Part shown: positions 1-64,000 of the stretch, in pieces | How the letters are laid out: each line of letters begins with the position of its first letter | Position numbering within the stretch: position 1 is the stretch's first letter | NCBI GenBank assembly: GCA_013388455.1 | Contig: JACAFF010000040.1 | Location: 1 to 64,000, forward strand | Direction of reading: 5' to 3' | From: Nitrospirota bacterium | Lineage (GTDB): Bacteria > Nitrospirota > Thermodesulfovibrionia > Thermodesulfovibrionales > SM23-35 | Length of the DNA: 64,000 nt | Notes under the pieces: model-generated | What the model was told of the DNA's origin: nothing | The model's database searches: none | What the model saw: the letters and a program-made list of their open reading frames with translations, nothing else | Program-made: the position numbers and the translations under genes

Positions 1-131
1 GCCGACCTGCCCACTTCACAATATCCGGGACATCCATCAACACAGTTGACGCATAAGCCGGAAAACGGTGATGGCGAGACCCTTGTTGTTGTTACTGTTG
101 CAGCACTTGCATTAGGTTTACTAAGACTCAT
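1..131 (-). CDS. Glutamate synthase FMN-domain family protein, N-terminal fragment cut by window edge
   Basis: Only the first 43 codons are present; the gene runs off the left edge. ATG at 131 has a strong AGGAGG Shine-Dalgarno about 9 nt upstream. The translation begins MSLSKPNASAATVTTTRV and continues into SGLCVNCVDGCPGYCEVGRS, a CxxCxxxCxxxC cluster. This closely parallels the N-terminus of the complete gene at 1546-3150, so it is a paralogue of that FMN-binding glutamate-synthase-like protein. The four cysteines suggest an Fe-S centre. A promoter with its own conserved downstream motif lies at 357-402. Identity of the missing part is inferred from the paralogue. Confidence 0.8.
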   Translation of the reverse strand, partial: MSLSKPNASAATVTTTRVSPSPFSGLCVNCVDGCPGYCEVGRS

Positions 132-356
132 TATTAATTCCCTCCTTTTTGTTAAGTATTTTTAATAAATATTAATTTTTATAGCTACGTTTTAAGTATT
201 GTTAATTTGAACAGCTAAAAAAATATTTCCTTTTAATCCCTCCTTACATTTTTTAAAATGAATTTATTTTTTAGAAAGGCATGTGACACATTATTTGAAA
301 TTAGTTGATAAAAGGCGTAGAGCTTTATACTAATAAAATATTTCATAACGGCATAA

Positions 357-402
357 GGTTACCTTTTGCTTTAAGATTAAGATATTATTAATAAAATGTC
401 AA
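357..402 (-). promoter_or_regulatory. Promoter of the edge gltB-like gene with conserved motif at the start site
   Basis: On the minus strand TTGACA (402-397), a 17-bp spacer and TAATCT (379-374) form a good sigma70-type promoter. Just downstream is GCAAAAGGTAACC (369-357), which recurs in the same position relative to the promoter at 4554-4600. The leader to the ATG at 131 is about 235 nt and AT-rich. It holds a second SD-like AAGGAGGG near 235-242 with no usable start codon after it. Otherwise nothing was recognised in the 132-499 gap. Confidence 0.6.
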
Positions 403-499
403 GAGCCGAAATTATTTTATTAGAGAAATTAAGAGAAAAAATATTTAGTATTTTTGGTGGTAGGCGGGTTATAGAGATATGTAATAAAATTTAACAATA

Positions 500-1477
500 C
501 TATCTTAATAGATCCTTAAATTTTACGAGTTCAGAAAATTTATATAGTGTTGACATTGCTTTACTAATAGTCTGTATTCCTGCTTCTTCAAGTGCAGCAA
601 TTGGATTAAGTCCGCCAACAATTATCATTCCTGCTTTGTCTAAACCAACAGGCATTTCAAGCAATGGCTGGTTTGGATTCCCTATCATCAGGATTCCGCC
701 AATTCCTTTTTCTTTCATATATTCCCTTAATTGAAATGCCTTTTCTAAGCTTACAACTGGAATCTCTCTGAAACTTGCAAGCACCTTACCTGAAAGATTC
801 TTGACAGCCCCAGAAACATACGTCATCCTGCTTTTGATGAATATCTCCAGAGGGTCAAGGGAAGAACCTTCATAACTAATAAGTGTAGTGAACCTGCTCG
901 GTTCAGAATTGATCTGGAGCACACCACCGAATTTTGATGTAACTGGAATTCCTGCTTTTAGGAAAATACCATTTATTGTGACACTACATATGGTTCCAAA
1001 ACTCACCTGACCCTCGGGAACAATAATGTCCCCAATCTTCTCACCTGCTCTTTTTAAAATAACCCTATCAGACATTACATAAGGCGATTGGAAAACTGGC
1101 TTCATTATCTTAATTGCTTCCTTCAGTTTTTCTTCTGAGAAATATGATATGTTAAGAATAATATTACCTTCTTGCGTATCGAGATCGAAATTTGTAAGAT
1201 ATGACAGAGTCTCGATTTTACTTATTACAAAGCCAACTTTTTCTGATACATGGGCATGCAAAAGTTCTTCACGTCCTTTCTGGGTAATCATCCTTCCTTC
1301 TTTTCCAAATACCTTTGTGTAACCTCTTTCATCAAGTATTTTAAGATGATACCTCACAGTTCTCTCTTTTAGTTCAACTCCATGAATCTTTAGATTTTTT
1401 GATATCTCTCTTGCTCCGATTATTTCATTTGACCTTTTATCAAGTACTTGCAAGATGGCTAACATTGTTCTGTTCAT
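500..1477 (-). CDS. nrpR: NrpR-type transcriptional regulator (winged helix + DUF128 domain)
   Basis: The 325-residue protein has an N-terminal winged-helix domain of the RNase R-HTH type (about residues 1-70, with the recognition region around ERTVRYHLKILDERGY). One NrpR regulatory domain (DUF128) follows, about 80-320, with repeated GGxL and PVGL-type motifs near the C-terminus. In methanogens NrpR represses nitrogen-assimilation genes and is released by 2-oxoglutarate; bacterial homologues are known but uncommon. ATG at 1477 follows AAGGAG. It sits between two glutamate-synthase-like genes, which suggests a nitrogen or glutamate regulatory role. A hairpin terminator separates it from the upstream gene, so it may be partly independent. 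Target sites are unknown. Confidence 0.82.
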   Translation of the reverse strand: MNRTMLAILQVLDKRSNEIIGAREISKNLKIHGVELKERTVRYHLKILDERGYTKVFGKEGRMITQKGREELLHAHVSEKVGFVISKIETLSYLTNFDLDTQEGNIILNISYFSEEKLKEAIKIMKPVFQSPYVMSDRVILKRAGEKIGDIIVPEGQVSFGTICSVTINGIFLKAGIPVTSKFGGVLQINSEPSRFTTLISYEGSSLDPLEIFIKSRMTYVSGAVKNLSGKVLASFREIPVVSLEKAFQLREYMKEKGIGGILMIGNPNQPLLEMPVGLDKAGMIIVGGLNPIAALEEAGIQTISKAMSTLYKFSELVKFKDLLR

Positions 1478-1506
1478 ACGAATTTAATCTCCTTTTCGAC
1501 ATTTTG

Positions 1507-1540
1507 AAAAGCGGGGATATAAAAATATCCCCGCTTTTTT
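1507..1540 (-). terminator. Rho-independent terminator, probably bidirectional
   Basis: A perfect 10-bp stem GCGGGGATAT / ATATCCCCGC (1511-1520 with 1525-1534) has an AAAA loop. It is flanked by four T on the minus strand and six T on the plus strand. It lies just past the stop of the 1546-3150 gene and upstream of nrpR, so it should end or attenuate the upstream transcript before nrpR. Confidence 0.85.
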
Positions 1541-1545
1541 ACTGC

Positions 1546-3150
1546 CTATTTTGCAAAAACCTCTAAAGTTTTCTCAGAGCCAAATAATATCCTGTTTGCT
1601 TCTTCCATATCAGACTCCATGATATATGGAATCCCTGTAATCTCACTTGCTTGTTTTGTTAAAGACACGAGATCAGAACGGTCAATATATTGAATAGCAA
1701 ACTTTCTTGCTCCAGCCATAAGCTGCTGAAGTCCGAGCTGTAACCTGTCACAGAATGTATACATCCCTATAGCACCAAATGGAATCTTCTTGAAGTTTTT
1801 TCCATACTTGGCCTTGAGTGTCTCAGCAGTTACAAAAATCTTTTCTTCGGTATCTCCATATTTCTTTATTTCAGCAGGAAGCTTATCTTCACTCATCCAT
1901 CTCTGGATATTCTTTCCTACCATTGCAGGAATCATTGTAGCACGTCCCATACAAACTGCTTTAACAAAAGGAGCCCCCATTGCAATCGCTTTGAAAATAT
2001 GATCTTCAAGAGAGAAGCCTCCTGCCATAGCTATATCTGGCACATATTTCCCCCTTGCTCTTAATTCAGATGCAAATTTATATGCAATTGATTCAAGATA
2101 AATCGTCGGGATACCCCACTCATTCATCATTCTCCATGGACTCATCCCTGTTCCACCGCCAGCACCATCAATGGTAAGTAAATCTATCTCTGCATCTGAT
2201 GCAAACTTCATTGCTCTCGCAAGGTCTGCAATCCTGTAAGCCCCTGTCTTGAGAGAGACAAATTTTGCTCCAATTTTTCGAAGATACTCAACACTCCTCA
2301 TAAACCCTTCATATTCAACCATTCCAAGCCTTGAATGTCTCTCAAACTCTTTAAAAGCACCTTCTTTAAACGCTTTCTGAACAACATGATCCTCTGGATC
2401 AGGCAATACAACATAGCCCCTTCTTTTTAATTCAAGGGCTCTGTCAAGTGTCTTTAACTTAACTTCTCCGCCAATATTCTTTGCTCCCTGTCCCCATTTT
2501 AATTCAAGGCATTCAACTCCAAGTTTCTCAATAGCATATTCAGGAGAACCAAGCCTTGCGTCTTCTACATTCTGCTGAAGAATAATTGCTCCATATTTGT
2601 CTTTCCATTCATTAAAAGTCTTAACCCTTCTTGCAAGTTCAGGAGAATTTACTACTTTGCCATTCTTTATCTCTGCTTCATGATCCATACCTACAACATT
2701 CTCACCAATTACAACCATGATTCCTGAAATTGCAGCTCCTATAGCCAGGCCTTCCCAGTTATCTCTTGCTATGTTTGTTGAGCCGAGAGCGCCAGTGAAA
2801 ATGGGGATTCTTAGATTCACCTTATGTTTATTGCCAATGGTAACTTCTGTTGAGACTTTTATGAATAGCGCTTTATCAGAATCCGCTTCTGTTCCAATAG
2901 CGCCTACACATGTTCCTTGAATATTAAGATGTGAATAATCTACCGGATACTCTTTAACAGCTCCTGCCGTTACCTTACCAAAAGGTTGTGGATACAAAAT
3001 TTCTCTTCCTCTGTAAGAAGACTTTCCGATTTCACAGATTCCAGGACAGCCATCCAAACAAACAGAACATATTCCTGAATATGGTGCCGGGTCTGACACC
3101 CTGTTTTTTGTTCCTGTTGCAGCACTTGCATTAGGTCTACCGTAATTCAT
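1546..3150 (-). CDS. FMN-binding glutamate synthase family protein (GltB2-like, no amidotransferase domain)
   Basis: The 534-residue protein matches the FMN/alpha-beta-barrel domain of glutamate synthase, with TIDGAGGGTGMSPWRMM and MAGGFSLEDHIFKAIAMGA typical of the FMN and Fe-S region. The N-terminal glutaminase domain and the C-terminal GXGXG domain are absent. Residues 25-45 carry CSVCLDGCPGIC, a CxxCxxxCxxxC set suited to an Fe-S cluster. This is the stand-alone form found in archaea and many anaerobes. The glutamine- or ammonia-derived substrate and electron donor are unproven. ATG at 3150 follows AGGAGG. It has a truncated paralogue at the left window edge and lies beside nrpR and an XRE/cupin regulator. 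Confidence 0.85.
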   Translation of the reverse strand: MNYGRPNASAATGTKNRVSDPAPYSGICSVCLDGCPGICEIGKSSYRGREILYPQPFGKVTAGAVKEYPVDYSHLNIQGTCVGAIGTEADSDKALFIKVSTEVTIGNKHKVNLRIPIFTGALGSTNIARDNWEGLAIGAAISGIMVVIGENVVGMDHEAEIKNGKVVNSPELARRVKTFNEWKDKYGAIILQQNVEDARLGSPEYAIEKLGVECLELKWGQGAKNIGGEVKLKTLDRALELKRRGYVVLPDPEDHVVQKAFKEGAFKEFERHSRLGMVEYEGFMRSVEYLRKIGAKFVSLKTGAYRIADLARAMKFASDAEIDLLTIDGAGGGTGMSPWRMMNEWGIPTIYLESIAYKFASELRARGKYVPDIAMAGGFSLEDHIFKAIAMGAPFVKAVCMGRATMIPAMVGKNIQRWMSEDKLPAEIKKYGDTEEKIFVTAETLKAKYGKNFKKIPFGAIGMYTFCDRLQLGLQQLMAGARKFAIQYIDRSDLVSLTKQASEITGIPYIMESDMEEANRILFGSEKTLEVFAK

Positions 3151-3243
3151 TGTGATATTCCTCCTTTTAATTTAGTATTATTTAATATTCAAAATTCAAT
3201 TTTCAGTATTACTTAATTAAAATGCCAAAAAAAAATCTTCTAC

Positions 3244-3258
3244 TTCGTTAACAACGAA
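3244..3258 (-). terminator. Small hairpin between XRE/cupin gene and gltB-like gene
   Basis: TTCGTT-GTT-AACGAA is a perfect 6-bp inverted repeat with a 3-nt loop. On the minus strand it is followed about 8 nt later by a run of eight T. It sits just past the stop of the gene at 3281-4537 and about 95 bp upstream of the next start. A weak terminator is most likely; an operator is the alternative. Confidence 0.4.
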
Positions 3259-3280
3259 AACTTAAGCTCTTAATCAACTT

Positions 3281-4537
3281 CTAAAAACTCACTAATAGTA
3301 TTTCTGCATTATCACCTCCTTCATTTTTTAATATGGAAGGCATTTCATCTTTAAGACAAACAGAATCGCCTGATTTGAGTGTCTCTATATGACCGTTTAT
3401 ATTGATAGAAATATCGCCTTTCAGAATATAGATTAATTTACCGCCTTTAGAAGGAATAACTTCATTTTTTATCTTTGCGTAAGGTTCTATAATAATAAGA
3501 GTTCCTGAAATAGATTCGTTTTTAATAATATTGAACTGTCTGAAATTTCCATTTTTATAAATAGGATTTTTAAAAATATTTTCTTTTTTGATGAGCCATG
3601 GAACATCTTCAGATTTTTTCTTTAATGTATCAGACAGTCTGACCCCAAGTGCATTACAAATCTGAATAAAAGAATGAAGTGAGGGTGTTATCTGGTTACT
3701 CTCCAGTTGACAAATAAAGCTTGGTGTAAGATTAACTCTTTCAGCAAGTTCTTTCTGGCTCATGCCAGCACAAGTCCTCAATTCTTTTATCTTTGTACCA
3801 ATATCAAACAGTTGTTCTTTTCGGGCAGATGTAATAGATATTGTCTTTTCTTCTATCTCATAAGAATGGGGCTTGAATGCTTCTCTGTTTGGCCGTCCTT
3901 CGAGTTTCAAAGCCTTGACCCATAATTTATCCTTTCTCTTGTATAACTCCAGAACTACCTGGGTTATATGTCTCAAATTTGCCTTAAATTTCTGACTGTG
4001 AGCATCTTTCTCAAGTATCCAGTATGCAACTGTTCCAAGATCATATAGACGGGGGCAAAGATAGGTAAAAAATTTATAAGTCCTATTTTCGTCTCCCCAG
4101 AGATCCTGCATGCCTGTAAGGCTATCAAAAACATACCTTCCGCCTGACTGGAATTTATCCTCAAAAGAATTCAGCAGAGAAGTAAACTGCTCTATATTTT
4201 TAGGGTCTTCAACCCTTATGACATTTACATTCGTTGAGTTTTCATAAAATTTGGTAAATGTCCTGTCATTCTTCCCCTTTCCTGATGTAAAACAGTCAAG
4301 CAACACAAAGTTATCCTGAATCGGGACACCTCCTATCTGCTGGAAAATACTGTATGGCGATTTATTGAAACTTACATATATCACATTACGCTGCTCAGCA
4401 AAGGACTGTTTGATAAAATTTAATACAAAAATTTCTGGAGAAGTTCCTGCCTCAACTTCCCAGACAACATTATCTCCCACATAGAGTGAGTCTATGAGAT
4501 TATCAAGGTCACGTATGCCTGAATTTATTTTTGCCAA
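3281..4537 (-). CDS. KaiC/RecA-like - XRE helix-turn-helix - cupin fusion regulator
   Basis: The 418-residue protein has three parts. Residues 1-235 resemble a KaiC/RadA-type RecA fold: INSGIRDLDNLIDSLYVGD at the front and a Walker-B-like strand at RYVFDSLTGM. The P-loop position reads EAGTSPEIF and lacks GKT, so ATP binding is doubtful. Residues about 248-305 are an XRE-type HTH (IKELRTCAGMSQKELAERV, then SFICQLESNQITPSL). Residues about 330-418 are a cupin with GGKLIYILKGDISI and LKSGDSVCL. Start is TTG at 4537, only about 28 nt below the predicted transcription start. The neighbours suggest it controls the glutamate-synthase-like genes, possibly with autoregulation. Its ligand is unknown. 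Confidence 0.78.
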   Translation of the reverse strand: MAKINSGIRDLDNLIDSLYVGDNVVWEVEAGTSPEIFVLNFIKQSFAEQRNVIYVSFNKSPYSIFQQIGGVPIQDNFVLLDCFTSGKGKNDRTFTKFYENSTNVNVIRVEDPKNIEQFTSLLNSFEDKFQSGGRYVFDSLTGMQDLWGDENRTYKFFTYLCPRLYDLGTVAYWILEKDAHSQKFKANLRHITQVVLELYKRKDKLWVKALKLEGRPNREAFKPHSYEIEEKTISITSARKEQLFDIGTKIKELRTCAGMSQKELAERVNLTPSFICQLESNQITPSLHSFIQICNALGVRLSDTLKKKSEDVPWLIKKENIFKNPIYKNGNFRQFNIIKNESISGTLIIIEPYAKIKNEVIPSKGGKLIYILKGDISININGHIETLKSGDSVCLKDEMPSILKNEGGDNAEILLVSF

Positions 4538-4553
4538 CTATGTCTCGGTGAAC

Positions 4554-4600
4554 GGTTACCTTTTGCATTAAATTTAATGAATTGAACCTATAAAAGTCAA
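4554..4600 (-). promoter_or_regulatory. Promoter of the KaiC-XRE-cupin regulator with conserved motif
   Basis: On the minus strand TTGACT (4600-4595), a 17-bp spacer and TTAAAT (4577-4572) are followed by GCAAAAGGTAACC (4566-4554), identical over 13 bp to the motif at 357-369. Flanking bases between -35 and -10 are also partly conserved. The geometry suggests an operator overlapping the transcription start. Confidence 0.6.
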
Positions 4601-4728
4601 GAAAAGATATCCCCCTTGATTTGATATAGATAATTTTTTTAAACTGTGTATTTATCTTAAAGATTTTCCTATTCACTTAAATTCTAAGAATCTGATAAAT
4701 TAGAATATCTTTTCAAAAAGGAAACTAA

Positions 4729-5604
4729 ATGTATTTTCAGGATTTGATTCTAAAGCTCCAGCAGTTCTGGGCAGTAAAGGGATGTATTCTTTTACAGCCT
4801 TATGATATAGAGGTTGGAGCAGGAACCTTTCATCCTGCAACTTTCTTCAGAGTTTTGGGGCCGGAGCCGTGGAAAGTAGCATACGTAGAACCTTCCAGAA
4901 GACCAACTGATGGAAGATACGGAGAAAATCCGAACAGACTTCAACATTACTATCAGTATCAGGTAATTTTGAAGCCGTCTCCTTCTGACAGCCAGGAAGT
5001 TTATTTGGAAAGTCTTTCGTATCTGGGCATAGACCCCCTGAAACATGATATCAGGTTTGTAGAGGATGACTGGGAATCGCCAACACTCGGGGCATGGGGT
5101 CTTGGCTGGGAAGTATGGCTTGATGGAATGGAAATAACCCAGTTCACATATTTTCAACAGGTCGGAGGTATTGATCTCAAACCTATCTCTTTAGAACTTA
5201 CTTATGGGCTTGAGAGAATCGCCATGTATCTTCAGGAAGTTGACAATGTGTTTAGTCTTGACTGGTGTAAGGGGATAAAATATGGCGAAATACACCACAT
5301 GAATGAAGTCGAATTTTCAAAGTATAATTTTGATTTTGCTGATACGGAACTACTTATGAAGCAATTTGAGTTTTATGAAAAAGAAGCGATCAGGCTAAAC
5401 AAGCTTGGGCTGGTGCTTCCATCATACGAATACTGCTTGAAATGTTCTCATACATTCAATCTACTCGATGCAAGAGGTGCAATCTCTGTTACAGAAAGGA
5501 CAACTTATATCGGTCGTGTTAGAAACCTCGCACGTCATTGCGCAAATGCATTTTATAAGCAACGTGAGAAGATGGGATTCCCTCTGTTGAATACAGCTAC
5601 CTAA
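4729..5604 (+). CDS. glyQ: Glycyl-tRNA synthetase alpha subunit
   Basis: The 291-residue protein is the full usual length for GlyQ, the class II catalytic alpha subunit of the bacterial alpha2beta2 glycyl-tRNA synthetase. It shows [34 protein letters not shown] and [13 protein letters not shown], all family hallmarks. ATG at 4729 follows AAGGAAAC. The beta subunit gene glyS usually follows directly, but here the next gene is on the opposite strand. The stops overlap: the glyQ stop at 5602-5604 shares bases with the stop of the minus-strand gene at 5601-5603. GlyS must be encoded outside the window. Confidence 0.97.
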
Positions 5605-7049
5605 AACCTCATCATCACCCTGTATGTTAATTTTACCTCTTTGTCTTTTGGCACAGGGACACTGAATTCTACTGTGGATGCTTCGGTCTTTATATACTCA
5701 TGTGATGAGCTTAGCATTTTCCACTCTCCTGGTATCGGTTCTATAACTTTAACCACAACATCCTCTTTTTTATGATTCCTCAATGATATCTCTAAAGCAG
5801 CTTCGTATGTGTCATATGCTATCTTCTTCCAGTCTGTCTGCTTCCGGTTCCCAATTACATCGAAAGCATCACCAAGCTTTACCCTGATTTTTTCATCCTT
5901 AGGTGTATGGTCTATCAAATCCTCACCAACAAACTGGAGACTCCCTTCACTGTCTTTCTTATTTACTCGGACAGTGCCTTTCGGCAAAGGCATACCAAGG
6001 TTATTCTCTTTTTTATTTTCTATCTCTACAAATACTGAAACTTTCTGATTAGACATGATTTCACCATACTGACTTCGGTAATAATATTGGGCGCCATAAA
6101 AAACAAGTTCTTTTTTTACAGGTATATCTACTGCTGTCAGAAGACTGATCTGTTTTGTCTGATTTTCCTTGATCGTAGAAGGTCTCTGAAGCGTATAAAT
6201 ATGATATTCGAAAAATTCTTCTTCCTTAAACTGTGGTGCTGCCTTTACTGCTGTTTCAGCCACCTGCATCATCTTTTGTCTGTATTCAAACTCATCACGC
6301 ACCCTGTGAACATCTCCTGCAACAAGTTTTAGTTGTGCATTTCTATAAGTAGTTCCACTTTTATTGTCAATGGTAACCCAACCTGACATATCCGCCCTGT
6401 CATCTTTCTCATTTAATGTGAGAACATAATCAGACCTCCAGTTGATACCATTAGTCAAATAAGATGCTTCAATTTTCTGTGTGGCTGAGGAAGTATTTTC
6501 AAGAAGCCATACCAGCGTTGGCTTTGATATAAGACTTTCAGGGACCTCAGGAAAAATTACACGACCTGGATGACCGAAGGTAATTTCATCTTCTATCCTG
6601 TAAATAGGACCGCCATTATTTGAAAGGAGTGTAGCAGTTACAATCTCTTCACGCTCTGTATAAGGATTTTTGTAGAAAAGTTTTACTTCTTTACCTACAT
6701 ATTTATCAAGAAGTTTTTGGGGGTTGAGCAGGTCGTATTCATAATTCTGCTCCAAAATCTTAAGACTCTGGAGATCAGTGAGAGATTTTATATGCACACT
6801 CGTTGGAATAATCTGGGAGGCAACATCCATAAATCTCAACTCTTTTTTTCCTTTTGGCAATTTAATCTCCCTCTGGTCTTTCACAAGCCCAAGGTTAACA
6901 TTGTAAATGGTCACCGCTATACCGGTCTGGTCTTCAAGGCCGGTCGAGAGAATGTCTGATTTATTGCTTTCAGCCATTACATTTGAGATTTTTCCAGATA
7001 CAACCAGAAAACCGATAATTAAAAAAATGTAAAATGATTTTTTGCCCAT
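5601..7049 (-). CDS. Exported DUF4139-type protein
   Basis: The 482-residue protein starts at ATG 7049, which has AGGAGG 6 nt upstream; an upstream ATG at 7073 lacks a ribosome site. An N-terminal signal peptide ([19 protein letters not shown]) targets it to the envelope. The body matches the DUF4139 fold: [17 protein letters not shown] near the front, [13 protein letters not shown] in the middle, and a C-terminal beta-rich segment with EIPGEW/EPIPGEW-like and [13 protein letters not shown] motifs. Function in this family is unknown. It converges on glyQ with overlapping stop codons. Confidence 0.75.
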
Positions 7050-7187
7050 TTCAAACCTCCTTAAAGAAAGCATAATGGTTGTATTGTATCAAAACATAGG
7101 GATTATGGGTAATTAAAAGCCTCTATCTAATTTTTTCATAAATTTTTAAACTATAGACAGGATAAAATATTTGACAAGAGACAACAA

Positions 7188-7763
7188 TTGAACGATCTTC
7201 TTGCTCTTACAATTATTATCTTCTGGCTTATAATTCCTCTGTTCTGGATACCTGTGCATTATGCCACTTCCTTTTTAAGAAAAATAGGCTTACTAACCTA
7301 TGCGATGCCGTTATTTACATGGCTGCCTCTTTCATATTTAATCTATAAAAATAAGAGTTGCCTGTTTGAGTTCAGAATAGATATGCCTGAGATTATAAAT
7401 TTCATCGGAATTCTAATATTGATTACCGGGACTCTCCTTCATATTTGGACTGCCCGCCTGCTCGGCCTCTGGGGAATTATAGGGGTTCCTGAGATAATAA
7501 CGAAAACAAAAAAACACTTTGTAACAAAAGGCCCATTTTCAATCGTCAGGCATCCTACTTACCTGGCACATACATGTATGTTCTCAGGTGCTTTTTTTAT
7601 AACCGGTGTGATGGCTGTTGGCATCATCACAATACTGGATTTTTTAACTGTTACAACGCTGATTATTCCCCTTGAAGAAAAAGAACTTGCAAGTCGGTAT
7701 GGCAAATCATATCAGTCTTATAGAAAAAAAGTACCTTACAGACTAATCCCGCGGTTATTTTAA
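7188..7763 (+). CDS. Isoprenylcysteine carboxyl methyltransferase-like membrane protein
   Basis: The 191-residue protein has about four to five transmembrane segments and the ICMT/PEMT signature VTKGPFSIVRHPTYLAH, followed by a C-terminal EEKELASRYGKSYQSYRKKVPY. Families with this motif transfer methyl groups from SAM to lipid or cysteine substrates at the membrane; the substrate here is unknown. The start is TTG at 7188 with a weak AAGAG upstream. It is transcribed away from the DUF4139 gene and stands alone. Confidence 0.8.
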   Translation: MNDLLALTIIIFWLIIPLFWIPVHYATSFLRKIGLLTYAMPLFTWLPLSYLIYKNKSCLFEFRIDMPEIINFIGILILITGTLLHIWTARLLGLWGIIGVPEIITKTKKHFVTKGPFSIVRHPTYLAHTCMFSGAFFITGVMAVGIITILDFLTVTTLIIPLEEKELASRYGKSYQSYRKKVPYRLIPRLF

Positions 7764-7865
7764 TACCATTCAATTAACTCTGTGCTATAATCAAAAAAAC
7801 TGGAGCATAAACAAACTGCCATGCTTCAAGACTACAGGGTATCAGAAAATTATAAACTGGCGATA

Positions 7866-7899
7866 TTCTGTCATTGCTGCTTCCACAGGAATGACAGAA
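7866..7899. repeat. Dispersed palindromic repeat
   Basis: TTCTGTCATT (7866-7875) and AATGACAGAA (7890-7899) form a perfect 10-bp inverted repeat around a 14-bp loop containing GCTTCCACAGG. The form resembles the TGTCATTCCTGC-type dispersed repeats common in anaerobe genomes. It lies between the methyltransferase and activase genes. Confidence 0.55.
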
Positions 7900-7947
7900 A
7901 GAAACTATGTAGCAATTTAAAGGAAATTTCAAGCAAAAAGGTTTTCG

Positions 7948-10900
7948 ATGTCTTCTCAAAGATCAATCGGTGTTGATATAGGCAAGATAAGCCTTAAAGC
8001 AGTAATGCTGAATGAAAAAAGGCAGATCGAAAAAACTTTCTGGAAAAAACACCAGCAGGAAATAAAAAAGGTCTGGCAAAAACTGAAGCAGGAATGGCAG
8101 ATAAGCGAAGATGAGCAGGTTGTCGTCACAGGCAGATTTCGCAAGCTGCTTGGTTACCCTTCAGTCGTTGAAAAGGTTGCTCAGGAAAGTGCAGCCCGCT
8201 TTCTATTTCCAAAAGAAGAGATAACACTTATCAGGCTGGGAGGTGGCGGTTTTTCTGTACTCAAAATAAAAGAGGGTAGACCGGGCGAATTTAAACAAAA
8301 TCCTCGCTGTGCTGCCGGAGTTGGCAGTTTTCTGGATCAAATTTTAAAAAGGGTTGGCCTTAGCATTCTTGAGGTTGATAAGGTCACGGAAAACGTAAAT
8401 GGATTAGAAATAACCTCACGTTGCGGGGTTACGATGAAGACCGATTTCACCCATCTCTTGAATCAGGGCAATAAACTCGAGGAGGTAATAGCAGGACTTC
8501 TGGATTCTTCAGCAAGAAATGTTGTTTCTTTAGCCTTAAAGTCTCATACAACCTCGAAGGTTTTACTCATAGGAGGGCTATCTGCTTCAAAACGTATTGT
8601 GCAGACTATTAAAAAAAGTCTTCCTGAAACAACAGTTGAGGTTGCGCCTCATGCAATGTATTTTGAGGCTCTTGGAGCAGCTTTAATTGAATCAAAAGAA
8701 AACATCAAGCAAACACAGGCTGAAGAGCAACGTTTAATTTATTTGCCTGGACTTAAAAAATATTTAAACCTTGTAACCAAGATTAAGTCTCAAAAACAAA
8801 AAGAAGACGGGTTAGATCTCATAATGGGATTAGATATCGGTTCAACTGGTTCAAAGTTGATAATCATAGGTGAAAAACCCATATTCGAAGTTTATGGTGA
8901 AACCAGAGGGCAGCCAGTCCATGCAGCTAAATATCTAATTCAGCAAATCCCATTTCAATATGTTAAACGAATAAAAGCAGTTGGTTGCACAGGTTCAGGG
9001 AGGGAGATTGTAGCTTCTCTTTTAAGGGCTTCTTTAGCTGAAGAAAAACACGAACAAATCTTTATTTTAAATGAAATCGCGGCTCATGCACACGGTGCTT
9101 TATATTATGATTCTGAAGTTGATACTGTTGTTGATATAGGTGGTCAGGATGCTAAATTCATACGTCTGGAGAAAGGCCGCGTAATAGATTCATGTATGAA
9201 CACTGTCTGCTCAGCAGGCACCGGTTCATTCATAGCAGAACAATTACAACTCTTTGGGATAGAAGATGTCAGACAGTTTGGCGAAATAGCTCTAAATTCA
9301 CCGAGGGCTGTTGATTTAGGTCAGCACTGTGCTGTCTTTGTAGCTGAACAGATAGATGAAGCTAAAAGGAAAGGGGCTCAAATAGAAGAAATAATAGCCG
9401 GCCTTTACTGTTCGATAATCCTTAACTATAACAACCGCGTTAAAGGACTCAGAGATTATGGTAAAAAAATTTTTCTCCAAGGAAAACCTGCAGAAAATTT
9501 AGCTCTGGCATGTGCATTAGCAAAAGTAACAGGACAGCAAATTGTTGTTCCCCCCTCACCTGGCATTATGGGGGCTTTGGGAATTGCACTTCTTACAAGA
9601 AACGAACTTGGTAGCAAGTTAAAAACAAAAACATCTCTCGATTTACAGAGATTTCTCGAAAGCGAGGTTTTAGAAAAGAGAGAATTCCGTTGTTTGTCAA
9701 AGGACGGCTGTGTTGAAGGAAATCTATGTCCCATTCAGGTTATAAAAGTCGATACAGGAGGAAAGATAGGTAAATTTTTCTGGGGTGGCGCCTGCGATAA
9801 ATATGAGAAATCAGGTAAAAACAAGGTAATGTCCATTGCTCCCAGACCTTTCATAGAAAGAGAAAAATTAATTTCTGAACTGATTAAAAATAATCACAAT
9901 CAATCGAATAAAACAATCGGCATTGCCCATGGACTGGAAACTGAAGAGATTCTACCACTGATAATTACTTTTTTCCAAGAACTGGGATTCAAAATTAAAT
10001 TGCCTGAAAAAAGTTCGTTGAAATCCCTCGAAGTTGGAGCCAAGCTCTGTCAGGCAACTTTCTGCGCTCCACTGCAGCTTCTTGCCGGGAATGCAAAAGG
10101 TCTTGAACAAGAGGACTTTCTTTTCCTCCCAAAAGTTATTGAAATTCCCGGGTTTGAAGAAGAAAGAAGATGCTATGTATGTCCATTATCACAGGCTGCT
10201 CCGGATCTGTTTTCACCAAGACTGTCGGCAAAGGTACTAAGTCCTTTCCTAAATTTTAAAGAAGGATATCAGAAAAATCGTACTGAATTCATTAAATTAG
10301 GATTAAAACTCGGGTCTTCACCAAAAAAAACCCTGACAGCTTTTAAAAAGGCAGTTGAGGCTCAGGAGGAATTTGAGCATAAGCTTAAGGAGATTGGCAA
10401 AGAGGCTCTTGCTTTTGGTGAAAAAAACCGGGTCCCTATAGTTACGGTCCTGGGTCACCCATATATTATCTATTCATCATTGTTATCTGCCGGCATTCCA
10501 GAGATAATACAGGAAAAAGGAGCTATAGCTCTTCCAGCAGAATGTTATCCAATAAATAATAATGTGCCATTTCTTCAAAATATTTATTGGGGGTATGGCC
10601 AGCGACTGCTAAGAGTTGCTTCTGATATAAGAAAGCAGCAAAATGTTTTTCCACTCTGGCTTTCAGTTTATTCTTGTGGTCCAGATAGTTTTTTACTTCA
10701 TTTCTTTCAGTATCTAAGTCAGGGCAAACCTTATACCATTTTAGAAACCGACGCATACACAGGACATGCTGGCTTTAAAACCAGAATTGAAGCTTTCTTA
10801 TATAATATCAGCCATTTTCAACCATTAAAAAATATTCAGACAAAAGAACTGCCTGATTTAAAAAAATTTGAAATCAGACAGGAAATCTTTAACCAGTTCG

Positions 10901-12099
10901 ATAAAGACCGAAAAGTATTAATTCCTCGTATGGGTGAAGGCGCACGTATTGTTGCCTCACTAATAAAAGCAGCTATGGGTCTCGAAAGTGAAGCTTTGCC
11001 AATAGCTGATCAGGAAGTTTTAGAAATCGGAAGAAGATATACTTCCGGGAAGGAATGCCTTCCGATGATTGTAACAATTGGTAATTTGCTGAAACACATA
11101 AGGGACAAACAGAATAATTTCTATTATTTCATGCCACGTGCAGGAGGACCATGCCGTTTTGGACAGTATCAGTTGCTAACAAAAATTATACTTGAGAGAT
11201 TGAGTATGTCTGATAAAGTGAAAGTTATCTCACCAGATTCCGAGATGGGATACCGCTTCAGTGAACAGATGGGTCCAGGTATGATTGCAAAATCCTGGGC
11301 TAATATTGTTTTTGTTGATCTTTTAAGAGATGCTTTAATGGAGATACGGCCTGATGAAAAGACCTCTGGTGACAGTGAAGAGTTATTCGAAAAATATATA
11401 TCAAAAGCAGAAAAAAATATTCTCGAGACTCCAAATGACTGGTCAGGATTTAAGACTTTATGGGGAATCAAAAATCTGGCAAAAATGGCTGCAGAAGATT
11501 TTAAAAAAATTCCTACGATTAACAACAATAGAAAACCGAAAATCCTTATGACAGGAGAAATTTATGTTAGATTGGATGATTTTTCGAATAACTATTTAAT
11601 AAAAGAGCTTGAAGCTTTAGGAGCTAAGATAAAGCTGGCGCCGTTCAGAGAATGGATCAACTATACAACCTTTCAGAGAAGGAAGAGATTAACTGTTCAG
11701 AAACAAAAGCGATGGAAAGTCTATCTAACGTGGAGGCTACAACGAAAAATCGAACGAGAACTTTATGAAATCTTTGCCAGAATTTTTGACTGGCCTGAAG
11801 ACCACAGTGTTGAGGATATTTTAAATACAGCCAGACCTTATCTCAGTAAACTCCGACCTCTCGGAGAGTCAGCTTTGACAATAGGTTTGCCACTCTTAAT
11901 GTGGCAAAAAAAAGAAATAGATGGGACTGTTGTAGTAGGCCCATTTGAATGTATGCCGACCAGAATTGCTGAAACACAGTTAACCCTGATCTCAGAGCAG
12001 ACAAACCTTCCAGTCTTAAATCTCGCTTTTTCCGGAGAGCCCCTTGATAAGGAACTCATTGAAAGTTTTATCTGGGACATATCTGCCCAGAATAAATAA
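7948..12099 (+). CDS. Giant acyl-CoA dehydratase activase-related protein (two BcrA/BadF ATPase domains + DUF2229 + HgdB-like region)
   Basis: The 1383-residue protein carries two ASKHA ATPase domains. The first starts at SIGVDIGKISLKAVML (about 5-270) and the second at MGLDIGSTGSKLIIIG (about 290-560). Each has the Fe-S ligand region of 2-hydroxyacyl-CoA dehydratase activators: RCAAGVGSFLDQ with TSRCGVTMKTDF in the first, VCSAGTGSFIAEQ with GQHCAVFVAEQ in the second. A DUF2229 region (about 655-880) and a long C-terminal part with HgdB/D-like cysteines (SYSCGPDSFLLHF, SGKECLPMI, PCRFGQY) follow. Such proteins are widespread in anaerobes and thought to couple ATP to low-potential electron transfer, but the target is unknown. 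It is monocistronic here. Confidence 0.85.
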   Translation: MSSQRSIGVDIGKISLKAVMLNEKRQIEKTFWKKHQQEIKKVWQKLKQEWQISEDEQVVVTGRFRKLLGYPSVVEKVAQESAARFLFPKEEITLIRLGGGGFSVLKIKEGRPGEFKQNPRCAAGVGSFLDQILKRVGLSILEVDKVTENVNGLEITSRCGVTMKTDFTHLLNQGNKLEEVIAGLLDSSARNVVSLALKSHTTSKVLLIGGLSASKRIVQTIKKSLPETTVEVAPHAMYFEALGAALIESKENIKQTQAEEQRLIYLPGLKKYLNLVTKIKSQKQKEDGLDLIMGLDIGSTGSKLIIIGEKPIFEVYGETRGQPVHAAKYLIQQIPFQYVKRIKAVGCTGSGREIVASLLRASLAEEKHEQIFILNEIAAHAHGALYYDSEVDTVVDIGGQDAKFIRLEKGRVIDSCMNTVCSAGTGSFIAEQLQLFGIEDVRQFGEIALNSPRAVDLGQHCAVFVAEQIDEAKRKGAQIEEIIAGLYCSIILNYNNRVKGLRDYGKKIFLQGKPAENLALACALAKVTGQQIVVPPSPGIMGALGIALLTRNELGSKLKTKTSLDLQRFLESEVLEKREFRCLSKDGCVEGNLCPIQVIKVDTGGKIGKFFWGGACDKYEKSGKNKVMSIAPRPFIEREKLISELIKNNHNQSNKTIGIAHGLETEEILPLIITFFQELGFKIKLPEKSSLKSLEVGAKLCQATFCAPLQLLAGNAKGLEQEDFLFLPKVIEIPGFEEERRCYVCPLSQAAPDLFSPRLSAKVLSPFLNFKEGYQKNRTEFIKLGLKLGSSPKKTLTAFKKAVEAQEEFEHKLKEIGKEALAFGEKNRVPIVTVLGHPYIIYSSLLSAGIPEIIQEKGAIALPAECYPINNNVPFLQNIYWGYGQRLLRVASDIRKQQNVFPLWLSVYSCGPDSFLLHFFQYLSQGKPYTILETDAYTGHAGFKTRIEAFLYNISHFQPLKNIQTKELPDLKKFEIRQEIFNQFDKDRKVLIPRMGEGARIVASLIKAAMGLESEALPIADQEVLEIGRRYTSGKECLPMIVTIGNLLKHIRDKQNNFYYFMPRAGGPCRFGQYQLLTKIILERLSMSDKVKVISPDSEMGYRFSEQMGPGMIAKSWANIVFVDLLRDALMEIRPDEKTSGDSEELFEKYISKAEKNILETPNDWSGFKTLWGIKNLAKMAAEDFKKIPTINNNRKPKILMTGEIYVRLDDFSNNYLIKELEALGAKIKLAPFREWINYTTFQRRKRLTVQKQKRWKVYLTWRLQRKIERELYEIFARIFDWPEDHSVEDILNTARPYLSKLRPLGESALTIGLPLLMWQKKEIDGTVVVGPFECMPTRIAETQLTLISEQTNLPVLNLAFSGEPLDKELIESFIWDISAQNK

Positions 12100-12209
12100 A
12101 TCAAAAAACTGTAACACTTAAATTCATAAAATTATGTATAATAAGCATCTAAACATCTTTAAGATAAGTTAAATAATACTTTAACTCTTACTATGTCAGG
12201 AGGATTCAT

Positions 12210-12308
12210 GTGGGAAACGTAAAGAAATGGCGCAAGAAAAAGATGAGCAAGCATAAACATGATAAATTAAGAAAAAAGACTAAATTCCAGAGGAGAAAGA
12301 GCAAGTAA
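12210..12308 (+). CDS. Small ribosomal protein bS22 / AURKAIP1-COX24 (mS38) domain protein
   Basis: A 32-residue, extremely basic peptide begins GTG at 12210 with CAGGAGGA at ideal spacing. It opens MGNVKKWRKKKMSKHKHDK and ends KFQRRKSK. The pattern MGxVxKxRxxxMSKxKHxKL...T.xQRRK matches, from memory, mycobacterial bS22 and the COX24/mS38 domain, a small-subunit ribosomal protein near the decoding centre. A TATAAT at 12137-12142 about 70 bp upstream may be its -10. It is monocistronic and was found because of its ribosome site and motif. Confidence 0.85.
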   Translation: MGNVKKWRKKKMSKHKHDKLRKKTKFQRRKSK

Positions 12309-12363
12309 AGTTCGCAAAAAACGTTGCACACACATAATAAAAGTGAAAACAACGTTAAAATAC

Positions 12364-12402
12364 GTAGCCGCAGGCTTTAGCTAAACTGAAATCTGCGGCT
12401 AC
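12364..12402. repeat. Dispersed palindromic repeat or terminator-like hairpin
   Basis: GTAGCCGCAG (12364-12373) pairs perfectly with CTGCGGCTAC (12393-12402) around a 19-nt loop beginning GCTTTAGC. CGCAGGCTTTAG-type hairpins are typical dispersed repeats. A following ACGTTTTAAAAA is only weakly U-rich, so termination of the bS22 transcript is possible but secondary. Confidence 0.55.
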
Positions 12403-12427
12403 ACGTTTTAAAAATTCATATTTAATT

Positions 12428-13441
12428 ATGCTCACACCTTTTTTAACAACAGGCATCGGAAGTATGCCACATACTAATCCAGATGAGGCATGCAGACTTG
12501 TGCTCGAAACATTTGATATACCATTCTGGCCTCAGCTTCCTAAATTGTCATTCCTCGAATCTATGATACCTCAGTATTCAGAAGGCATACCTTCCTTGAG
12601 AATTAATGAAGCAAAAGAAACTGTCTATATCCAAAGGGATGAAGAAGACTCACTCATGCAATTTTATGAACATTATTCAAATGACTGGAAATGTGCAATT
12701 TCTGAAAAATACTCGCAAGGTATCTATTCGTTTGTAAAAATTTTAAAGGATAGACATTTTCAATTCTTAAAAGGGCAGACTACCGGGCCCTTAACATTAA
12801 CTCTTGGAATAAAGGATTCCAATGGAAGACTTATTTATTTTGATGAAGAACTACGTGAGATTTCTCTACTCGTACTCAATGCAAAAATCAAATGGCAAAT
12901 AGAATTTCTGAAGCCTTATGCTAATAAAATTATTCTTTTCATTGATGAACCAATACTTTCTGCAATTGGCACATCAGCTTATCTTGGTGTTAATTCAGAT
13001 GATGCCATCAGAATGCTCAAAGAGACATCAGGTGCTATAAGAAAGGCAGGAGGAATACCAGGAATCCATTGTTGTGGCAAGGCTGATTGGCCTTTTGTAA
13101 TAAATAGTGATGTAGATATTATCAGTTTCGATGCATATGATTATGTTGAAACAATTTCCTTATATCCAGAAGAATTTACTAAATTTCTGGAAAACGGTGG
13201 ATATCTTGCATGGGGTATCATACCAACAACAGATTCAATTAAGGATGAAAATGTAGATTCTATTAAAAAACGATTTGATACAAGTTTACGTTTTTTATCA
13301 AAAAACCTTCCTGCGGTGCTTTTGTTATCAAATATACTTCTAACACCTTCCTGTGGAACTGGATCCAGAAACGTCGAAGAAACAATAAAAATATTCAAGA
13401 TACTAAAAGAACTTAAAAAAATAATTAAGGAAGACCCTTAA
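12428..13441 (+). CDS. Cobalamin-independent methionine synthase (MetE C-terminal domain)-like protein
   Basis: The 337-residue protein is a stand-alone C-terminal MetE/UroD-type barrel. It opens TTGIGSMPHTNPDEACRLV and has LKGQTTGPLTLTLGI, LFIDEP, IHCCGKADW and a distal TPSCGTGSR. The His, Cys and distal Cys provide the zinc ligands expected for thiol activation. Core-MetE proteins of this kind transfer methyl groups to homocysteine from corrinoid or other donors; the donor here is unknown. The start is ATG at 12428 without a strong ribosome site. Its stop overlaps the tmk start (TAATG). Confidence 0.75.
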   Translation: MLTPFLTTGIGSMPHTNPDEACRLVLETFDIPFWPQLPKLSFLESMIPQYSEGIPSLRINEAKETVYIQRDEEDSLMQFYEHYSNDWKCAISEKYSQGIYSFVKILKDRHFQFLKGQTTGPLTLTLGIKDSNGRLIYFDEELREISLLVLNAKIKWQIEFLKPYANKIILFIDEPILSAIGTSAYLGVNSDDAIRMLKETSGAIRKAGGIPGIHCCGKADWPFVINSDVDIISFDAYDYVETISLYPEEFTKFLENGGYLAWGIIPTTDSIKDENVDSIKKRFDTSLRFLSKNLPAVLLLSNILLTPSCGTGSRNVEETIKIFKILKELKKIIKEDP

Positions 13442-14070
13442 TGAAAGGTAAGCTCATATCCTTTGAAGGGATTGAGGGAACAGGTAAGACAACACAAGCA
13501 AGGCTGCTTTATCAATTCCTTATCTCTAAAGGATATGATGTTGTTCTTACAGAAGAACCTGGTAGTACAAAAATCGGCTCTAAAATCAGAGGGATACTCC
13601 TCTCCCCTGATCATCAGGGAATGACATCAACCACTGAACTCCTACTTTATTACGCAGACCGAGCACAGCATCTTAATGAATTGATTATGCCATCTATAGA
13701 GAGGGGCGCGATCGTGATCACCGACAGGTTTACCGATTCAACATATGCATACCAGGGTTACGGAAGAGGGATTAATCTGAATCTTATTGACTCAATCGAC
13801 CTTATTGCAACAGAAAGACTAAGACCTGATATAACAATACTCCTTGACCTTGATGTAGAGACTGGATTAAACAGAAATAGAGGAATCAATAAGACAGACA
13901 GGCTTGAACTTGAGGATTTAGAATTTCACAAACGGGTTCGTAAAGGTTATCTTGAACTTGCACAAAAAGAAACTCAAAGGATAAAAGTCGTGGATGCATC
14001 ATTAAGCATTATTGAAGTGCAAAACATAATCGTCAATATTATTACAGAATTTTTCGGAAAAAATATTTAA
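13441..14070 (+). CDS. tmk: Thymidylate kinase
   Basis: The 209-residue protein is of usual length for dTMP kinase, which makes dTDP. The P-loop is FEGIEGTGKTTQA at residues 8-20. The DRFTDSTYAYQGYGRG segment around residue 97 is the conserved DR[YF] motif, and LLDLDVETGLNR precedes the LID. ATG overlaps the stop of the preceding metE-like gene by one base, indicating translational coupling. Confidence 0.96.
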   Translation: MKGKLISFEGIEGTGKTTQARLLYQFLISKGYDVVLTEEPGSTKIGSKIRGILLSPDHQGMTSTTELLLYYADRAQHLNELIMPSIERGAIVITDRFTDSTYAYQGYGRGINLNLIDSIDLIATERLRPDITILLDLDVETGLNRNRGINKTDRLELEDLEFHKRVRKGYLELAQKETQRIKVVDASLSIIEVQNIIVNIITEFFGKNI

Positions 14071-14079
14071 CCTTCATTC

Positions 14080-14109
14080 TTGTCAATCCTTTCACGCCAA
14101 AGGTATAAT
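14080..14109 (+). promoter_or_regulatory. Promoter upstream of holB
   Basis: TTGTCA (14080-14085), an 18-bp spacer and a perfect TATAAT (14104-14109) lie in the 124-bp gap between tmk and holB. It likely drives holB, the ricT-like gene and metG. Confidence 0.6.
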
Positions 14110-14194
14110 TTATAAAATATAACTAAATTTAGCGATAAGATTACAGTTGTTATAAATGGATCTTGTATATAAAATTTTCTCTGGAAGCTATTAA

Positions 14195-15244
14195 ATGTCA
14201 TTCAAGGATATTATCGGACAGGATAAAGCGGTAAAAATACTAATAAAAACCATTCAGAGGGACAGAATTCCTTCTGCCTATCTATTTTCAGGAGAATCTG
14301 GCATAGGGAAAAAATTTACTGCTATCAATCTGGCGAAGGCTTTGAACTGTCTCACCCCATCTAATCCACCCCTCACAAAGGAGGGGATTGAAGGGGGATA
14401 TCCGTTTTCCAAAAAGGGTTTAGAGGGAGGTATCGATGCCTGCGATGAATGCTCCTCATGCAAAAAAATTGACTCCGGATTACACCCTGATGTCCTAATT
14501 ATTGCCCCTCAGAATAACCAAATAAGAATTGAAGAGATACGCGCAATTGATGAAAGTCTTTCATTAAAGGCATTTGAAGGGAGATATAAGATCGTTATTG
14601 TCGATGATGCAGAAATGATGAATCAGTATGCATCAAATGCCTTTCTTAAAACAATTGAAGAACCACCTCCAGACAGTCTGATAATATTAATAACATCCAG
14701 TCCCGACCTTTTACCTGAAACAATAAGATCGAGGTGCTCTCGCATAAATTTTACCCCTCTTGCTAATTATGATTGCAAAAAAGTCCTGGAGATTATTTTT
14801 AGGAATAGAACAGATATTGATATCAATGAATATACATTTAATCAGCTGGTAAATTTCTCTATGGGGCGACCGGGTATTGCAAACACATATGATCTAATCG
14901 AGGAACAAACATGGTTTAAGAAAGTTCTCATGGAGATACTTAATTATGAAAAAGATGGATGGGCGTCAAAAGATGAAATGGCAAGATGGTTCGAGTATTT
15001 ATTAATAATGTTAAGAGATATGGCGATCTTCAAGATAACTGGTGATGAAACTATGTTAATAAATAACATTAATAATAATTTTATAAGAAAATTAAGCACC
15101 AAATTGGAATTAAAGAGTATAATAGAACACTATTTTATCTTCTATACATTGAAAAGATACTTCAATTTTCATTTGAATAAGTCATTGACCTGGAATTATA
15201 CAGGTTCTTTGCTCAGAAGGGTGACAAACTTAAAATATGCCTGA
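14195..15244 (+). CDS. holB: DNA polymerase III delta' subunit with in-frame repeat insertion
   Basis: The 349-residue clamp-loader protein has the AAA+ opening DIIGQDKAVKILIKTI, P-loop GESGIGKK, EEPPPDSLIILIT and the SRC motif RSRCSRINF. The zinc module uses C52, C83, C86 and C89. The normal short link between the first two cysteines is expanded by about 29 residues (NPPLTKEGIEGGYPFSKKG and following), encoded by a dispersed DNA repeat at 14363-14433. The reading frame survives. It follows tmk, as is common for holB, and overlaps the ricT-like gene by 8 bp. Confidence 0.9.
   Translation: MSFKDIIGQDKAVKILIKTIQRDRIPSAYLFSGESGIGKKFTAINLAKALNCLTPSNPPLTKEGIEGGYPFSKKGLEGGIDACDECSSCKKIDSGLHPDVLIIAPQNNQIRIEEIRAIDESLSLKAFEGRYKIVIVDDAEMMNQYASNAFLKTIEEPPPDSLIILITSSPDLLPETIRSRCSRINFTPLANYDCKKVLEIIFRNRTDIDINEYTFNQLVNFSMGRPGIANTYDLIEEQTWFKKVLMEILNYEKDGWASKDEMARWFEYLLIMLRDMAIFKITGDETMLINNINNNFIRKLSTKLELKSIIEHYFIFYTLKRYFNFHLNKSLTWNYTGSLLRRVTNLKYA
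14363..14433. repeat. GC-rich dispersed repeat inserted inside holB
   Basis: The stretch begins AATCCACCCCTCACAAAGGA, continues with GGGGATTGAAGGGGGAT, and a second degenerate unit AAAAAGGGTTTAGAGGGAGG follows. CCCCTC...GAGGGG gives an inverted repeat. It resembles the CCCCCTT/AAGGGGG element at 50950-50985. It adds about 23-29 codons without breaking the frame. Confidence 0.65.
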
Positions 15245-16106
15245 TGTTATTGGAGTCCGGTTCAAAAGTTGCGATAAAATATACGATTTTGAGCTGAACG
15301 GTTTAGAGGTTAAGAAAGGCGATTTGGTGATTGTAGAGTCTGAACTCGGCCTCAATATCGGTCATGTTGTTACAGAAAGATACTGCGTTGATAATACAGA
15401 GAAAAAACTCAAAAAAATCATTAGAAAAGCTACTGAAGAAGACTTAAAACAGCGTGAAGAAAATAAAAATCTTGAAGCGGAAGCAATGAATAACTGCCTT
15501 GAGAGAATCATGGCACGAGGTCTCCCGATGAAACTGGTTTCGACTGAGGTCACTCTTGATCGAAAACGTATCATATTTTATTTTACTGCCGATAAGAGGA
15601 TTGATTTCAGAGAGCTCGTTAAGGATCTTGCAGCAAAATTCAAAACCAGAATAGAGATGCGTCAGATTGGTGTAAGAGATGGAGCAAAAATCATCGGAAG
15701 TTTTGGAATATGTGGCAGGGAACTCTGCTGTAAACAATTTCTTACAACTTTTGAACCAATATCAATTAAAATGGCAAAAAAACAGGAACTCGTCCTGAAT
15801 ACAGGCAAGTTATCAGGTGCATGTGGAAGACTGATGTGTTGTTTAGGATTTGAATTTGCTGATACCTCACTCGAAAATATTCCTGTTTCAGAAGATGAAT
15901 CAATATCTCTTGCAGAAGACGTTGAGACAACTGAAATGGTTGTCGCTTCAAGTGATAATCTTATGGAAGAAGAACAGAATTTGCAAGTTTCCACTGAAAA
16001 ACAAAATTTAAACCAGCAATCGGAGATTCAAAAATCCAAAGGAAAACGTAAGCACTGGCCACTGAGAAGACGTAAGAAAAAGTTTCATCAAAAGAAGGAA
16101 TCATAA
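15237..16106 (+). CDS. PSP1-domain protein, RicT-like
   Basis: The 289-residue protein has the PSP1 domain at about 1-220, opening PDVIGVRFKSCDKIYDFEL. It carries FGICGRELCCKQFL and GACGRLMCCLGFE, the cysteine motifs that bind an Fe-S cluster in RicT/YaaT. The last about 65 residues are charged and low-complexity (KGKRKHWPLRRRKKKFHQKK), perhaps RNA-binding. In Bacillus the Ric complex affects mRNA maturation; in this organism the role is unknown. ATG overlaps the holB stop by 8 bp and metG starts 3 bp after it. This holB-ricT-metG order recurs in many bacteria. Confidence 0.87.
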   Translation: MPDVIGVRFKSCDKIYDFELNGLEVKKGDLVIVESELGLNIGHVVTERYCVDNTEKKLKKIIRKATEEDLKQREENKNLEAEAMNNCLERIMARGLPMKLVSTEVTLDRKRIIFYFTADKRIDFRELVKDLAAKFKTRIEMRQIGVRDGAKIIGSFGICGRELCCKQFLTTFEPISIKMAKKQELVLNTGKLSGACGRLMCCLGFEFADTSLENIPVSEDESISLAEDVETTEMVVASSDNLMEEEQNLQVSTEKQNLNQQSEIQKSKGKRKHWPLRRRKKKFHQKKES

Positions 16107-16109
16107 TCC

Positions 16110-17708
16110 GTGATAAATACATTTTACATTACTACTCCGATATATTATGTAAACGATGTTCCTCATATTGGTCATGCTTATACAACTATTGCTGCTGATA
16201 CACTGGCCAGATATAACAGACTAAAGGCTAAAGAAGTATTTTTTCTTACTGGCACCGATGAACATGGACAAAAGGTCGAAAAAGCTGCAAGGGAAAAAGG
16301 ACTCAGTCCAAAAGAACATGCTGATTTAATGGTAGAAAATTATAAAACCCTCTGGAACAAACTCAATATAAGTTACGATAAATTCATACGTACTACAGAC
16401 CAGCAGCACATAAAGATTGTTCAGGAAATTCTGCAGAGATTGTTTGAAAAAGGTGAAATAGAGAAAAGAAACTACGCAGGTTGGTACTGTGTTCCAGATG
16501 AACGTTTCTGGACAGAAAAAGAGCTCGTTGATGGTAAATGTCCTGATTGCAAAAGACAGGTTGAACAAATCTCTGAAGAGAATTACTTCTTTCTCATGTC
16601 TAAATACAAAGACAAACTGATAAATCACATCGAGGATAATACTTCTTATATACTTCCTGAAACAAGGAAAAATGAGGTTCTCGGTTTTCTAAAAAGAAAC
16701 CCTCTTGGCGATCTCTGCATATCAAGACCAAAACATAGACTCTCATGGGGAATCACTCTGCCTTTTGATGAAAATTTTGTAACTTATGTGTGGTTCGATG
16801 CACTTCTGAATTACTATTCGGCAACCAGATATCTTGCTCCCACACCTCACTCCCGCTCGAGGGTGGAGGGTAAGGGAGTTGGTGACTACTGGTGGCCGCC
16901 TGATCATCACCTGATTGGAAAAGATATTCTCACAACACATGCTATATACTGGTCAACAATGCTTATGGCTCTTGAACTTCCTTTGCCAAAAAATATCTTT
17001 GCTCATGGCTGGTGGACTGTTGATGGTAAAAAAATGTCAAAATCATTTGGTAATGTAGTTGCCCCTAATAAGATAGCTGATGAATTTGGCACAGACGCCT
17101 TTAGATATTTTCTCTTCAGAGAAGTCCCATTCGGCCTCGATGGGGACTTTTCTGAAAAGGCACTCATAAAACGTATCAATACAGACCTTGCAAATGACCT
17201 CGGGAATTTGCTTAGTAGAACACTTGCAATGATAGAAAAATATTTTGATGGTAAAATTCCTCATCCGCCTCCCTTTGATATTAATGCTCCTGTTGATGTT
17301 TATAGAGAAATACAACTAAAAAACCATGTTGAAAACATTTTTCCAGATTTTGATTACTTTATGGAAAAAATACAATTCCATCTTGCATTGGATAAGGTAT
17401 GGGTTGTTATTGATGATGCAAACAAACTGATTGAAGATGAGGCGCCATGGAACCTGTGGAAAGAGAAAAAAATTGACAAGCTTTCGGCTGTTTTATATGC
17501 ATTAAGTGAAGCGCTCAGGATAATTGCTATATATCTCTATCCTTTCATGCCTTCTGCAGCAGAAAAGATCTGGCAACAGCTTAATATTGAAGAAGATCTC
17601 GAAATGGTAAATCTTCAAGAACAAAGAAAATGGGGTATGTTAACACCCGGACTTGAAATAAAAAAAGGACATCCACTTTTTCCGAGAATGAATAAGATAT
17701 TAAAATAA
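16110..17708 (+). CDS. metG: Methionyl-tRNA synthetase, short form, with loop insertion
   Basis: The 532-residue class I synthetase starts at GTG 16110. The HIGH motif is HIGHAYTT (about 20-27) and KMSKS is KKMSKSFGN (about 309). The zinc knuckle is reduced: WYCVPDERF lacks the second Cys of CxxC, while GKCPDCKR keeps the other pair. The C-terminal tRNA-binding domain of longer MetRS is absent. Around residues 243-258 the loop before WWPPDHHLIGKD contains TPHSRSRVEGKGVGD, encoded by a palindromic repeat at 16838-16884. The protein should charge tRNA-Met normally if the loop is tolerated. Confidence 0.96.
   Translation: MINTFYITTPIYYVNDVPHIGHAYTTIAADTLARYNRLKAKEVFFLTGTDEHGQKVEKAAREKGLSPKEHADLMVENYKTLWNKLNISYDKFIRTTDQQHIKIVQEILQRLFEKGEIEKRNYAGWYCVPDERFWTEKELVDGKCPDCKRQVEQISEENYFFLMSKYKDKLINHIEDNTSYILPETRKNEVLGFLKRNPLGDLCISRPKHRLSWGITLPFDENFVTYVWFDALLNYYSATRYLAPTPHSRSRVEGKGVGDYWWPPDHHLIGKDILTTHAIYWSTMLMALELPLPKNIFAHGWWTVDGKKMSKSFGNVVAPNKIADEFGTDAFRYFLFREVPFGLDGDFSEKALIKRINTDLANDLGNLLSRTLAMIEKYFDGKIPHPPPFDINAPVDVYREIQLKNHVENIFPDFDYFMEKIQFHLALDKVWVVIDDANKLIEDEAPWNLWKEKKIDKLSAVLYALSEALRIIAIYLYPFMPSAAEKIWQQLNIEEDLEMVNLQEQRKWGMLTPGLEIKKGHPLFPRMNKILK
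16838..16884. repeat. GC-rich repeat inserted inside metG
   Basis: CCCACACCTCACTCCC on the left and TAAGGGAGTTGGTG on the right form an imperfect inverted repeat around CTCGAGGGTGGAGGG. The composition differs from the surrounding AT-rich gene, and the encoded residues have no counterpart in usual MetG. It is in frame. Confidence 0.55.
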
Positions 17709-17729
17709 ATATTAAGACATAATCATTCT

Positions 17730-17759
17730 TGACTTATAGAGAATCTCTCGGATAAGATT
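17730..17759 (+). promoter_or_regulatory. Promoter of rpiB-glyA
   Basis: TTGACT (17730-17735), an 18-bp spacer containing near-palindromic AGAGAATCTCT, and TAAGAT (17754-17759) precede rpiB by about 37 bp. Confidence 0.55.
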
Positions 17760-17795
17760 AACATAAAATTTAAAAATGATAGTCGAAAATTTGAA

Positions 17796-18248
17796 ATGAC
17801 AATTGCCATCGGTTGTGATCACGCAGGAATAGAATTAAAAGAAGAGATTATCTCCCTTTTAAAAAACCTTAATATTGAATTTATTGATTTCGGTACAGAT
17901 ACGCCTGGATCAGTTGATTATCCTGATTTTGGAGAAAAGGTTTCTGAAGCAGTCTCCACAGGAAAAATTGAAAAAGGCATACTTATTTGCGGGACAGGGA
18001 TAGGAATGTCTATTGTAGCAAACAAATTTCCAGGAATAAGGGCATCTTTATGTAATGAACTATTTACTGCAAAAATGAGCAGATTGCACAATGACGCCAA
18101 CATCCTTGTGCTTGGTGGAAGGATTGTTGGAAAAGATCTCGCTAAAGAAATTGTCAGAACGTGGGTTAACACTCCTTTTGAGGGAAACAGACATTCAAGA
18201 AGACTCGATAAAATATCAAAGATTGAAGAACGCTTAAAAAGGTCATGA
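17796..18248 (+). CDS. rpiB: Ribose-5-phosphate isomerase B
   Basis: The 150-residue RpiB/LacAB protein interconverts ribose-5-P and ribulose-5-P. It has [23 protein letters not shown], the catalytic [17 protein letters not shown] and [11 protein letters not shown], all canonical. It overlaps glyA by 4 bp (ATGA), forming the common rpiB-glyA-nrdR order. Confidence 0.97.
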
Positions 18249-19480
18249 TTTTTAAACATTTAAAAGCAACTGATACTGAAGTTTTTGAAGCAATCGAGAA
18301 AGAGATTGAAAGGGAAAGGAAGAATATTGTTCTGATAGCTTCTGAGAATTATACGAGTCCTGCTGTTCTTGAGGTTCAGGGTTCAATTTTTACAAACAAA
18401 TATGCAGAAGGTTATCCAGGAAAGAGATATTATGGGGGATGCGAATATGCAGATATTGTAGAAAATCTTGCGATACAACGTGCAAAACAACTTTTTGGTG
18501 CAGAACATGTTAATGTTCAGCCACATTCAGGTTCACAAGCAAATATGGCTGTATTATTTGCTGTCCTGAAACCAGGTGATGTAATTCTCAGCATGAGCTT
18601 AAGTCACGGAGGTCATCTGTCGCATGGTGCTTCAGTAAATTTTTCCGGGAATTTCTATAAACCTGTATTTTATGGTGTTGACCGTAAAACAGGATATATT
18701 AATTATGAAGAAGTACGAAAACTTGCATTACAAAACAAGCCAAAATTAATACTCGTAGGTGCAAGTGCATATTCAAGGTTCATTGATTTTAAAATTTTTT
18801 CAGATATTGCTAAGGAAGTCAACGCTTACCTTATGGCAGACATTGCACATATAGCAGGCCTTGTTGCAACCGGCCTCCATCCCTCACCAATCAATTATGC
18901 AGACTTTGTTACCACAACCACACATAAGACTCTCAGGGGTCCACGAGGTGGAATGATCATGTGCAAGAAAGAATATGCAAAACTAATCGATAAGATGATA
19001 TTTCCTGGAATACAGGGCGGACCTCTTGTTCACGTTATTGCAGCTAAAGCTGTAGCATTAAAAGAAGCACTTAGTGAAAATTTTAGAGACTATCAATTTA
19101 GAGTCATAAAGAATGCTCAGAAACTTTCAGATGAATTAATGAACAAGGGTTTTAAAATAATTTCAGGTGGAACAGACAATCACATGATGCTTGTAGACTT
19201 AACCAATAAGGACATAACTGGCAAAGAGGCTGAAGACCTGCTTGGGAAAGCAAAAATCACTGTGAATAAAAACGTAATACCTTATGATGAAAAACCTCCG
19301 ACTATAACAAGTGGAATACGACTTGGGACTCCCTGTGTAACAACAAGGGGCATGGGTGAAAAAGAAATGATAGAAATTGCTGAGATTATTTCCACAATAA
19401 TACATAACAAAGACGAAAATACTATCCAGAGCCTATCGAGTAAAATCGATAATCTGTGTGACGGTTTTCCTATATATTAA
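18245..19480 (+). CDS. glyA: Serine hydroxymethyltransferase
   Basis: The 411-residue PLP enzyme converts serine and tetrahydrofolate to glycine and methylene-THF. The PLP-lysine motif is [14 protein letters not shown], with [17 protein letters not shown] and [12 protein letters not shown] near the N-terminus, all typical. Length is standard. It is coupled to rpiB by a 4-bp overlap. Confidence 0.97.
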
Positions 19481-19491
19481 TTAATAAATTG

Positions 19492-19522
19492 TTCCCTTTT
19501 ATAACTGTTCAAGAAAAGGGAA
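19492..19522. other. Hairpin between glyA and nrdR
   Basis: TTCCCTTTT (19492-19500) and AAAAGGGAA (19514-19522) are perfect inverted repeats with a 13-nt loop. There is no T-run after it on either strand, so it may be an mRNA processing or leader structure for nrdR rather than a terminator. Confidence 0.4.
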
Positions 19523-19546
19523 AAGATATATGTTGTTATATTTGTT

Positions 19547-20002
19547 ATGAAATGTCCTTTTTGTGGAAACCTTGAAGATAAAGTTATCGATTCCCGCACA
19601 AGCCGTGAAGGCAATGCAATCCGTCGCAGACGTGAATGTCTGAAATGTGGCAAACGTTTTACATCTTATGAGAGAGTCGAAGATATAATCCCCATGGTAA
19701 TCAAAAAAGATGGAAGGCGTGAAGCATTTGACAGGGCTAAGATTTTAGTAGGACTTACAAAGGCATGTGAAAAAAGACCAATTGCTGTTGATACACTTGA
19801 GGGGATCACAGATACAATAGTAAAAAAACTCATAGGATTGAGCGTTAAGGAGATTTCGAGTTCATGGATCGGTGAAGAAGTTATGAGTGCTTTAAAAGAC
19901 CTTGACAAAGTAGCTTATGTGAGGTTTGCCTCTGTATATAGACAATTCAAGGATATTAATGAATTGATGAATGAAGTAAAAACGCTTTTCGAACACAAAT
20001 AG
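19547..20002 (+). CDS. nrdR: Transcriptional repressor NrdR
   Basis: The 151-residue protein has a zinc ribbon CPFCGNLEDKVIDSR...RRRECLKCGKRFTSYERVE followed by an ATP-cone (about 49-139). NrdR senses ATP/dATP and represses ribonucleotide reductase genes. No nrd gene or NrdR box is seen nearby. The full typical length is present. Confidence 0.97.
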   Translation: MKCPFCGNLEDKVIDSRTSREGNAIRRRRECLKCGKRFTSYERVEDIIPMVIKKDGRREAFDRAKILVGLTKACEKRPIAVDTLEGITDTIVKKLIGLSVKEISSSWIGEEVMSALKDLDKVAYVRFASVYRQFKDINELMNEVKTLFEHK

Positions 20003-20024
20003 GCAAACTGAGACTTGCACACAC

Positions 20025-22442
20025 TTACAATTTAATCCTTCTTAATCTCAAAGCATTTCCGACTACTGAAACCGAACTAAAACTCATTGCAGCAGCAGCT
20101 ATCATCGGGCTTAGTAAGATACCAAAAAAAGGATAAAGCACACCTGCTGCAATAGGAATACCTATTGAATTATAAAAAAAAGCCCAAAAGAGGTTCTGCT
20201 TGATATTTCTCATTGTTGTCTTGCTCAGAAGTCTAGCACGCACAATTCCTCTTAAGTCTCCCTTTACAAGAGTCACACCTGCACTCTCTATCGCTACATC
20301 AGTACCAGTACCCATAGCAATCCCGACATGTGCTTGTGCAAGAGCAGGGGCATCATTTATTCCATCACCTGCCATAGCAACAATATTTTTTTCATCCTGA
20401 AGCCTTTTGACTTCATCTGCTTTTTGATCAGGTAAAACTTCAGCAACAACACGGTCTAACCTTAATTTTTTTGCAACAGCCTCAGCAGTAGTGCGACTAT
20501 CACCTGTAATCATGACTATCTTCACACCCTCCTTATGAAGCATATCTATCGCTTCGGGAGTAGTCTCCTTTATAGGATCAGCTACTCCAATAAGGCCGGC
20601 TATCTTACCTTCTACTATTAAAAACATAACTGTCTGTCCTTCGGAACGCATAGTCTCTGCCTTTTGTAAAAATTCATCATGTTTTATATTAAACTCTTCG
20701 ATCAACTTAATATTTCCAAGCGCAACAGTTTTACCATTCGCTTTTCCTATAACACCTCTGCCTGTTAAAGACTGGAATTCTTCTACTTTTTCAATCTGCA
20801 CATTCTTTTCTTTAGCTGCACTAACAATAGCAGAGGCAAGGGGATGTTCACTTCCCTTTTCTATACTTGCGGCTAAAGATAACACTGAATTTTCATCCCA
20901 TCCTTTTTCTGTATAGATAGAAACGATTCTGGGTTTACCTGTAGTAAGGGTCCCTGTCTTATCAACAACAAGTGTATCAACTTTCTTCATTACTTCGATA
21001 GCTTCTGCATTCTTAAAGAGCACTCCAAGTGTTGCTCCTTTGCCAGTAGCAACCATTATCGACATCGGGGTTGCAAGACCGAGGGCACAAGGGCATGCAA
21101 TTATGAGCACAGCCACCGCATTAATAATGGCATATGCAAAACGTGGTTCAGGGCCAATCCATGCCCATATGATAAATGTAATAACTGCTGTAGCAACAAC
21201 AATCTGAACAAAGTAAGCTGCTACAATATCAACCAGCTTCTGAATGGGTGCTCTACTACGCTGTGCTTCTGAAACCATCTGAACAATTTGCGATAAGATG
21301 GTCTCAGCACCTACCCTCTCAGCTTTCATTATTAGTGTTCCATTGCCGTTTACTGTTGCTCCGATAAGTCTGTCTCCATTATGTTTTTCAACAGGAATCG
21401 GTTCTCCGGTTATCATGGACTCATCAACAGAGCTTGATCCTTCAATCACTATTCCATCAACCGGTACCTTTTCTCCGGGCCTTATCCTGAGCATATCGCC
21501 AGGTTTTACATGGTCAAGAAGAATGTCTTCTTCTGCCCCGTCTTCCCTTATACGCCTTGCTGTTTTCGGCGCTAATCCTAATAGCGCTTTTATTGCTGCG
21601 CCGGTCTGCCCCCTCGCTTTTAATTCCAGAACCTGACCCAGAAGCACCAAAGTAACAATTACAGCAGCAGCCTCAAAGTATACTCCAACTTTATTCCCAT
21701 TCTCTATGAATGATTCAGGGAATATGCCGGGTAAAAAAGTAGCAATCACACTATAAACATATGAGACGGCAACGCCAATTCCTATTAATGTGAACATATT
21801 TGGACTGCGGTTTATAATTGACTGCCAACCTCGTTCAAAAAAAGGCCATCCTCCCCATATAACAACAGGGGTTGCGAAAATAAATTCAAGCCATCTCATG
21901 ACATTAAAGTTTATCCACCGTACAAGCGAAAATCCTGGAATCATGTGATGCATTGCAATAAAAACAACCGGAATCGTAAGAACAACACTCACCTTGAAAC
22001 GGCGTGACATATCAATAAGTTCCGGATTTTCCTCCTCTGCAAAAGCAGTGCGTGGCTCAAGCGCCATACCGCAAATTGGACAGCTTCCCGGCTCATCTCT
22101 GACAATTTCGGGATGCATCGGACAGGTCCATTCGGTCTTCATCACAGAAGAAGGGGTCACAGGTTCAAGCCCCATGCCGCATTTCGGGCATGAGCCATGG
22201 GTTTCCTGTTGAATTTCTGGATGCATGGGACATGTGTAACCAATACATGAGGCAGAACTTAAAACATGCATGGGCATTTCTAATTCTCGGTCATGCTGCC
22301 CCAGATATTTTTCTGGGTCCTTATTGAACTTCTCAAGACACTGTAAATTACAGAAATAATAGGTAGTGCCTTTATATGTAGATGTCCCGGCAGCTTCAGT
22401 ATCTTCTATGACCATTTTACAGACAGGGTCTATTACTTGCAT
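20025..22442 (-). CDS. copA: Copper/heavy-metal P1B-type ATPase with YHS and two metal-binding CPMHPE domains
   Basis: The 805-residue pump opens with a YHS domain (residues 1-47, DPVCKM...YYFCNLQC). Two heavy-metal-binding modules follow: [20 protein letters not shown] (71-90) and [20 protein letters not shown] (107-126). Eight transmembrane helices, the CPC ion site (450-452), TGE (345-347), DKTGTLT (494-500) and [12 protein letters not shown] complete a P1B ATPase. CPC points to Cu(I) or Ag(I) export. A separate 57-residue YHS protein lies directly upstream and probably works with it. ATG at 22442 follows AGGAAGG. Confidence 0.93.
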
Positions 22443-22501
22443 AATGCCTTCCTAAAGATTTGAATCCTCTAGCTCGCCGATTTTTCATTTCTCTTCCTTA
22501 T

Positions 22502-22675
22502 TTAATCGCCTTGTTCTTTAATTATTTTTCCCTTTTTTAAATACCTTTCTGGCTCTTTTTCAAATTTCTCCTTACATATCTTTGCACAGAAATAGTATAT
22601 TTTTCCTTTATATTCACTTATCGCTGCTGCCTTTTTTTCGTCTACATCCATATTGCAAACTGGGTCTTTTGCCAT
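22502..22675 (-). CDS. Small stand-alone YHS domain protein
   Basis: The 57-residue protein starts at ATG 22675 with GAGGAGGT upstream. It reads AKDPVCNMDVDEKKAAA, then YYFCAKICKEKFEKEPERYL, the full YHS metal-binding motif (DPVCxM...YYFCxxxCxxxF). It duplicates the YHS domain at the N-terminus of the ATPase that starts 60 bp downstream, so it is probably a small metal carrier co-transcribed with the pump. This is inferred from sequence and context. Confidence 0.88.
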   Translation of the reverse strand: MAKDPVCNMDVDEKKAAAISEYKGKIYYFCAKICKEKFEKEPERYLKKGKIIKEQGD

Positions 22676-22748
22676 AGCAATACCTCCTCATATTGTTATG
22701 ATGAAATTTTAACCCGAAAAATGCGATTAAAACAATGCAATTATCAAA

Positions 22749-23444
22749 TTATTGTTGAATCTTGGTAAGAGCTTCTTTTGCTGCAAGGACTTCTGCTTCT
22801 TTCTTACTTTTTCCTGTTCCTGTACCAAATTTTTCTTCTCCAATATATACGTCAATAGTAAATATCTTTTTGTGTTCTTCTCCTTCTTGTTTTACTATTT
22901 TATATTCTGGAATAACCCCGTAAAGAAGTTGTGTCTTTTCCTGAAGTTCTGTTTTAAAATCATGGAATTGGCCTGAAGACACAATATCGTCTATTCTTTT
23001 TTTAAAGAGTCTTAATATCAGTTCACGCGCCTTTTCATAACCACCATCCAGATAAACTGCGCCTAAAATAGCTTCAACTGCATCTGCAAGCAGGGATCTC
23101 TTTACCCTTCCACCTGTAGCTTCCTCTCCTTTTCCGAGTCTTAAATATTTTCCAACAGACAGAGAATTTGCAACTTCAAAAAGCACCGCCTCTTTCACCG
23201 TATAAGATTTCGTCTTTGCCATCACAGATTCTGTAAGTTTATTGTTCAATAAAAAAAGATATTCTACAATTACAAATCCGAGCACTGAATCACCAAGAAA
23301 TTCAAGCCTCTCATTATAATTTTCTGCTTTATCAGGATTCTCATGATAATAGGATTTATGTGTAATAGCTTCAATAAGGAGATTTTTATCCCTGAAAGAA
23401 TAACCGATATTTTGCTCTAATTCAAAGATGCTCTGTTCAGACAT
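22749..23444 (-). CDS. rnc: Ribonuclease III
   Basis: The 231-residue endonuclease has the signature NERLEFLGDSVLGFV around residue 44 and the second acidic patch LLADAVEAILGAVYLDGG. A C-terminal dsRNA-binding domain carries GKSKKEAEVLAAKEAL. It processes rRNA and structured mRNA. It is the last gene of fabG-acpP-fabF-rnc on the minus strand, a common order. Confidence 0.97.
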   Translation of the reverse strand: MSEQSIFELEQNIGYSFRDKNLLIEAITHKSYYHENPDKAENYNERLEFLGDSVLGFVIVEYLFLLNNKLTESVMAKTKSYTVKEAVLFEVANSLSVGKYLRLGKGEEATGGRVKRSLLADAVEAILGAVYLDGGYEKARELILRLFKKRIDDIVSSGQFHDFKTELQEKTQLLYGVIPEYKIVKQEGEEHKKIFTIDVYIGEEKFGTGTGKSKKEAEVLAAKEALTKIQQ

Positions 23445-23476
23445 TGAAAAAGATGAATTTTTTAATGATGATTAAT

Positions 23477-24721
23477 TCATTCTTCAAACTTTTTGAAAAG
23501 CAGACAAGCATTTGTTCCACCAAATCCAAAAGAATTAGTTAATGCATAACGAACGGGTATTGACTTTGCAAAATGAGGTACATAATCAAGGTCACATTCA
23601 GGATCTGGATTGTCAAGATTTATAGTTGGTGGGACAATATCATTATAAATGCTCAAAGCAGTTATAACAGCTTCAACACCACCTGCCGCACCAAGAAGGT
23701 GTCCTGTCATTGATTTAGTAGAGCTGACAACTAACTTATAAGCATAATCTCCAAAAACTTTTTTTATTGCCTTGTTTTCGAGTTCATCCCCATGTTTTGT
23801 TGATGTGCCATGTGCATTAATATAATTCACTTCTGAGTAATCGATGCCTCCGTCTCTCAAAGCCATCTCCATACACTTCGCAGCACCCTCACCATCTGGG
23901 GAAGGAGCAGTAATATGGTATGCATCGGCTGTCATCCCATAGCCCATTAGTTCTGCATAAATTTTTGCTCCTCGATCAATTGCATTTTCAAGCGCCTCTA
24001 AGATCAGGATCCCTGCACCTTCTCCCATAACAAACCCATCCCTATCAACATCAAATGGTCTGCTTGCTTTTGCAGGGGCTTCATTACGAGTCGAAAGAGC
24101 CTTCATTGCACAAAAACCACCAATGCCCAGTGGGGTAATGACTGATTCAGCACCACCGGCAATCATTACATCTGCATCTCCTCTCTGGATTATTTTAAAA
24201 GCATCACCGATTGCATGACTTCCTGTCGCACAGGCTGTGGATACCGCAGAATTTGGACCTTTAGCTCCAAATCTGATCGAAATTTGCCCAGCAGCAAGAT
24301 TTATTACTAACATTGGGATAAAAAAAGGAGTTATCTTTCTGGGGCCTTTTGTGAGAACTATAGAATGGTAGTGTTCGATCGTATGTAATCCACCTATACC
24401 TGAACCTACAAGAACACCTACTCTATCAGCATTCTGTTGTGTTATTTTAATTCCTGAGTCGCTCATCGCCATAGTTGAGGCTGCGATGGCTAAGTGGATA
24501 AAACGGTCCATCTTTTTTATCTCTTTGATTTCTATATAGTCTTCGGGGTTGAAACCCTCAACCTCTCCGGCAATCTGTGTCGGGAATTGAGAAGCATCAA
24601 ACTTAGTTATCCTCCTTATCCCTGACTTTCCTGAAAGAAGAGCATCCCAACTCTCTTTAACCCCGATACCGAGAGGGGTTATCATTCCCATTCCGGTAAT
24701 TACCACTCTTCTTTTATCCAT
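23477..24721 (-). CDS. fabF: 3-oxoacyl-ACP synthase II
   Basis: The 414-residue condensing enzyme of fatty-acid elongation has the active-site Cys in [16 protein letters not shown] and two catalytic His in [12 protein letters not shown] and [29 protein letters not shown] ends the fold. It starts 8 bp after acpP and leads to rnc. Confidence 0.97.
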
Positions 24722-24729
24722 AAGAGTCT

Positions 24730-24960
24730 TTATTTCTTTCTGTTGTTAATGTAATCTATTGCGTCCTTAACTTTTACAATTTTTTCAGCATCCTCATCCG
24801 GTATCTCAATCGCAAAGGCTTCTTCAAAAGCCATAACAAGTTCCACAGTGTCCAGTGAATCAGCCCCGAGGTCCTCAACAAAAGATGCTTCAGGAACAAC
24901 TTCCGATGCACTAACCCCAAGTTGTTTTGATATAATCTCTTTTACTTTTTCTTCAACCAT
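24730..24960 (-). CDS. acpP: Acyl carrier protein
   Basis: The 76-residue acidic four-helix protein has the phosphopantetheine attachment serine in [17 protein letters not shown]. It begins [18 protein letters not shown] follows AGGTG. It lies between fabG and fabF as in most bacteria. Confidence 0.98.
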
Positions 24961-25032
24961 CTATACACCTCCATTTAAAATTTTTTGATTGCACATTTTA
25001 GACTGCCTACTTAATAAATCTGAAATCTTAAA

Positions 25033-25773
25033 TCACATATACATACCACCATTTACATGAATCACCTGACCTGTTATATAACCTGACGCAGGTAACGCAA
25101 GAAAAATAACAGCATTTGCAACATCTTCAACAGTGCCGAATCTTCCAAGAGGAATAAGTTTCTTCATCTCTTCCTTAACATTATCCGGAAGCACATCAGT
25201 CATCGCTGTTACTATAAAGCCCGGAGCAACTGCATTTACTGTTATGCCCCTACTTGCATATTCTCTTGAAACTGTTTTAGTAAATCCGACTATGCCTGCT
25301 TTTGATGCACTATAATTTGCCTGTCCAGGGTTTCCCATAAAAGCAGCGACAGATGTTATATTTATTATCCGTCCATACTTCTGTTTCGCCATATCCTTTA
25401 TTGCTTCTTTAGTGCATAAAAATACACCCTTGAGATTAATGTCTATTACAGTATCCCATGCGTCTTCTCGCATCCTCATAAGGAGACCATCCTTTGTTAT
25501 TCCTGCATTATTGACCAATATGTCAATCCTATGGAATCTATCCCGAATCTCTTCAAATACTTTTGTTACTTCTTGGGCATCTGAAACATCAAGCTTTACT
25601 CCATATGATTTTACGCCTAATCCAGAAATATATTCAGCAGTATCTCTGGCAGCATCAGCGTTCCTTGCACCAACAACAATATTTACTCCGAGTCTTGCAA
25701 GACCTTCAGCAATTGCTCTTCCAATCCCACGTGTTCCACCTGTAACAAGAGCAACCTGTTCTTTCAAATCCAT
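25033..25773 (-). CDS. fabG: 3-oxoacyl-ACP reductase
   Basis: The 246-residue SDR enzyme has the NADPH motif VTGGTRGIGRAIAEGL, NNAGITKDGLLMRM and the YSASKAG catalytic Tyr/Lys. It ends HVNGGMYM. An upstream in-frame start is possible, but ATG at 25773 has AGGAGG 7 nt upstream and gives the usual N-terminus. It heads the fabG-acpP-fabF-rnc cluster; fabD and fabH are not in the window. Confidence 0.96.
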   Translation of the reverse strand: MDLKEQVALVTGGTRGIGRAIAEGLARLGVNIVVGARNADAARDTAEYISGLGVKSYGVKLDVSDAQEVTKVFEEIRDRFHRIDILVNNAGITKDGLLMRMREDAWDTVIDINLKGVFLCTKEAIKDMAKQKYGRIINITSVAAFMGNPGQANYSASKAGIVGFTKTVSREYASRGITVNAVAPGFIVTAMTDVLPDNVKEEMKKLIPLGRFGTVEDVANAVIFLALPASGYITGQVIHVNGGMYM

Positions 25774-25787
25774 TTCTTCCTCCTTAA

Positions 25788-25832
25788 AGACTGGTTTTAA
25801 TTTTAACAAAGAGTCTCTTTCTTTTCCAGTCT
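25788..25832 (-). promoter_or_regulatory. Inverted repeats in the fabG leader
   Basis: AGACTGG (25788-25794) pairs with CCAGTCT (25826-25832), and a second palindrome AAAGAG-T-CTCTTT lies inside at about 25808-25820. The outer stem abuts the fabG Shine-Dalgarno. A leader hairpin or repressor site is possible; it does not match the FapR consensus I know. Confidence 0.35.
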
Positions 25833-25844
25833 GTAGTGTTTCAC

Positions 25845-25874
25845 ATAATAGCAAATATACAGAAGTTATTGTAA
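25845..25874 (-). promoter_or_regulatory. Candidate fabG promoter
   Basis: On the minus strand TTACAA (25874-25869), an 18-bp spacer and TATTAT (25850-25845) lie about 70 bp upstream of the fabG start. Confidence 0.45.
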
Positions 25875-26024
25875 TAATAGTAATTTTATGTTAATAATAT
25901 CTTAATTGATTATGAATACAGCAAGGAAATATTTAATCTCAAAATAATCAATATCTGAATACTTTTTTGTAAAAAATCCTTATGCTCTATAAATTCAGGG
26001 ATACATAAAAAATAAAGGAGAATA

Positions 26025-27269
26025 TTGCTCATAATGAAAAACAAAGTATATTTAATAGACGTTACAAACAGAGACGGTGTTCAGACATCAAGGATACTAC
26101 TTCCTAAACTTTCAAAAACAATGCTGAATATCTATCTCGATGAGATGGGGATTTATCAAAGTGAAGTAGGATTTCCAACACTCAAACATGAGATCAATTA
26201 TATAAATGCCAATCTCGAACTTGTAAAACTCGGCACCATAAAAAAGATTCATCTCGAGGGATGGTGCAGGGCTATACCGGAAGATGTAAGATTAAGCTTT
26301 AAAAATTGTCCAGATCTAAAACATCTTAATATATCGATGTCTACATCGGAAATCATGATAAAAGGTAAATTTCAAGGGAAAAAGACTTTTAAAGACATTA
26401 TCAAATCACTTATTGATGCAGTAAAAACTGCTAAAGAACTCGGAGCAGAAACTTTAGGAATTAATGCAGAAGATGCTTCTCGCACTGAGCTTGACAGACT
26501 TATAGAATTTATACTTGCAGGGAAAGAGGCTGGAGCTGACCGTTTTAGATACTGCGATACTCTCGGCACAGACGACCCTATAACTATCTATGAAAGAACT
26601 AAGGCCTTAGCATTGGCTACAAAATTTCCGATCGAAATGCACTGCCATAATGATCTTGGGATGGCAGAAGCAGTTTCAGTAGCTGGTGCACAGGGTGCAA
26701 TTGAGGGTGGAGTTGATACATATATCAATACAACAGTGAACGGGTATGGCGAACGTTGCGGCAATTGTGACTTGGTTTCAACAATCCTTGCACTGAAGTT
26801 TTCACAAGGACTAAAAAACAAGCTTCCCCTTGACGAACATGTTGATCTGAAAAAAGCGTGGAAAATAGGAAGATATGCTTCTTATGCATTCAATATTCCG
26901 ATACCGATCAATCAACCTGGAGTTGGGGCAAATGCATTTGCCCATGAATCAGGTATCCATGCAGATGGTGCCTTGAAAGACAGACGCAACTATGAACTCT
27001 ATGACCCGGAGGATGTGGGGAGAGGTGAGCCTGAACTCGCTGAGACAGGAAGAATAATCACTACTGGTGAATATGGTGGGATTAAAGGCTTCAGACATGT
27101 ATATGATAAGCTCGGGCTTCATTTTCAGGATGACAATGAAGCAAGAAGAGTTCTTGAACTTGTTCAGTATGCTAATCTTCACACACAAAAACCTCTGACG
27201 GATGATGAATTAAGGCTTATTGCAACACATCCTGATGTTGTGAAGAAAATACTTACGGTAAATCTTTAA
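26025..27269 (+). CDS. Homocitrate/2-isopropylmalate synthase family protein, probably Re-citrate synthase
   Basis: The 414-residue HMGL-like protein opens [17 protein letters not shown], with metal ligands in [14 protein letters not shown] and a catalytic region [13 protein letters not shown]. The C-terminal leucine-type allosteric domain of IPMS is missing. From memory, [10 protein letters not shown] is typical of the Re-citrate synthase clade in clostridia and sulfate reducers. Downstream are NAD isocitrate dehydrogenase and mdh rather than leucine or lysine genes, which supports citrate formation from oxaloacetate and acetyl-CoA. Homocitrate synthase is the alternative. The start is uncertain: TTG 26025 (4 nt after GGAG) or ATG 26034 (13 nt). 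Confidence 0.8.
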
Positions 27270-27271
27270 TT

Positions 27272-28348
27272 ATGTATACTATCACCTTAATACCTGGCGA
27301 CGGGACAGGACCTGAAATAACTGAAGCTACAAAACGTGTAATAGAAGCTACAGGAGTCCCTATCTCCTGGGATATACAGGAAGCAGGACTTGAGGTATAT
27401 GAAAAAGAAGGCAATCCATTACCACAAAGGGTTCTTGACTCCATAAAGAGAAACCGAATCGCTCTAAAGGGACCTATTACAACTCCTGTCGGAAAGGGTT
27501 TCCGTAGTGTAAACGTATCACTCAGACAGAATCTTGATCTTTATTGTTGCTTGAGACCATGTAAATCATTTAAAGGCACAAAATCTCGATACGAAAATGT
27601 TGACCTTATAATCGTGAGAGAAAATACAGAGGATTTATATGCAGGGATTGAATTTGAGAAAGGTTCTGAAGGTGCTGAAAATATTATAGAACTTATTCAT
27701 AAATTGACAGGCAAACGAATAAGACCGGATTCTGGTTTAAGTATTAAACCAATATCAGTTTATGCTACTGAGCGTATTGTTAAATTTGCTTTTGAGTATG
27801 CACGAAAAACCAAAAGGAAAAAAGTGACAGCAGTACATAAAGCCAATATAATGAAATTTTCAGATGGCCTTTTTCTTGATACAGCACGGAATGTTGCTGC
27901 ACAATATCCTGATATTGAATTTGAAGATAGGATCATCGATAACATGTGCATGCAGCTTGTTCAAAAACCTGAACTATATGACGTCATAGTCCTGCCGAAT
28001 TTATATGGAGATATCGTATCAGATCTTGCAGCAGGTCTTATCGGCGGACTTGGGCTTGCTCCAGGCGCAAATCTCGGGGAAGAATATGCTGTTTTTGAAG
28101 CAACGCATGGAAGTGCTCCGAAATACAAAGGGTTGAATAAAGTTAATCCATTGGCTATGATACTTTCAGGGGTTATGATGCTGAAACATATGGGAGAGTT
28201 TGAAGCAGCCCAAAGACTTGAAACCGCAGTAGCTTCTGTCATAGAAGAAGGAAAGAATGTTACCTATGACATGAAACCTAACTCTGATGATCCGACTGCT
28301 GCTACAACATCACAGATGGCAGATGCCATAATCGAAAAACTCAGTTAA
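27272..28348 (+). CDS. Isocitrate/isopropylmalate dehydrogenase family, likely NAD-dependent isocitrate dehydrogenase
   Basis: The 358-residue beta-decarboxylating dehydrogenase has [13 protein letters not shown], the substrate segment [33 protein letters not shown] and [31 protein letters not shown] favours isocitrate over isopropylmalate. It begins 3 bp after the citrate-synthase-like gene, so the pair likely makes 2-oxoglutarate. The alternative is a homoisocitrate dehydrogenase if the upstream gene is homocitrate synthase. Confidence 0.85.
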
Positions 28349-28434
28349 TCCCTAACGATGGAAAGCGGCAGTTCACAGACAATAGAACCCCCACATAGAG
28401 CTGTAAAATTCTCCTTCAGCAAATGCTTTCCCCT

Positions 28435-28481
28435 GTCATTGCGAGGAGTCCCGAAAACATTCGGGACGACGTGGCAATCTC
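28435..28481. repeat. CATTGCGAGGAG-type dispersed palindromic repeat abutting a start codon
   Basis: GTCATTGCGAGGA on the left and ACGTGGCAATCTC on the right flank a perfect 8-bp stem GTCCCGAA-aaca-TTCGGGAC (28448-28467). The design is the REP-like repeat found in many genomes. Its right edge touches the ATG at 28482 and replaces any normal ribosome site. Confidence 0.75.
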
Positions 28482-29780
28482 ATGTGGCCTGACATCCTTC
28501 TTATCATAATTTTTATAATCATCAACGGTTTTTTTGCAGCCGCTGAAATAGCAGTTGTTGCAACCCGGCGAATCAGGATCCGGAAATTAGTAGAAGAAGG
28601 AAACAGAAACGCCCTTATTCTCCAGAGATTCAAAGAGGAGCCTGACAGGTTCCTTGCAACAATCCAGATCGGCATTACCCTCGCCGGAGTGATTGCTGCA
28701 GCCATCGGAGGTGCAACTGCAGTACAGATTATAAAACCGGCAATTCAGGAGATTCCCATAAAACCTATCGCCTCTTCGGCTGAAGCTGTATCGATCGGAA
28801 TCGTTACGCTCGTTATCACATACTTTCTCCTTATTTTCGGCGAGCTTATCCCGAAATCAATCGCATTGACAAATCCTGAGCGAATAGGATTAAAAACAGC
28901 AAGACTTGTTGAGGTCTTTTCAAAGGCGGCTTTCGTCTTTGTAAGATTTATGACTTTCAGCACGAATATCCTGCTGAAACCCTTCGGCAAAAAAACCTAT
29001 ACCGGAAGGGCAATCACCGAAGAAGAGGTGCGGATGTTAATACAGGAAGGGGGCGAACAAGGAATATTTGAGCCAACAGAACAGGCCCTCATCCACAGCG
29101 TTTTTGAATTCACCGATATGTCAGCAAAAGAAGTTATGGCACCAGCAACTCAGATGGTCACAATCAGTCTTGGAATGACCGCAGAAGAAATCAAGAATAC
29201 CATTACAGAGGAACAGTTTTCACGTTATCCAGTAATCGGCAAGGACCTGAATGATATCCGGGGAATTCTCTATGCAAAAGATTTCTTGAATTCACTGGCA
29301 AAAGGAAGTGTAGACATAAGAAAAATAATTAAGCCACCGTATTTCATTCCTGAGACTATGAAAATAAGCAATCTTCTTAAAGAGATGCAGAAAAAGAGAA
29401 TCCATATGGCTTTAGTCATTGACGAATATGGTGGTGTTTCTGGGCTTGTGACAATGGAAGACCTGCTCGAGGAGATTGTAGGTGAAATAAGGGATGAATA
29501 TGATATTGAAAGCCCTGTTGTACAGTTGAGCGATGGAACATTGCTAGTTGATGCATCTATCAGCATAAGGGACCTGAAGGAAGATCATGCGATAGAAATT
29601 CCTGAATCTACCGAATATGAAACCCTGAGCGGTTTTCTCCTCACTACCCTCCAGAAAATTCCAAAGGTTGGAGATATTGTTGAAATCGAGGGGAAAAAGA
29701 TAACGATCTCAGAGATGGTTGGGCAAAGGATTGCCAAGGTCACATTGGAGAAGCTGCCAGAAGAAGTTAAGGAAGAATAG
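28482..29780 (+). CDS. CNNM/CBS-pair membrane protein (hemolysin C/CorC-like)
   Basis: The 432-residue protein has a DUF21/CNNM transmembrane domain (about 1-190, LLIIIFIIINGFFAAAEIAVVATRR). Two CBS domains (about 205-335) and a CorC_HlyC domain (about 345-425) follow. Such proteins export or sense Mg2+ or other divalent ions; the substrate is untested. ATG at 28482 touches a dispersed repeat and has no Shine-Dalgarno, but no other in-frame start is near. The gene seems richer in G+C than its neighbours, which may indicate transfer. Confidence 0.88.
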   Translation: MWPDILLIIIFIIINGFFAAAEIAVVATRRIRIRKLVEEGNRNALILQRFKEEPDRFLATIQIGITLAGVIAAAIGGATAVQIIKPAIQEIPIKPIASSAEAVSIGIVTLVITYFLLIFGELIPKSIALTNPERIGLKTARLVEVFSKAAFVFVRFMTFSTNILLKPFGKKTYTGRAITEEEVRMLIQEGGEQGIFEPTEQALIHSVFEFTDMSAKEVMAPATQMVTISLGMTAEEIKNTITEEQFSRYPVIGKDLNDIRGILYAKDFLNSLAKGSVDIRKIIKPPYFIPETMKISNLLKEMQKKRIHMALVIDEYGGVSGLVTMEDLLEEIVGEIRDEYDIESPVVQLSDGTLLVDASISIRDLKEDHAIEIPESTEYETLSGFLLTTLQKIPKVGDIVEIEGKKITISEMVGQRIAKVTLEKLPEEVKEE

Positions 29781-29875
29781 AATAAAACTGCCAGCCCTTC
29801 TGTCTTTAACCTGTAACCCTTTCGTAAAACCGCCGATGAACCCACCCTCCGTATTGCCCTGAAAGTCATCTGGAC

Positions 29876-29903
29876 TGTCAGTAGATAAACTTTTTTACTG
29901 ACA
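29876..29903. other. Hairpin upstream of mdh
   Basis: TGTCAGTA (29876-29883) and TACTGACA (29896-29903) are perfect inverted repeats with a 12-nt loop ending in a T-tract. It lies between the CNNM gene and mdh and may end the CNNM transcript or bind a regulator of mdh. Confidence 0.4.
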
Positions 29904-29944
29904 TTGCCATTATCATTTGTTATCCTTTATAATTTTAATTTGTC

Positions 29945-30871
29945 ATGAAGAAGAAAGTATCAGTAATAGGAGCCGGGAATGTCGGTGCAACAACTGCTCT
30001 TTTTATTGCTCAGTCAGGGCTTGCTAATGTTGTTTTGTTTGATGTAGTTGAAGGTATGCCACAAGGTAAGGCTCTGGATATGGCAGAGGCATGCCCTCTC
30101 TGGAATTCATCATCAAAGATCACAGGAACAAACAATTATTCTGATACAGCAGACTCTGATGTTATTGTTATTACTGCAGGACTTGCAAGGAAACCCGGCA
30201 TGTCAAGAAGTGATCTTCTACATGCTAATGCTGAAATTATCAAAAACGTTTGCCACAACATTGCAGAAACATCCCCTCATTCCATAATTATTGTGGTAAC
30301 CAATCCAATGGATGTTATGGCACAGCTCGCATGGAAAACAACTGAATTTTCATGCAAAAGGGTAATGGGTATGGGCGGCATTCTCGATGCTTCACGATTA
30401 TCAGCATTTGCAGCCTGGGAATTGAACGTTTCTCCTGAGGATATAGATGCTTTTGTTCTCGGAGGACATGGCTATGATATGGTGCCTTTACCAAGGTTCA
30501 CAACAGTAAAAGGGATTCCAATCACGGAAATTCTTTCCAGAAAAAAGATTAATACTTTAATAGAGCGCACAAGAAATGGTGGTGCAGAAATAGTCTCATT
30601 ACTCAAATCAGGCAGTGCATATTATGCACCAGCTGCTTCTACATTCCAGATGGTTAAATCAATCTTACTTGATGAAAAGCGTATGCTTCCCTGCGCTGCT
30701 TATTTAAACGGAGAATATGGTATAAAGGATTTATACATGGGAGTTCCAATTATTCTCGGGAAAGAAGGTGTTGAAAAAATAGTAGAAGTGAAATTAACAA
30801 ATGAGGAAAAAATACAATTCAGGAAATCATGTAAGTCAGTAAGAAAATTGATAAAAAATTTAGGAATATAA
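29945..30871 (+). CDS. mdh: Malate dehydrogenase
   Basis: The 308-residue LDH/MDH enzyme has the NAD motif VIGAGNVGATTALFIA and ITAGLARKPGMSRSDLL, whose loop Arg-Lys-Pro-Gly-Met-Ser-Arg favours malate. It also has VVTNPMDVM and the catalytic His in GGHGYDMVPLPR. It continues the citrate-cycle cluster and is followed by ndk. Confidence 0.95.
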   Translation: MKKKVSVIGAGNVGATTALFIAQSGLANVVLFDVVEGMPQGKALDMAEACPLWNSSSKITGTNNYSDTADSDVIVITAGLARKPGMSRSDLLHANAEIIKNVCHNIAETSPHSIIIVVTNPMDVMAQLAWKTTEFSCKRVMGMGGILDASRLSAFAAWELNVSPEDIDAFVLGGHGYDMVPLPRFTTVKGIPITEILSRKKINTLIERTRNGGAEIVSLLKSGSAYYAPAASTFQMVKSILLDEKRMLPCAAYLNGEYGIKDLYMGVPIILGKEGVEKIVEVKLTNEEKIQFRKSCKSVRKLIKNLGI

Positions 30872-30882
30872 ATGGAGGTTAA

Positions 30883-31296
30883 ATGGAAAAAACACTATCA
30901 ATAGTCAAGCCTGACGGTGTCAGTAAAAACCTTATTGGTGAAGTTATAAAAAGATTTGAACAGAAAGGATTAAGAATAGCTGCACTGAAGATGATCAAAC
31001 TCTCCAGAGAAGAAGCAAAAGGTTTTTATATCGTTCATAAAGAAAGGCCATTTTATGAGAGCCTAACCAGTTTCATGTCTGAAGGACCTATTGTTGTAAT
31101 GGTCGTGGAGGGCAATAATGCTATTCGAAAAGTCCGAGAAATTATGGGAGCAACAAATCCTAAAGAAGCTGCACCTGGTACAATAAGGGCTGACTTTGCT
31201 TCGGACATTGAGCATAATATTGTTCATGGATCAGATTCAAAAGAGTCAGCTGCATATGAGATCCCGTTCTTCTTCTCTGCAATTGAGATCTTCTAA
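30883..31296 (+). CDS. ndk: Nucleoside diphosphate kinase
   Basis: The 137-residue enzyme equilibrates NTPs and NDPs through the catalytic His in [37 protein letters not shown] opens the fold, and [17 protein letters not shown] is canonical. ATG follows GGAGG. It is 11 bp from mdh and probably in the same transcript. Confidence 0.97.
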
Positions 31297-31364
31297 TACG
31301 CACTATTAACACTGACCTTTTCGCAAATGTTTGTCATTATCCAGCTTGTGACCATATTAACCCG

Positions 31365-31399
31365 AATAATGCAGATATTGCTCAAAAATTTATTTAATT
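31365..31399. repeat. Copy of AATAATGCAGATATTG repeat
   Basis: This 35-nt stretch starts AATAATGCAGATATTGCTC and matches 50910-50944 at 32 of 35 positions. A weakly related inverted arm may lie at 31318-31342. It sits in the 373-bp gap between ndk and porG. Confidence 0.6.
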
Positions 31400-31568
31400 G
31401 TATAAAAAATTATTAAATAATCTCTCTTTGTTTTATGCATAAAAATATTCGTAAAGCCAACAATTATAACTATACTAAGATAATGTTTTTAAAATCTTCT
31501 AAAAACTAATAACTTACCCAAATCCAGCGATAAAGAGATGTTATTTTCCATGTCTTTTTAAGAAGATA

Positions 31569-31594
31569 ATGTTACTATTTTAAAATAGTAACAT
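31569..31594. promoter_or_regulatory. Perfect 26-bp palindrome, candidate operator of porGDAB
   Basis: ATGTTACTATTTT is followed immediately by its exact reverse complement, with no loop. The lack of a loop favours a dimeric protein site over an RNA hairpin. It is centred about 68 bp upstream of the start expected from the promoter at 31613-31642, a usual activator position. It does not match the NrpR GGAA-N6-TTCC, Rex or HcpR consensus I know. Confidence 0.6.
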
Positions 31595-31612
31595 CATAAT
31601 AAGGTAAACAAC

Positions 31613-31642
31613 TTGAAAAATCACATATTAATTGACTAAAAT
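31613..31642 (+). promoter_or_regulatory. Candidate porG promoter
   Basis: TTGAAA (31613-31618), an 18-bp spacer and TAAAAT (31637-31642) lie 28 bp upstream of the porG ATG. Confidence 0.45.
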
Positions 31643-31669
31643 TATAACTCTTATTCAATTGGAGGTAAC

Positions 31670-32245
31670 ATGTCTGAAATTATAGAAATCAGATGGCACG
31701 GAAGGGGAGGCCAGGGAACCGTTACCGCAGCAAAAGTACTTGCTGACGCTTGTTTAAGCGGAGGGCGATATGTTCAGGCTTTTCCTGAATATGGACCCGA
31801 AAGAGCAGGGGCTCCACTGAGAGCTTACAACAGGATAAGTTCAAAAGAAATCAGGATGCACTGTCCAGTTCTCAATCCAAAGGTTATAAGTGTAGTAGAT
31901 TCAACACTTCTTGATAGCATCAATGTAACTGAGGGTGCTAAAGAAGATGCAATATTTATTGTTAACACATCGAAAGACCCGACAGAAATCAAACAGAAGC
32001 TGAATGTCAAAACGAACCAAAAAGTCTTCACAGTTGATGCAACAAAAATTGCAATTGAGTGTTTTGGAAGACCATTGCCAAATGCTGCGATGCTTGGTGC
32101 TATAATTAAAGTTACCGGCATTGTAACACTCGAACACCTCCTCGAAGATGTCCAGAAAAGTTTTGGCAAGAAGTTTTCTCAAAAAATCATAGATGGAAAT
32201 CTCGAGGCAACAAAGAGGGGATATGAGGAGGTGAAAGAAGCTTGA
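31670..32245 (+). CDS. porG: Pyruvate:ferredoxin oxidoreductase gamma subunit
   Basis: The 191-residue gamma subunit has EIRWHGRGGQGTVTAAKVLA, FPEYGPERAGAPLRAYNR and a GAIIKVTG segment, all typical of 2-oxoacid oxidoreductase PorG/KorC. ATG follows TTGGAGG. It heads porGDAB, which converts pyruvate and CoA to acetyl-CoA, CO2 and reduced ferredoxin, or the reverse. The stop overlaps porD. Confidence 0.9.
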   Translation: MSEIIEIRWHGRGGQGTVTAAKVLADACLSGGRYVQAFPEYGPERAGAPLRAYNRISSKEIRMHCPVLNPKVISVVDSTLLDSINVTEGAKEDAIFIVNTSKDPTEIKQKLNVKTNQKVFTVDATKIAIECFGRPLPNAAMLGAIIKVTGIVTLEHLLEDVQKSFGKKFSQKIIDGNLEATKRGYEEVKEA

Positions 32246-32535
32246 AATTAAAAAGTTGGAAAGAGGTAACCCCTGGAGCAGTAATAACTGAGGCAGGGAA
32301 TGCTGTTGAGTTCAAGACTGGCTCATGGAGGTCGTTCAGACCTGTCTTTATAGAAGAAAATTGCATACAGTGTCTTTTTTGCTGGTTATACTGCCCGGAT
32401 ATGGCAATAAAAGTGAAAGATGGCAAAAGAGCTGAATTTGATTATGACTTTTGTAAAGGCTGTGGCATATGCGCACTTGAGTGTCCTGGGAAAAAAGGTA
32501 AAAAGGCTATTATTATGGAGGAAGAAGGTAAATAA
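32242..32535 (+). CDS. porD: Pyruvate:ferredoxin oxidoreductase delta (ferredoxin) subunit
   Basis: The 97-residue subunit carries two [4Fe-4S] motifs, CIQCLFCWLYCPD and CKGCGICALECPG. Start is TTG at 32242 overlapping the porG stop (TTGA) with GAGGAGG upstream. It passes electrons from the TPP site to free ferredoxin. Confidence 0.92.
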   Translation: MKLKSWKEVTPGAVITEAGNAVEFKTGSWRSFRPVFIEENCIQCLFCWLYCPDMAIKVKDGKRAEFDYDFCKGCGICALECPGKKGKKAIIMEEEGK

Positions 32536-33716
32536 TGGCAAAAATCGTTGCTGCAACAGGTAATGAAGGAGTTGCGAATGCCTTGAGGCAGATAAATCCT
32601 GACGTATGTGCAGCGTATCCAATAACTCCACAAACAGAGCTAATGCAACGGTTCTCGAGTTTTGTTTCAAATGGTCAGGTTAAAACAGAACTAATCCTTG
32701 TAGAAAGCGAGCATAGTGCTATTAGCGCCTGTGTTGGGGCTTCCGCAGCAGGTGGAAGAGTAGCAACAGCTACATCATCACAGGGTCTGGCTCTTATGTG
32801 GGAAATTTTATTTATAGCTTCAGGGTTAAGATTGCCCATAATTATGCCTGTGGTAAATAGGTCATTATCAGCACCTCTCAACATTCACTGTGACCACTCT
32901 GATGCCATGGGTGCGAGGGATGCTGGTTGGATACAACTTTGGTCTGAAAATGCACAAGAAGCATATGACAATACAATACAGGCATTCCGCATCGGAGAGC
33001 ACACTAAATTAAGACTTCCTGTCATGATATGTTATGACGGTTTCATCATTGGTCATTCTATTAACAGAATTGAATATCTTGAAGATGAAGAGGTTCAAAA
33101 TTTCGTCGGTGAGTTTATTACAGTAAATCCACTTCTTGATATTGAAAAGCCTGTCAGTTACGGGCCTCTCATACTTCCTGATTACTATATGGAATATAGA
33201 AAATCCCAGGAAGATGCTTCATCAAAGGTATCTGATATAGTTCTTGAAATAGCAGATGAATTTGAAAAACTTTCTGGAAGAAAATATGGGTTATTCGAGG
33301 AATACAGGCTTGACGACGCAGAAATCGGCATTGTAATACTTAATTCTGCTGCTGGAACTACTAAGGATGTTATAGATGAATTTCGAAATAGAGGAGTTAA
33401 AGCAGGACTTTTAAAACCAAGATTATTCAGACCATTCCCTTATGTAGAAGTCGGAGAAGCAATGAAACATTTAAAAGCTGTATGCGTTCTTGACAGATCC
33501 GATGCATTTGGTTGTTCTTATGGACAGGTCTTTCTTGACATATCTGCAAGTCTATATCCATACGAAAAAAAACCTATACTCATTAATAAAATCTACGGAT
33601 TAGGTGGAAGAGATTATTTGCCCCAGCATGCAGAGTATGTGTTAAACGAACTTGTTGAGATCTCAGAGACAGGAAAAGTAAAGACTTTTAAAGAGTACAT
33701 AGGAGTCAGAGAATAA
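32535..33716 (+). CDS. porA: Pyruvate:ferredoxin oxidoreductase alpha subunit
   Basis: The 393-residue alpha subunit has AAYPITPQTELMQ and ESEHSAISACVGASAAGGR near the front. SLSAPLNIHCDHSDAMGARD and AGWIQLWSENAQEAYD then point to the pyruvate (PorA) clade rather than 2-oxoglutarate. The ATG overlaps the porD stop by one base. Substrate is inferred from motif only. Confidence 0.88.
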   Translation: MAKIVAATGNEGVANALRQINPDVCAAYPITPQTELMQRFSSFVSNGQVKTELILVESEHSAISACVGASAAGGRVATATSSQGLALMWEILFIASGLRLPIIMPVVNRSLSAPLNIHCDHSDAMGARDAGWIQLWSENAQEAYDNTIQAFRIGEHTKLRLPVMICYDGFIIGHSINRIEYLEDEEVQNFVGEFITVNPLLDIEKPVSYGPLILPDYYMEYRKSQEDASSKVSDIVLEIADEFEKLSGRKYGLFEEYRLDDAEIGIVILNSAAGTTKDVIDEFRNRGVKAGLLKPRLFRPFPYVEVGEAMKHLKAVCVLDRSDAFGCSYGQVFLDISASLYPYEKKPILINKIYGLGGRDYLPQHAEYVLNELVEISETGKVKTFKEYIGVRE

Positions 33717-33717
33717 T

Positions 33718-34656
33718 ATGGCAAAAATAATCACACTAAAGGAACTTTCAAAAAAGGATATATCATTATCATCAGGACACAGATTATGCGCAGGATGTGG
33801 TGCACCAACCGTCGTTAAAATGGTTCTTCTTGCATCCGATTATCCTGTCATAGCAGCATCATCAACAGGTTGTCTTGAAGTTTCAAGCTGCATTTCGGAT
33901 TACACTGCCTGGAAAATCCCATGGATACATTCTGCATTTGAGAATGCAGCAGCAACTATATCCGGCGTTGAAACAATGTATAGGTCATTGAAAAAACAGG
34001 GCAAGATAACAAAGGATATCAAATTCATTACATTCTGTGGTGACGGCGGAACATATGATATCGGACTTCAGAGCCTTTCAGGAGCGATGGAAAGAGGCCA
34101 TGATATGCTTTATATTTGTTATGATAATGGAGCTTATATGAACACCGGCATTCAACGCTCAAGTGCTACTCCGCTTGGCGCCGACACCACTACAAGACCT
34201 GCTGGAAGTAAGATTCCAGGGAAAACCGAGCAGAGAAAGAATTTAACAAAAATCTTGGCAGCCCATAATATACCCTATGTTGCACAAGCTTCACCAAGCC
34301 ACTGGATGGATCTCGTTAAAAAGGTAAAAAAGGCATTGGAGATAAAAGGCCCTAAATTTATGAATATTCTTTCCCCTTGCAACAGAGGCTGGAGATCCCG
34401 CACAGATGATTCTATTCTGTTGAGCAGGCTTGGGGTTGAGACCTGTTACTGGCCACTATATGAAATAGAAAACGGTATTACCAGAATAACGTTCAGACCA
34501 AAAGAAAAAAAACCAATAGAAGAATTCCTTAAACCACAGGGGAGATTCAAGCACCTCTTCAAACCTGAAAATGAATGGATCATAAAAAAGTTTCAGGAAG
34601 ATATTGACAGAGAATGGGATAAACTTAATAAAGAAGAATCTCTTTTTGTTACTTGA
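33718..34656 (+). CDS. porB: Pyruvate:ferredoxin oxidoreductase beta subunit
   Basis: The 312-residue TPP subunit shows the Fe-S cysteines in RLCAGCGAPTVVKM. The TPP motif FCGDGGTYDIGLQSLSGAM is followed by YDNGAYMNTGIQRSSATPLG. SPCNRGWR carries a further cluster ligand. It starts 1 bp after porA and completes the four-subunit enzyme. Confidence 0.92.
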   Translation: MAKIITLKELSKKDISLSSGHRLCAGCGAPTVVKMVLLASDYPVIAASSTGCLEVSSCISDYTAWKIPWIHSAFENAAATISGVETMYRSLKKQGKITKDIKFITFCGDGGTYDIGLQSLSGAMERGHDMLYICYDNGAYMNTGIQRSSATPLGADTTTRPAGSKIPGKTEQRKNLTKILAAHNIPYVAQASPSHWMDLVKKVKKALEIKGPKFMNILSPCNRGWRSRTDDSILLSRLGVETCYWPLYEIENGITRITFRPKEKKPIEEFLKPQGRFKHLFKPENEWIIKKFQEDIDREWDKLNKEESLFVT

Positions 34657-34688
34657 AATAAATAAGTAATTATGATAGTTTTAAAACC

Positions 34689-35183
34689 ATGATTGGTTCT
34701 GACCTCGTAATGTATGAAGAGGAGTTCCATAAGATTGACGAGGAACTCCAGAAATTATATCATCAATCAAATTCTAAAGTAGTCTTCCTTGTAGACAAGA
34801 ATGGTCAGCTCATTGCATCTGCAGGGGAAACTCGTGATCTTGACACTACATCTCTGGCTTCTTTAACGGCTGGAAATATTGCAGCAACAGGTGGAATTGC
34901 AAGACTTCTGGGTGAAAAGGAATTCTCAATTCTTTTCCACGAAGGTGAAAATGATAATATACACATTTCAGTTATTGGTCAAAGAATTATCCTTGTTGTA
35001 ATATTTGATCAACGTTCATCGTTGGGTCTGGTTCGTCTACGTGTGAAAAAGGCAAGTGAGGCATTAGGAAAGATTTTTGATGAAATAAATCAGAAAGCTG
35101 AAAAAGAAAAGGGTGAGGGAAAATTTGAGGAATCCATCTTTGCAGAGATTAGTGATGAAGATATTGACAATCTCTTCCGGTAG
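34689..35183 (+). CDS. mglB: Roadblock/LC7 protein, MglB-like
   Basis: The 164-residue protein is a Roadblock/LC7 fold (VVFLVDKNGQLIASAGETRD, SLASLTAGNIAATGGIARLLG) with an acidic C-tail. MglB is the GTPase-activating partner of MglA. It lies 11 bp from the mglA-like gene. The ATG at 34689 has no clear ribosome site; ATG 34710 is an alternative. The role is polarity of pili or other surface systems in other bacteria. Confidence 0.85.
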   Translation: MIGSDLVMYEEEFHKIDEELQKLYHQSNSKVVFLVDKNGQLIASAGETRDLDTTSLASLTAGNIAATGGIARLLGEKEFSILFHEGENDNIHISVIGQRIILVVIFDQRSSLGLVRLRVKKASEALGKIFDEINQKAEKEKGEGKFEESIFAEISDEDIDNLFR

Positions 35184-35194
35184 GTGTATCTTAA

Positions 35195-35782
35195 GTGTCC
35201 TTTATTAATTACTCCTCACGAGAAATCAATTGTAAAATAGTCTATTATGGTCCTGGACTTTGTGGAAAAACAACAAATCTTCAATATATATACAGACGAA
35301 CGAATCCAGATCAAAAGGGAAAACTCATCTCCCTTGCAACAGAAACAGAAAGAACTCTCTTCTTCGATTTTCTACCATTAGCTCTTGGAGATATTAAGGG
35401 TTTCAGGATACGTTTCCATCTTTACACGGTTCCCGGACAGGTCTTCTATGCTGCCAGTAGAAAACTTATACTAAAAGGGGTTGACGGCGTTGTATTTGTT
35501 GCAGATAGCCAGATTGAGCGTATGGAATCAAACCTCGAGAGCATTGACGACCTCGCTATTAACCTTGCTGAACAGGGTTATGAACTTGACAAACTTCCAT
35601 TCGTCATTCAATACAACAAGAGAGACCTTCCAAATATAGTTCCTGTTGAAGAGATGAACAGGCTTTTGAATCACAGAAGCGTGCCTTACTTCGAAGCTGT
35701 TGCTGTAACAGGGAAAGGTGTTTTCGAAACCCTTAAAACAGTTGCCAAAAAGGTTTTAATAGAGTTAAAAAAGCATTATTAA
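35195..35782 (+). CDS. mglA: MglA-type small GTPase
   Basis: The 195-residue Ras-like GTPase has the P-loop YYGPGLCGKTTNLQYIY, the switch region VPGQVFYAASRKLIL and the guanine motif QYNKRDLP. The start is GTG 35195. With MglB it sets cell polarity in Myxococcus and probably pilus or motility placement here. It is the only polarity pair in the window and lies directly behind porGDAB. Confidence 0.92.
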   Translation: MSFINYSSREINCKIVYYGPGLCGKTTNLQYIYRRTNPDQKGKLISLATETERTLFFDFLPLALGDIKGFRIRFHLYTVPGQVFYAASRKLILKGVDGVVFVADSQIERMESNLESIDDLAINLAEQGYELDKLPFVIQYNKRDLPNIVPVEEMNRLLNHRSVPYFEAVAVTGKGVFETLKTVAKKVLIELKKHY

Positions 35783-35876
35783 AAATAACCAATCCATATT
35801 TCGATATCCCTAAAATTTACTTTAATCCCTGTAATGTTTATCTATTTCATTTAGATTTTTGATGAGGCAATTCGGC

Positions 35877-35952
35877 TGGTGGACGGTAGGGGATTCGAAC
35901 CCCCGACTTCCACGTTGCGAACGTGGCGCTCTCCCATCTGAGCTAACCGCCC
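35877..35952 (-). tRNA. tRNA-Ala (anticodon CGC)
   Basis: The minus-strand cloverleaf is complete, with acceptor stem GGGCGGT / ACCGTCC and the G3-U70 pair diagnostic of alanine. The anticodon arm is CCACG-TTCGCAA-CGTGG, the T-arm contains GGTTCGAATCC, and an encoded CCA ends it. It reads codon GCG. It lies alone in the mglA-hdrA gap. Confidence 0.96.
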
Positions 35953-36064
35953 TTCCATCTCTAAAACAATTTTAATTATAAAGCTATCACTACCATTACC
36001 ACAAGAAGTTAAATATTTTCGATCTGAACCCCGAAAAGGGAATGTTCACCTATGGGTTATTTTA

Positions 36065-36095
36065 TTGACATAAATGTATGAATTGGGATTATAAT
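36065..36095 (+). promoter_or_regulatory. Promoter of the hdrA-mvhDGA operon
   Basis: Perfect TTGACA (36065-36070) and perfect TATAAT (36090-36095) are separated by 19 bp, slightly long. The leader to hdrA is about 60 nt. The rest of the gap holds only the tRNA. Confidence 0.6.
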
Positions 36096-36164
36096 AACTC
36101 TGGAGGTTGTTGGAAAAGATATTTGTTATTATGAAAAATAATCCCAAAATAAAAAGCAGGGGTT

Positions 36165-38192
36165 ATGAGTAGTAAAACAGCAATTTATTTATGCACTTGT
36201 GCAACCAATATATCTGACAACCTCGATTTTGAAGAAATTCTTAATTTTGCCTCTAAACTTGAAGATGTTGCATATGTTAAAGTGCACAAACTCCTCTGTT
36301 CCGAAGAAGGAAAAAATTTCTTATCCAGTGATATATCAAAAGAAAAGCCTGAACGTATAGTAATTGCTGCCTGCACTCCTAAAGAACACGAAAAGACTTT
36401 CAGAAATGTACTGCAGAAAATAGACTTCAACCCTTATCTTTTCCAGATGGTAAATATAAGAGAACAGGTTGCATGGGTAACATCTGATAAATCAAAAGCA
36501 ACAGAGAAAGCAAAATCATACATAAGAGCAGCGGTCAGGCGTGTATCCATGCATGAACCACTTGAGAAAAAGGAACTTGATTGCAACACAGATGTTCTCG
36601 TTATTGGTGCTGGGCCCGCTGGCATGGAAGCATCTCTCCTTCTTGCTAAAGCAGGTAGAAAAGTATATCTTGTAGAAAAAAATTCTTTCATAGGTGGCAG
36701 AGTCGCACGTTTTGAAGATGTTTTCCCGAAAATGGAATGCGCTACCTGTATGATAGAACCAAAGATGGATGAGATACTTCATCATGAAAATATTGAATTA
36801 TTGACCTGTAGTGAAGTCAAAGAGGTTCTGGGGTTTTTAGGCAATTTCAAAGTAAAGATAAGAAAAAGAGCCCGTTATGTTGATAAAGAAAAATGTATTG
36901 GCTGTGGTGCATGTTATGAGCCCTGTCCTATGAGGGTAAAAAATGAACATGACTATAATCTGAGTGAACGGAAAGCAATTTATATCCCATATACTGGTTC
37001 ATTACCTAATGTGCCCATTATTGATGAAGAGTATTGCCTCAGGTTTGGTAATAAAGATTCAGATACTTGCAAAGAAGCATTAGAACTTGGGTTAATCACA
37101 CAGGAAGAATATGACAGGTTTGCAATCCATGATTGTACTATCTGTAGGGATGCGTGTCCGTTCGATGCAATTAATTACGACGATAAAGAGGAGCTTATTG
37201 AACGAAATGTTGGAGGAATAATTGTGGCAACTGGATTTGAGCTCTTTGACCCATCAATAATAAAAGAACTGGGTTATGGCAACATTCAAGAAGTATATAC
37301 AAGTCTTGAATTTGAAAGAATACTATCACAAACAGGACCTACAAATGGTAAGATTTTAATGAAAAATTCAAAAGAGCCACAATCTATTGCAATTATTCAC
37401 TGTATTGGAAGCAGGAGTAAAGATTACAATAACTATTGTTCAAGTGTTTGTTGTCTTTATGCACTGAAATTTGCTCGTTTGGTAGAAAAACATCTTCCAT
37501 CTGCAATGGTGTATGATATTTATGCTGACTGGTGTATTCCTGGGAAGGATAATCAGGCTTTTCTTGATAGCGTAAAATCTGCAAAGAATATTCAATTCAT
37601 ACATACATCCCTTCCCATGAATGTAGAAATCAAACAGAATGGTGATAAAATTGAACTATACTACAACGAAATTTCGAACAACAGAAGAAAAATTTCCACT
37701 GACATGGTTATATTATGTCCTGCAATGATTCCTGCAAAAGATACTCCTATTATCTCAAAAATGCTCGGGATAACACTTAGCAATGATGGCTTTTTTGCTG
37801 AAGGACATACCAAGCTTGCACCGGTTAGTACAAATATAGAAGGAATATTTATCGCTGGTTGCTGTCAGGGACCTAAGGATATCCAAAATTCCATCGCTCA
37901 AGGAGCAGCTGCTGCAGGAGAGATTCTCTCAGCTCTTGTTCAAGGTAAAAAACTTGAACTCGAGGCAACAACTGCAGAGATTGATAAAGAATTATGCTCC
38001 GGGTGTATGACATGTATCAGTCTTTGTCCTTATAAAGCGATATTTGTTGATACCAATAAAGTTGCTGTCGTTAATGAGGTATTATGCAAAGGTTGTGGTA
38101 CATGTGTAGCAGCCTGTCCGAGTGGTGCTGCAAATAGCAAACATTTTACGACAGAACAGATATGTGCAGAGATTGAGGAGGTTTTAAAATAG
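36165..38192 (+). CDS. hdrA: Heterodisulfide reductase subunit A-like flavoprotein
   Basis: The 675-residue protein has the HdrA N-terminal cysteine domain (C10, C12, C45, C70). The FAD motif [20 protein letters not shown] is at 144-163, with [13 protein letters not shown] near 191. Ferredoxin motifs follow: [33 protein letters not shown] and [12 protein letters not shown]. HdrA is the bifurcating flavin subunit. It is followed by mvhD, mvhG and mvhA, but hdrBC is absent from the window. ATG follows CAGGGG. Confidence 0.92.
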
Positions 38193-38656
38193 AAGATTTT
38201 GAACCGAAAATAGTGGGTTTTCTTTGCAACTGGTGTTCATATGCAGGTGCAGATGCCGCAGGTAGTTCGAGAAAGACATATGCCCCTAATGTGAATGTCA
38301 TCCGTGTCATGTGCAGTGGAAGAGTAGACCCGCAGTTTGTTGTTAAGGCATTCCAATCAGGTGCTGATGGAGTTATTATTCTCGGATGTCATCCTGGAGA
38401 TTGTCATTATAAAGAAGGGAATTATAAAGCATTACGAAGATTTTATCTTTTAAGAAAAATGCTAAATCAATTTGGTATTGAACCAGAGAGATTGCGTCTG
38501 GATTGGGTATCTGCAAGTGAATCTGATAAATTTGTGACTACAATAAATGATATGGTTGAGACTATAAAGACCCTTGGCCCTCTTAATATAGTCAATTCTC
38601 AGTCCATTGAAATAATTGATGAAATAGTAGACTTTCAGGAGTCTAACATTGAGTAA
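38189..38656 (+). CDS. mvhD: Hydrogenase iron-sulfur subunit MvhD (possible ATA start)
   Basis: The about 155-residue protein has [24 protein letters not shown] and [16 protein letters not shown], the [2Fe-2S] MvhD signature. It links HdrA to the MvhGA hydrogenase. GTG 38213 has no ribosome site and would drop the usual EPKIVGF residues. ATA 38189 lies 7 nt after GGAGG and restores a normal N-terminus ([15 protein letters not shown]). No ATG, GTG or TTG lies between. The ATA start is inferred; the conservative start is 38213. Confidence 0.85.
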
Positions 38657-39614
38657 ACCGAAAGTTGCTTTTTACTGGTGTGCTTCATGCGGTGGATGTG
38701 AAGAAGCTGTTGTTGACCTTGCCGAAAATATTCTTAAAGTAGTAGAAGCTGTCGACATTGTTCTCTGGCCAGTAGCAATGGATTTCAAGATCAAGGATAT
38801 AGAAGTATTAAAAAATGGTGAGATAGCAGTAAGTTTCATTAATGGTGCGATCAGGACTGAAGAGCAGGAACATGTGTCAAAACTGCTGAGAAAAAAATCA
38901 GGCTTAGTCATTGCCTTTGGTTCATGTGCTCATATAGGCGGGATACCCGGTCTTGCAAACTTTTCTAACCGTTCGAAAATATTTGACTGGGTATATAAAG
39001 ATGCTCCTTCTGTAAAAAATCCGGGGTTCATATTACCACAAGAGAAAATTGAGGTAAAAGAAGGAGATTTGAACTTACCGATGTTTTATGATACTGTTTA
39101 TACTTTAGATCAGGTTATTGATGTTGATTACTATATTCCAGGTTGCGCACCACCACCTGATATAATTATGAATGCTGTAGAAGCACTCCTATCAGGAAAA
39201 CTACCTCAAAAAGGAGCAGTGTTAGCTCCTGATAAAGCATTATGTGATACTTGTAAGAGAAAAGCTACTAAGCCAGAAAATCCGGTAATTAAAGAGTTTA
39301 AAAGGGTTCACGAAATTATGCTTGATCAGAACAGATGCTTTTTAGACCAGGGCGTTATTTGTTTAGGACCTGCTACCCGTGACGGTTGTGGAGAAAGATG
39401 TATTAATGCCAATATGCCATGCCGTGGATGTTTTGGCCCAACAAGCAGGGTTCTGGATCAGGGTGCAAAAATTCTTTCAGCCATCTCTTCACTTCTAAAT
39501 GTAAATGAAGAAGACCAAATAAAAATGGCCATAGATTCTATTGCCGATCCGGCAGGAATTTTTTATTTCTATTCCCTCCCAGCTTCTCTGCTGAGAAGGA
39601 GACTGGATATCTAA
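38649..39614 (+). CDS. mvhG: [NiFe] hydrogenase small subunit, MvhG-like
   Basis: The 321-residue small subunit has [17 protein letters not shown] for the proximal cluster, [15 protein letters not shown] and PGCAPPPD. C-terminal cluster cysteines are DGCGERC...MPCRGCFGP. Start is TTG 38649 with AGGAG, overlapping the mvhD stop. Together with MvhA it forms a group 3c-type cytoplasmic hydrogenase. Confidence 0.92.
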
Positions 39615-41105
39615 ATGCAGAAAAGGATAACAATAGATCCGATTACAAGACTCGAAGGACACGGTAAGATCGAAATTTTTCTCAATGAAGATGGGGATGT
39701 TGAAAAAGCATATTTTCAGGTGCCTGAACTAAGGGGATTTGAGGTATTTTGCGTAGGACGTCCTGCTGAAGAAATGCCAAGAATAACTCCCAAAATATGT
39801 GGAGTATGTCCAACTGCTCATCACATCTGTTCTACAAAGACACTTGATGACCTTTTCAAGGTCGAACCTACACCTGTTGCAAAAAAGATTCGAGAAATCA
39901 TGTATTCAGCCTTCATGCTTGAGGATCACACACTACATTTCTTCTTTCTCGGAGGTCCTGATTTTGTTGTAGGACCTACTGCTTCTCCTCAAGAAAGAAA
40001 TATTTTGGGGGTTATTTCAAAAGTAGGGATAGATAATGCAAAAAAAGTAATCAGTATTAGAAAACAATGCAGGGATATTATTTCTTTAATTGGTGGAAGG
40101 GTTATTCACCCAGTGTGCGGTTTACCGGGTGGAGTATCCAAACCACTGACCGAAGAAGATAGATTAAAAATTCTCGAGGTATCGAAAGCCGGAATCGAGT
40201 TTGCTCAATTTGCATTAAAAGTTTTTGATAACGTTGTATTGAATAATAAAGAATATGTTGATCTCATAGCAGGCGATATTTACAGACATTCTACATATTA
40301 TATGGGACTTGTTGATAACGAAAACAAAGTGAATTTTTATGATGGTGATATACGTGTCTGCACACCGGATGGAAAAGAATTTATAAAGTTTAAAGTAAGA
40401 GATTATCTTGAACACATTGCAGAACATGTTGAACCCTGGAGTTATGTTAAATTCCCATATTTAAAAAATGTTGGATGGAAAGGATTTATTGATGGTGAAG
40501 AAAATGGTGTATACCGTGTAGCACCTCTGGCACGTCTGAACGTTTCTGACGGAATGGCTACCCCTCTTGCACAAACGGAATACGAAAGAATGTATAAAGC
40601 TCTTGGTGGAAAGCCATTACACAATACACTTGCATTTCACTGGGCTCGTTTAATAGAAGCACTTTATGCAGCTGAAAGAATGCTTGAACTTGCTCAGGAA
40701 AGAGATATAATTGACCCATACATAAGAAATATTCCAACTGCAATTCCTGAAGAAGGTTTTGGAGTAGTAGAAGCACCTCGAGGAACACTTATTCATCATT
40801 ACAAGACTGACAAGAACGGTATAATAACTGAAGCAAACCTCATTGTAGCGACTGTAAATAATGCAGCTGCAATCAGCATGTCAGTTGAAAAGGCTGCTAA
40901 AAATTTAATTAAAAAAGGAGAAATATCGGAAGGACTTCTTAATATGATAGAAATGGCATTTCGAGCGTATGACCCCTGTTTTGCCTGTGCTACACATCTT
41001 TTACCCGGAAATATGTCATTATCAGTTAATATAAGAAATACGGAAGGTAAAATAATACAGAAATTAGAGAGAAATTATGATAAACTCTATCTACAAAATT
41101 TGTAA
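39615..41105 (+). CDS. mvhA: [NiFe] hydrogenase large subunit, MvhA-like
   Basis: The 496-residue catalytic subunit has the L1 motif ITPKICGVCPTAHH, with Lys where Arg is usual, and the L2 motif DPCFACATH near the C-terminus. An about 34-residue tail follows, a feature of group 3 enzymes. RITIDPITRLEGHGKIEI opens the fold. ATG follows the mvhG stop directly. It oxidises or makes H2 and passes electrons through MvhD to HdrA. All nickel ligands are cysteine; no selenocysteine is seen. Confidence 0.94.
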   Translation: MQKRITIDPITRLEGHGKIEIFLNEDGDVEKAYFQVPELRGFEVFCVGRPAEEMPRITPKICGVCPTAHHICSTKTLDDLFKVEPTPVAKKIREIMYSAFMLEDHTLHFFFLGGPDFVVGPTASPQERNILGVISKVGIDNAKKVISIRKQCRDIISLIGGRVIHPVCGLPGGVSKPLTEEDRLKILEVSKAGIEFAQFALKVFDNVVLNNKEYVDLIAGDIYRHSTYYMGLVDNENKVNFYDGDIRVCTPDGKEFIKFKVRDYLEHIAEHVEPWSYVKFPYLKNVGWKGFIDGEENGVYRVAPLARLNVSDGMATPLAQTEYERMYKALGGKPLHNTLAFHWARLIEALYAAERMLELAQERDIIDPYIRNIPTAIPEEGFGVVEAPRGTLIHHYKTDKNGIITEANLIVATVNNAAAISMSVEKAAKNLIKKGEISEGLLNMIEMAFRAYDPCFACATHLLPGNMSLSVNIRNTEGKIIQKLERNYDKLYLQNL

Positions 41106-41122
41106 AAAGGAGGAAAGGCTTT

Positions 41123-41347
41123 ATGGCAACTGTAAATTTAGATTGTATGGGACTTAAATGCCCTCAACCCGTATTAAAGATTGCTGCAAAATCGGCTGAG
41201 CTCAAAGTAGGAGATATTCTCGAAATAATCGCCGACTGCCCAACATTTGAGAAAGACATTCGTCAATGGTGTGAAAGAACAAAGAAGACACTCATGTGGA
41301 TAAGAGATGAAGGCGGTGGTAAAATGCGCTGTCAGATACAGTTTTAA
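41123..41347 (+). CDS. TusA/SirA-like sulfur carrier
   Basis: The 74-residue protein has the CPxP motif GLKCPQPVLKIA and a second conserved Cys in IRQWCERTKK. TusA-family proteins carry persulfide sulfur; some sit beside Hdr operons. It starts 18 bp after mvhA with AGGAGG. A role with HdrA is plausible but not shown. Confidence 0.9.
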   Translation: MATVNLDCMGLKCPQPVLKIAAKSAELKVGDILEIIADCPTFEKDIRQWCERTKKTLMWIRDEGGGKMRCQIQF

Positions 41348-41359
41348 TTATAGAAATTT

Positions 41360-43528
41360 ATGAATTTCTTTCAAAATATTTCAATCGGCAAAAAATTTAC
41401 GCTCACTTTTGGATTTCTTTTTCTTATTGTTTTACTCGTTGGTATATCATGGCAGAAAGGTATTGATTCACTTAAAGAAATTGAATGGAAAAAAAATAAT
41501 CTGATTGAACTAAAAGAAAGGCTGCGAGAGATGCAGCTCATTCATCACCGCTGGGTTGACTCACTAAGAGAGTCAGTAAGAAAGAGAGAGGCATTTGAAG
41601 GAGAAATCGATCCACAAAAATGTGTATTCGGACAATGGTACTACTCATATAAATTACCTTATCCAGAATTAAAAAACCTTTTTGAAGCATTGGAAAAACC
41701 ACATAGAAATTTACATGTAGCTGGGGAAAATGTCCGAAAGGCAATCGAGCAGGGTAATATTGCTGAAGCAGAAAAGCTGTCTCTGCATGTAAGACAGACT
41801 CAGCTTCCTGAACTGATGACAGTTTATGATTCTTTTATGAAAGGTATCGGAAACGTTTATGAAAAATATAAGTTAGAATCAGAAAGATCAGTTAATCGGC
41901 AGAAGATTTTTTCTAAAACAGTTCTTATTCTTTCTTTATTCTCTGTTTTTTTCCTTGCATTTCTTATGACCCGTGCTATAGTCGGTCCATTAAAGAAAGT
42001 AACGGATACAGCTCTGAGGATTTCAGAAGGTGAAATCCCGGAGATTTCACAAAAGGAAATTTATTCTGAGACAAAAAATGAAATAGTTCAGATGGAAAAT
42101 GCTTTTACTAAGATGGCATTATCGGTTAACGAGCTGTCGAAAACCGCTGAACAGATTGCTTCTGGGGACTTGAGCGCAACAGTAAGAATTCGCTCAGAAA
42201 AAGATATTCTTGGAAATGCTATAGCAAAAATGGTAGAGAATCTGAAAACCAGTCTTGAAGACCTGCATACAAACTCCATGAATCTTGCTTTGGGTATGAG
42301 TGACTATTTTACAGTAATTTCTGAATTTTCACAGGGCAATCTTAATATAAAGGCATCTGAAGAAACAGGAGATGATCTTTTAAACCAGCTTGGCAAGGTT
42401 ACTAACAATATGATAGCAGAGTATAAGAAACTTTCTGAATGTGTTGAAGAAGTGATAAAAGGAAACTTAGACGTTCAGGTACACATTCGATCTGAAAAAG
42501 ATATACTCGGAATTGGTTTTAGACATATGCTTGAACATCTCAAAAAGACCTCAGAGGAGCTCCATATGAACTCAATGAACCTTGCTATGGGACTTACTGA
42601 TTATTTCTTTGTTTTACAGCAGGTTGCTTCAGGTGATCTGACTGTCAGAGCAAACGAGGAGACTGAAGATGATTTACTGAATCAGCTCGGTAAAGCAACG
42701 AATTCAATGATTTCTTCTTTGAAGGATCTGACTTTAAAAATACGTGAGCAAGCAGATTTTCTTGCAGGTTCAGCAAATGCTATGGCAACCGTTTCTAAAC
42801 AATTGTCAAAAGCTTTATCCGAACTATCTACAGCTATTTCACTAATGTCATCTTCAACATCAAATGTTGCAGATAATTCTCAAGGCGCTACCAAAGCAGC
42901 AGAGGTTGCAAATGAATCAACCCGTAAAGGGAGCAATTTGATGTCAAAGCTTGCAGAGAAAACAAATTTATTACAAAGTTCAAGTGAAAAAACAGTTGAG
43001 GCCATGAAAAGTCTTTCTGAGCGTTCATCAGAAATAGGAAATATTGTTAATGTTATGACAAAAATAGCATTCCAGACGAACCTCCTCTCATTAAATGCTG
43101 CAATAGAGGCAGCAAGGGCTGGTGAGTCAGGTCATGGCTTTGCTGTTGTTGCAGATGAAGTGCGTAAACTTGCAGAGAGTTCAGCAAATTCAGCCCGTGA
43201 AATAGCAAAAATTGTAAAGGAAGTCCAGGAAGAGACAGAGCAGGCAGTACTTTCTACCCAGCAAAGCAAAAAGGAAATGGAAACTGGTGTCGCCCTTATA
43301 GAAGAAGTTCGACAGCATTTTATTTCTATTGCCTCACAGGTTGAAAATATTTTCAAACAGATTGAAAGCATAGCATCTTCTGCTGCAGAAACAGCATCTT
43401 CTGCTGCAGAGGCTTTCGCTTCATCAGAAGAGCAGACAGCAGCAATCGAGGAACTTGCGGCTTCAGCATCAGAACTATCGAGCACTGCTGAAATTTTGAA
43501 GGAGACTATGGCCAGATTCAAGATTTAA
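41360..43528 (+). CDS. Methyl-accepting chemotaxis protein with extracytoplasmic CZB-like zinc domain
   Basis: The 722-residue receptor has TM1 (14-30), a helical domain at about 55-160 and TM2 (186-206). That domain has H63, C88 in [10 protein letters not shown]115 and H119, the CZB zinc motif. Several HAMP repeats follow (about 207-460), then the signalling hairpin [25 protein letters not shown] is usually cytoplasmic, so its place between two TM helices is unusual. Ligand is probably Zn2+ or hypochlorite-like stress, as known for CZB. It is near the hydrogenase genes but may be separate. Confidence 0.9.
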
Positions 43529-43581
43529 AAGGATTTCCCGCATAAGTAGTTACAACCATTCTAAAAACTGAATAAGACTCA

Positions 43582-44967
43582 ATGAAAAACGAAAAAACTT
43601 ACATCAAACTAATTGATACGCATTGTCATCTTGAAATGGATGTTTTTGACTCTGACAGAGATGCTGTTATACAACGAGCAAAAGATTCTGGTATTGAAGC
43701 AATCATAACCATAAGCTCTGATCTGGAAAGCAATAAGAAAGGTCTCGAAATCTCTAATCAATATGATTTCGTTTATGCATCTCTCGGAGTCCATCCTCAT
43801 GACGCAAAGGATTTCACAGAAGATGTTTTTAATGAGATAAAGAGATTGGAAAATAGAGACAAGATTGTAGCCATTGGCGAGATCGGACTTGATTATCATT
43901 ACAATAATTCACCAAAGAATATTCAGAGAGATGTTTTTCTTAAACAGCTTCTCTATGCAAAGAATATCAATCTACCCGTTATTATTCATAGCAGAGATGC
44001 AAAAAAAGATACCCTCGAAATAATAAGAGAATCAGGAGTAAATAAAGGGGTCTTTCATTGTTTTTCAGGTGATATAGACATGGCAGAGCGTGTAATAGCA
44101 ATGGGTTTTTATATATCTATTGCAGGACCTGTCACTTTCAAGAACGCAAAGCATCCGATTGAGGTTGCACAAATGATCCCTGATGATTATCTGCTCATTG
44201 AGACAGATGCTCCATATCTTACGCCTGAACCATTCAGAGGCAGGAGGAATGAACCTGCAAATCTTCTATATACAGCTAAAAAAATTGCTGAAATTAGAGG
44301 TATCAGCCTTGAGGACATTTCAAGAATCACAACACTCAATGCAAAACGTCTTTTCAACATAGGAGAATTTCCGGAAAAGGGTGAAATAGCATATAAAATC
44401 AGAAATTCCCTGTATCTTAATATTACAAACCAATGCACAAACAAATGTTCATTTTGTATCCGCTTTCACACAGATTATGTAAAAGGCCATAATCTAAGGT
44501 TAACGAAGGAGCCAACTGAAGAAGAACTGAAAGAATCAATCTTGGACCCATCACTATATAAAGAGATTGTATTCTGTGGATATGGAGAACCGCTGCTTAG
44601 GCTTGACCTTGTTAAGAATTTAGCATTATGGGTAAAGCAAAATAAAGGAAGGGTGAGAATTAATACGAACGGTCATGGCAATCTTATTCATAAGAGAAAT
44701 ATACTGCCAGAGCTCCAGGGCATAGTTGACAGCATCTCTATTAGCCTTAATGCACAGGATGAAGATACTTATAACAGAATTTGCAGGCCAGTATTTAGAA
44801 ATGCATTCAATGAGGTAGTCTCTTTTATAAAGGAAGCAAAAAAATTTATCCATGAAGTCATTGTAACCGTTGTGAAGCTCGAAGGTGTTGATATAGACAA
44901 ATGCCGCAAAATAGCCGAGGAACTGGGAGTTAAGTTCAGGATCAGGAAGCTCGATATAGTGGGGTAA
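43582..44967 (+). CDS. TatD-type deoxyribonuclease fused to a radical SAM domain
   Basis: The 461-residue protein joins two parts. Residues 1-265 are TatD (LIDTHCHLEMDVFD, GEIGLDYHYN, LLIETDAPYLTPEPFRGRRN). Residues 270-461 are a radical SAM core with CTNKCSFCIRF and GYGEPLLRLDL. TatD and this rSAM partner usually occur as adjacent genes, so fusion is notable. Metal-dependent 3' exonuclease activity is expected for the first part; the rSAM substrate is unknown. Confidence 0.9.
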   Translation: MKNEKTYIKLIDTHCHLEMDVFDSDRDAVIQRAKDSGIEAIITISSDLESNKKGLEISNQYDFVYASLGVHPHDAKDFTEDVFNEIKRLENRDKIVAIGEIGLDYHYNNSPKNIQRDVFLKQLLYAKNINLPVIIHSRDAKKDTLEIIRESGVNKGVFHCFSGDIDMAERVIAMGFYISIAGPVTFKNAKHPIEVAQMIPDDYLLIETDAPYLTPEPFRGRRNEPANLLYTAKKIAEIRGISLEDISRITTLNAKRLFNIGEFPEKGEIAYKIRNSLYLNITNQCTNKCSFCIRFHTDYVKGHNLRLTKEPTEEELKESILDPSLYKEIVFCGYGEPLLRLDLVKNLALWVKQNKGRVRINTNGHGNLIHKRNILPELQGIVDSISISLNAQDEDTYNRICRPVFRNAFNEVVSFIKEAKKFIHEVIVTVVKLEGVDIDKCRKIAEELGVKFRIRKLDIVG

Positions 44968-44990
44968 AAACCGTAATTCAACTTTATCTT

Positions 44991-46244
44991 CTATTTCTTT
45001 AAAAAATGAAAAAAAGTAACAACTTCTTTAAAAGCAAGTTCTCCCTGACTACCATCTGAAAGTCGCTTCCATTTCAATCTTCCTGATGCAATTTCGTCAT
45101 CACCGATTATAAGAACATATTTTGCTGAAAGCCTATCTGCCCTTCTCATCTGACTTTTTAACGAATGGCCAGCATATCCGATTTCAGTCCAGATTCCTAT
45201 TTCCCTGAGTTGATTGGCGATTTTCAGTCCTTCCTTTTGAGCAAACATGCCGATTGTAGAGATAAATACTGAGGGAGCAGGTATGTAATATGGTTTTTCA
45301 TTTAATAGAGAAGCTAATCTTTCCATTCCCAAAGCAAATCCGATGGCTGGAGTTGATGGACCCCCCAATTCCTCCACAAGTTTATCATAGCGTCCGCCAG
45401 CAACAACAGTATTTTGTGCCCCAAGATGTTTGCATGTAATCTCAAAAGTCGTTCTTGTATAATAGTCAAGCCCTCTAACCATATTGGGATTTATTTGATA
45501 AGGTATATCAAGCAATTCCAGGAAATTCTTTAAAGCATCAAAATGTTCCCTGCATCCAACGCAGAGAAAATCAGTAACATAAGGAGTTCCTGCCCGCAAT
45601 CGTATACATGAATCTACTTTACAATCAAGTATCCTTAAAGGATTCTGTTCATATCTCCTTTTGCAATCGGGACAGAGGCTACTAACTTTGTCAGAGAAAA
45701 AACTGAGGAGAGCTTTTCGATAATCAGACCTGCATATATCGCAACCGATCGAATTGATTTCGAATGTGAGTTCTCCAATTCCAAGTTTTTCAAGAAAAAG
45801 CCTGAGCATTGAAAGAATCTCTGCATCAATCTTTGGATCTGCCACACCAAAAGCCTCAGCTCCTATCTGATAAAACTGCCTGAAGCGTCCCGCTTGAGGT
45901 CTCTCATAACGGAACATTGGTCCTGAATAGTAAAATTTTTGCGGTGATGGTAAGTTATACAAGTAATTTTCTATGTAACATCTTACAACAGGAGCTGTAC
46001 CTTCGGGTCTTAGAGTTATTAATCTTCCAGCTTTATCTTTAAAAGTATACATCTCCTTTTCAACAATATCTGTGGTCTCTCCTATACTCCTGATAAAAAT
46101 ATCCGTTGACTCTATGATTGGAGGTCGCAATTCCTGAAATCCATATACAGAAAAAACATCCACTGCTGTTTTCTCAACTTTCTGCCATACATATATTTCA
46201 GGAGGAAAGATGTCATGGATACCCTTCAAGGCATTATACTTCAT
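44991..46244 (-). CDS. hisS: Histidyl-tRNA synthetase
   Basis: The 417-residue class II synthetase has ALKGIHDIFPPEIYVWQ, motif 2 MFRYERPQAGRFRQFYQ and histidine motifs VRGLDYYTRTTFEI with AGGRYDKL. Its start overlaps the divIVA-like stop (ATGA). Confidence 0.97.
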   Translation of the reverse strand: MKYNALKGIHDIFPPEIYVWQKVEKTAVDVFSVYGFQELRPPIIESTDIFIRSIGETTDIVEKEMYTFKDKAGRLITLRPEGTAPVVRCYIENYLYNLPSPQKFYYSGPMFRYERPQAGRFRQFYQIGAEAFGVADPKIDAEILSMLRLFLEKLGIGELTFEINSIGCDICRSDYRKALLSFFSDKVSSLCPDCKRRYEQNPLRILDCKVDSCIRLRAGTPYVTDFLCVGCREHFDALKNFLELLDIPYQINPNMVRGLDYYTRTTFEITCKHLGAQNTVVAGGRYDKLVEELGGPSTPAIGFALGMERLASLLNEKPYYIPAPSVFISTIGMFAQKEGLKIANQLREIGIWTEIGYAGHSLKSQMRRADRLSAKYVLIIGDDEIASGRLKWKRLSDGSQGELAFKEVVTFFHFLKK

Positions 46245-46720
46245 TCTGTCTTAATTCCTCCCTCTTGCTCCTCTCTCTCCTTGTCGAACTCAAGCATCTT
46301 TAAATGGCCCTCAACCATTCTTTTAAGCTCTTCCTTGAAGTGTCTTCTTATTCCTTTAAGATCTACAATATCCTCATGGATCTTTATAACTTTTTCCTGA
46401 GCTTCTTTAATAAGAGCATCTGCCCTTAACTCTGCCTCTTTGACAATAAGTTCTGCCTCTTTTCTCGCATTTGATTTATAGTCTTCCACCATCTGTTGTG
46501 CTGTCATGAGTGTTTCTCTTAAAGTAGTCTCCATATCCCTGTATTCTTTCACTTGATTTTCCAACCTTGATATTGATTCCTTAAGAGATGCATTTTCTCT
46601 CAGTATGTCCTCCATTTCTTCCCTTATTATCTCTAAAAATGCATATACTTCTTCGACATCAAAACCTCTGAATTTCATTGGGAACTGCTTCTGCTGAATG
46701 TCAAGCGGTGTTATTCTCAT
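46241..46720 (-). CDS. DivIVA-domain protein
   Basis: The 159-residue coiled-coil protein opens MRITPLDIQQKQFPMKFRGF, the DivIVA membrane-binding head, then heptad repeats (about 35-150). It probably marks curved membrane or septum. It overlaps both yggT and hisS by 4 bp. Confidence 0.9.
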   Translation of the reverse strand: MRITPLDIQQKQFPMKFRGFDVEEVYAFLEIIREEMEDILRENASLKESISRLENQVKEYRDMETTLRETLMTAQQMVEDYKSNARKEAELIVKEAELRADALIKEAQEKVIKIHEDIVDLKGIRRHFKEELKRMVEGHLKMLEFDKEREEQEGGIKTE

Positions 46721-47028
46721 AATGCGATGCCTCCTTTCAATTTATAGGCAAACTCTATTAATGAATTTATAAGAAAATATTTTATAAACAATATTATCAG
46801 AATTATAACCATTGGTGAAAAGTCAATACCCATGCTAATACCCAGTCGCCTTCTAACGAGTCTTAAAACAGGTTCTGTTATAGAACGCAGGAATTTAACT
46901 ATAGGATTGTAAGGATCAGGATTTACCCAGCTAATCAGAGCCGAGATGATTATTATCCACATATATACAGTTAATAAAATATCAGATATACGAGCTAAGG
47001 CAAGCAATAAATTTGCTATAAGAAACAT
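46717..47028 (-). CDS. YggT family membrane protein
   Basis: The 103-residue protein has two hydrophobic segments and the YggT motif YMWIIIISALISWVNPDPYN followed by ITEPVLRLVRRRL. In Gram-positive bacteria relatives lie in the division cluster with divIVA, as here. Function is unresolved. Confidence 0.9.
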   Translation of the reverse strand: MFLIANLLLALARISDILLTVYMWIIIISALISWVNPDPYNPIVKFLRSITEPVLRLVRRRLGISMGIDFSPMVIILIILFIKYFLINSLIEFAYKLKGGIAL

Positions 47029-47817
47029 TTATCCTTTCCTCCCCAATTCTTCTGATCTATTTTTTGCTGCTTCAATTACAGATGCTACTATATCTCCAAA
47101 TTTCTTTTCTTCAAAAACCTTTAGCCCTGCTGCTGTCGTTCCACCGGGTGATGTGACCATAATCCTTAATTTATCAGGCGGCATTCCTGTTTCAAGGAGC
47201 TTAGCAGTTCCTATTAAAGTCTGTATGGCTAATTCAGTAGCATGCTCTTTATTTAGCCCGCATTTTATCCCTGCTTCAATCATGTGTTCAACAAACAATG
47301 CTATAAATGCAGGACCGCTCCCTGAAAGTGCTGTTACAGCATCCATATATTTTTCTGGCAATACAATTAGTTTACCGATTGACATTAAGATTTCTCTCAC
47401 AATTCCTATTTTCTTATCATGGATGCATTCACACATTGACATGACTGACATGCCCTCAAGAACAAGTGCAGGCGTATTCGGCATAACACGTATTATTTTA
47501 GAAGTTTTTAACTTTGATGTTAGATAAGAAAGAGTAATCCCAGCTGCAATCGAGACAATTATCTTATCAGCACTTATAAAATTTGAAATTTCTCCGGTAA
47601 CATCTTCCATATTTTGAGGCTTCACTGCGAGTATAACAATATTACAACTTTTAACTACCTCTTTGTTATCATGAGTTGTCTTAACATTATATGTTTTTTC
47701 GAGATATAAACGCCTGTCATCTCTCGGCTCAGAGACCATAATGTCCCTGATATTGCTATTAAGCATTCCTTTTATCATTGCCTCTGCCATATTCCCGCCA
47801 CCGATGAATCCAATCAT
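47029..47817 (-). CDS. proC: Pyrroline-5-carboxylate reductase
   Basis: The 262-residue enzyme makes proline from P5C. It has IGFIGGGNMAEAMIKG, ILAVKPQNM, RVMPNTPALVLEGM, ALSGSGPAF and MVTSPGGTTAAGL. It lies in the yggS-proC-yggT-divIVA order known from many bacteria. Confidence 0.96.
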   Translation of the reverse strand: MIGFIGGGNMAEAMIKGMLNSNIRDIMVSEPRDDRRLYLEKTYNVKTTHDNKEVVKSCNIVILAVKPQNMEDVTGEISNFISADKIIVSIAAGITLSYLTSKLKTSKIIRVMPNTPALVLEGMSVMSMCECIHDKKIGIVREILMSIGKLIVLPEKYMDAVTALSGSGPAFIALFVEHMIEAGIKCGLNKEHATELAIQTLIGTAKLLETGMPPDKLRIMVTSPGGTTAAGLKVFEEKKFGDIVASVIEAAKNRSEELGRKG

Positions 47818-47823
47818 ACAGAT

Positions 47824-48561
47824 TTATCTCCTTTTATTAATAATTCTCTCCCCGAATATCCCTGTCCCTATCCTCACCATCGTTGCACCTTCCAGAATTG
47901 CAATCTCGAAATCATTAGTCATACCAATGGAAAGCTCTTTAATTTTGTATCCCTTTTGCTCGACCTCGTCTCTAAGTTCACATAACTTTTTAAAGAATGG
48001 CCTAGCCTTTTCAGGGTCTTCAAAAAAAGGCGGCATTGTCATCAGACCTTCAAGTTTTATATTCTTCATTTTTGATACTGTTTCAATCAGCCTCATAAGT
48101 TCCTCTTTAGCAACTCCGTGCTTTGTCGCTTCCTCAGAAAGTTTTACCTGTATTAAAACTCTCTGGATCTTCTCCTCTTTTTCGGCGTACTTATTTATCA
48201 GATTAGCAAGTTCGAAAGAATCAAGAGAATGTATCAAATCAAAAAGCTGCACTGCTGTTTTTACCTTATTTTTTTGAAGGTGGCCGATAAGATGCCATTT
48301 AATATTCTCATTTAATATTTTAGATTTGAGATTTGATATCTTTTCTTTTGCTTCCTGCACTCTATTCTCTCCAAAGTCCCTGAGCCCAAGTTCTACTGCT
48401 TCTCTAATCCTTTCAACAGGAACTGTCTTTGTAACAGCAATCAATTGCACATCAAAAGGGCTTCTTCCAGAGCGGATGGCAGCTGAGGAGATTTTTCTAT
48501 ATATGTTTTTAATATTCTCAAGAAGCTGTAAATTGCCTTTTTGAGGATTTATTTCAAGCAT
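47824..48561 (-). CDS. YggS/PLPBP pyridoxal-phosphate homeostasis protein
   Basis: The 245-residue PLP-binding barrel has LIAVTKTVPVERIREAVELG with the PLP lysine, RDFGENRVQEA, WHLIGHLQKNK and LSIGMTNDFEIAI. It keeps vitamin B6 pools and amino acid balance. It is 6 bp upstream of proC. Confidence 0.95.
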   Translation of the reverse strand: MLEINPQKGNLQLLENIKNIYRKISSAAIRSGRSPFDVQLIAVTKTVPVERIREAVELGLRDFGENRVQEAKEKISNLKSKILNENIKWHLIGHLQKNKVKTAVQLFDLIHSLDSFELANLINKYAEKEEKIQRVLIQVKLSEEATKHGVAKEELMRLIETVSKMKNIKLEGLMTMPPFFEDPEKARPFFKKLCELRDEVEQKGYKIKELSIGMTNDFEIAILEGATMVRIGTGIFGERIINKRR

Positions 48562-48628
48562 AACTTTTAATCATTTTTGAAAATCAATTTGTAAACTTTT
48601 ATATAGTATCACAGGGCTTTGTCTTTTA

Positions 48629-50275
48629 TCAGCTTGCGGATATTGACTCTTGATATTCTTCCCATAACTTTTCCTTGGTTATACCTATATATATGAAATC
48701 CCATGGGAGAATTTCCTGAAAATCCTTTTTCCTGAAAATAAAAAAATCTCTGTTTATTCCTTCTGCTGCCTTTGTCCAGTCATCGAAATGGGGTACCCTC
48801 TCAAGAACTTTCGAAACCCTTCTGTCGCCGAGAGAGAACAATCCTTGCATATATGCATATTTGGGCACATCATGAAAAACTCTGATTCCTTTTACTGGCA
48901 TAAGGCTTTTTTTAATAAGCTTCAGCCTTTCTTTAACCTCTAATGCGGTTTCCATCGGATGCCATTGAAATGGAGTAAATGGTTTCGGCACGAACGTACT
49001 TATACTCAGTGTAACAGTTCCCTTCATTGAAATTTCCCTTATCTTTCTCACCAAACTTATAATCCCCATTATGTCATCTCTTGTTTCTGTTGGTAAACCA
49101 ACCATAAAATACAGCCTGAGATTTTCGATTCCTTCAGAAAAGACATGTTCTGATATAGACAGAATATCCCCCTCCGAAATGTTTTTACCGATTACTTTTC
49201 TTAATCTTTCTGTGCCAGCTTCAGGGGCGATAGAGATGCTTTTATTTCCTTTTAAGCGGGTTATCAGGTCAATACTTTTTGGGCTTGCTCTCAGGGATGT
49301 AATAGAAAATTCTACTCCCTTAATTGTTAATATATCTTTTATATTTGGATAATCAGAAAGAGAAGGTCCGATTAACCCTATCCTTTGAGTCATAGCCTTC
49401 CCTTCATTAATCTCATTATGAATGGATTCTAAGGTCTTTCTGCGTAAAGGTGAATATACTTTCCCTGTCATACAAAACCTACAATTCCATGGACATCCCC
49501 TCATGGTTTCAATCAGATACATCTCAGAGAATTCTGTCTCTGAAGTAATAATAGATGTCCTGATTTTTGAAAGAGAAATATCCTTTACTGATCGTTTACT
49601 GATTGTTGCTGGTGCGTTTCCTTCTGGAAGTCTATTCAATATTCTTCCTTTATTGTCATAAGTTATCTTATAGAATTTTGGTATATATAATCCTTCTACA
49701 GATAGAGATTTCAATAAAACTTCTGATTTATTCGAAGATGACTTATAGATATCGATAAATTCAGTAAGCATCTCTTCAGCTTCACCTATAAAACAAACGT
49801 CAAAGAAATCGGCAAGAGGTTCAGGATTGAAAAACATACATACTCCTCCAATTATGATTAAGGGATGATGTGACTTTCTATCGATGCTTCTTGGAGGGAT
49901 ATTTGATAATTCAAATATTTTTATGATATTCGGATAATCATTTTCAAAAGAGATAGAGAATGCAATCAAATCAAATCTGTTAAGAGTTTTTTTTGATTCC
50001 ATCGAAAAAAGTTCAGTTTCTGTTCTCAGATACTCATCGATATCTTTTTCTTCAGGAAGAAATACACGTTCACACACAACATCTTTCATATCGTTTAAAA
50101 GACCATAAATTCCTTGAAATCCAAGATTTGACATTCCTACATGATAAGTATTCGGATAAACAAGGGCGATATTAATTTTGCCACCAGGATCTTTAAAAAC
50201 TGTCCCTTTTTCTTTTGATAAAAGATAATCTGTTTTTTCTCTAAGTCTCTGGTTCACATCATCACCAGCACACAA
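48629..50275 (-). CDS. B12-binding-type radical SAM protein
   Basis: The 548-residue protein has an N-terminal cobalamin-binding-like domain (INIALVYPNTYHVGMSNLGFQ). A radical SAM core follows with ETMRGCPWNCRFCMTG and SIAPEAGTERLRKVIGK. Its substrate is unknown. Start is TTG 50275 overlapping the DUF3786 gene end; other starts inside are possible. It is in the division-related operon. Confidence 0.85.
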   Translation of the reverse strand: MCAGDDVNQRLREKTDYLLSKEKGTVFKDPGGKINIALVYPNTYHVGMSNLGFQGIYGLLNDMKDVVCERVFLPEEKDIDEYLRTETELFSMESKKTLNRFDLIAFSISFENDYPNIIKIFELSNIPPRSIDRKSHHPLIIIGGVCMFFNPEPLADFFDVCFIGEAEEMLTEFIDIYKSSSNKSEVLLKSLSVEGLYIPKFYKITYDNKGRILNRLPEGNAPATISKRSVKDISLSKIRTSIITSETEFSEMYLIETMRGCPWNCRFCMTGKVYSPLRRKTLESIHNEINEGKAMTQRIGLIGPSLSDYPNIKDILTIKGVEFSITSLRASPKSIDLITRLKGNKSISIAPEAGTERLRKVIGKNISEGDILSISEHVFSEGIENLRLYFMVGLPTETRDDIMGIISLVRKIREISMKGTVTLSISTFVPKPFTPFQWHPMETALEVKERLKLIKKSLMPVKGIRVFHDVPKYAYMQGLFSLGDRRVSKVLERVPHFDDWTKAAEGINRDFFIFRKKDFQEILPWDFIYIGITKEKLWEEYQESISAS

Positions 50276-50853
50276 AGCATTGCTATTGACCAGATTATAT
50301 CAATAGGCAACTGCATCTCGCATGTTGAATCAAAAAGTAAATCTGCTCTTGCAGGAAACTCATCGTCTTTCTCCCATAGAATAATCGTAACCGGTATCCT
50401 CGGAAAAGGAAAAAGTTCTATAGAGGCATCACCATAATGTTGTTTTTTTGCACACAGGCCCTCCCCCTTTTGTAGAAAAGCCTGTTTATTATTGCTATAT
50501 TTTTTTGCTAAGTTATCCAGTGGAAGAACATGGCTTCCCCTGAAGAACATGCTTCCACCTTTGATGTCTGATGGTGCTACGAGTTTTTTACTAAAAGGTA
50601 AATCCTTAGCATAAACCAGATACCAGAGGCATGAGTGACAGAAAAAATAATCATATTTTTTTAAAATCATTTCGCCTTCTGATGAATCGCTACTAATCTT
50701 CTTCAGAGGAGGTTTTACATAAAAGTCAAAGCAGAATGACCTTATATAATAGCCATCGGTTGAGTCATAACTAACTATTGCATTATTACTGACAGCAGAC
50801 GGATCAAGTTTACCCAAAATATCCCATGCTTTTTCTACGCCGGATGATAACAT
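50254..50853 (-). CDS. DUF3786 domain protein
   Basis: The about 199-residue protein reads MLSSGVEKAWDILGKLDPS at the front, then a beta-rich body with CHSCLWYLVYA and IPVTIILWEKDDEFPARAD, the DUF3786 pattern. Frames further upstream to 50961 run into a dispersed repeat, so the start at 50853 (or ATG 50868) is favoured. No ribosome site is clear. Function unknown. Its end overlaps the radical SAM gene by 22 bp. Confidence 0.75.
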   Translation of the reverse strand: MLSSGVEKAWDILGKLDPSAVSNNAIVSYDSTDGYYIRSFCFDFYVKPPLKKISSDSSEGEMILKKYDYFFCHSCLWYLVYAKDLPFSKKLVAPSDIKGGSMFFRGSHVLPLDNLAKKYSNNKQAFLQKGEGLCAKKQHYGDASIELFPFPRIPVTIILWEKDDEFPARADLLFDSTCEMQLPIDIIWSIAMLCVLVMM

Positions 50854-50909
50854 AATAAATGATATCATATAAATAAAATCATATTTTTTATAATTTTCAG
50901 TTATAATTA

Positions 50910-51034
50910 AATAATGCAGATATTGCTCGAAAATTTCTTTAACTCGATATACCCCCTTCATCCCCCCTTGCCAAAAGGGGGAATAGTAAAACCATCAGTT
51001 AAAAGTGCACTTTTTCTCGCAATATCTGATTATT
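50910..51034. repeat. Inverted-repeat-bounded element with GGGGG/CCCCC core (MITE-like)
   Basis: The left arm AATAATGCAGATATTGCTC (from 50910) is matched inverted by GCAATATCTGATTATT (to 51034) at about 20 of 24 positions. Between them lies CCCCCTTCATCCCCCCTTGC, then CAAAAGGGGGAAT, the same type as the holB insert. The left arm recurs at 31365-31399. No ORF is inside. Confidence 0.55.
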
Positions 51035-51049
51035 CTATTTGCGTTTTTC

Positions 51050-51058
51050 TGGTATACT
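51050..51058 (+). promoter_or_regulatory. Extended -10 promoter of the candidate selenoprotein gene
   Basis: TG-G-TATACT (51050-51058) is an extended -10. Start of transcription would fall at about 51064-51066, at the ATG, so the mRNA may be leaderless. No -35 or Shine-Dalgarno is seen. Confidence 0.45.
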
Positions 51059-51065
51059 AATAAAC

Positions 51066-51233
51066 ATGAAATGTAGATTCTGTGGTTCTATAGTAAGATT
51101 GAAAATAGGCTGAAAGGCTGTATCTTTATATTGCACGGGATGCAAAAAAATCTATCCTGTTAAAGATTATCTCCAGGAAATAGACGAACAAATCTGGGAG
51201 GAGATATCAATGCGGCCATGTGACAGGGCGTAG
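51066..51233 (+). CDS. Candidate selenoprotein: small dual-CXXC protein with in-frame TGA
   Basis: From ATG 51066 the frame runs 55 codons to TAG, interrupted by one TGA at 51111-51113 (codon 16). It reads MKCRFCGSIVRLKIG, then TGA, then KAVSLYCTGCKKIYPVKDYL and ends RPCDRA. The two CxxC motifs lie on each side of the TGA. From memory this matches the family of small dual-CXXC (seleno)proteins of anaerobes in which that place is Cys or Sec. A hairpin at 51131-51145 could be the SECIS. If no Sec is made, it is a pseudogene or carries a base error. The octahaem cytochrome follows directly. Confidence 0.6.
51131..51145 (+). promoter_or_regulatory. Putative bacterial SECIS hairpin
   Basis: TTGCA-CGGGA-TGCAA forms a 5-bp stem with G as second loop base, 22 nt after the TGA. 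This fits the loose rules for bacterial SECIS elements (apical G, 16-37 nt from UGA). It also encodes the second CxxC, so it may be coincidental. Confidence 0.4.
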
Positions 51234-51247
51234 AAGAGGAGGCATAT

Positions 51248-52303
51248 ACGAAAAAATTTCTACTTATCGGATATATTGCTTTGTTCTCTATCGTCTTCTG
51301 GATTAGTGATAATGCTTATTCAGAAGAAATTGCAAAAGAAGAAAGTTTTTTCAATTCCAGTCTCCATTACACAACAAGAGGGATGTCTTACTGGTATGAT
51401 AAATCTCGAGGGGGGCTTGAGACTATTACCGGTATCCCTTATACAAGCACGAAGCTTGACTGTTTAAATTGCCATGTATCCTCATGTGACAGATGTCATA
51501 AAACTGAAGTTGACAAAAAACTTTATTATTCTACAAAAGCTGCACAGAATCAAGATGTCTGTCTGTCCTGTCATAAGAGGGAAAAAGCCATCAAACAGAT
51601 AGACATAACAGCAAATCAGCAAGATATTCATTTCGCAAAAGGTATGCAATGCATGAACTGTCATTCAGCACGAGATGTTCATGGTGATGGGAATGAATAT
51701 TCTTCTATGAAACAGTCCGGAGCAATAGATGCATCATGTGAAAAATGTCATAGTTCTGTCAACCCAACCACTTCACACAAGATACACAGAGACAAACTTG
51801 AATGTAAAGCCTGTCATGTGCGACATGTGGTCAGTTGCAGTAATTGCCATATCGGAACACTGGTAAATGATCGCAAAAGGGTTGATATTAAACTTTCAGG
51901 GTGGATTTTTCTCATGAATTATAATGGAAAAGTGACTTCAGCTAACATGCAGAACTTTGTTGTTCCTGACAACAAGACATTTCTTATTTTTGCTCCACAG
52001 AACAGTCATTCGATTACGAAAGAAGGAAGGAAATGCGGTGACTGCCACGGAACTGACAACGTTAGGCAGGTCCAAAGTGGGAATATCAGGCTAACATGGC
52101 TCGAAGATGGAGAAGTCAAACATGTAAAAGGGATTATCCCTGTTGTTGAAGATGTTAAATATGAATGTATATATCAGAATTACAAAGATGGGGAATGGAT
52201 TCCTATTGAGAATCCACCTGAGCCAGGACTTCAGTATGCTGGTTTCGGGACACCATTGACAAAAGAACAATTAAAAAAGCTATCAATGCCTATGGGCAGA
52301 TAA
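51248..52303 (+). CDS. Octahaem c-type cytochrome, exported
   Basis: There are eight CxxCH motifs: CLNCH, CDRCH, CLSCH, CMNCH, CEKCH, CKACH, CSNCH and CGDCH. A signal peptide KKFLLIGYIALFSIVFW precedes ISDNAYSEE. The signal requires a start before TTG 51281. The best is ACG 51248, 5 nt after GAGGAGG, which would initiate with Met; no normal start exists in frame. It is a periplasmic electron carrier, perhaps for respiratory reduction. It follows the candidate selenoprotein by 14 bp and may be co-transcribed. Confidence 0.88.
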   Translation, partial: TKKFLLIGYIALFSIVFWISDNAYSEEIAKEESFFNSSLHYTTRGMSYWYDKSRGGLETITGIPYTSTKLDCLNCHVSSCDRCHKTEVDKKLYYSTKAAQNQDVCLSCHKREKAIKQIDITANQQDIHFAKGMQCMNCHSARDVHGDGNEYSSMKQSGAIDASCEKCHSSVNPTTSHKIHRDKLECKACHVRHVVSCSNCHIGTLVNDRKRVDIKLSGWIFLMNYNGKVTSANMQNFVVPDNKTFLIFAPQNSHSITKEGRKCGDCHGTDNVRQVQSGNIRLTWLEDGEVKHVKGIIPVVEDVKYECIYQNYKDGEWIPIENPPEPGLQYAGFGTPLTKEQLKKLSMPMGR

Positions 52304-52314
52304 TATTATTAGCT

Positions 52315-53199
52315 CTAATTCAATCTGCCTTCAAGTCTCAATTTGTTCAAAATTTCCTGAAGTTTTGGCAGTGCTTTAAGAGCTGCCTTTTCACCTTCAA
52401 GTACTGCCTCATGTCTTTTTGAAAAATCAGCGCTTCCTATATAACCCACCTTTGGCTGAATAACAACGTCTGCTTTTGCAAGCTGAATAGCAGAAAGTTT
52501 TGAATACATTATGTTTATTGACTGAAGTATGGTTTCAATTGTTCCACTGGGAGCAGATGATGTCACATCGCCTGATATATCTACAGCAATAACTATATCA
52601 GCACCAAGCCTCCTTGCTGCCTCAACAGCTACAGGGCTTACAACACCTCCATCAACGTACATCCTTCCTGAAATAACCGGGGGTCTGAATATGCCGGGGA
52701 TTGAACAGCTTGCACGAACAGCAGTTCCTGTGTTTCCGCTTCCAAATACAACCTCTTTGCCACTCTGTATATCTGTTGCAACAGCATAAAAAGGTATCCG
52801 GAGTCTCTCCATAGTCGTATCACGGAGTATATGATTTATATAGGCTTCAAGTTTTTCTCCTTTTATGAACCCGTTGTCAGGTAATGTAAGGTCAAAAACA
52901 TCATCTTTCTGTATTGAAAACGACAGTTTCTGAAGCTCGAAAGCACTGAAACCGTAAGCATAGAGCGCACCAACAAAACTGCCCGCACTTGTACCTACAA
53001 TCATATGTATCGGAACTTTATTAGATTCGAGAACTTTCAGCACCCCGATATGTGCAAACCCCTTTGAAGCGCCTGCACCAAGAACAACAGCAATTTTAGC
53101 AGGTTTAGGAGGAGGCTGGATAACCTCCTTTGGGGCGCAAGAAAAGATAAAGCTGATAAATATTACAAACACGAAAATTTGCAATGTCTTCTTCTTCAT
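52315..53199 (-). CDS. Patatin-like phospholipase, lipoprotein
   Basis: The 294-residue protein starts at ATG 53199, giving a lipoprotein signal KKKTLQIFVFVIFISFIFSC. The patatin domain has GAGASKGFAHIGVLKVL, the nucleophile GTSAG and DGGVVSPVAV. It is an RssA/patatin-type hydrolase of lipids on the envelope. A longer upstream frame lacks signal logic. Confidence 0.9.
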   Translation of the reverse strand: MKKKTLQIFVFVIFISFIFSCAPKEVIQPPPKPAKIAVVLGAGASKGFAHIGVLKVLESNKVPIHMIVGTSAGSFVGALYAYGFSAFELQKLSFSIQKDDVFDLTLPDNGFIKGEKLEAYINHILRDTTMERLRIPFYAVATDIQSGKEVVFGSGNTGTAVRASCSIPGIFRPPVISGRMYVDGGVVSPVAVEAARRLGADIVIAVDISGDVTSSAPSGTIETILQSINIMYSKLSAIQLAKADVVIQPKVGYIGSADFSKRHEAVLEGEKAALKALPKLQEILNKLRLEGRLN

Positions 53200-53359
53200 G
53201 TCTAAAGGCTCTCTTTCTTCTACATTAAAATACCCCCTCTGCAGAATGTTTGTCAAACAAGTAAAAGTGGAGGTATGTGATGGTAAAATAAAATTCATGC
53301 AGATCGTGACAGCTAAAAGTTTAATAAAATATTATGGGAATTCTGCTCGCCCCATATCC

Positions 53360-55898
<2,539 letters not shown>

Positions 55899-56059
55899 TA
55901 TAGAGAGCCTTTCATATTTGCTTTAATCATAATCTTTTTTCTAAAAGTCTGCAATCTGCAAAAAGCATTTAGTTTGACAGTAATGCAATATTATTGCAGT
56001 TAGCAATACTTTTATTATAAAGAAACATATATAGGAACAACTGTAAAGGAGAGATTGTC

Positions 56060-56214
56060 ATTCGTCCTGTGGTAGAAATTTCAAGAAGCCAGGCATGGTT
56101 CTGTAGCAAGGATTGGCAGGAGCAGGTTGAAAAAAGGTTTTATTGTCTCCAAAGCACTGGCTGAATCAATGGACATGGCATATCATAGTTTTGAAGAGAT
56201 TGGGTTTAAGAAAA
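56060..56214 (+). pseudogene. Possible remnant of an AbrB/MazE-type antitoxin tail
   Basis: One frame reads VVEISRSQAWFCSKDWQEQVEK before a stop at 56162. The next frame continues GFIVSKALAESMDMAYHSFE. SRSQxWFWxxEWQ followed by a short acidic tail is typical of some AbrB-like antitoxins. The N-terminal DNA-binding part is lost and the frame is broken. Nothing else was seen in 55899-56215. Confidence 0.3.
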
Positions 56215-56215
56215 T

Positions 56216-56962
56216 CTATTTTCTGATTTTGTATAGCAATTTGCTAATATATTTATTCAAGGGGTTCGACCTCTTAAAAAATGGGATAGCTGGCTTTTTT
56301 CTAATGCCGAGTTTTTTTATTTCATTAAGAAGATTTTCATTTGTATTGTCTATTTCGAGTCCTTTTTTAAAAGTCTCATAAGCTGCTTTTCGATTGTTGG
56401 CAGCAGCATAGACTTTCCCAAGATTCAGATACAGAAGTGGCAGGAAAAAACTTTCACCTAATGGCATCTGCTCCTTTAAACCCTTAAATGCCTTTTCACA
56501 GAGCATTTCCCCCTGAAAATAGTATTTGTTAACAGCAGCTTCGAGATATCCTCTGTAAGAGAGGATGAGAGGATTGTTAGGATAATGTTTTAAAGCTTCA
56601 GTCAATAATTGTAGAGCTTCATACTTTTTATTTAATTTAATGAGTTCTTCAACCTCTGCAAGGTATTCTCTATATAGTTTTTTCTGAGAAGTTTTTTCTT
56701 TTGTTAATGTTTTAATCGCTAATTGTTTTTGTTCTTGAATAAGTTTCTTCAGTCTCGCATCACAATCCGGTTCATGTATGATATTTCCATATTCTGTTGT
56801 ATGAGAATAGATAATCTTGCCTCTATGATATATCCGCGTTATGATTGCTGGATTCTGGATTCCCATGTCTTCTGAATCGACGAGATAGGTTTCTCCTTCG
56901 ATATTAATTTTGGAGCTGAAATCTTTGAAAAGCGATGAAGTTATCTTAACTTGTTTTTTCAT
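56216..56962 (-). CDS. TPR-containing protein
   Basis: The 248-residue soluble protein has an N-terminal part with VDSEDMGIQNPAIITRIYH, also seen in other TPR proteins of anaerobes. TPR-like helices follow (about 100-230, EALQLLTEALKHYPNNPL, LNLGKVYAAANNRKAAY). No enzyme motif was found. Possible scaffold; function unknown. Confidence 0.65.
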   Translation of the reverse strand: MKKQVKITSSLFKDFSSKINIEGETYLVDSEDMGIQNPAIITRIYHRGKIIYSHTTEYGNIIHEPDCDARLKKLIQEQKQLAIKTLTKEKTSQKKLYREYLAEVEELIKLNKKYEALQLLTEALKHYPNNPLILSYRGYLEAAVNKYYFQGEMLCEKAFKGLKEQMPLGESFFLPLLYLNLGKVYAAANNRKAAYETFKKGLEIDNTNENLLNEIKKLGIRKKPAIPFFKRSNPLNKYISKLLYKIRK

Positions 56963-57051
56963 TTTTTATTGATATAATCTAACTGTTATTACCTTTAACT
57001 TACAATATTTTGGAATTTTTTAAACCTCATTATTGTTTAATGAATGTAGAT

Positions 57052-57783
57052 TTATGAAAAATCATAGTGTTTCTTAGCATAGCTTATCTTAATTTTATAA
57101 GCCTTAATAAGATATTCTATATCCTTCTTTATATTTCCTGCACTGTTCTTGAGCATTTCGTGCCAGTAAATCAGAAATATCTTGTAGAAATAAAACAATA
57201 AAAAGGCAGCCCACTTTTTATATTCTTCAGGTGAACTTTCATAATCAAAATACCTAACATGTAGCTTCTTTTCTTTCTTATCCATGAAATATTTATGAAA
57301 AATACCTTCAGGGTCAGCATGAGCATATTTGCTACACAAATCATGCACATGTGGAAGTCCCTCAGCTAATGGGAACTTTTTCTGGTTGTTTTTCATCGTC
57401 ACCTTTATATTTCTGAAAAGACTCTCCCACGTCGAGGAGTCTCTGCTTTTATTAATATAAATCTGCGTTTCATCAGGATTTTTTAATAAATAGTAAGCTG
57501 TAAATGTGCTATCAAGCGCCGCTCTTAAACAACGAAAAGATTGTGCTTTATGGAGCCTTAAAAAAGAAGCCATTCCATTATAAAACTCCTGATGAGATAT
57601 CAGATATAAAAATGCGGGTATCATGATATTTGAATCAGCGGGAAGGGTAATATTTAAACATGTAGAATACAGATTATCCAGATCTAAAATAAGTTGGAAG
57701 TCATTTTTAAGGAGTTCAATATTCTTAGATACGTTTTCATCATCAATTTGTAAAAAATGTTCGAATCCTTTAATTTCTCTCAT
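57052..57783 (-). CDS. Hypothetical protein of helical type
   Basis: The 243-residue protein has no motif I recognise with certainty. It is helical and rich in aromatic and basic residues, with ASFLRLHKAQSFRCLRAALD and YAHADPEGIFHKYF. The form resembles AbiV/DUF5677-like helical proteins but is not assigned. It is monocistronic and starts 95 bp from the divergent peptidase gene. Confidence 0.65.
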   Translation of the reverse strand: MREIKGFEHFLQIDDENVSKNIELLKNDFQLILDLDNLYSTCLNITLPADSNIMIPAFLYLISHQEFYNGMASFLRLHKAQSFRCLRAALDSTFTAYYLLKNPDETQIYINKSRDSSTWESLFRNIKVTMKNNQKKFPLAEGLPHVHDLCSKYAHADPEGIFHKYFMDKKEKKLHVRYFDYESSPEEYKKWAAFLLFYFYKIFLIYWHEMLKNSAGNIKKDIEYLIKAYKIKISYAKKHYDFS

Positions 57784-57878
57784 TTCAATTATATATTACT
57801 ATAAACTTGCCCAAAATAATTTAGAGAAATATTTTTTCATATTGCGTTATCATGACAATAACAACAAAATAGAATCGT

Positions 57879-58778
57879 ATGAAAATTGTGCTAACTCTAA
57901 TTCTTATCTTTCTATTAATTCCTGAACTTTACGCTGAAGAATTTCTCTCACAAAGGACACGAGAGGTAGAGGTGGTCTTTACAAGTCATTTGAAAGATAT
58001 ATCTCAAGAGGTTTTAACAATATACCCTTTGGTGCGTGATGAACTCGAAACAGAGTTAAAGTTGAAAATAGATATTCTTCCTATGGTGGTTCTTACTAAT
58101 AGAAATGACTTCAAAAAAATAGTTAGCAGTGATTTTATTATCGCATTTGCCATGCCTGATAAAAAACTTATTGTTATTGACACTTCAAGAGTATATACAA
58201 AGCCTTTCACTCTCAAAACCACACTTCAGCATGAATTATGTCATCTTTTACTACACAGACATGTTGAAAAAAAGAATCTACCCCGTTGGCTTGATGAAGG
58301 TATATGTCAGTGGGTAAGCGGAGGCATCTCTGAACTTATGGTTGAGCATCAGGAAAGGACTCTTTCAAAAGCTGTCGTCTCTAATAGATTAATCGATATT
58401 AATACGCTCGAACGATTTCCCACAGATGAACAAAATCTGGTGCTTGCCTACGAAGAAAGTAAAAGCCTGATCGAATTTATAGAAAAAAAATACGGTAAAG
58501 AGGGGATTCTTTCGATGCTCGGATATCTGAAAGAAGGCAATTCAGTCAATGAATCAATAAGCAAAGCTCTTGGATTAACAATACATGAACTTGAATCCTT
58601 ATGGCATGCAGACCTGAAAAAGAAACACACGTGGTTCTTATATCTGAGCAATAACATTTACACGATACTTTTCGCTTTTGCAACCCTTGTAATGATTTAT
58701 GGTTTTATACGTTTCTTAAAAAGAAAGAGGGAATATGTTGATGAGGAGCAAGACATCAACGATAGGAACATAAGATGA
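57879..58778 (+). CDS. Membrane-anchored gluzincin (peptidase MA-like)
   Basis: The 299-residue protein has a signal peptide (KIVLTLILIFLLIPELYA), the zinc motif HELCHLLLHRHV and the third ligand in RWLDEGICQWVSG. A C-terminal TM (NIYTILFAFATLVMIYGF) ends in a basic tail. It probably acts in the periplasm. The target is unknown. Confidence 0.88.
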   Translation: MKIVLTLILIFLLIPELYAEEFLSQRTREVEVVFTSHLKDISQEVLTIYPLVRDELETELKLKIDILPMVVLTNRNDFKKIVSSDFIIAFAMPDKKLIVIDTSRVYTKPFTLKTTLQHELCHLLLHRHVEKKNLPRWLDEGICQWVSGGISELMVEHQERTLSKAVVSNRLIDINTLERFPTDEQNLVLAYEESKSLIEFIEKKYGKEGILSMLGYLKEGNSVNESISKALGLTIHELESLWHADLKKKHTWFLYLSNNIYTILFAFATLVMIYGFIRFLKRKREYVDEEQDINDRNIR

Positions 58779-58787
58779 TAATTTTTC

Positions 58788-58865
58788 TGGTCGGGGCGAG
58801 AGGATTTGAACCTCCGGCCCCCTGCTCCCAAGGCAGGTGCGCTATCCAGGCTGCGCTACGCCCCG
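58788..58865 (-). tRNA. tRNA-Pro (anticodon TGG)
   Basis: Minus-strand cloverleaf with acceptor CGGGGCG / CGCCCCG and C1-G72 typical of bacterial tRNA-Pro. The anticodon arm is CCTGC-CTTGGGA-GCAGG, the T-arm has GGTTCAAATCC, and CCA is encoded. It reads CCA. It starts 10 bp past the peptidase stop on the other strand. Confidence 0.96.
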
Positions 58866-58876
58866 AACGTGTGTAT

Positions 58877-59590
58877 CTAATATTTCAGGATTTCCAGATA
58901 ATCAGCAATAAATTTTTCTTCTTCTGCCTTAGCACGAATTTTTCTATTTCTCAAATCTTCGATTGCCTTGTCTCTATTTCCCCTGTACATGGGATCGAGT
59001 TCTATCGCACGACTTATTGCAACAGCAGCATCGTCATATTGTCCTTTCATATTGTAACAGAGAGCAAGCCCGTAATAAGAAAGATAGAAATCAGAATTCC
59101 TTTTTAGAGACTCTTTAAAGGCATCCATCGCATCATCATATCGTGCAAGTTTATAATATAACATCCCGATATTATATAATGCCAACGCCGTATTATGATA
59201 TAGTGGATTTTCTATAGCAGCTTTATAAGATTCTATGGCCTCATCATGTTTTCCAATTTTTTCATAAGCATTCCCGAGGTTATTGTATACTTCTGAAAAG
59301 TTCTTATCTAAATTTAGTGCCTTTTTGAAATGAATGATTGCATTTGAATAGTCCTCAAGTTTTGTTAGATAAATTACCCCGATCATGTTATGTGCTTCCT
59401 TGTTATCAGGATCAAAATCTATAGCTTTTTGAAACTCAACAAAGGCTGGCTGTATATTATTGTTATTAAGATACGACAATCCCAATTGGAAATGTGCATC
59501 GGACTGCTGGATATCTCTTTTAGTTTTGACTGTTACACAGGAGCAAAAAAGGCAGATAAACAATAAAAAAATATAAAATAAATTTTTCAA
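58877..59590 (-). CDS. TPR lipoprotein (PilF-like)
   Basis: The 237-residue protein has a lipoprotein signal (FYIFLLFICLFCSC) and about five TPRs (AHFQLGLSYLNNNNIQPA, AYEKIGKHDEAIESYKAAI, ALCYNMKGQYDDAAVAI). It resembles PilF/PilW outer-membrane TPR lipoproteins for type IV pili, but no pil gene is near. It lies between mfd and tRNA-Pro. Confidence 0.8.
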   Translation of the reverse strand: MKNLFYIFLLFICLFCSCVTVKTKRDIQQSDAHFQLGLSYLNNNNIQPAFVEFQKAIDFDPDNKEAHNMIGVIYLTKLEDYSNAIIHFKKALNLDKNFSEVYNNLGNAYEKIGKHDEAIESYKAAIENPLYHNTALALYNIGMLYYKLARYDDAMDAFKESLKRNSDFYLSYYGLALCYNMKGQYDDAAVAISRAIELDPMYRGNRDKAIEDLRNRKIRAKAEEEKFIADYLEILKY

Positions 59591-59640
59591 AATCTATTCT
59601 CCTTAGAGATAACTGACTTTATTAAAGTTATCAGAAATAC

Positions 59641-62600
59641 TCAGACAAGTAAAGGGGTCATCCTGTTTAATTCTTCCAATATCCTTGAAATTTCTTGATA
59701 GATTTCATGCCACCTCTTCCCCTTCAAGAAAAATTCGAAGCCGTCCTGAAGAAATCTTATCCTGAGATTTTCCGATTTTGCTAATGCAAATATATAATTT
59801 GGTTCAACTTTAGTTTCTGGTGAAAAGTTCACTGCTACCCTACCATGCATCTCATGCAATTTTATTATACGCAGATCCCGTGCAATAATTTTCAATCTCA
59901 TAATATCGAAGAGATGTTTTACTTCATCCGGCATGATACCAAACCTATCCTCTATTTCTGATTTGAGAGCTTTTAGAGACTCGTGAGTCTTTGATGATGC
60001 AACCCTTCTGTATAAGCTCAACCTAAGTGTCACGTCTTCAATATAATCTTCCGGGATAAAAGCCTGAACATGCAAGTTTATAACCGGGTCAAACTCTTCC
60101 TCAATTTTTATACCCTTGATATCAGCAATTGCCTTCTCCAGCATTTCCATGTATAGGTCAAAACCAACTGCCTGGATATGTCCTGATTGTTCAGAACCAA
60201 GAAGATTCCCTGCTCCACGGATTTCGAGATCTTTCAAAGCAAGCCTGAAGCCTGCTCCGAGATAACTCATTTCCTGAACTGCCTGCAATCTTTTCTTTGC
60301 TTCCTCGGTAATTATATCTTCTCCGGGAATAAGAAAATAGGCATAAGCCCTAACCTTCCCTCTCCCCACCCGACCCCTTAATTGATAAAGGTCTGCAAGT
60401 CCCATCATGTCTGCTCTATTAATAATGATTGTATTGGCTGTCGGTATATCAAGTCCTGATCCAATAATAGCAGTTGATACAAGCATGTTGATTTCACCAT
60501 CATAAAATTTACGCATTACATCCTCAAGTTCTCGTTCAGCCATCTGTCCGTGAGCAACAGATATTTTTGCTTCAGGGATGAGATTAATAAGATAATTTGC
60601 AATCTTATGGATGTCTCTTATCCGGTTATGTACAAAAAATATCTGACCATCCCTCCCTAACTCTCTTTTTACTGCATCTTTTATAAGTGAATCATCAAAG
60701 ATAGAAACAAAACTCTTAACTGCAAGCCTTTCCTCAGGTGGAGTCTCGATCAAGCTCATATCTCTTATATCTGAAAGAGCCATAGATAATGTTCGCGGGA
60801 TTGGAGTTGCAGTAAGTGTAATAACATCAACCCCTTTTTTCACTTCTTTTATCTTCTCCTTCTGGCTTACACCAAACCTGTGCTCCTCATCAATAATAAG
60901 TAAACCCAGATTTTGGAAATGAACTCCCCTGCTTAAAAGGCTATGGGTGCCTATTATGATATCAATCTCTCCGTTGGCTAAAGCTTTAATCGTATCCTTC
61001 TGCTCTCTTTTAATCTTGAATCTACTCAAATAATCAATATTTACAGGAAATGCAGAAAAGCGTGATTTAAAAGTCCGGTAGTGCTGTTCACAGAGTATAG
61101 TAGTAGGCACTAATACAGCTACTTGCATCCCATCGTATACAGCTTTGAAAGCTGCCCTCATGGCAACTTCTGTTTTTCCATATCCAACATCACCGCATAT
61201 AAGTCTATCCATTGGTTTTTCAGATTCCATATCACGTTTTATATCTTCTATTGCCTGAATTTGATCAGTTGTTTCATCATAACTAAAGAAACTATCAAAT
61301 TCACTATGTAATTCGGTATCAGGACTGAATGAAAAGCCTTTTCTAACTTTCCTTTCTGCATAGAGGATAAGCAGTTTTTCTGCCATCTTTTGTATCTTCT
61401 TTTTGACTCTTTCTTTTGTCCTCTGCCAGCTTTTCCCACCAAGCTTATCAATTTTAGGAACAATGCCTTCTTCAGAATGATATTTATGAATACTCGTAAT
61501 GCGCTGGACAGGTAAATAAAGCCTTCCATTTTCATAGTTAATGAGAATAAGGTCTTCATTCAGCCCCTCAGTAGACTGGCGAACAAGTCCACAGAATTTT
61601 CCAATACCATGATCTTCATGTACAACATAGTCTCCAGCTCTTAGATCTTCAAGAGATGTAAGAAGTCTCGTAACCTTTGATTTTTTGATAGGCCTGTAAA
61701 CCAGCCTATCCCCAAAAATTTCTTTTTCTGTCAGAATAAGGAAATTAGGAATAAAAAGATAAGATGATAACTCACCGATCGTTATTGCAACATTCCCCTT
61801 ATATTCAAAGATCTCATTCTTATAGATTATCGGTGCAATTACATCTCCATCTCTCAGAATTTTTTTTATCCGCTCAGCCTGTGTATTTGAAGACGTCACT
61901 AACACGATTTTATTTTCTATCTGTAAAAACCTTATTTTTTTTACCAGATCTTCCAGATTTTTACGTTCCTTAGGCAAAATGCCCATACCCTGAATCGAAA
62001 AAACTCCTGCATCATAGCCTGAACCATCAAAGGGATAATGTGAAAGATATACAGCGTCTACAGAGATTCCCTCTTTTTCCTGTATCGAGTCTGAAATGAA
62101 AATTTTTCGGTCCTCCATAAGTTCGATTAATGGTTTCCCGTAAGGCTGCTCCTCAGATGGGAAAATAAGGAAATCCGATATTTCATCTCCTGATCTCTGG
62201 CTGTCAACATCGAAAAATTTGATTGTCTCTATTTCATCTCCAAAAAATTCAAGTCTGAGTGGTTTTTCTGAAGTAGATGGAAAAATATCCATTATCCATC
62301 CATTTCGTCTGTATTCACCTTTTTCGGTAACTATGGGAACACTTTTGTATCCAAGACCATAAAGTTTTTTTTCTATTTCAGTCCTGCCTAATGTCATTCC
62401 TTTCTGGAGAAAAAAAAGACTTCTCCGAAGTTCTTCCTGAGACAGAAAAGGTGATGATAAATTTTTAAATGAGGTTACAAGAGAATCATGGGCTCTGAGT
62501 GAATAAATAACACTTGCTCTCTCACCAGAGAGGGACGGACCATCGGGATCGGGAAGAAAGAAGACACTTTCCTTTTTCAATGCATCTCTATAAAAGTTAA

Positions 62601-62763
62601 TATCTCTCCAGAGTTTTTGTGCGTTTTCTTCGGTTGTTTCAATATACAGGAAAGGTTTTCTACAGAGTGCAAGTAATAATGCAGATGATGAACCCTTTAA
62701 GTTAAATATTCGTTGATAATGTGTATCTTGTTCAATAAGATTTTCAAAGGATTTAAAATACAT
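59641..62763 (-). CDS. mfd: Transcription-repair coupling factor
   Basis: The 1040-residue translocase is about 100 shorter than typical, mostly in the UvrB-like N-terminal half (GYKSVPIVTEKGEYRRNGWI). The RNAP-interaction domain includes LRAGDYVVHEDHGIGKF. The helicase motor has GDVGYGKTEVAMRAAF, IIDEEHRFG and TATPIPRTL, and the TRG region has QLRGRVGRGK. It removes stalled RNA polymerase and recruits UvrA. ATG 62763 is the only good start; no Shine-Dalgarno is strong. Confidence 0.96.
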   Translation of the reverse strand: MYFKSFENLIEQDTHYQRIFNLKGSSSALLLALCRKPFLYIETTEENAQKLWRDINFYRDALKKESVFFLPDPDGPSLSGERASVIYSLRAHDSLVTSFKNLSSPFLSQEELRRSLFFLQKGMTLGRTEIEKKLYGLGYKSVPIVTEKGEYRRNGWIMDIFPSTSEKPLRLEFFGDEIETIKFFDVDSQRSGDEISDFLIFPSEEQPYGKPLIELMEDRKIFISDSIQEKEGISVDAVYLSHYPFDGSGYDAGVFSIQGMGILPKERKNLEDLVKKIRFLQIENKIVLVTSSNTQAERIKKILRDGDVIAPIIYKNEIFEYKGNVAITIGELSSYLFIPNFLILTEKEIFGDRLVYRPIKKSKVTRLLTSLEDLRAGDYVVHEDHGIGKFCGLVRQSTEGLNEDLILINYENGRLYLPVQRITSIHKYHSEEGIVPKIDKLGGKSWQRTKERVKKKIQKMAEKLLILYAERKVRKGFSFSPDTELHSEFDSFFSYDETTDQIQAIEDIKRDMESEKPMDRLICGDVGYGKTEVAMRAAFKAVYDGMQVAVLVPTTILCEQHYRTFKSRFSAFPVNIDYLSRFKIKREQKDTIKALANGEIDIIIGTHSLLSRGVHFQNLGLLIIDEEHRFGVSQKEKIKEVKKGVDVITLTATPIPRTLSMALSDIRDMSLIETPPEERLAVKSFVSIFDDSLIKDAVKRELGRDGQIFFVHNRIRDIHKIANYLINLIPEAKISVAHGQMAERELEDVMRKFYDGEINMLVSTAIIGSGLDIPTANTIIINRADMMGLADLYQLRGRVGRGKVRAYAYFLIPGEDIITEEAKKRLQAVQEMSYLGAGFRLALKDLEIRGAGNLLGSEQSGHIQAVGFDLYMEMLEKAIADIKGIKIEEEFDPVINLHVQAFIPEDYIEDVTLRLSLYRRVASSKTHESLKALKSEIEDRFGIMPDEVKHLFDIMRLKIIARDLRIIKLHEMHGRVAVNFSPETKVEPNYIFALAKSENLRIRFLQDGFEFFLKGKRWHEIYQEISRILEELNRMTPLLV

Positions 62764-62836
62764 AAAAAATATGATAGATTATATAATTCATTATATCATA
62801 TATTTTTAATAGCATAATTAATTGAAAGGATATAAT

Positions 62837-63712
62837 ATGAAAAGGTTATTGCGACTCGGACTCCCAAAGGGAAGCCTCCAGGAATCAACAATGAAACTCT
62901 TCAGAAAGGCAGGGTACCACATTCTCGTTTCAAGCCGTTCATATTATCCGTCGTTCGATGACATTGAGATCGAGGCAATGTTGATCAGGGCACAAGAAAT
63001 GGCAGGATATGTTGAGAAAGGTATCCTTGATTGCGGACTTACAGGAAAGGATTGGATATTAGAGCAAAATGCTTCTGTTCATGAAGTTGCAGAACTCATT
63101 TATGCAAAAGAGGGCTTAAGACCTGTCAGATGGGTTATTGCTGTCCCAAATGAGTCAAAAATAAAGACATTAAAAGATCTCAATGGAAAACGGATTGCAA
63201 CAGAGCTTGTTGGTTTCACCAAAAGATACCTGAAATCAAAAGGTATTAGTGCTGAAATTGATTTTTCGTGGGGTGCAACCGAAGTCAAACCCCCACATCT
63301 GGCTGATGCGATTGTTGAACTTACTGAAACAGGCACCTCTTTAAAGGCTAATAACCTCAGGATTATTGAGACCATCCTTGAGTCAAGCACAAGGTTTATA
63401 GCAAACAAAAAGGCCTGGAATGACAAGTGGAAGAGACAGAAAATGGAGAACATCGTTATGTTACTGAAGGGAGCACTTTCTGCTGAAGAGAAAGTTGGAT
63501 TAAAGATGAACGTTCCCCAAAAGTCACTAAAACGCGTAATGAGTCTTCTATCTGCTATGCATTCTCCAACAATATCCCAGCTTTCCGATATTAACTGGTA
63601 TGCTCTCGAAGTCATTATTGATGAAAAAATCGTACGTGATATAATCCCTAAGCTCAAGATGGCTGGTGCTTCAGGAATTGTTGAATATCAGCTAAACAAA
63701 GTTATACCATAG
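62837..63712 (+). CDS. hisG: ATP phosphoribosyltransferase, long form
   Basis: The 291-residue enzyme, first in histidine synthesis, has [31 protein letters not shown] and [33 protein letters not shown] precedes a C-terminal ACT-like regulatory domain for histidine. ATG 62837 with AAAGGA upstream is preferred over TTG 62822. No other his biosynthetic gene is in the window. Confidence 0.95.
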
Positions 63713-63734
63713 TTTTCCTGAACAGAAAAGGAGG

Positions 63735-63780
63735 AAAAGGCCTTTTTAATTTAAATGAAATTTTCGTTGACAAAAGGCCT
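63735..63780 (+). terminator. Hairpin after hisG
   Basis: AGGCCTTTT (63738-63746) pairs with AAAAGGCCT (63772-63780) with a 25-nt loop, then GATTTTTGTT. The left arm is itself the 12-bp palindrome AAAAGGCCTTTT. It is likely the hisG terminator. Confidence 0.5.
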
Positions 63781-63812
63781 GATTTTTGTTAATTCTTAAA
63801 TAGAGGTTTATG

Positions 63813-64000
63813 ATGAAAAGGATGAAGTTTATTCTACACTCTGTTTTAATAGTCATTGTAGTCATAATATCTATACTGTTCTGTAATCAAGTTTTTGCTG
63901 AAGAATCTCTAAAAGATATCATCGCTCAACAATATGCAATTGAGAAAGATATATGTCCTGTTGTAAAGAAAACTATACTTCAGGGTCTAAATACAAAGGA
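63813..64000 (+). CDS. Exported protein, N-terminal fragment cut by window edge
   Basis: ATG at 63813 (or the preceding ATG 63810) follows AGAGG. A signal peptide (MKFILHSVLIVIVVIISILF) is followed by CNQVFAEESLKDIIAQQYAI, and a Cys-Pro in KDICPVVKKTILQG. About 62 codons are seen before the edge. Family not recognised. Confidence 0.7.
   Translation, partial: MKRMKFILHSVLIVIVVIISILFCNQVFAEESLKDIIAQQYAIEKDICPVVKKTILQGLNTK

Follow-up and report, generated by a model that had tools for sequence, protein, structure and literature searches.

A probable dual-CxxC selenoprotein gene of family NF041197 with a conserved SECIS-like hairpin and an apparently leaderless mRNA in a Nitrospirota genome

Results

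Gene content of the locus

The window, i.e. the whole 64,000-nucleotide stretch of Nitrospirota DNA analysed here, carries a short gene that is missing from a plain ORF listing and lies directly upstream of a gene for a c-type cytochrome (Table 1). With its single in-frame TGA read as selenocysteine (Sec, U), the gene encodes MKCRFCGSIVRLKIGUKAVSLYCTGCKKIYPVKDYLQEIDEQIWEEISMRPCDRA, followed by TAG, with the layout MKCRFCGSIVRLKIG-U-KAVSLYCTGCKK...RPCDRA. A preliminary description of the locus had reported a CxxC-TGA-CxxC frame of 55 codons with coding quality on both sides of the TGA, and its account of the sequence was correct at every point. Members of the same protein family were found in 152 of the 396 Nitrospirota genomes surveyed. 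As these homologues keep the frame on either side of the TGA or of a Cys codon in its place, the frame is not due to chance.

Table 1. Features of the selenoprotein locus in the window.
Feature	Position	Strand	Basis
Extended -10 TGGTATACT of a likely leaderless transcript	51050..51058	+	TATAAT-like box in 12/12 members from the same taxonomic family
CDS for 55-aa dual-CxxC selenoprotein	51066..51233	+	Translation with TGA=U, Sec at codon 16, stop TAG
First CxxC (C3, C6), putative metal ligands	51072..51083	+	Invariant in 27-sequence alignment
Selenocysteine TGA, in-frame, codon 16	51111..51113	+	TGA in 105/111 family members, TGC/TGT in 6
Bacterial SECIS-like hairpin UUGCA-CGGGA-UGCAA	51131..51145	+	Family-conserved pairing, third positions of Cys codons C, loop common to selD
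Second CxxC (C23, C26), putative metal ligands, overlapped by hairpin	51132..51143	+	Invariant in 27-sequence alignment; codon positions
Octahaem c-type cytochrome, downstream neighbour	51248..52303	+	Pfam Cytochrome_C7; likely ACG start 51248 after GGAGG

Membership of family NF041197 and identity of codon 16

With C put for U, the protein scored 56.3 bits against the NCBIfam model NF041197 (NF041197.2, CxxC_Se_CxxC, 'dual CXXC motif small (seleno)protein'; cut-off 40), aligned over positions 1-52 of 53; in the genome scan the window member scored 46.2 bits. The family of small dual-CXXC (seleno)proteins named in the preliminary description is therefore NF041197. The same model was matched by each of the 27 sequences in a diverse alignment, and C3, C6, U16, C23 and C26 are invariant among them. 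NF041197 appears as 'Dual CXXC motif small protein (hypothetical protein OS_HP3)' in a table of a 2026 review (PMC13188914), and OS_HP3 is listed among prokaryotic selenoproteins in a table of a 2022 review (PMC9312934). These two tables, in which OS_HP3 is credited to Zhang and Gladyshev 2007, are the basis of the identification. In a 2025 deep-learning paper (PMC12013277), the OS_HP3 of Desulfosarcina widdelii is reported as missed by the predictor described there. The selenoprotein is thus of a kind already known. The window member and NF041197 agree in length, in both CxxC motifs, in the Sec/Cys position and in the C-terminal CDR/CNR motif, with no difference in kind; within the family, the window member is marked by low GC, by the weakness of its SECIS stem and by an mRNA that is likely leaderless.

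A contig scan with the window protein as single query gave no matches; when a closer alignment served as the query, 45 good loci and one dubious partial match were obtained. The titles of the 45 loci nearly all name Nitrospirae or a lineage of Nitrospirae, and the named relatives are almost all metagenome assemblies of Nitrospirae or Thermodesulfovibrionales. Codon 16 was read at 111 Nitrospirota loci fetched for this purpose, and is TGA at 105, TGT at four and TGC at two, with no other codon at any of them. Cys homologues, proposed earlier as a check, thus exist at six of the 111 loci, and a member with neither Cys nor Sec, which would have spoken against a selenoprotein, was found at none. 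One Cys/Sec pair (L126 in G164 and L114 in G178) lies inside a single genus, with SelB encoded in both genomes.

Genetic neighbourhood

By our own count, eight CxxCH motifs are present in the downstream protein, which matched c-type cytochrome families, as expected from the earlier reading of an octahaem cytochrome. In the start region (51238-51253), an ACG at 51248 follows GGAGG where relatives have ATG; the gene seems to begin at this ACG, which would be either a near-cognate start codon or the result of a point error. On the other side of the selenoprotein gene, a divergent DUF3786 protein is encoded at 50254-50961 on the reverse strand; this protein is found upstream in seven loci.

The order of the two genes had suggested that the selenoprotein is an electron-transfer partner of the cytochrome. 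They are on the same strand, separated by 47 nt from the listed cytochrome ORF and by less from its likely ACG start, and the pair recurs in five of the 111 loci, all in the taxonomic family of the window. However, the remaining 106 loci lack the pair and have varying neighbours; downstream these are often rplM-rpsI (L13/S9, identified by eye), a YacP-type nuclease or a CxxCxxCC protein. Furthermore, the N-terminus of the cytochrome looks by eye like a signal peptide, with which the protein would be exported, but the selenoprotein has none. In some relatives, promoter-like sequences lie between the two genes, and the cytochrome gene there seems to be transcribed from a promoter of its own. A redox partnership is thus very unlikely, and as a general rule it is rejected by the comparison of the 111 neighbourhoods; the link would be a local one, and on present evidence the cytochrome does not appear to be part of the system.

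A putative metal-chelating CxxCxxCC protein is encoded directly 3' of the selenoprotein gene, or overlapping it, at 14 loci (L086, L100, L102, L116 and ten others). The one example scanned fell just under the cut-off of Pfam CxxCxxCC. This protein is a possible functional partner of the selenoprotein.

Selenium machinery

The genome that contains the window (2.1 Mb, 99.4% complete) was searched for selA, selB, selD and tRNA-Sec, as the preliminary description had advised, and all four were found: tRNA-Sec at 73.2 bits, SelB at 364 bits, SelA at 622 bits and SelD at 379 bits, the last with a TGA in frame close to the N-terminus. Three Fdh-alpha-type (formate-dehydrogenase) frames also include a TGA, within (C/Q)AR-x-UHS. 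The genome also has a second SelD-like sequence, which is split (L049/L052; G000 contig C3, 119652-120046).

Across the phylum, SelB scored over the cut-off in 140 of the 152 genomes with the NF041197 family, compared with 32 of the 244 without it (Fisher p ~1e-59, uncorrected for kinship). The 12 family-bearing genomes lacking a full SelB match were re-examined. Nine have TGA at codon 16, and tRNA-Sec was found in eight of these, with SelB in pieces in some; the other three have Cys. Among the Cys-codon genomes, two (G242 and G186) have neither SelB nor tRNA-Sec, and a third (G244; contig C97, L018) has SelB fragmented into several pieces, as if its Sec system were decaying. SelB is present in G338, where tRNA-Sec was not found, and both are present in G164 and G236. 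Two SelB proteins over the cut-off were seen in several genomes from the taxonomic family of the window (G164, G178, G282, G284 and G356), and two tRNA-Sec genes in some genomes (G164, G140 and G308).

SECIS-like hairpin

The preliminary description had placed a 5-bp hairpin with G in the apical loop 22 nt after the TGA, and both coordinates and pairing agree. UUGCA (51131-51135) pairs with UGCAA (51141-51145) around the loop CGGGA (51136-51140), which has G at loop positions 2-4 and begins 22 nt past the TGA. The window member therefore has a G-containing loop within the 16-37 nt past the UGA expected of a bacterial selenoprotein gene, and the position is conserved in the family. When the base following the TGA is numbered 0, the pairs of the family hairpin are 16-32, 17-31, 18-30, 19-29, 20-28 and 21-27. 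In the 105 TGA rows these six pairs form in 97.1% of cells; pairing falls to 18-54% when the partner is slid by 1-3 bases, and is 94.4% on average (maximum 95.4%) when partners are shuffled among rows.

Pairs 18-30 to 20-28 coincide with both TGY codons in the second CxxC. The third position of these codons is C in 101 and 99 of the 105 rows, as compared with 67 and 56 for the first-CxxC codons in these proteins; among the Cys rows, each of the two second-CxxC codons ends in C in three of six. The hairpin forces TGC at the second CxxC. Relative to synonymous recodings with local codon usage, hairpin stability has a mean z of -2.1 over the Sec rows, against -0.3 over the six with Cys, and the z of the window member itself is 0.0. 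In the window member, Watson-Crick pairing is kept from 17-31 to 21-27; its 17-31 pair is U-A, as compared with C-G in 102 of the 105 rows. The selD hairpin of the same genome, UAAGUC-CGGGA-GACUUA, located 16 nt past the selD TGA, has the same CGGGA loop.

In isolation the window hairpin has an energy of -3.2 kcal/mol and ranks 103 of 105 in stability within the family (third weakest). This is weaker than the limit of -7.5 kcal/mol in the general bSECIS model (PMC13188914), where the segment meant by the limit is ambiguous in the text of the review. Minimum-energy folding of the wider window RNA preferred a different structure (-9.2 kcal/mol), and an Rfam search of the window matched two tRNAs and no SECIS. 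As the lone window RNA does not fold into the hairpin as its minimum-energy structure, comparative evidence was relied on, and the case for a real hairpin here comes from family conservation and not from the window's own sequence alone.

The rank and the competing fold could also indicate that the gene is a decaying selenoprotein gene, in which the SECIS is weakened and the UGA is poorly read or acts as a stop. Relatives provide a path for such a loss, with a Cys codon and fragmented SelB in one genome and a Cys codon without SelB and tRNA-Sec in two others. However, both CxxC motifs, the frame and the stop are intact in the window member, and its Sec machinery is complete. The stem keeps five Watson-Crick pairs, the CGGGA loop is common to selD, and the lower energies are explained by the low local GC content (36%). 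Decay is accordingly a highly improbable account of this gene.

Promoter region

The preliminary description had proposed an extended -10 almost at the ATG and hence a leaderless mRNA. TGGTATACT ends 7 nt upstream of the ATG, and no Shine-Dalgarno sequence was seen upstream of this ATG. The spacing is shared by all 12 members read from the taxonomic family of the window, in which a TATAAT-like hexamer begins 11-14 nt before the ATG; in shuffled upstream sequences, used as the control, the count was 0.9 on average and at most 5 of 12. This conserved box supports a leaderless mRNA. Among the 77 ATG-starting members read phylum-wide, 30 have a TATAAT-like hexamer (mean of 10 in shuffles) and 33 have a Shine-Dalgarno-like sequence. 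Judging by these counts, the leaderless arrangement looks branch-specific, i.e. like a trait of the window's branch and some others and not of the whole NF041197 family.

Structural model

An AF2 model built with the 27 sequences as input (mean pLDDT 78, pTM 0.53) has strands at 9-14, 19-23 and 29-31 in a zinc-ribbon-like beta order, with Sec16 in the turn joining the first two strands. Structural comparison gave matches with Z up to 3.8, mostly to Rpb9-type ribbons; the Foldseek E-values were above 0.5, with none below 0.001. When solved structures were searched by sequence, no hit fell below an E-value of 0.015, and a Pfam search with the selenoprotein gave nothing over the cut-off. The protein resembles zinc-ribbon proteins (Rpb9/TFIIS-type, Trm112, topoisomerase I C-terminal ribbons) in its CxxC...CxxC spacing and modelled strand order, with weak structural matches, but differs from them in the Sec at the tip of the beta-hairpin and in the lack of a Pfam match over the cut-off. 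The model is consistent with a metal-bound ribbon that may present an exposed selenolate as its reactive group; the residue after Sec16, usually a basic one, may help it. The C-terminal Cys, a possible resolver of a selenenyl-sulfide, is not universal in the family. A redox or an electrophile- or metal-handling role may be suggested for the protein.

Discussion

The locus almost certainly carries a true selenoprotein gene of the NF041197 (OS_HP3) family, in a Thermodesulfovibrionales-type Nitrospirota genome; its UGA16 would be decoded as Sec via the hairpin to give a probably zinc-ribbon-like product. The candidate put forward in the preliminary description is borne out by the frame, the family match, the Cys/Sec interchange at codon 16, the complete Sec machinery, the conserved SECIS-like hairpin and the co-occurrence of the family with SelB. 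That the TGA is a mutated Cys codon, in an ordinary pseudogene or through a sequencing error, is refuted by the comparative data and is exceedingly improbable: the six relatives with TGC or TGT at codon 16 would speak for it, but TGA stands at that same codon in 105 separate genomes.

For the selenoprotein reading, the following course is proposed. Transcription would begin at the ATG or adjacent to it, and translation would proceed as far as UGA16. There, SelB would bind the hairpin that the second CxxC codons form and would supply Sec-tRNA-Sec, for whose synthesis SelA would use selenophosphate from SelD. The product would most likely be a small zinc-ribbon-like domain with one metal on C3/C6 and C23/C26, and its reactive residue would be Sec16, exposed at the beta-hairpin tip.

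New here are the apparent lack of a leader on the mRNA and an RNA signal within the codons of the second CxxC. It seems rather likely that a leaderless selenoprotein mRNA is a conserved trait of the window's taxonomic family, such that a ribosome starting at the very 5' end carries out SelB-dependent Sec insertion at codon 16, with the SECIS no more than ~80 nt from the transcript start and the CxxC codons doubling as SECIS, which would lock protein and RNA constraints together. The literature on leaderless selenoprotein mRNA yielded nothing obviously on point, a weak sign of novelty.

This gene is missed by gene finders that stop at TGA, and the NF041197 family is widespread in Nitrospirota. 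The Sec and Cys members in genomes with SelB present, decayed or absent form a natural series in which to study how selenium use is lost. The conserved leaderless promoter offers a testable system for Sec insertion on a leaderless mRNA.
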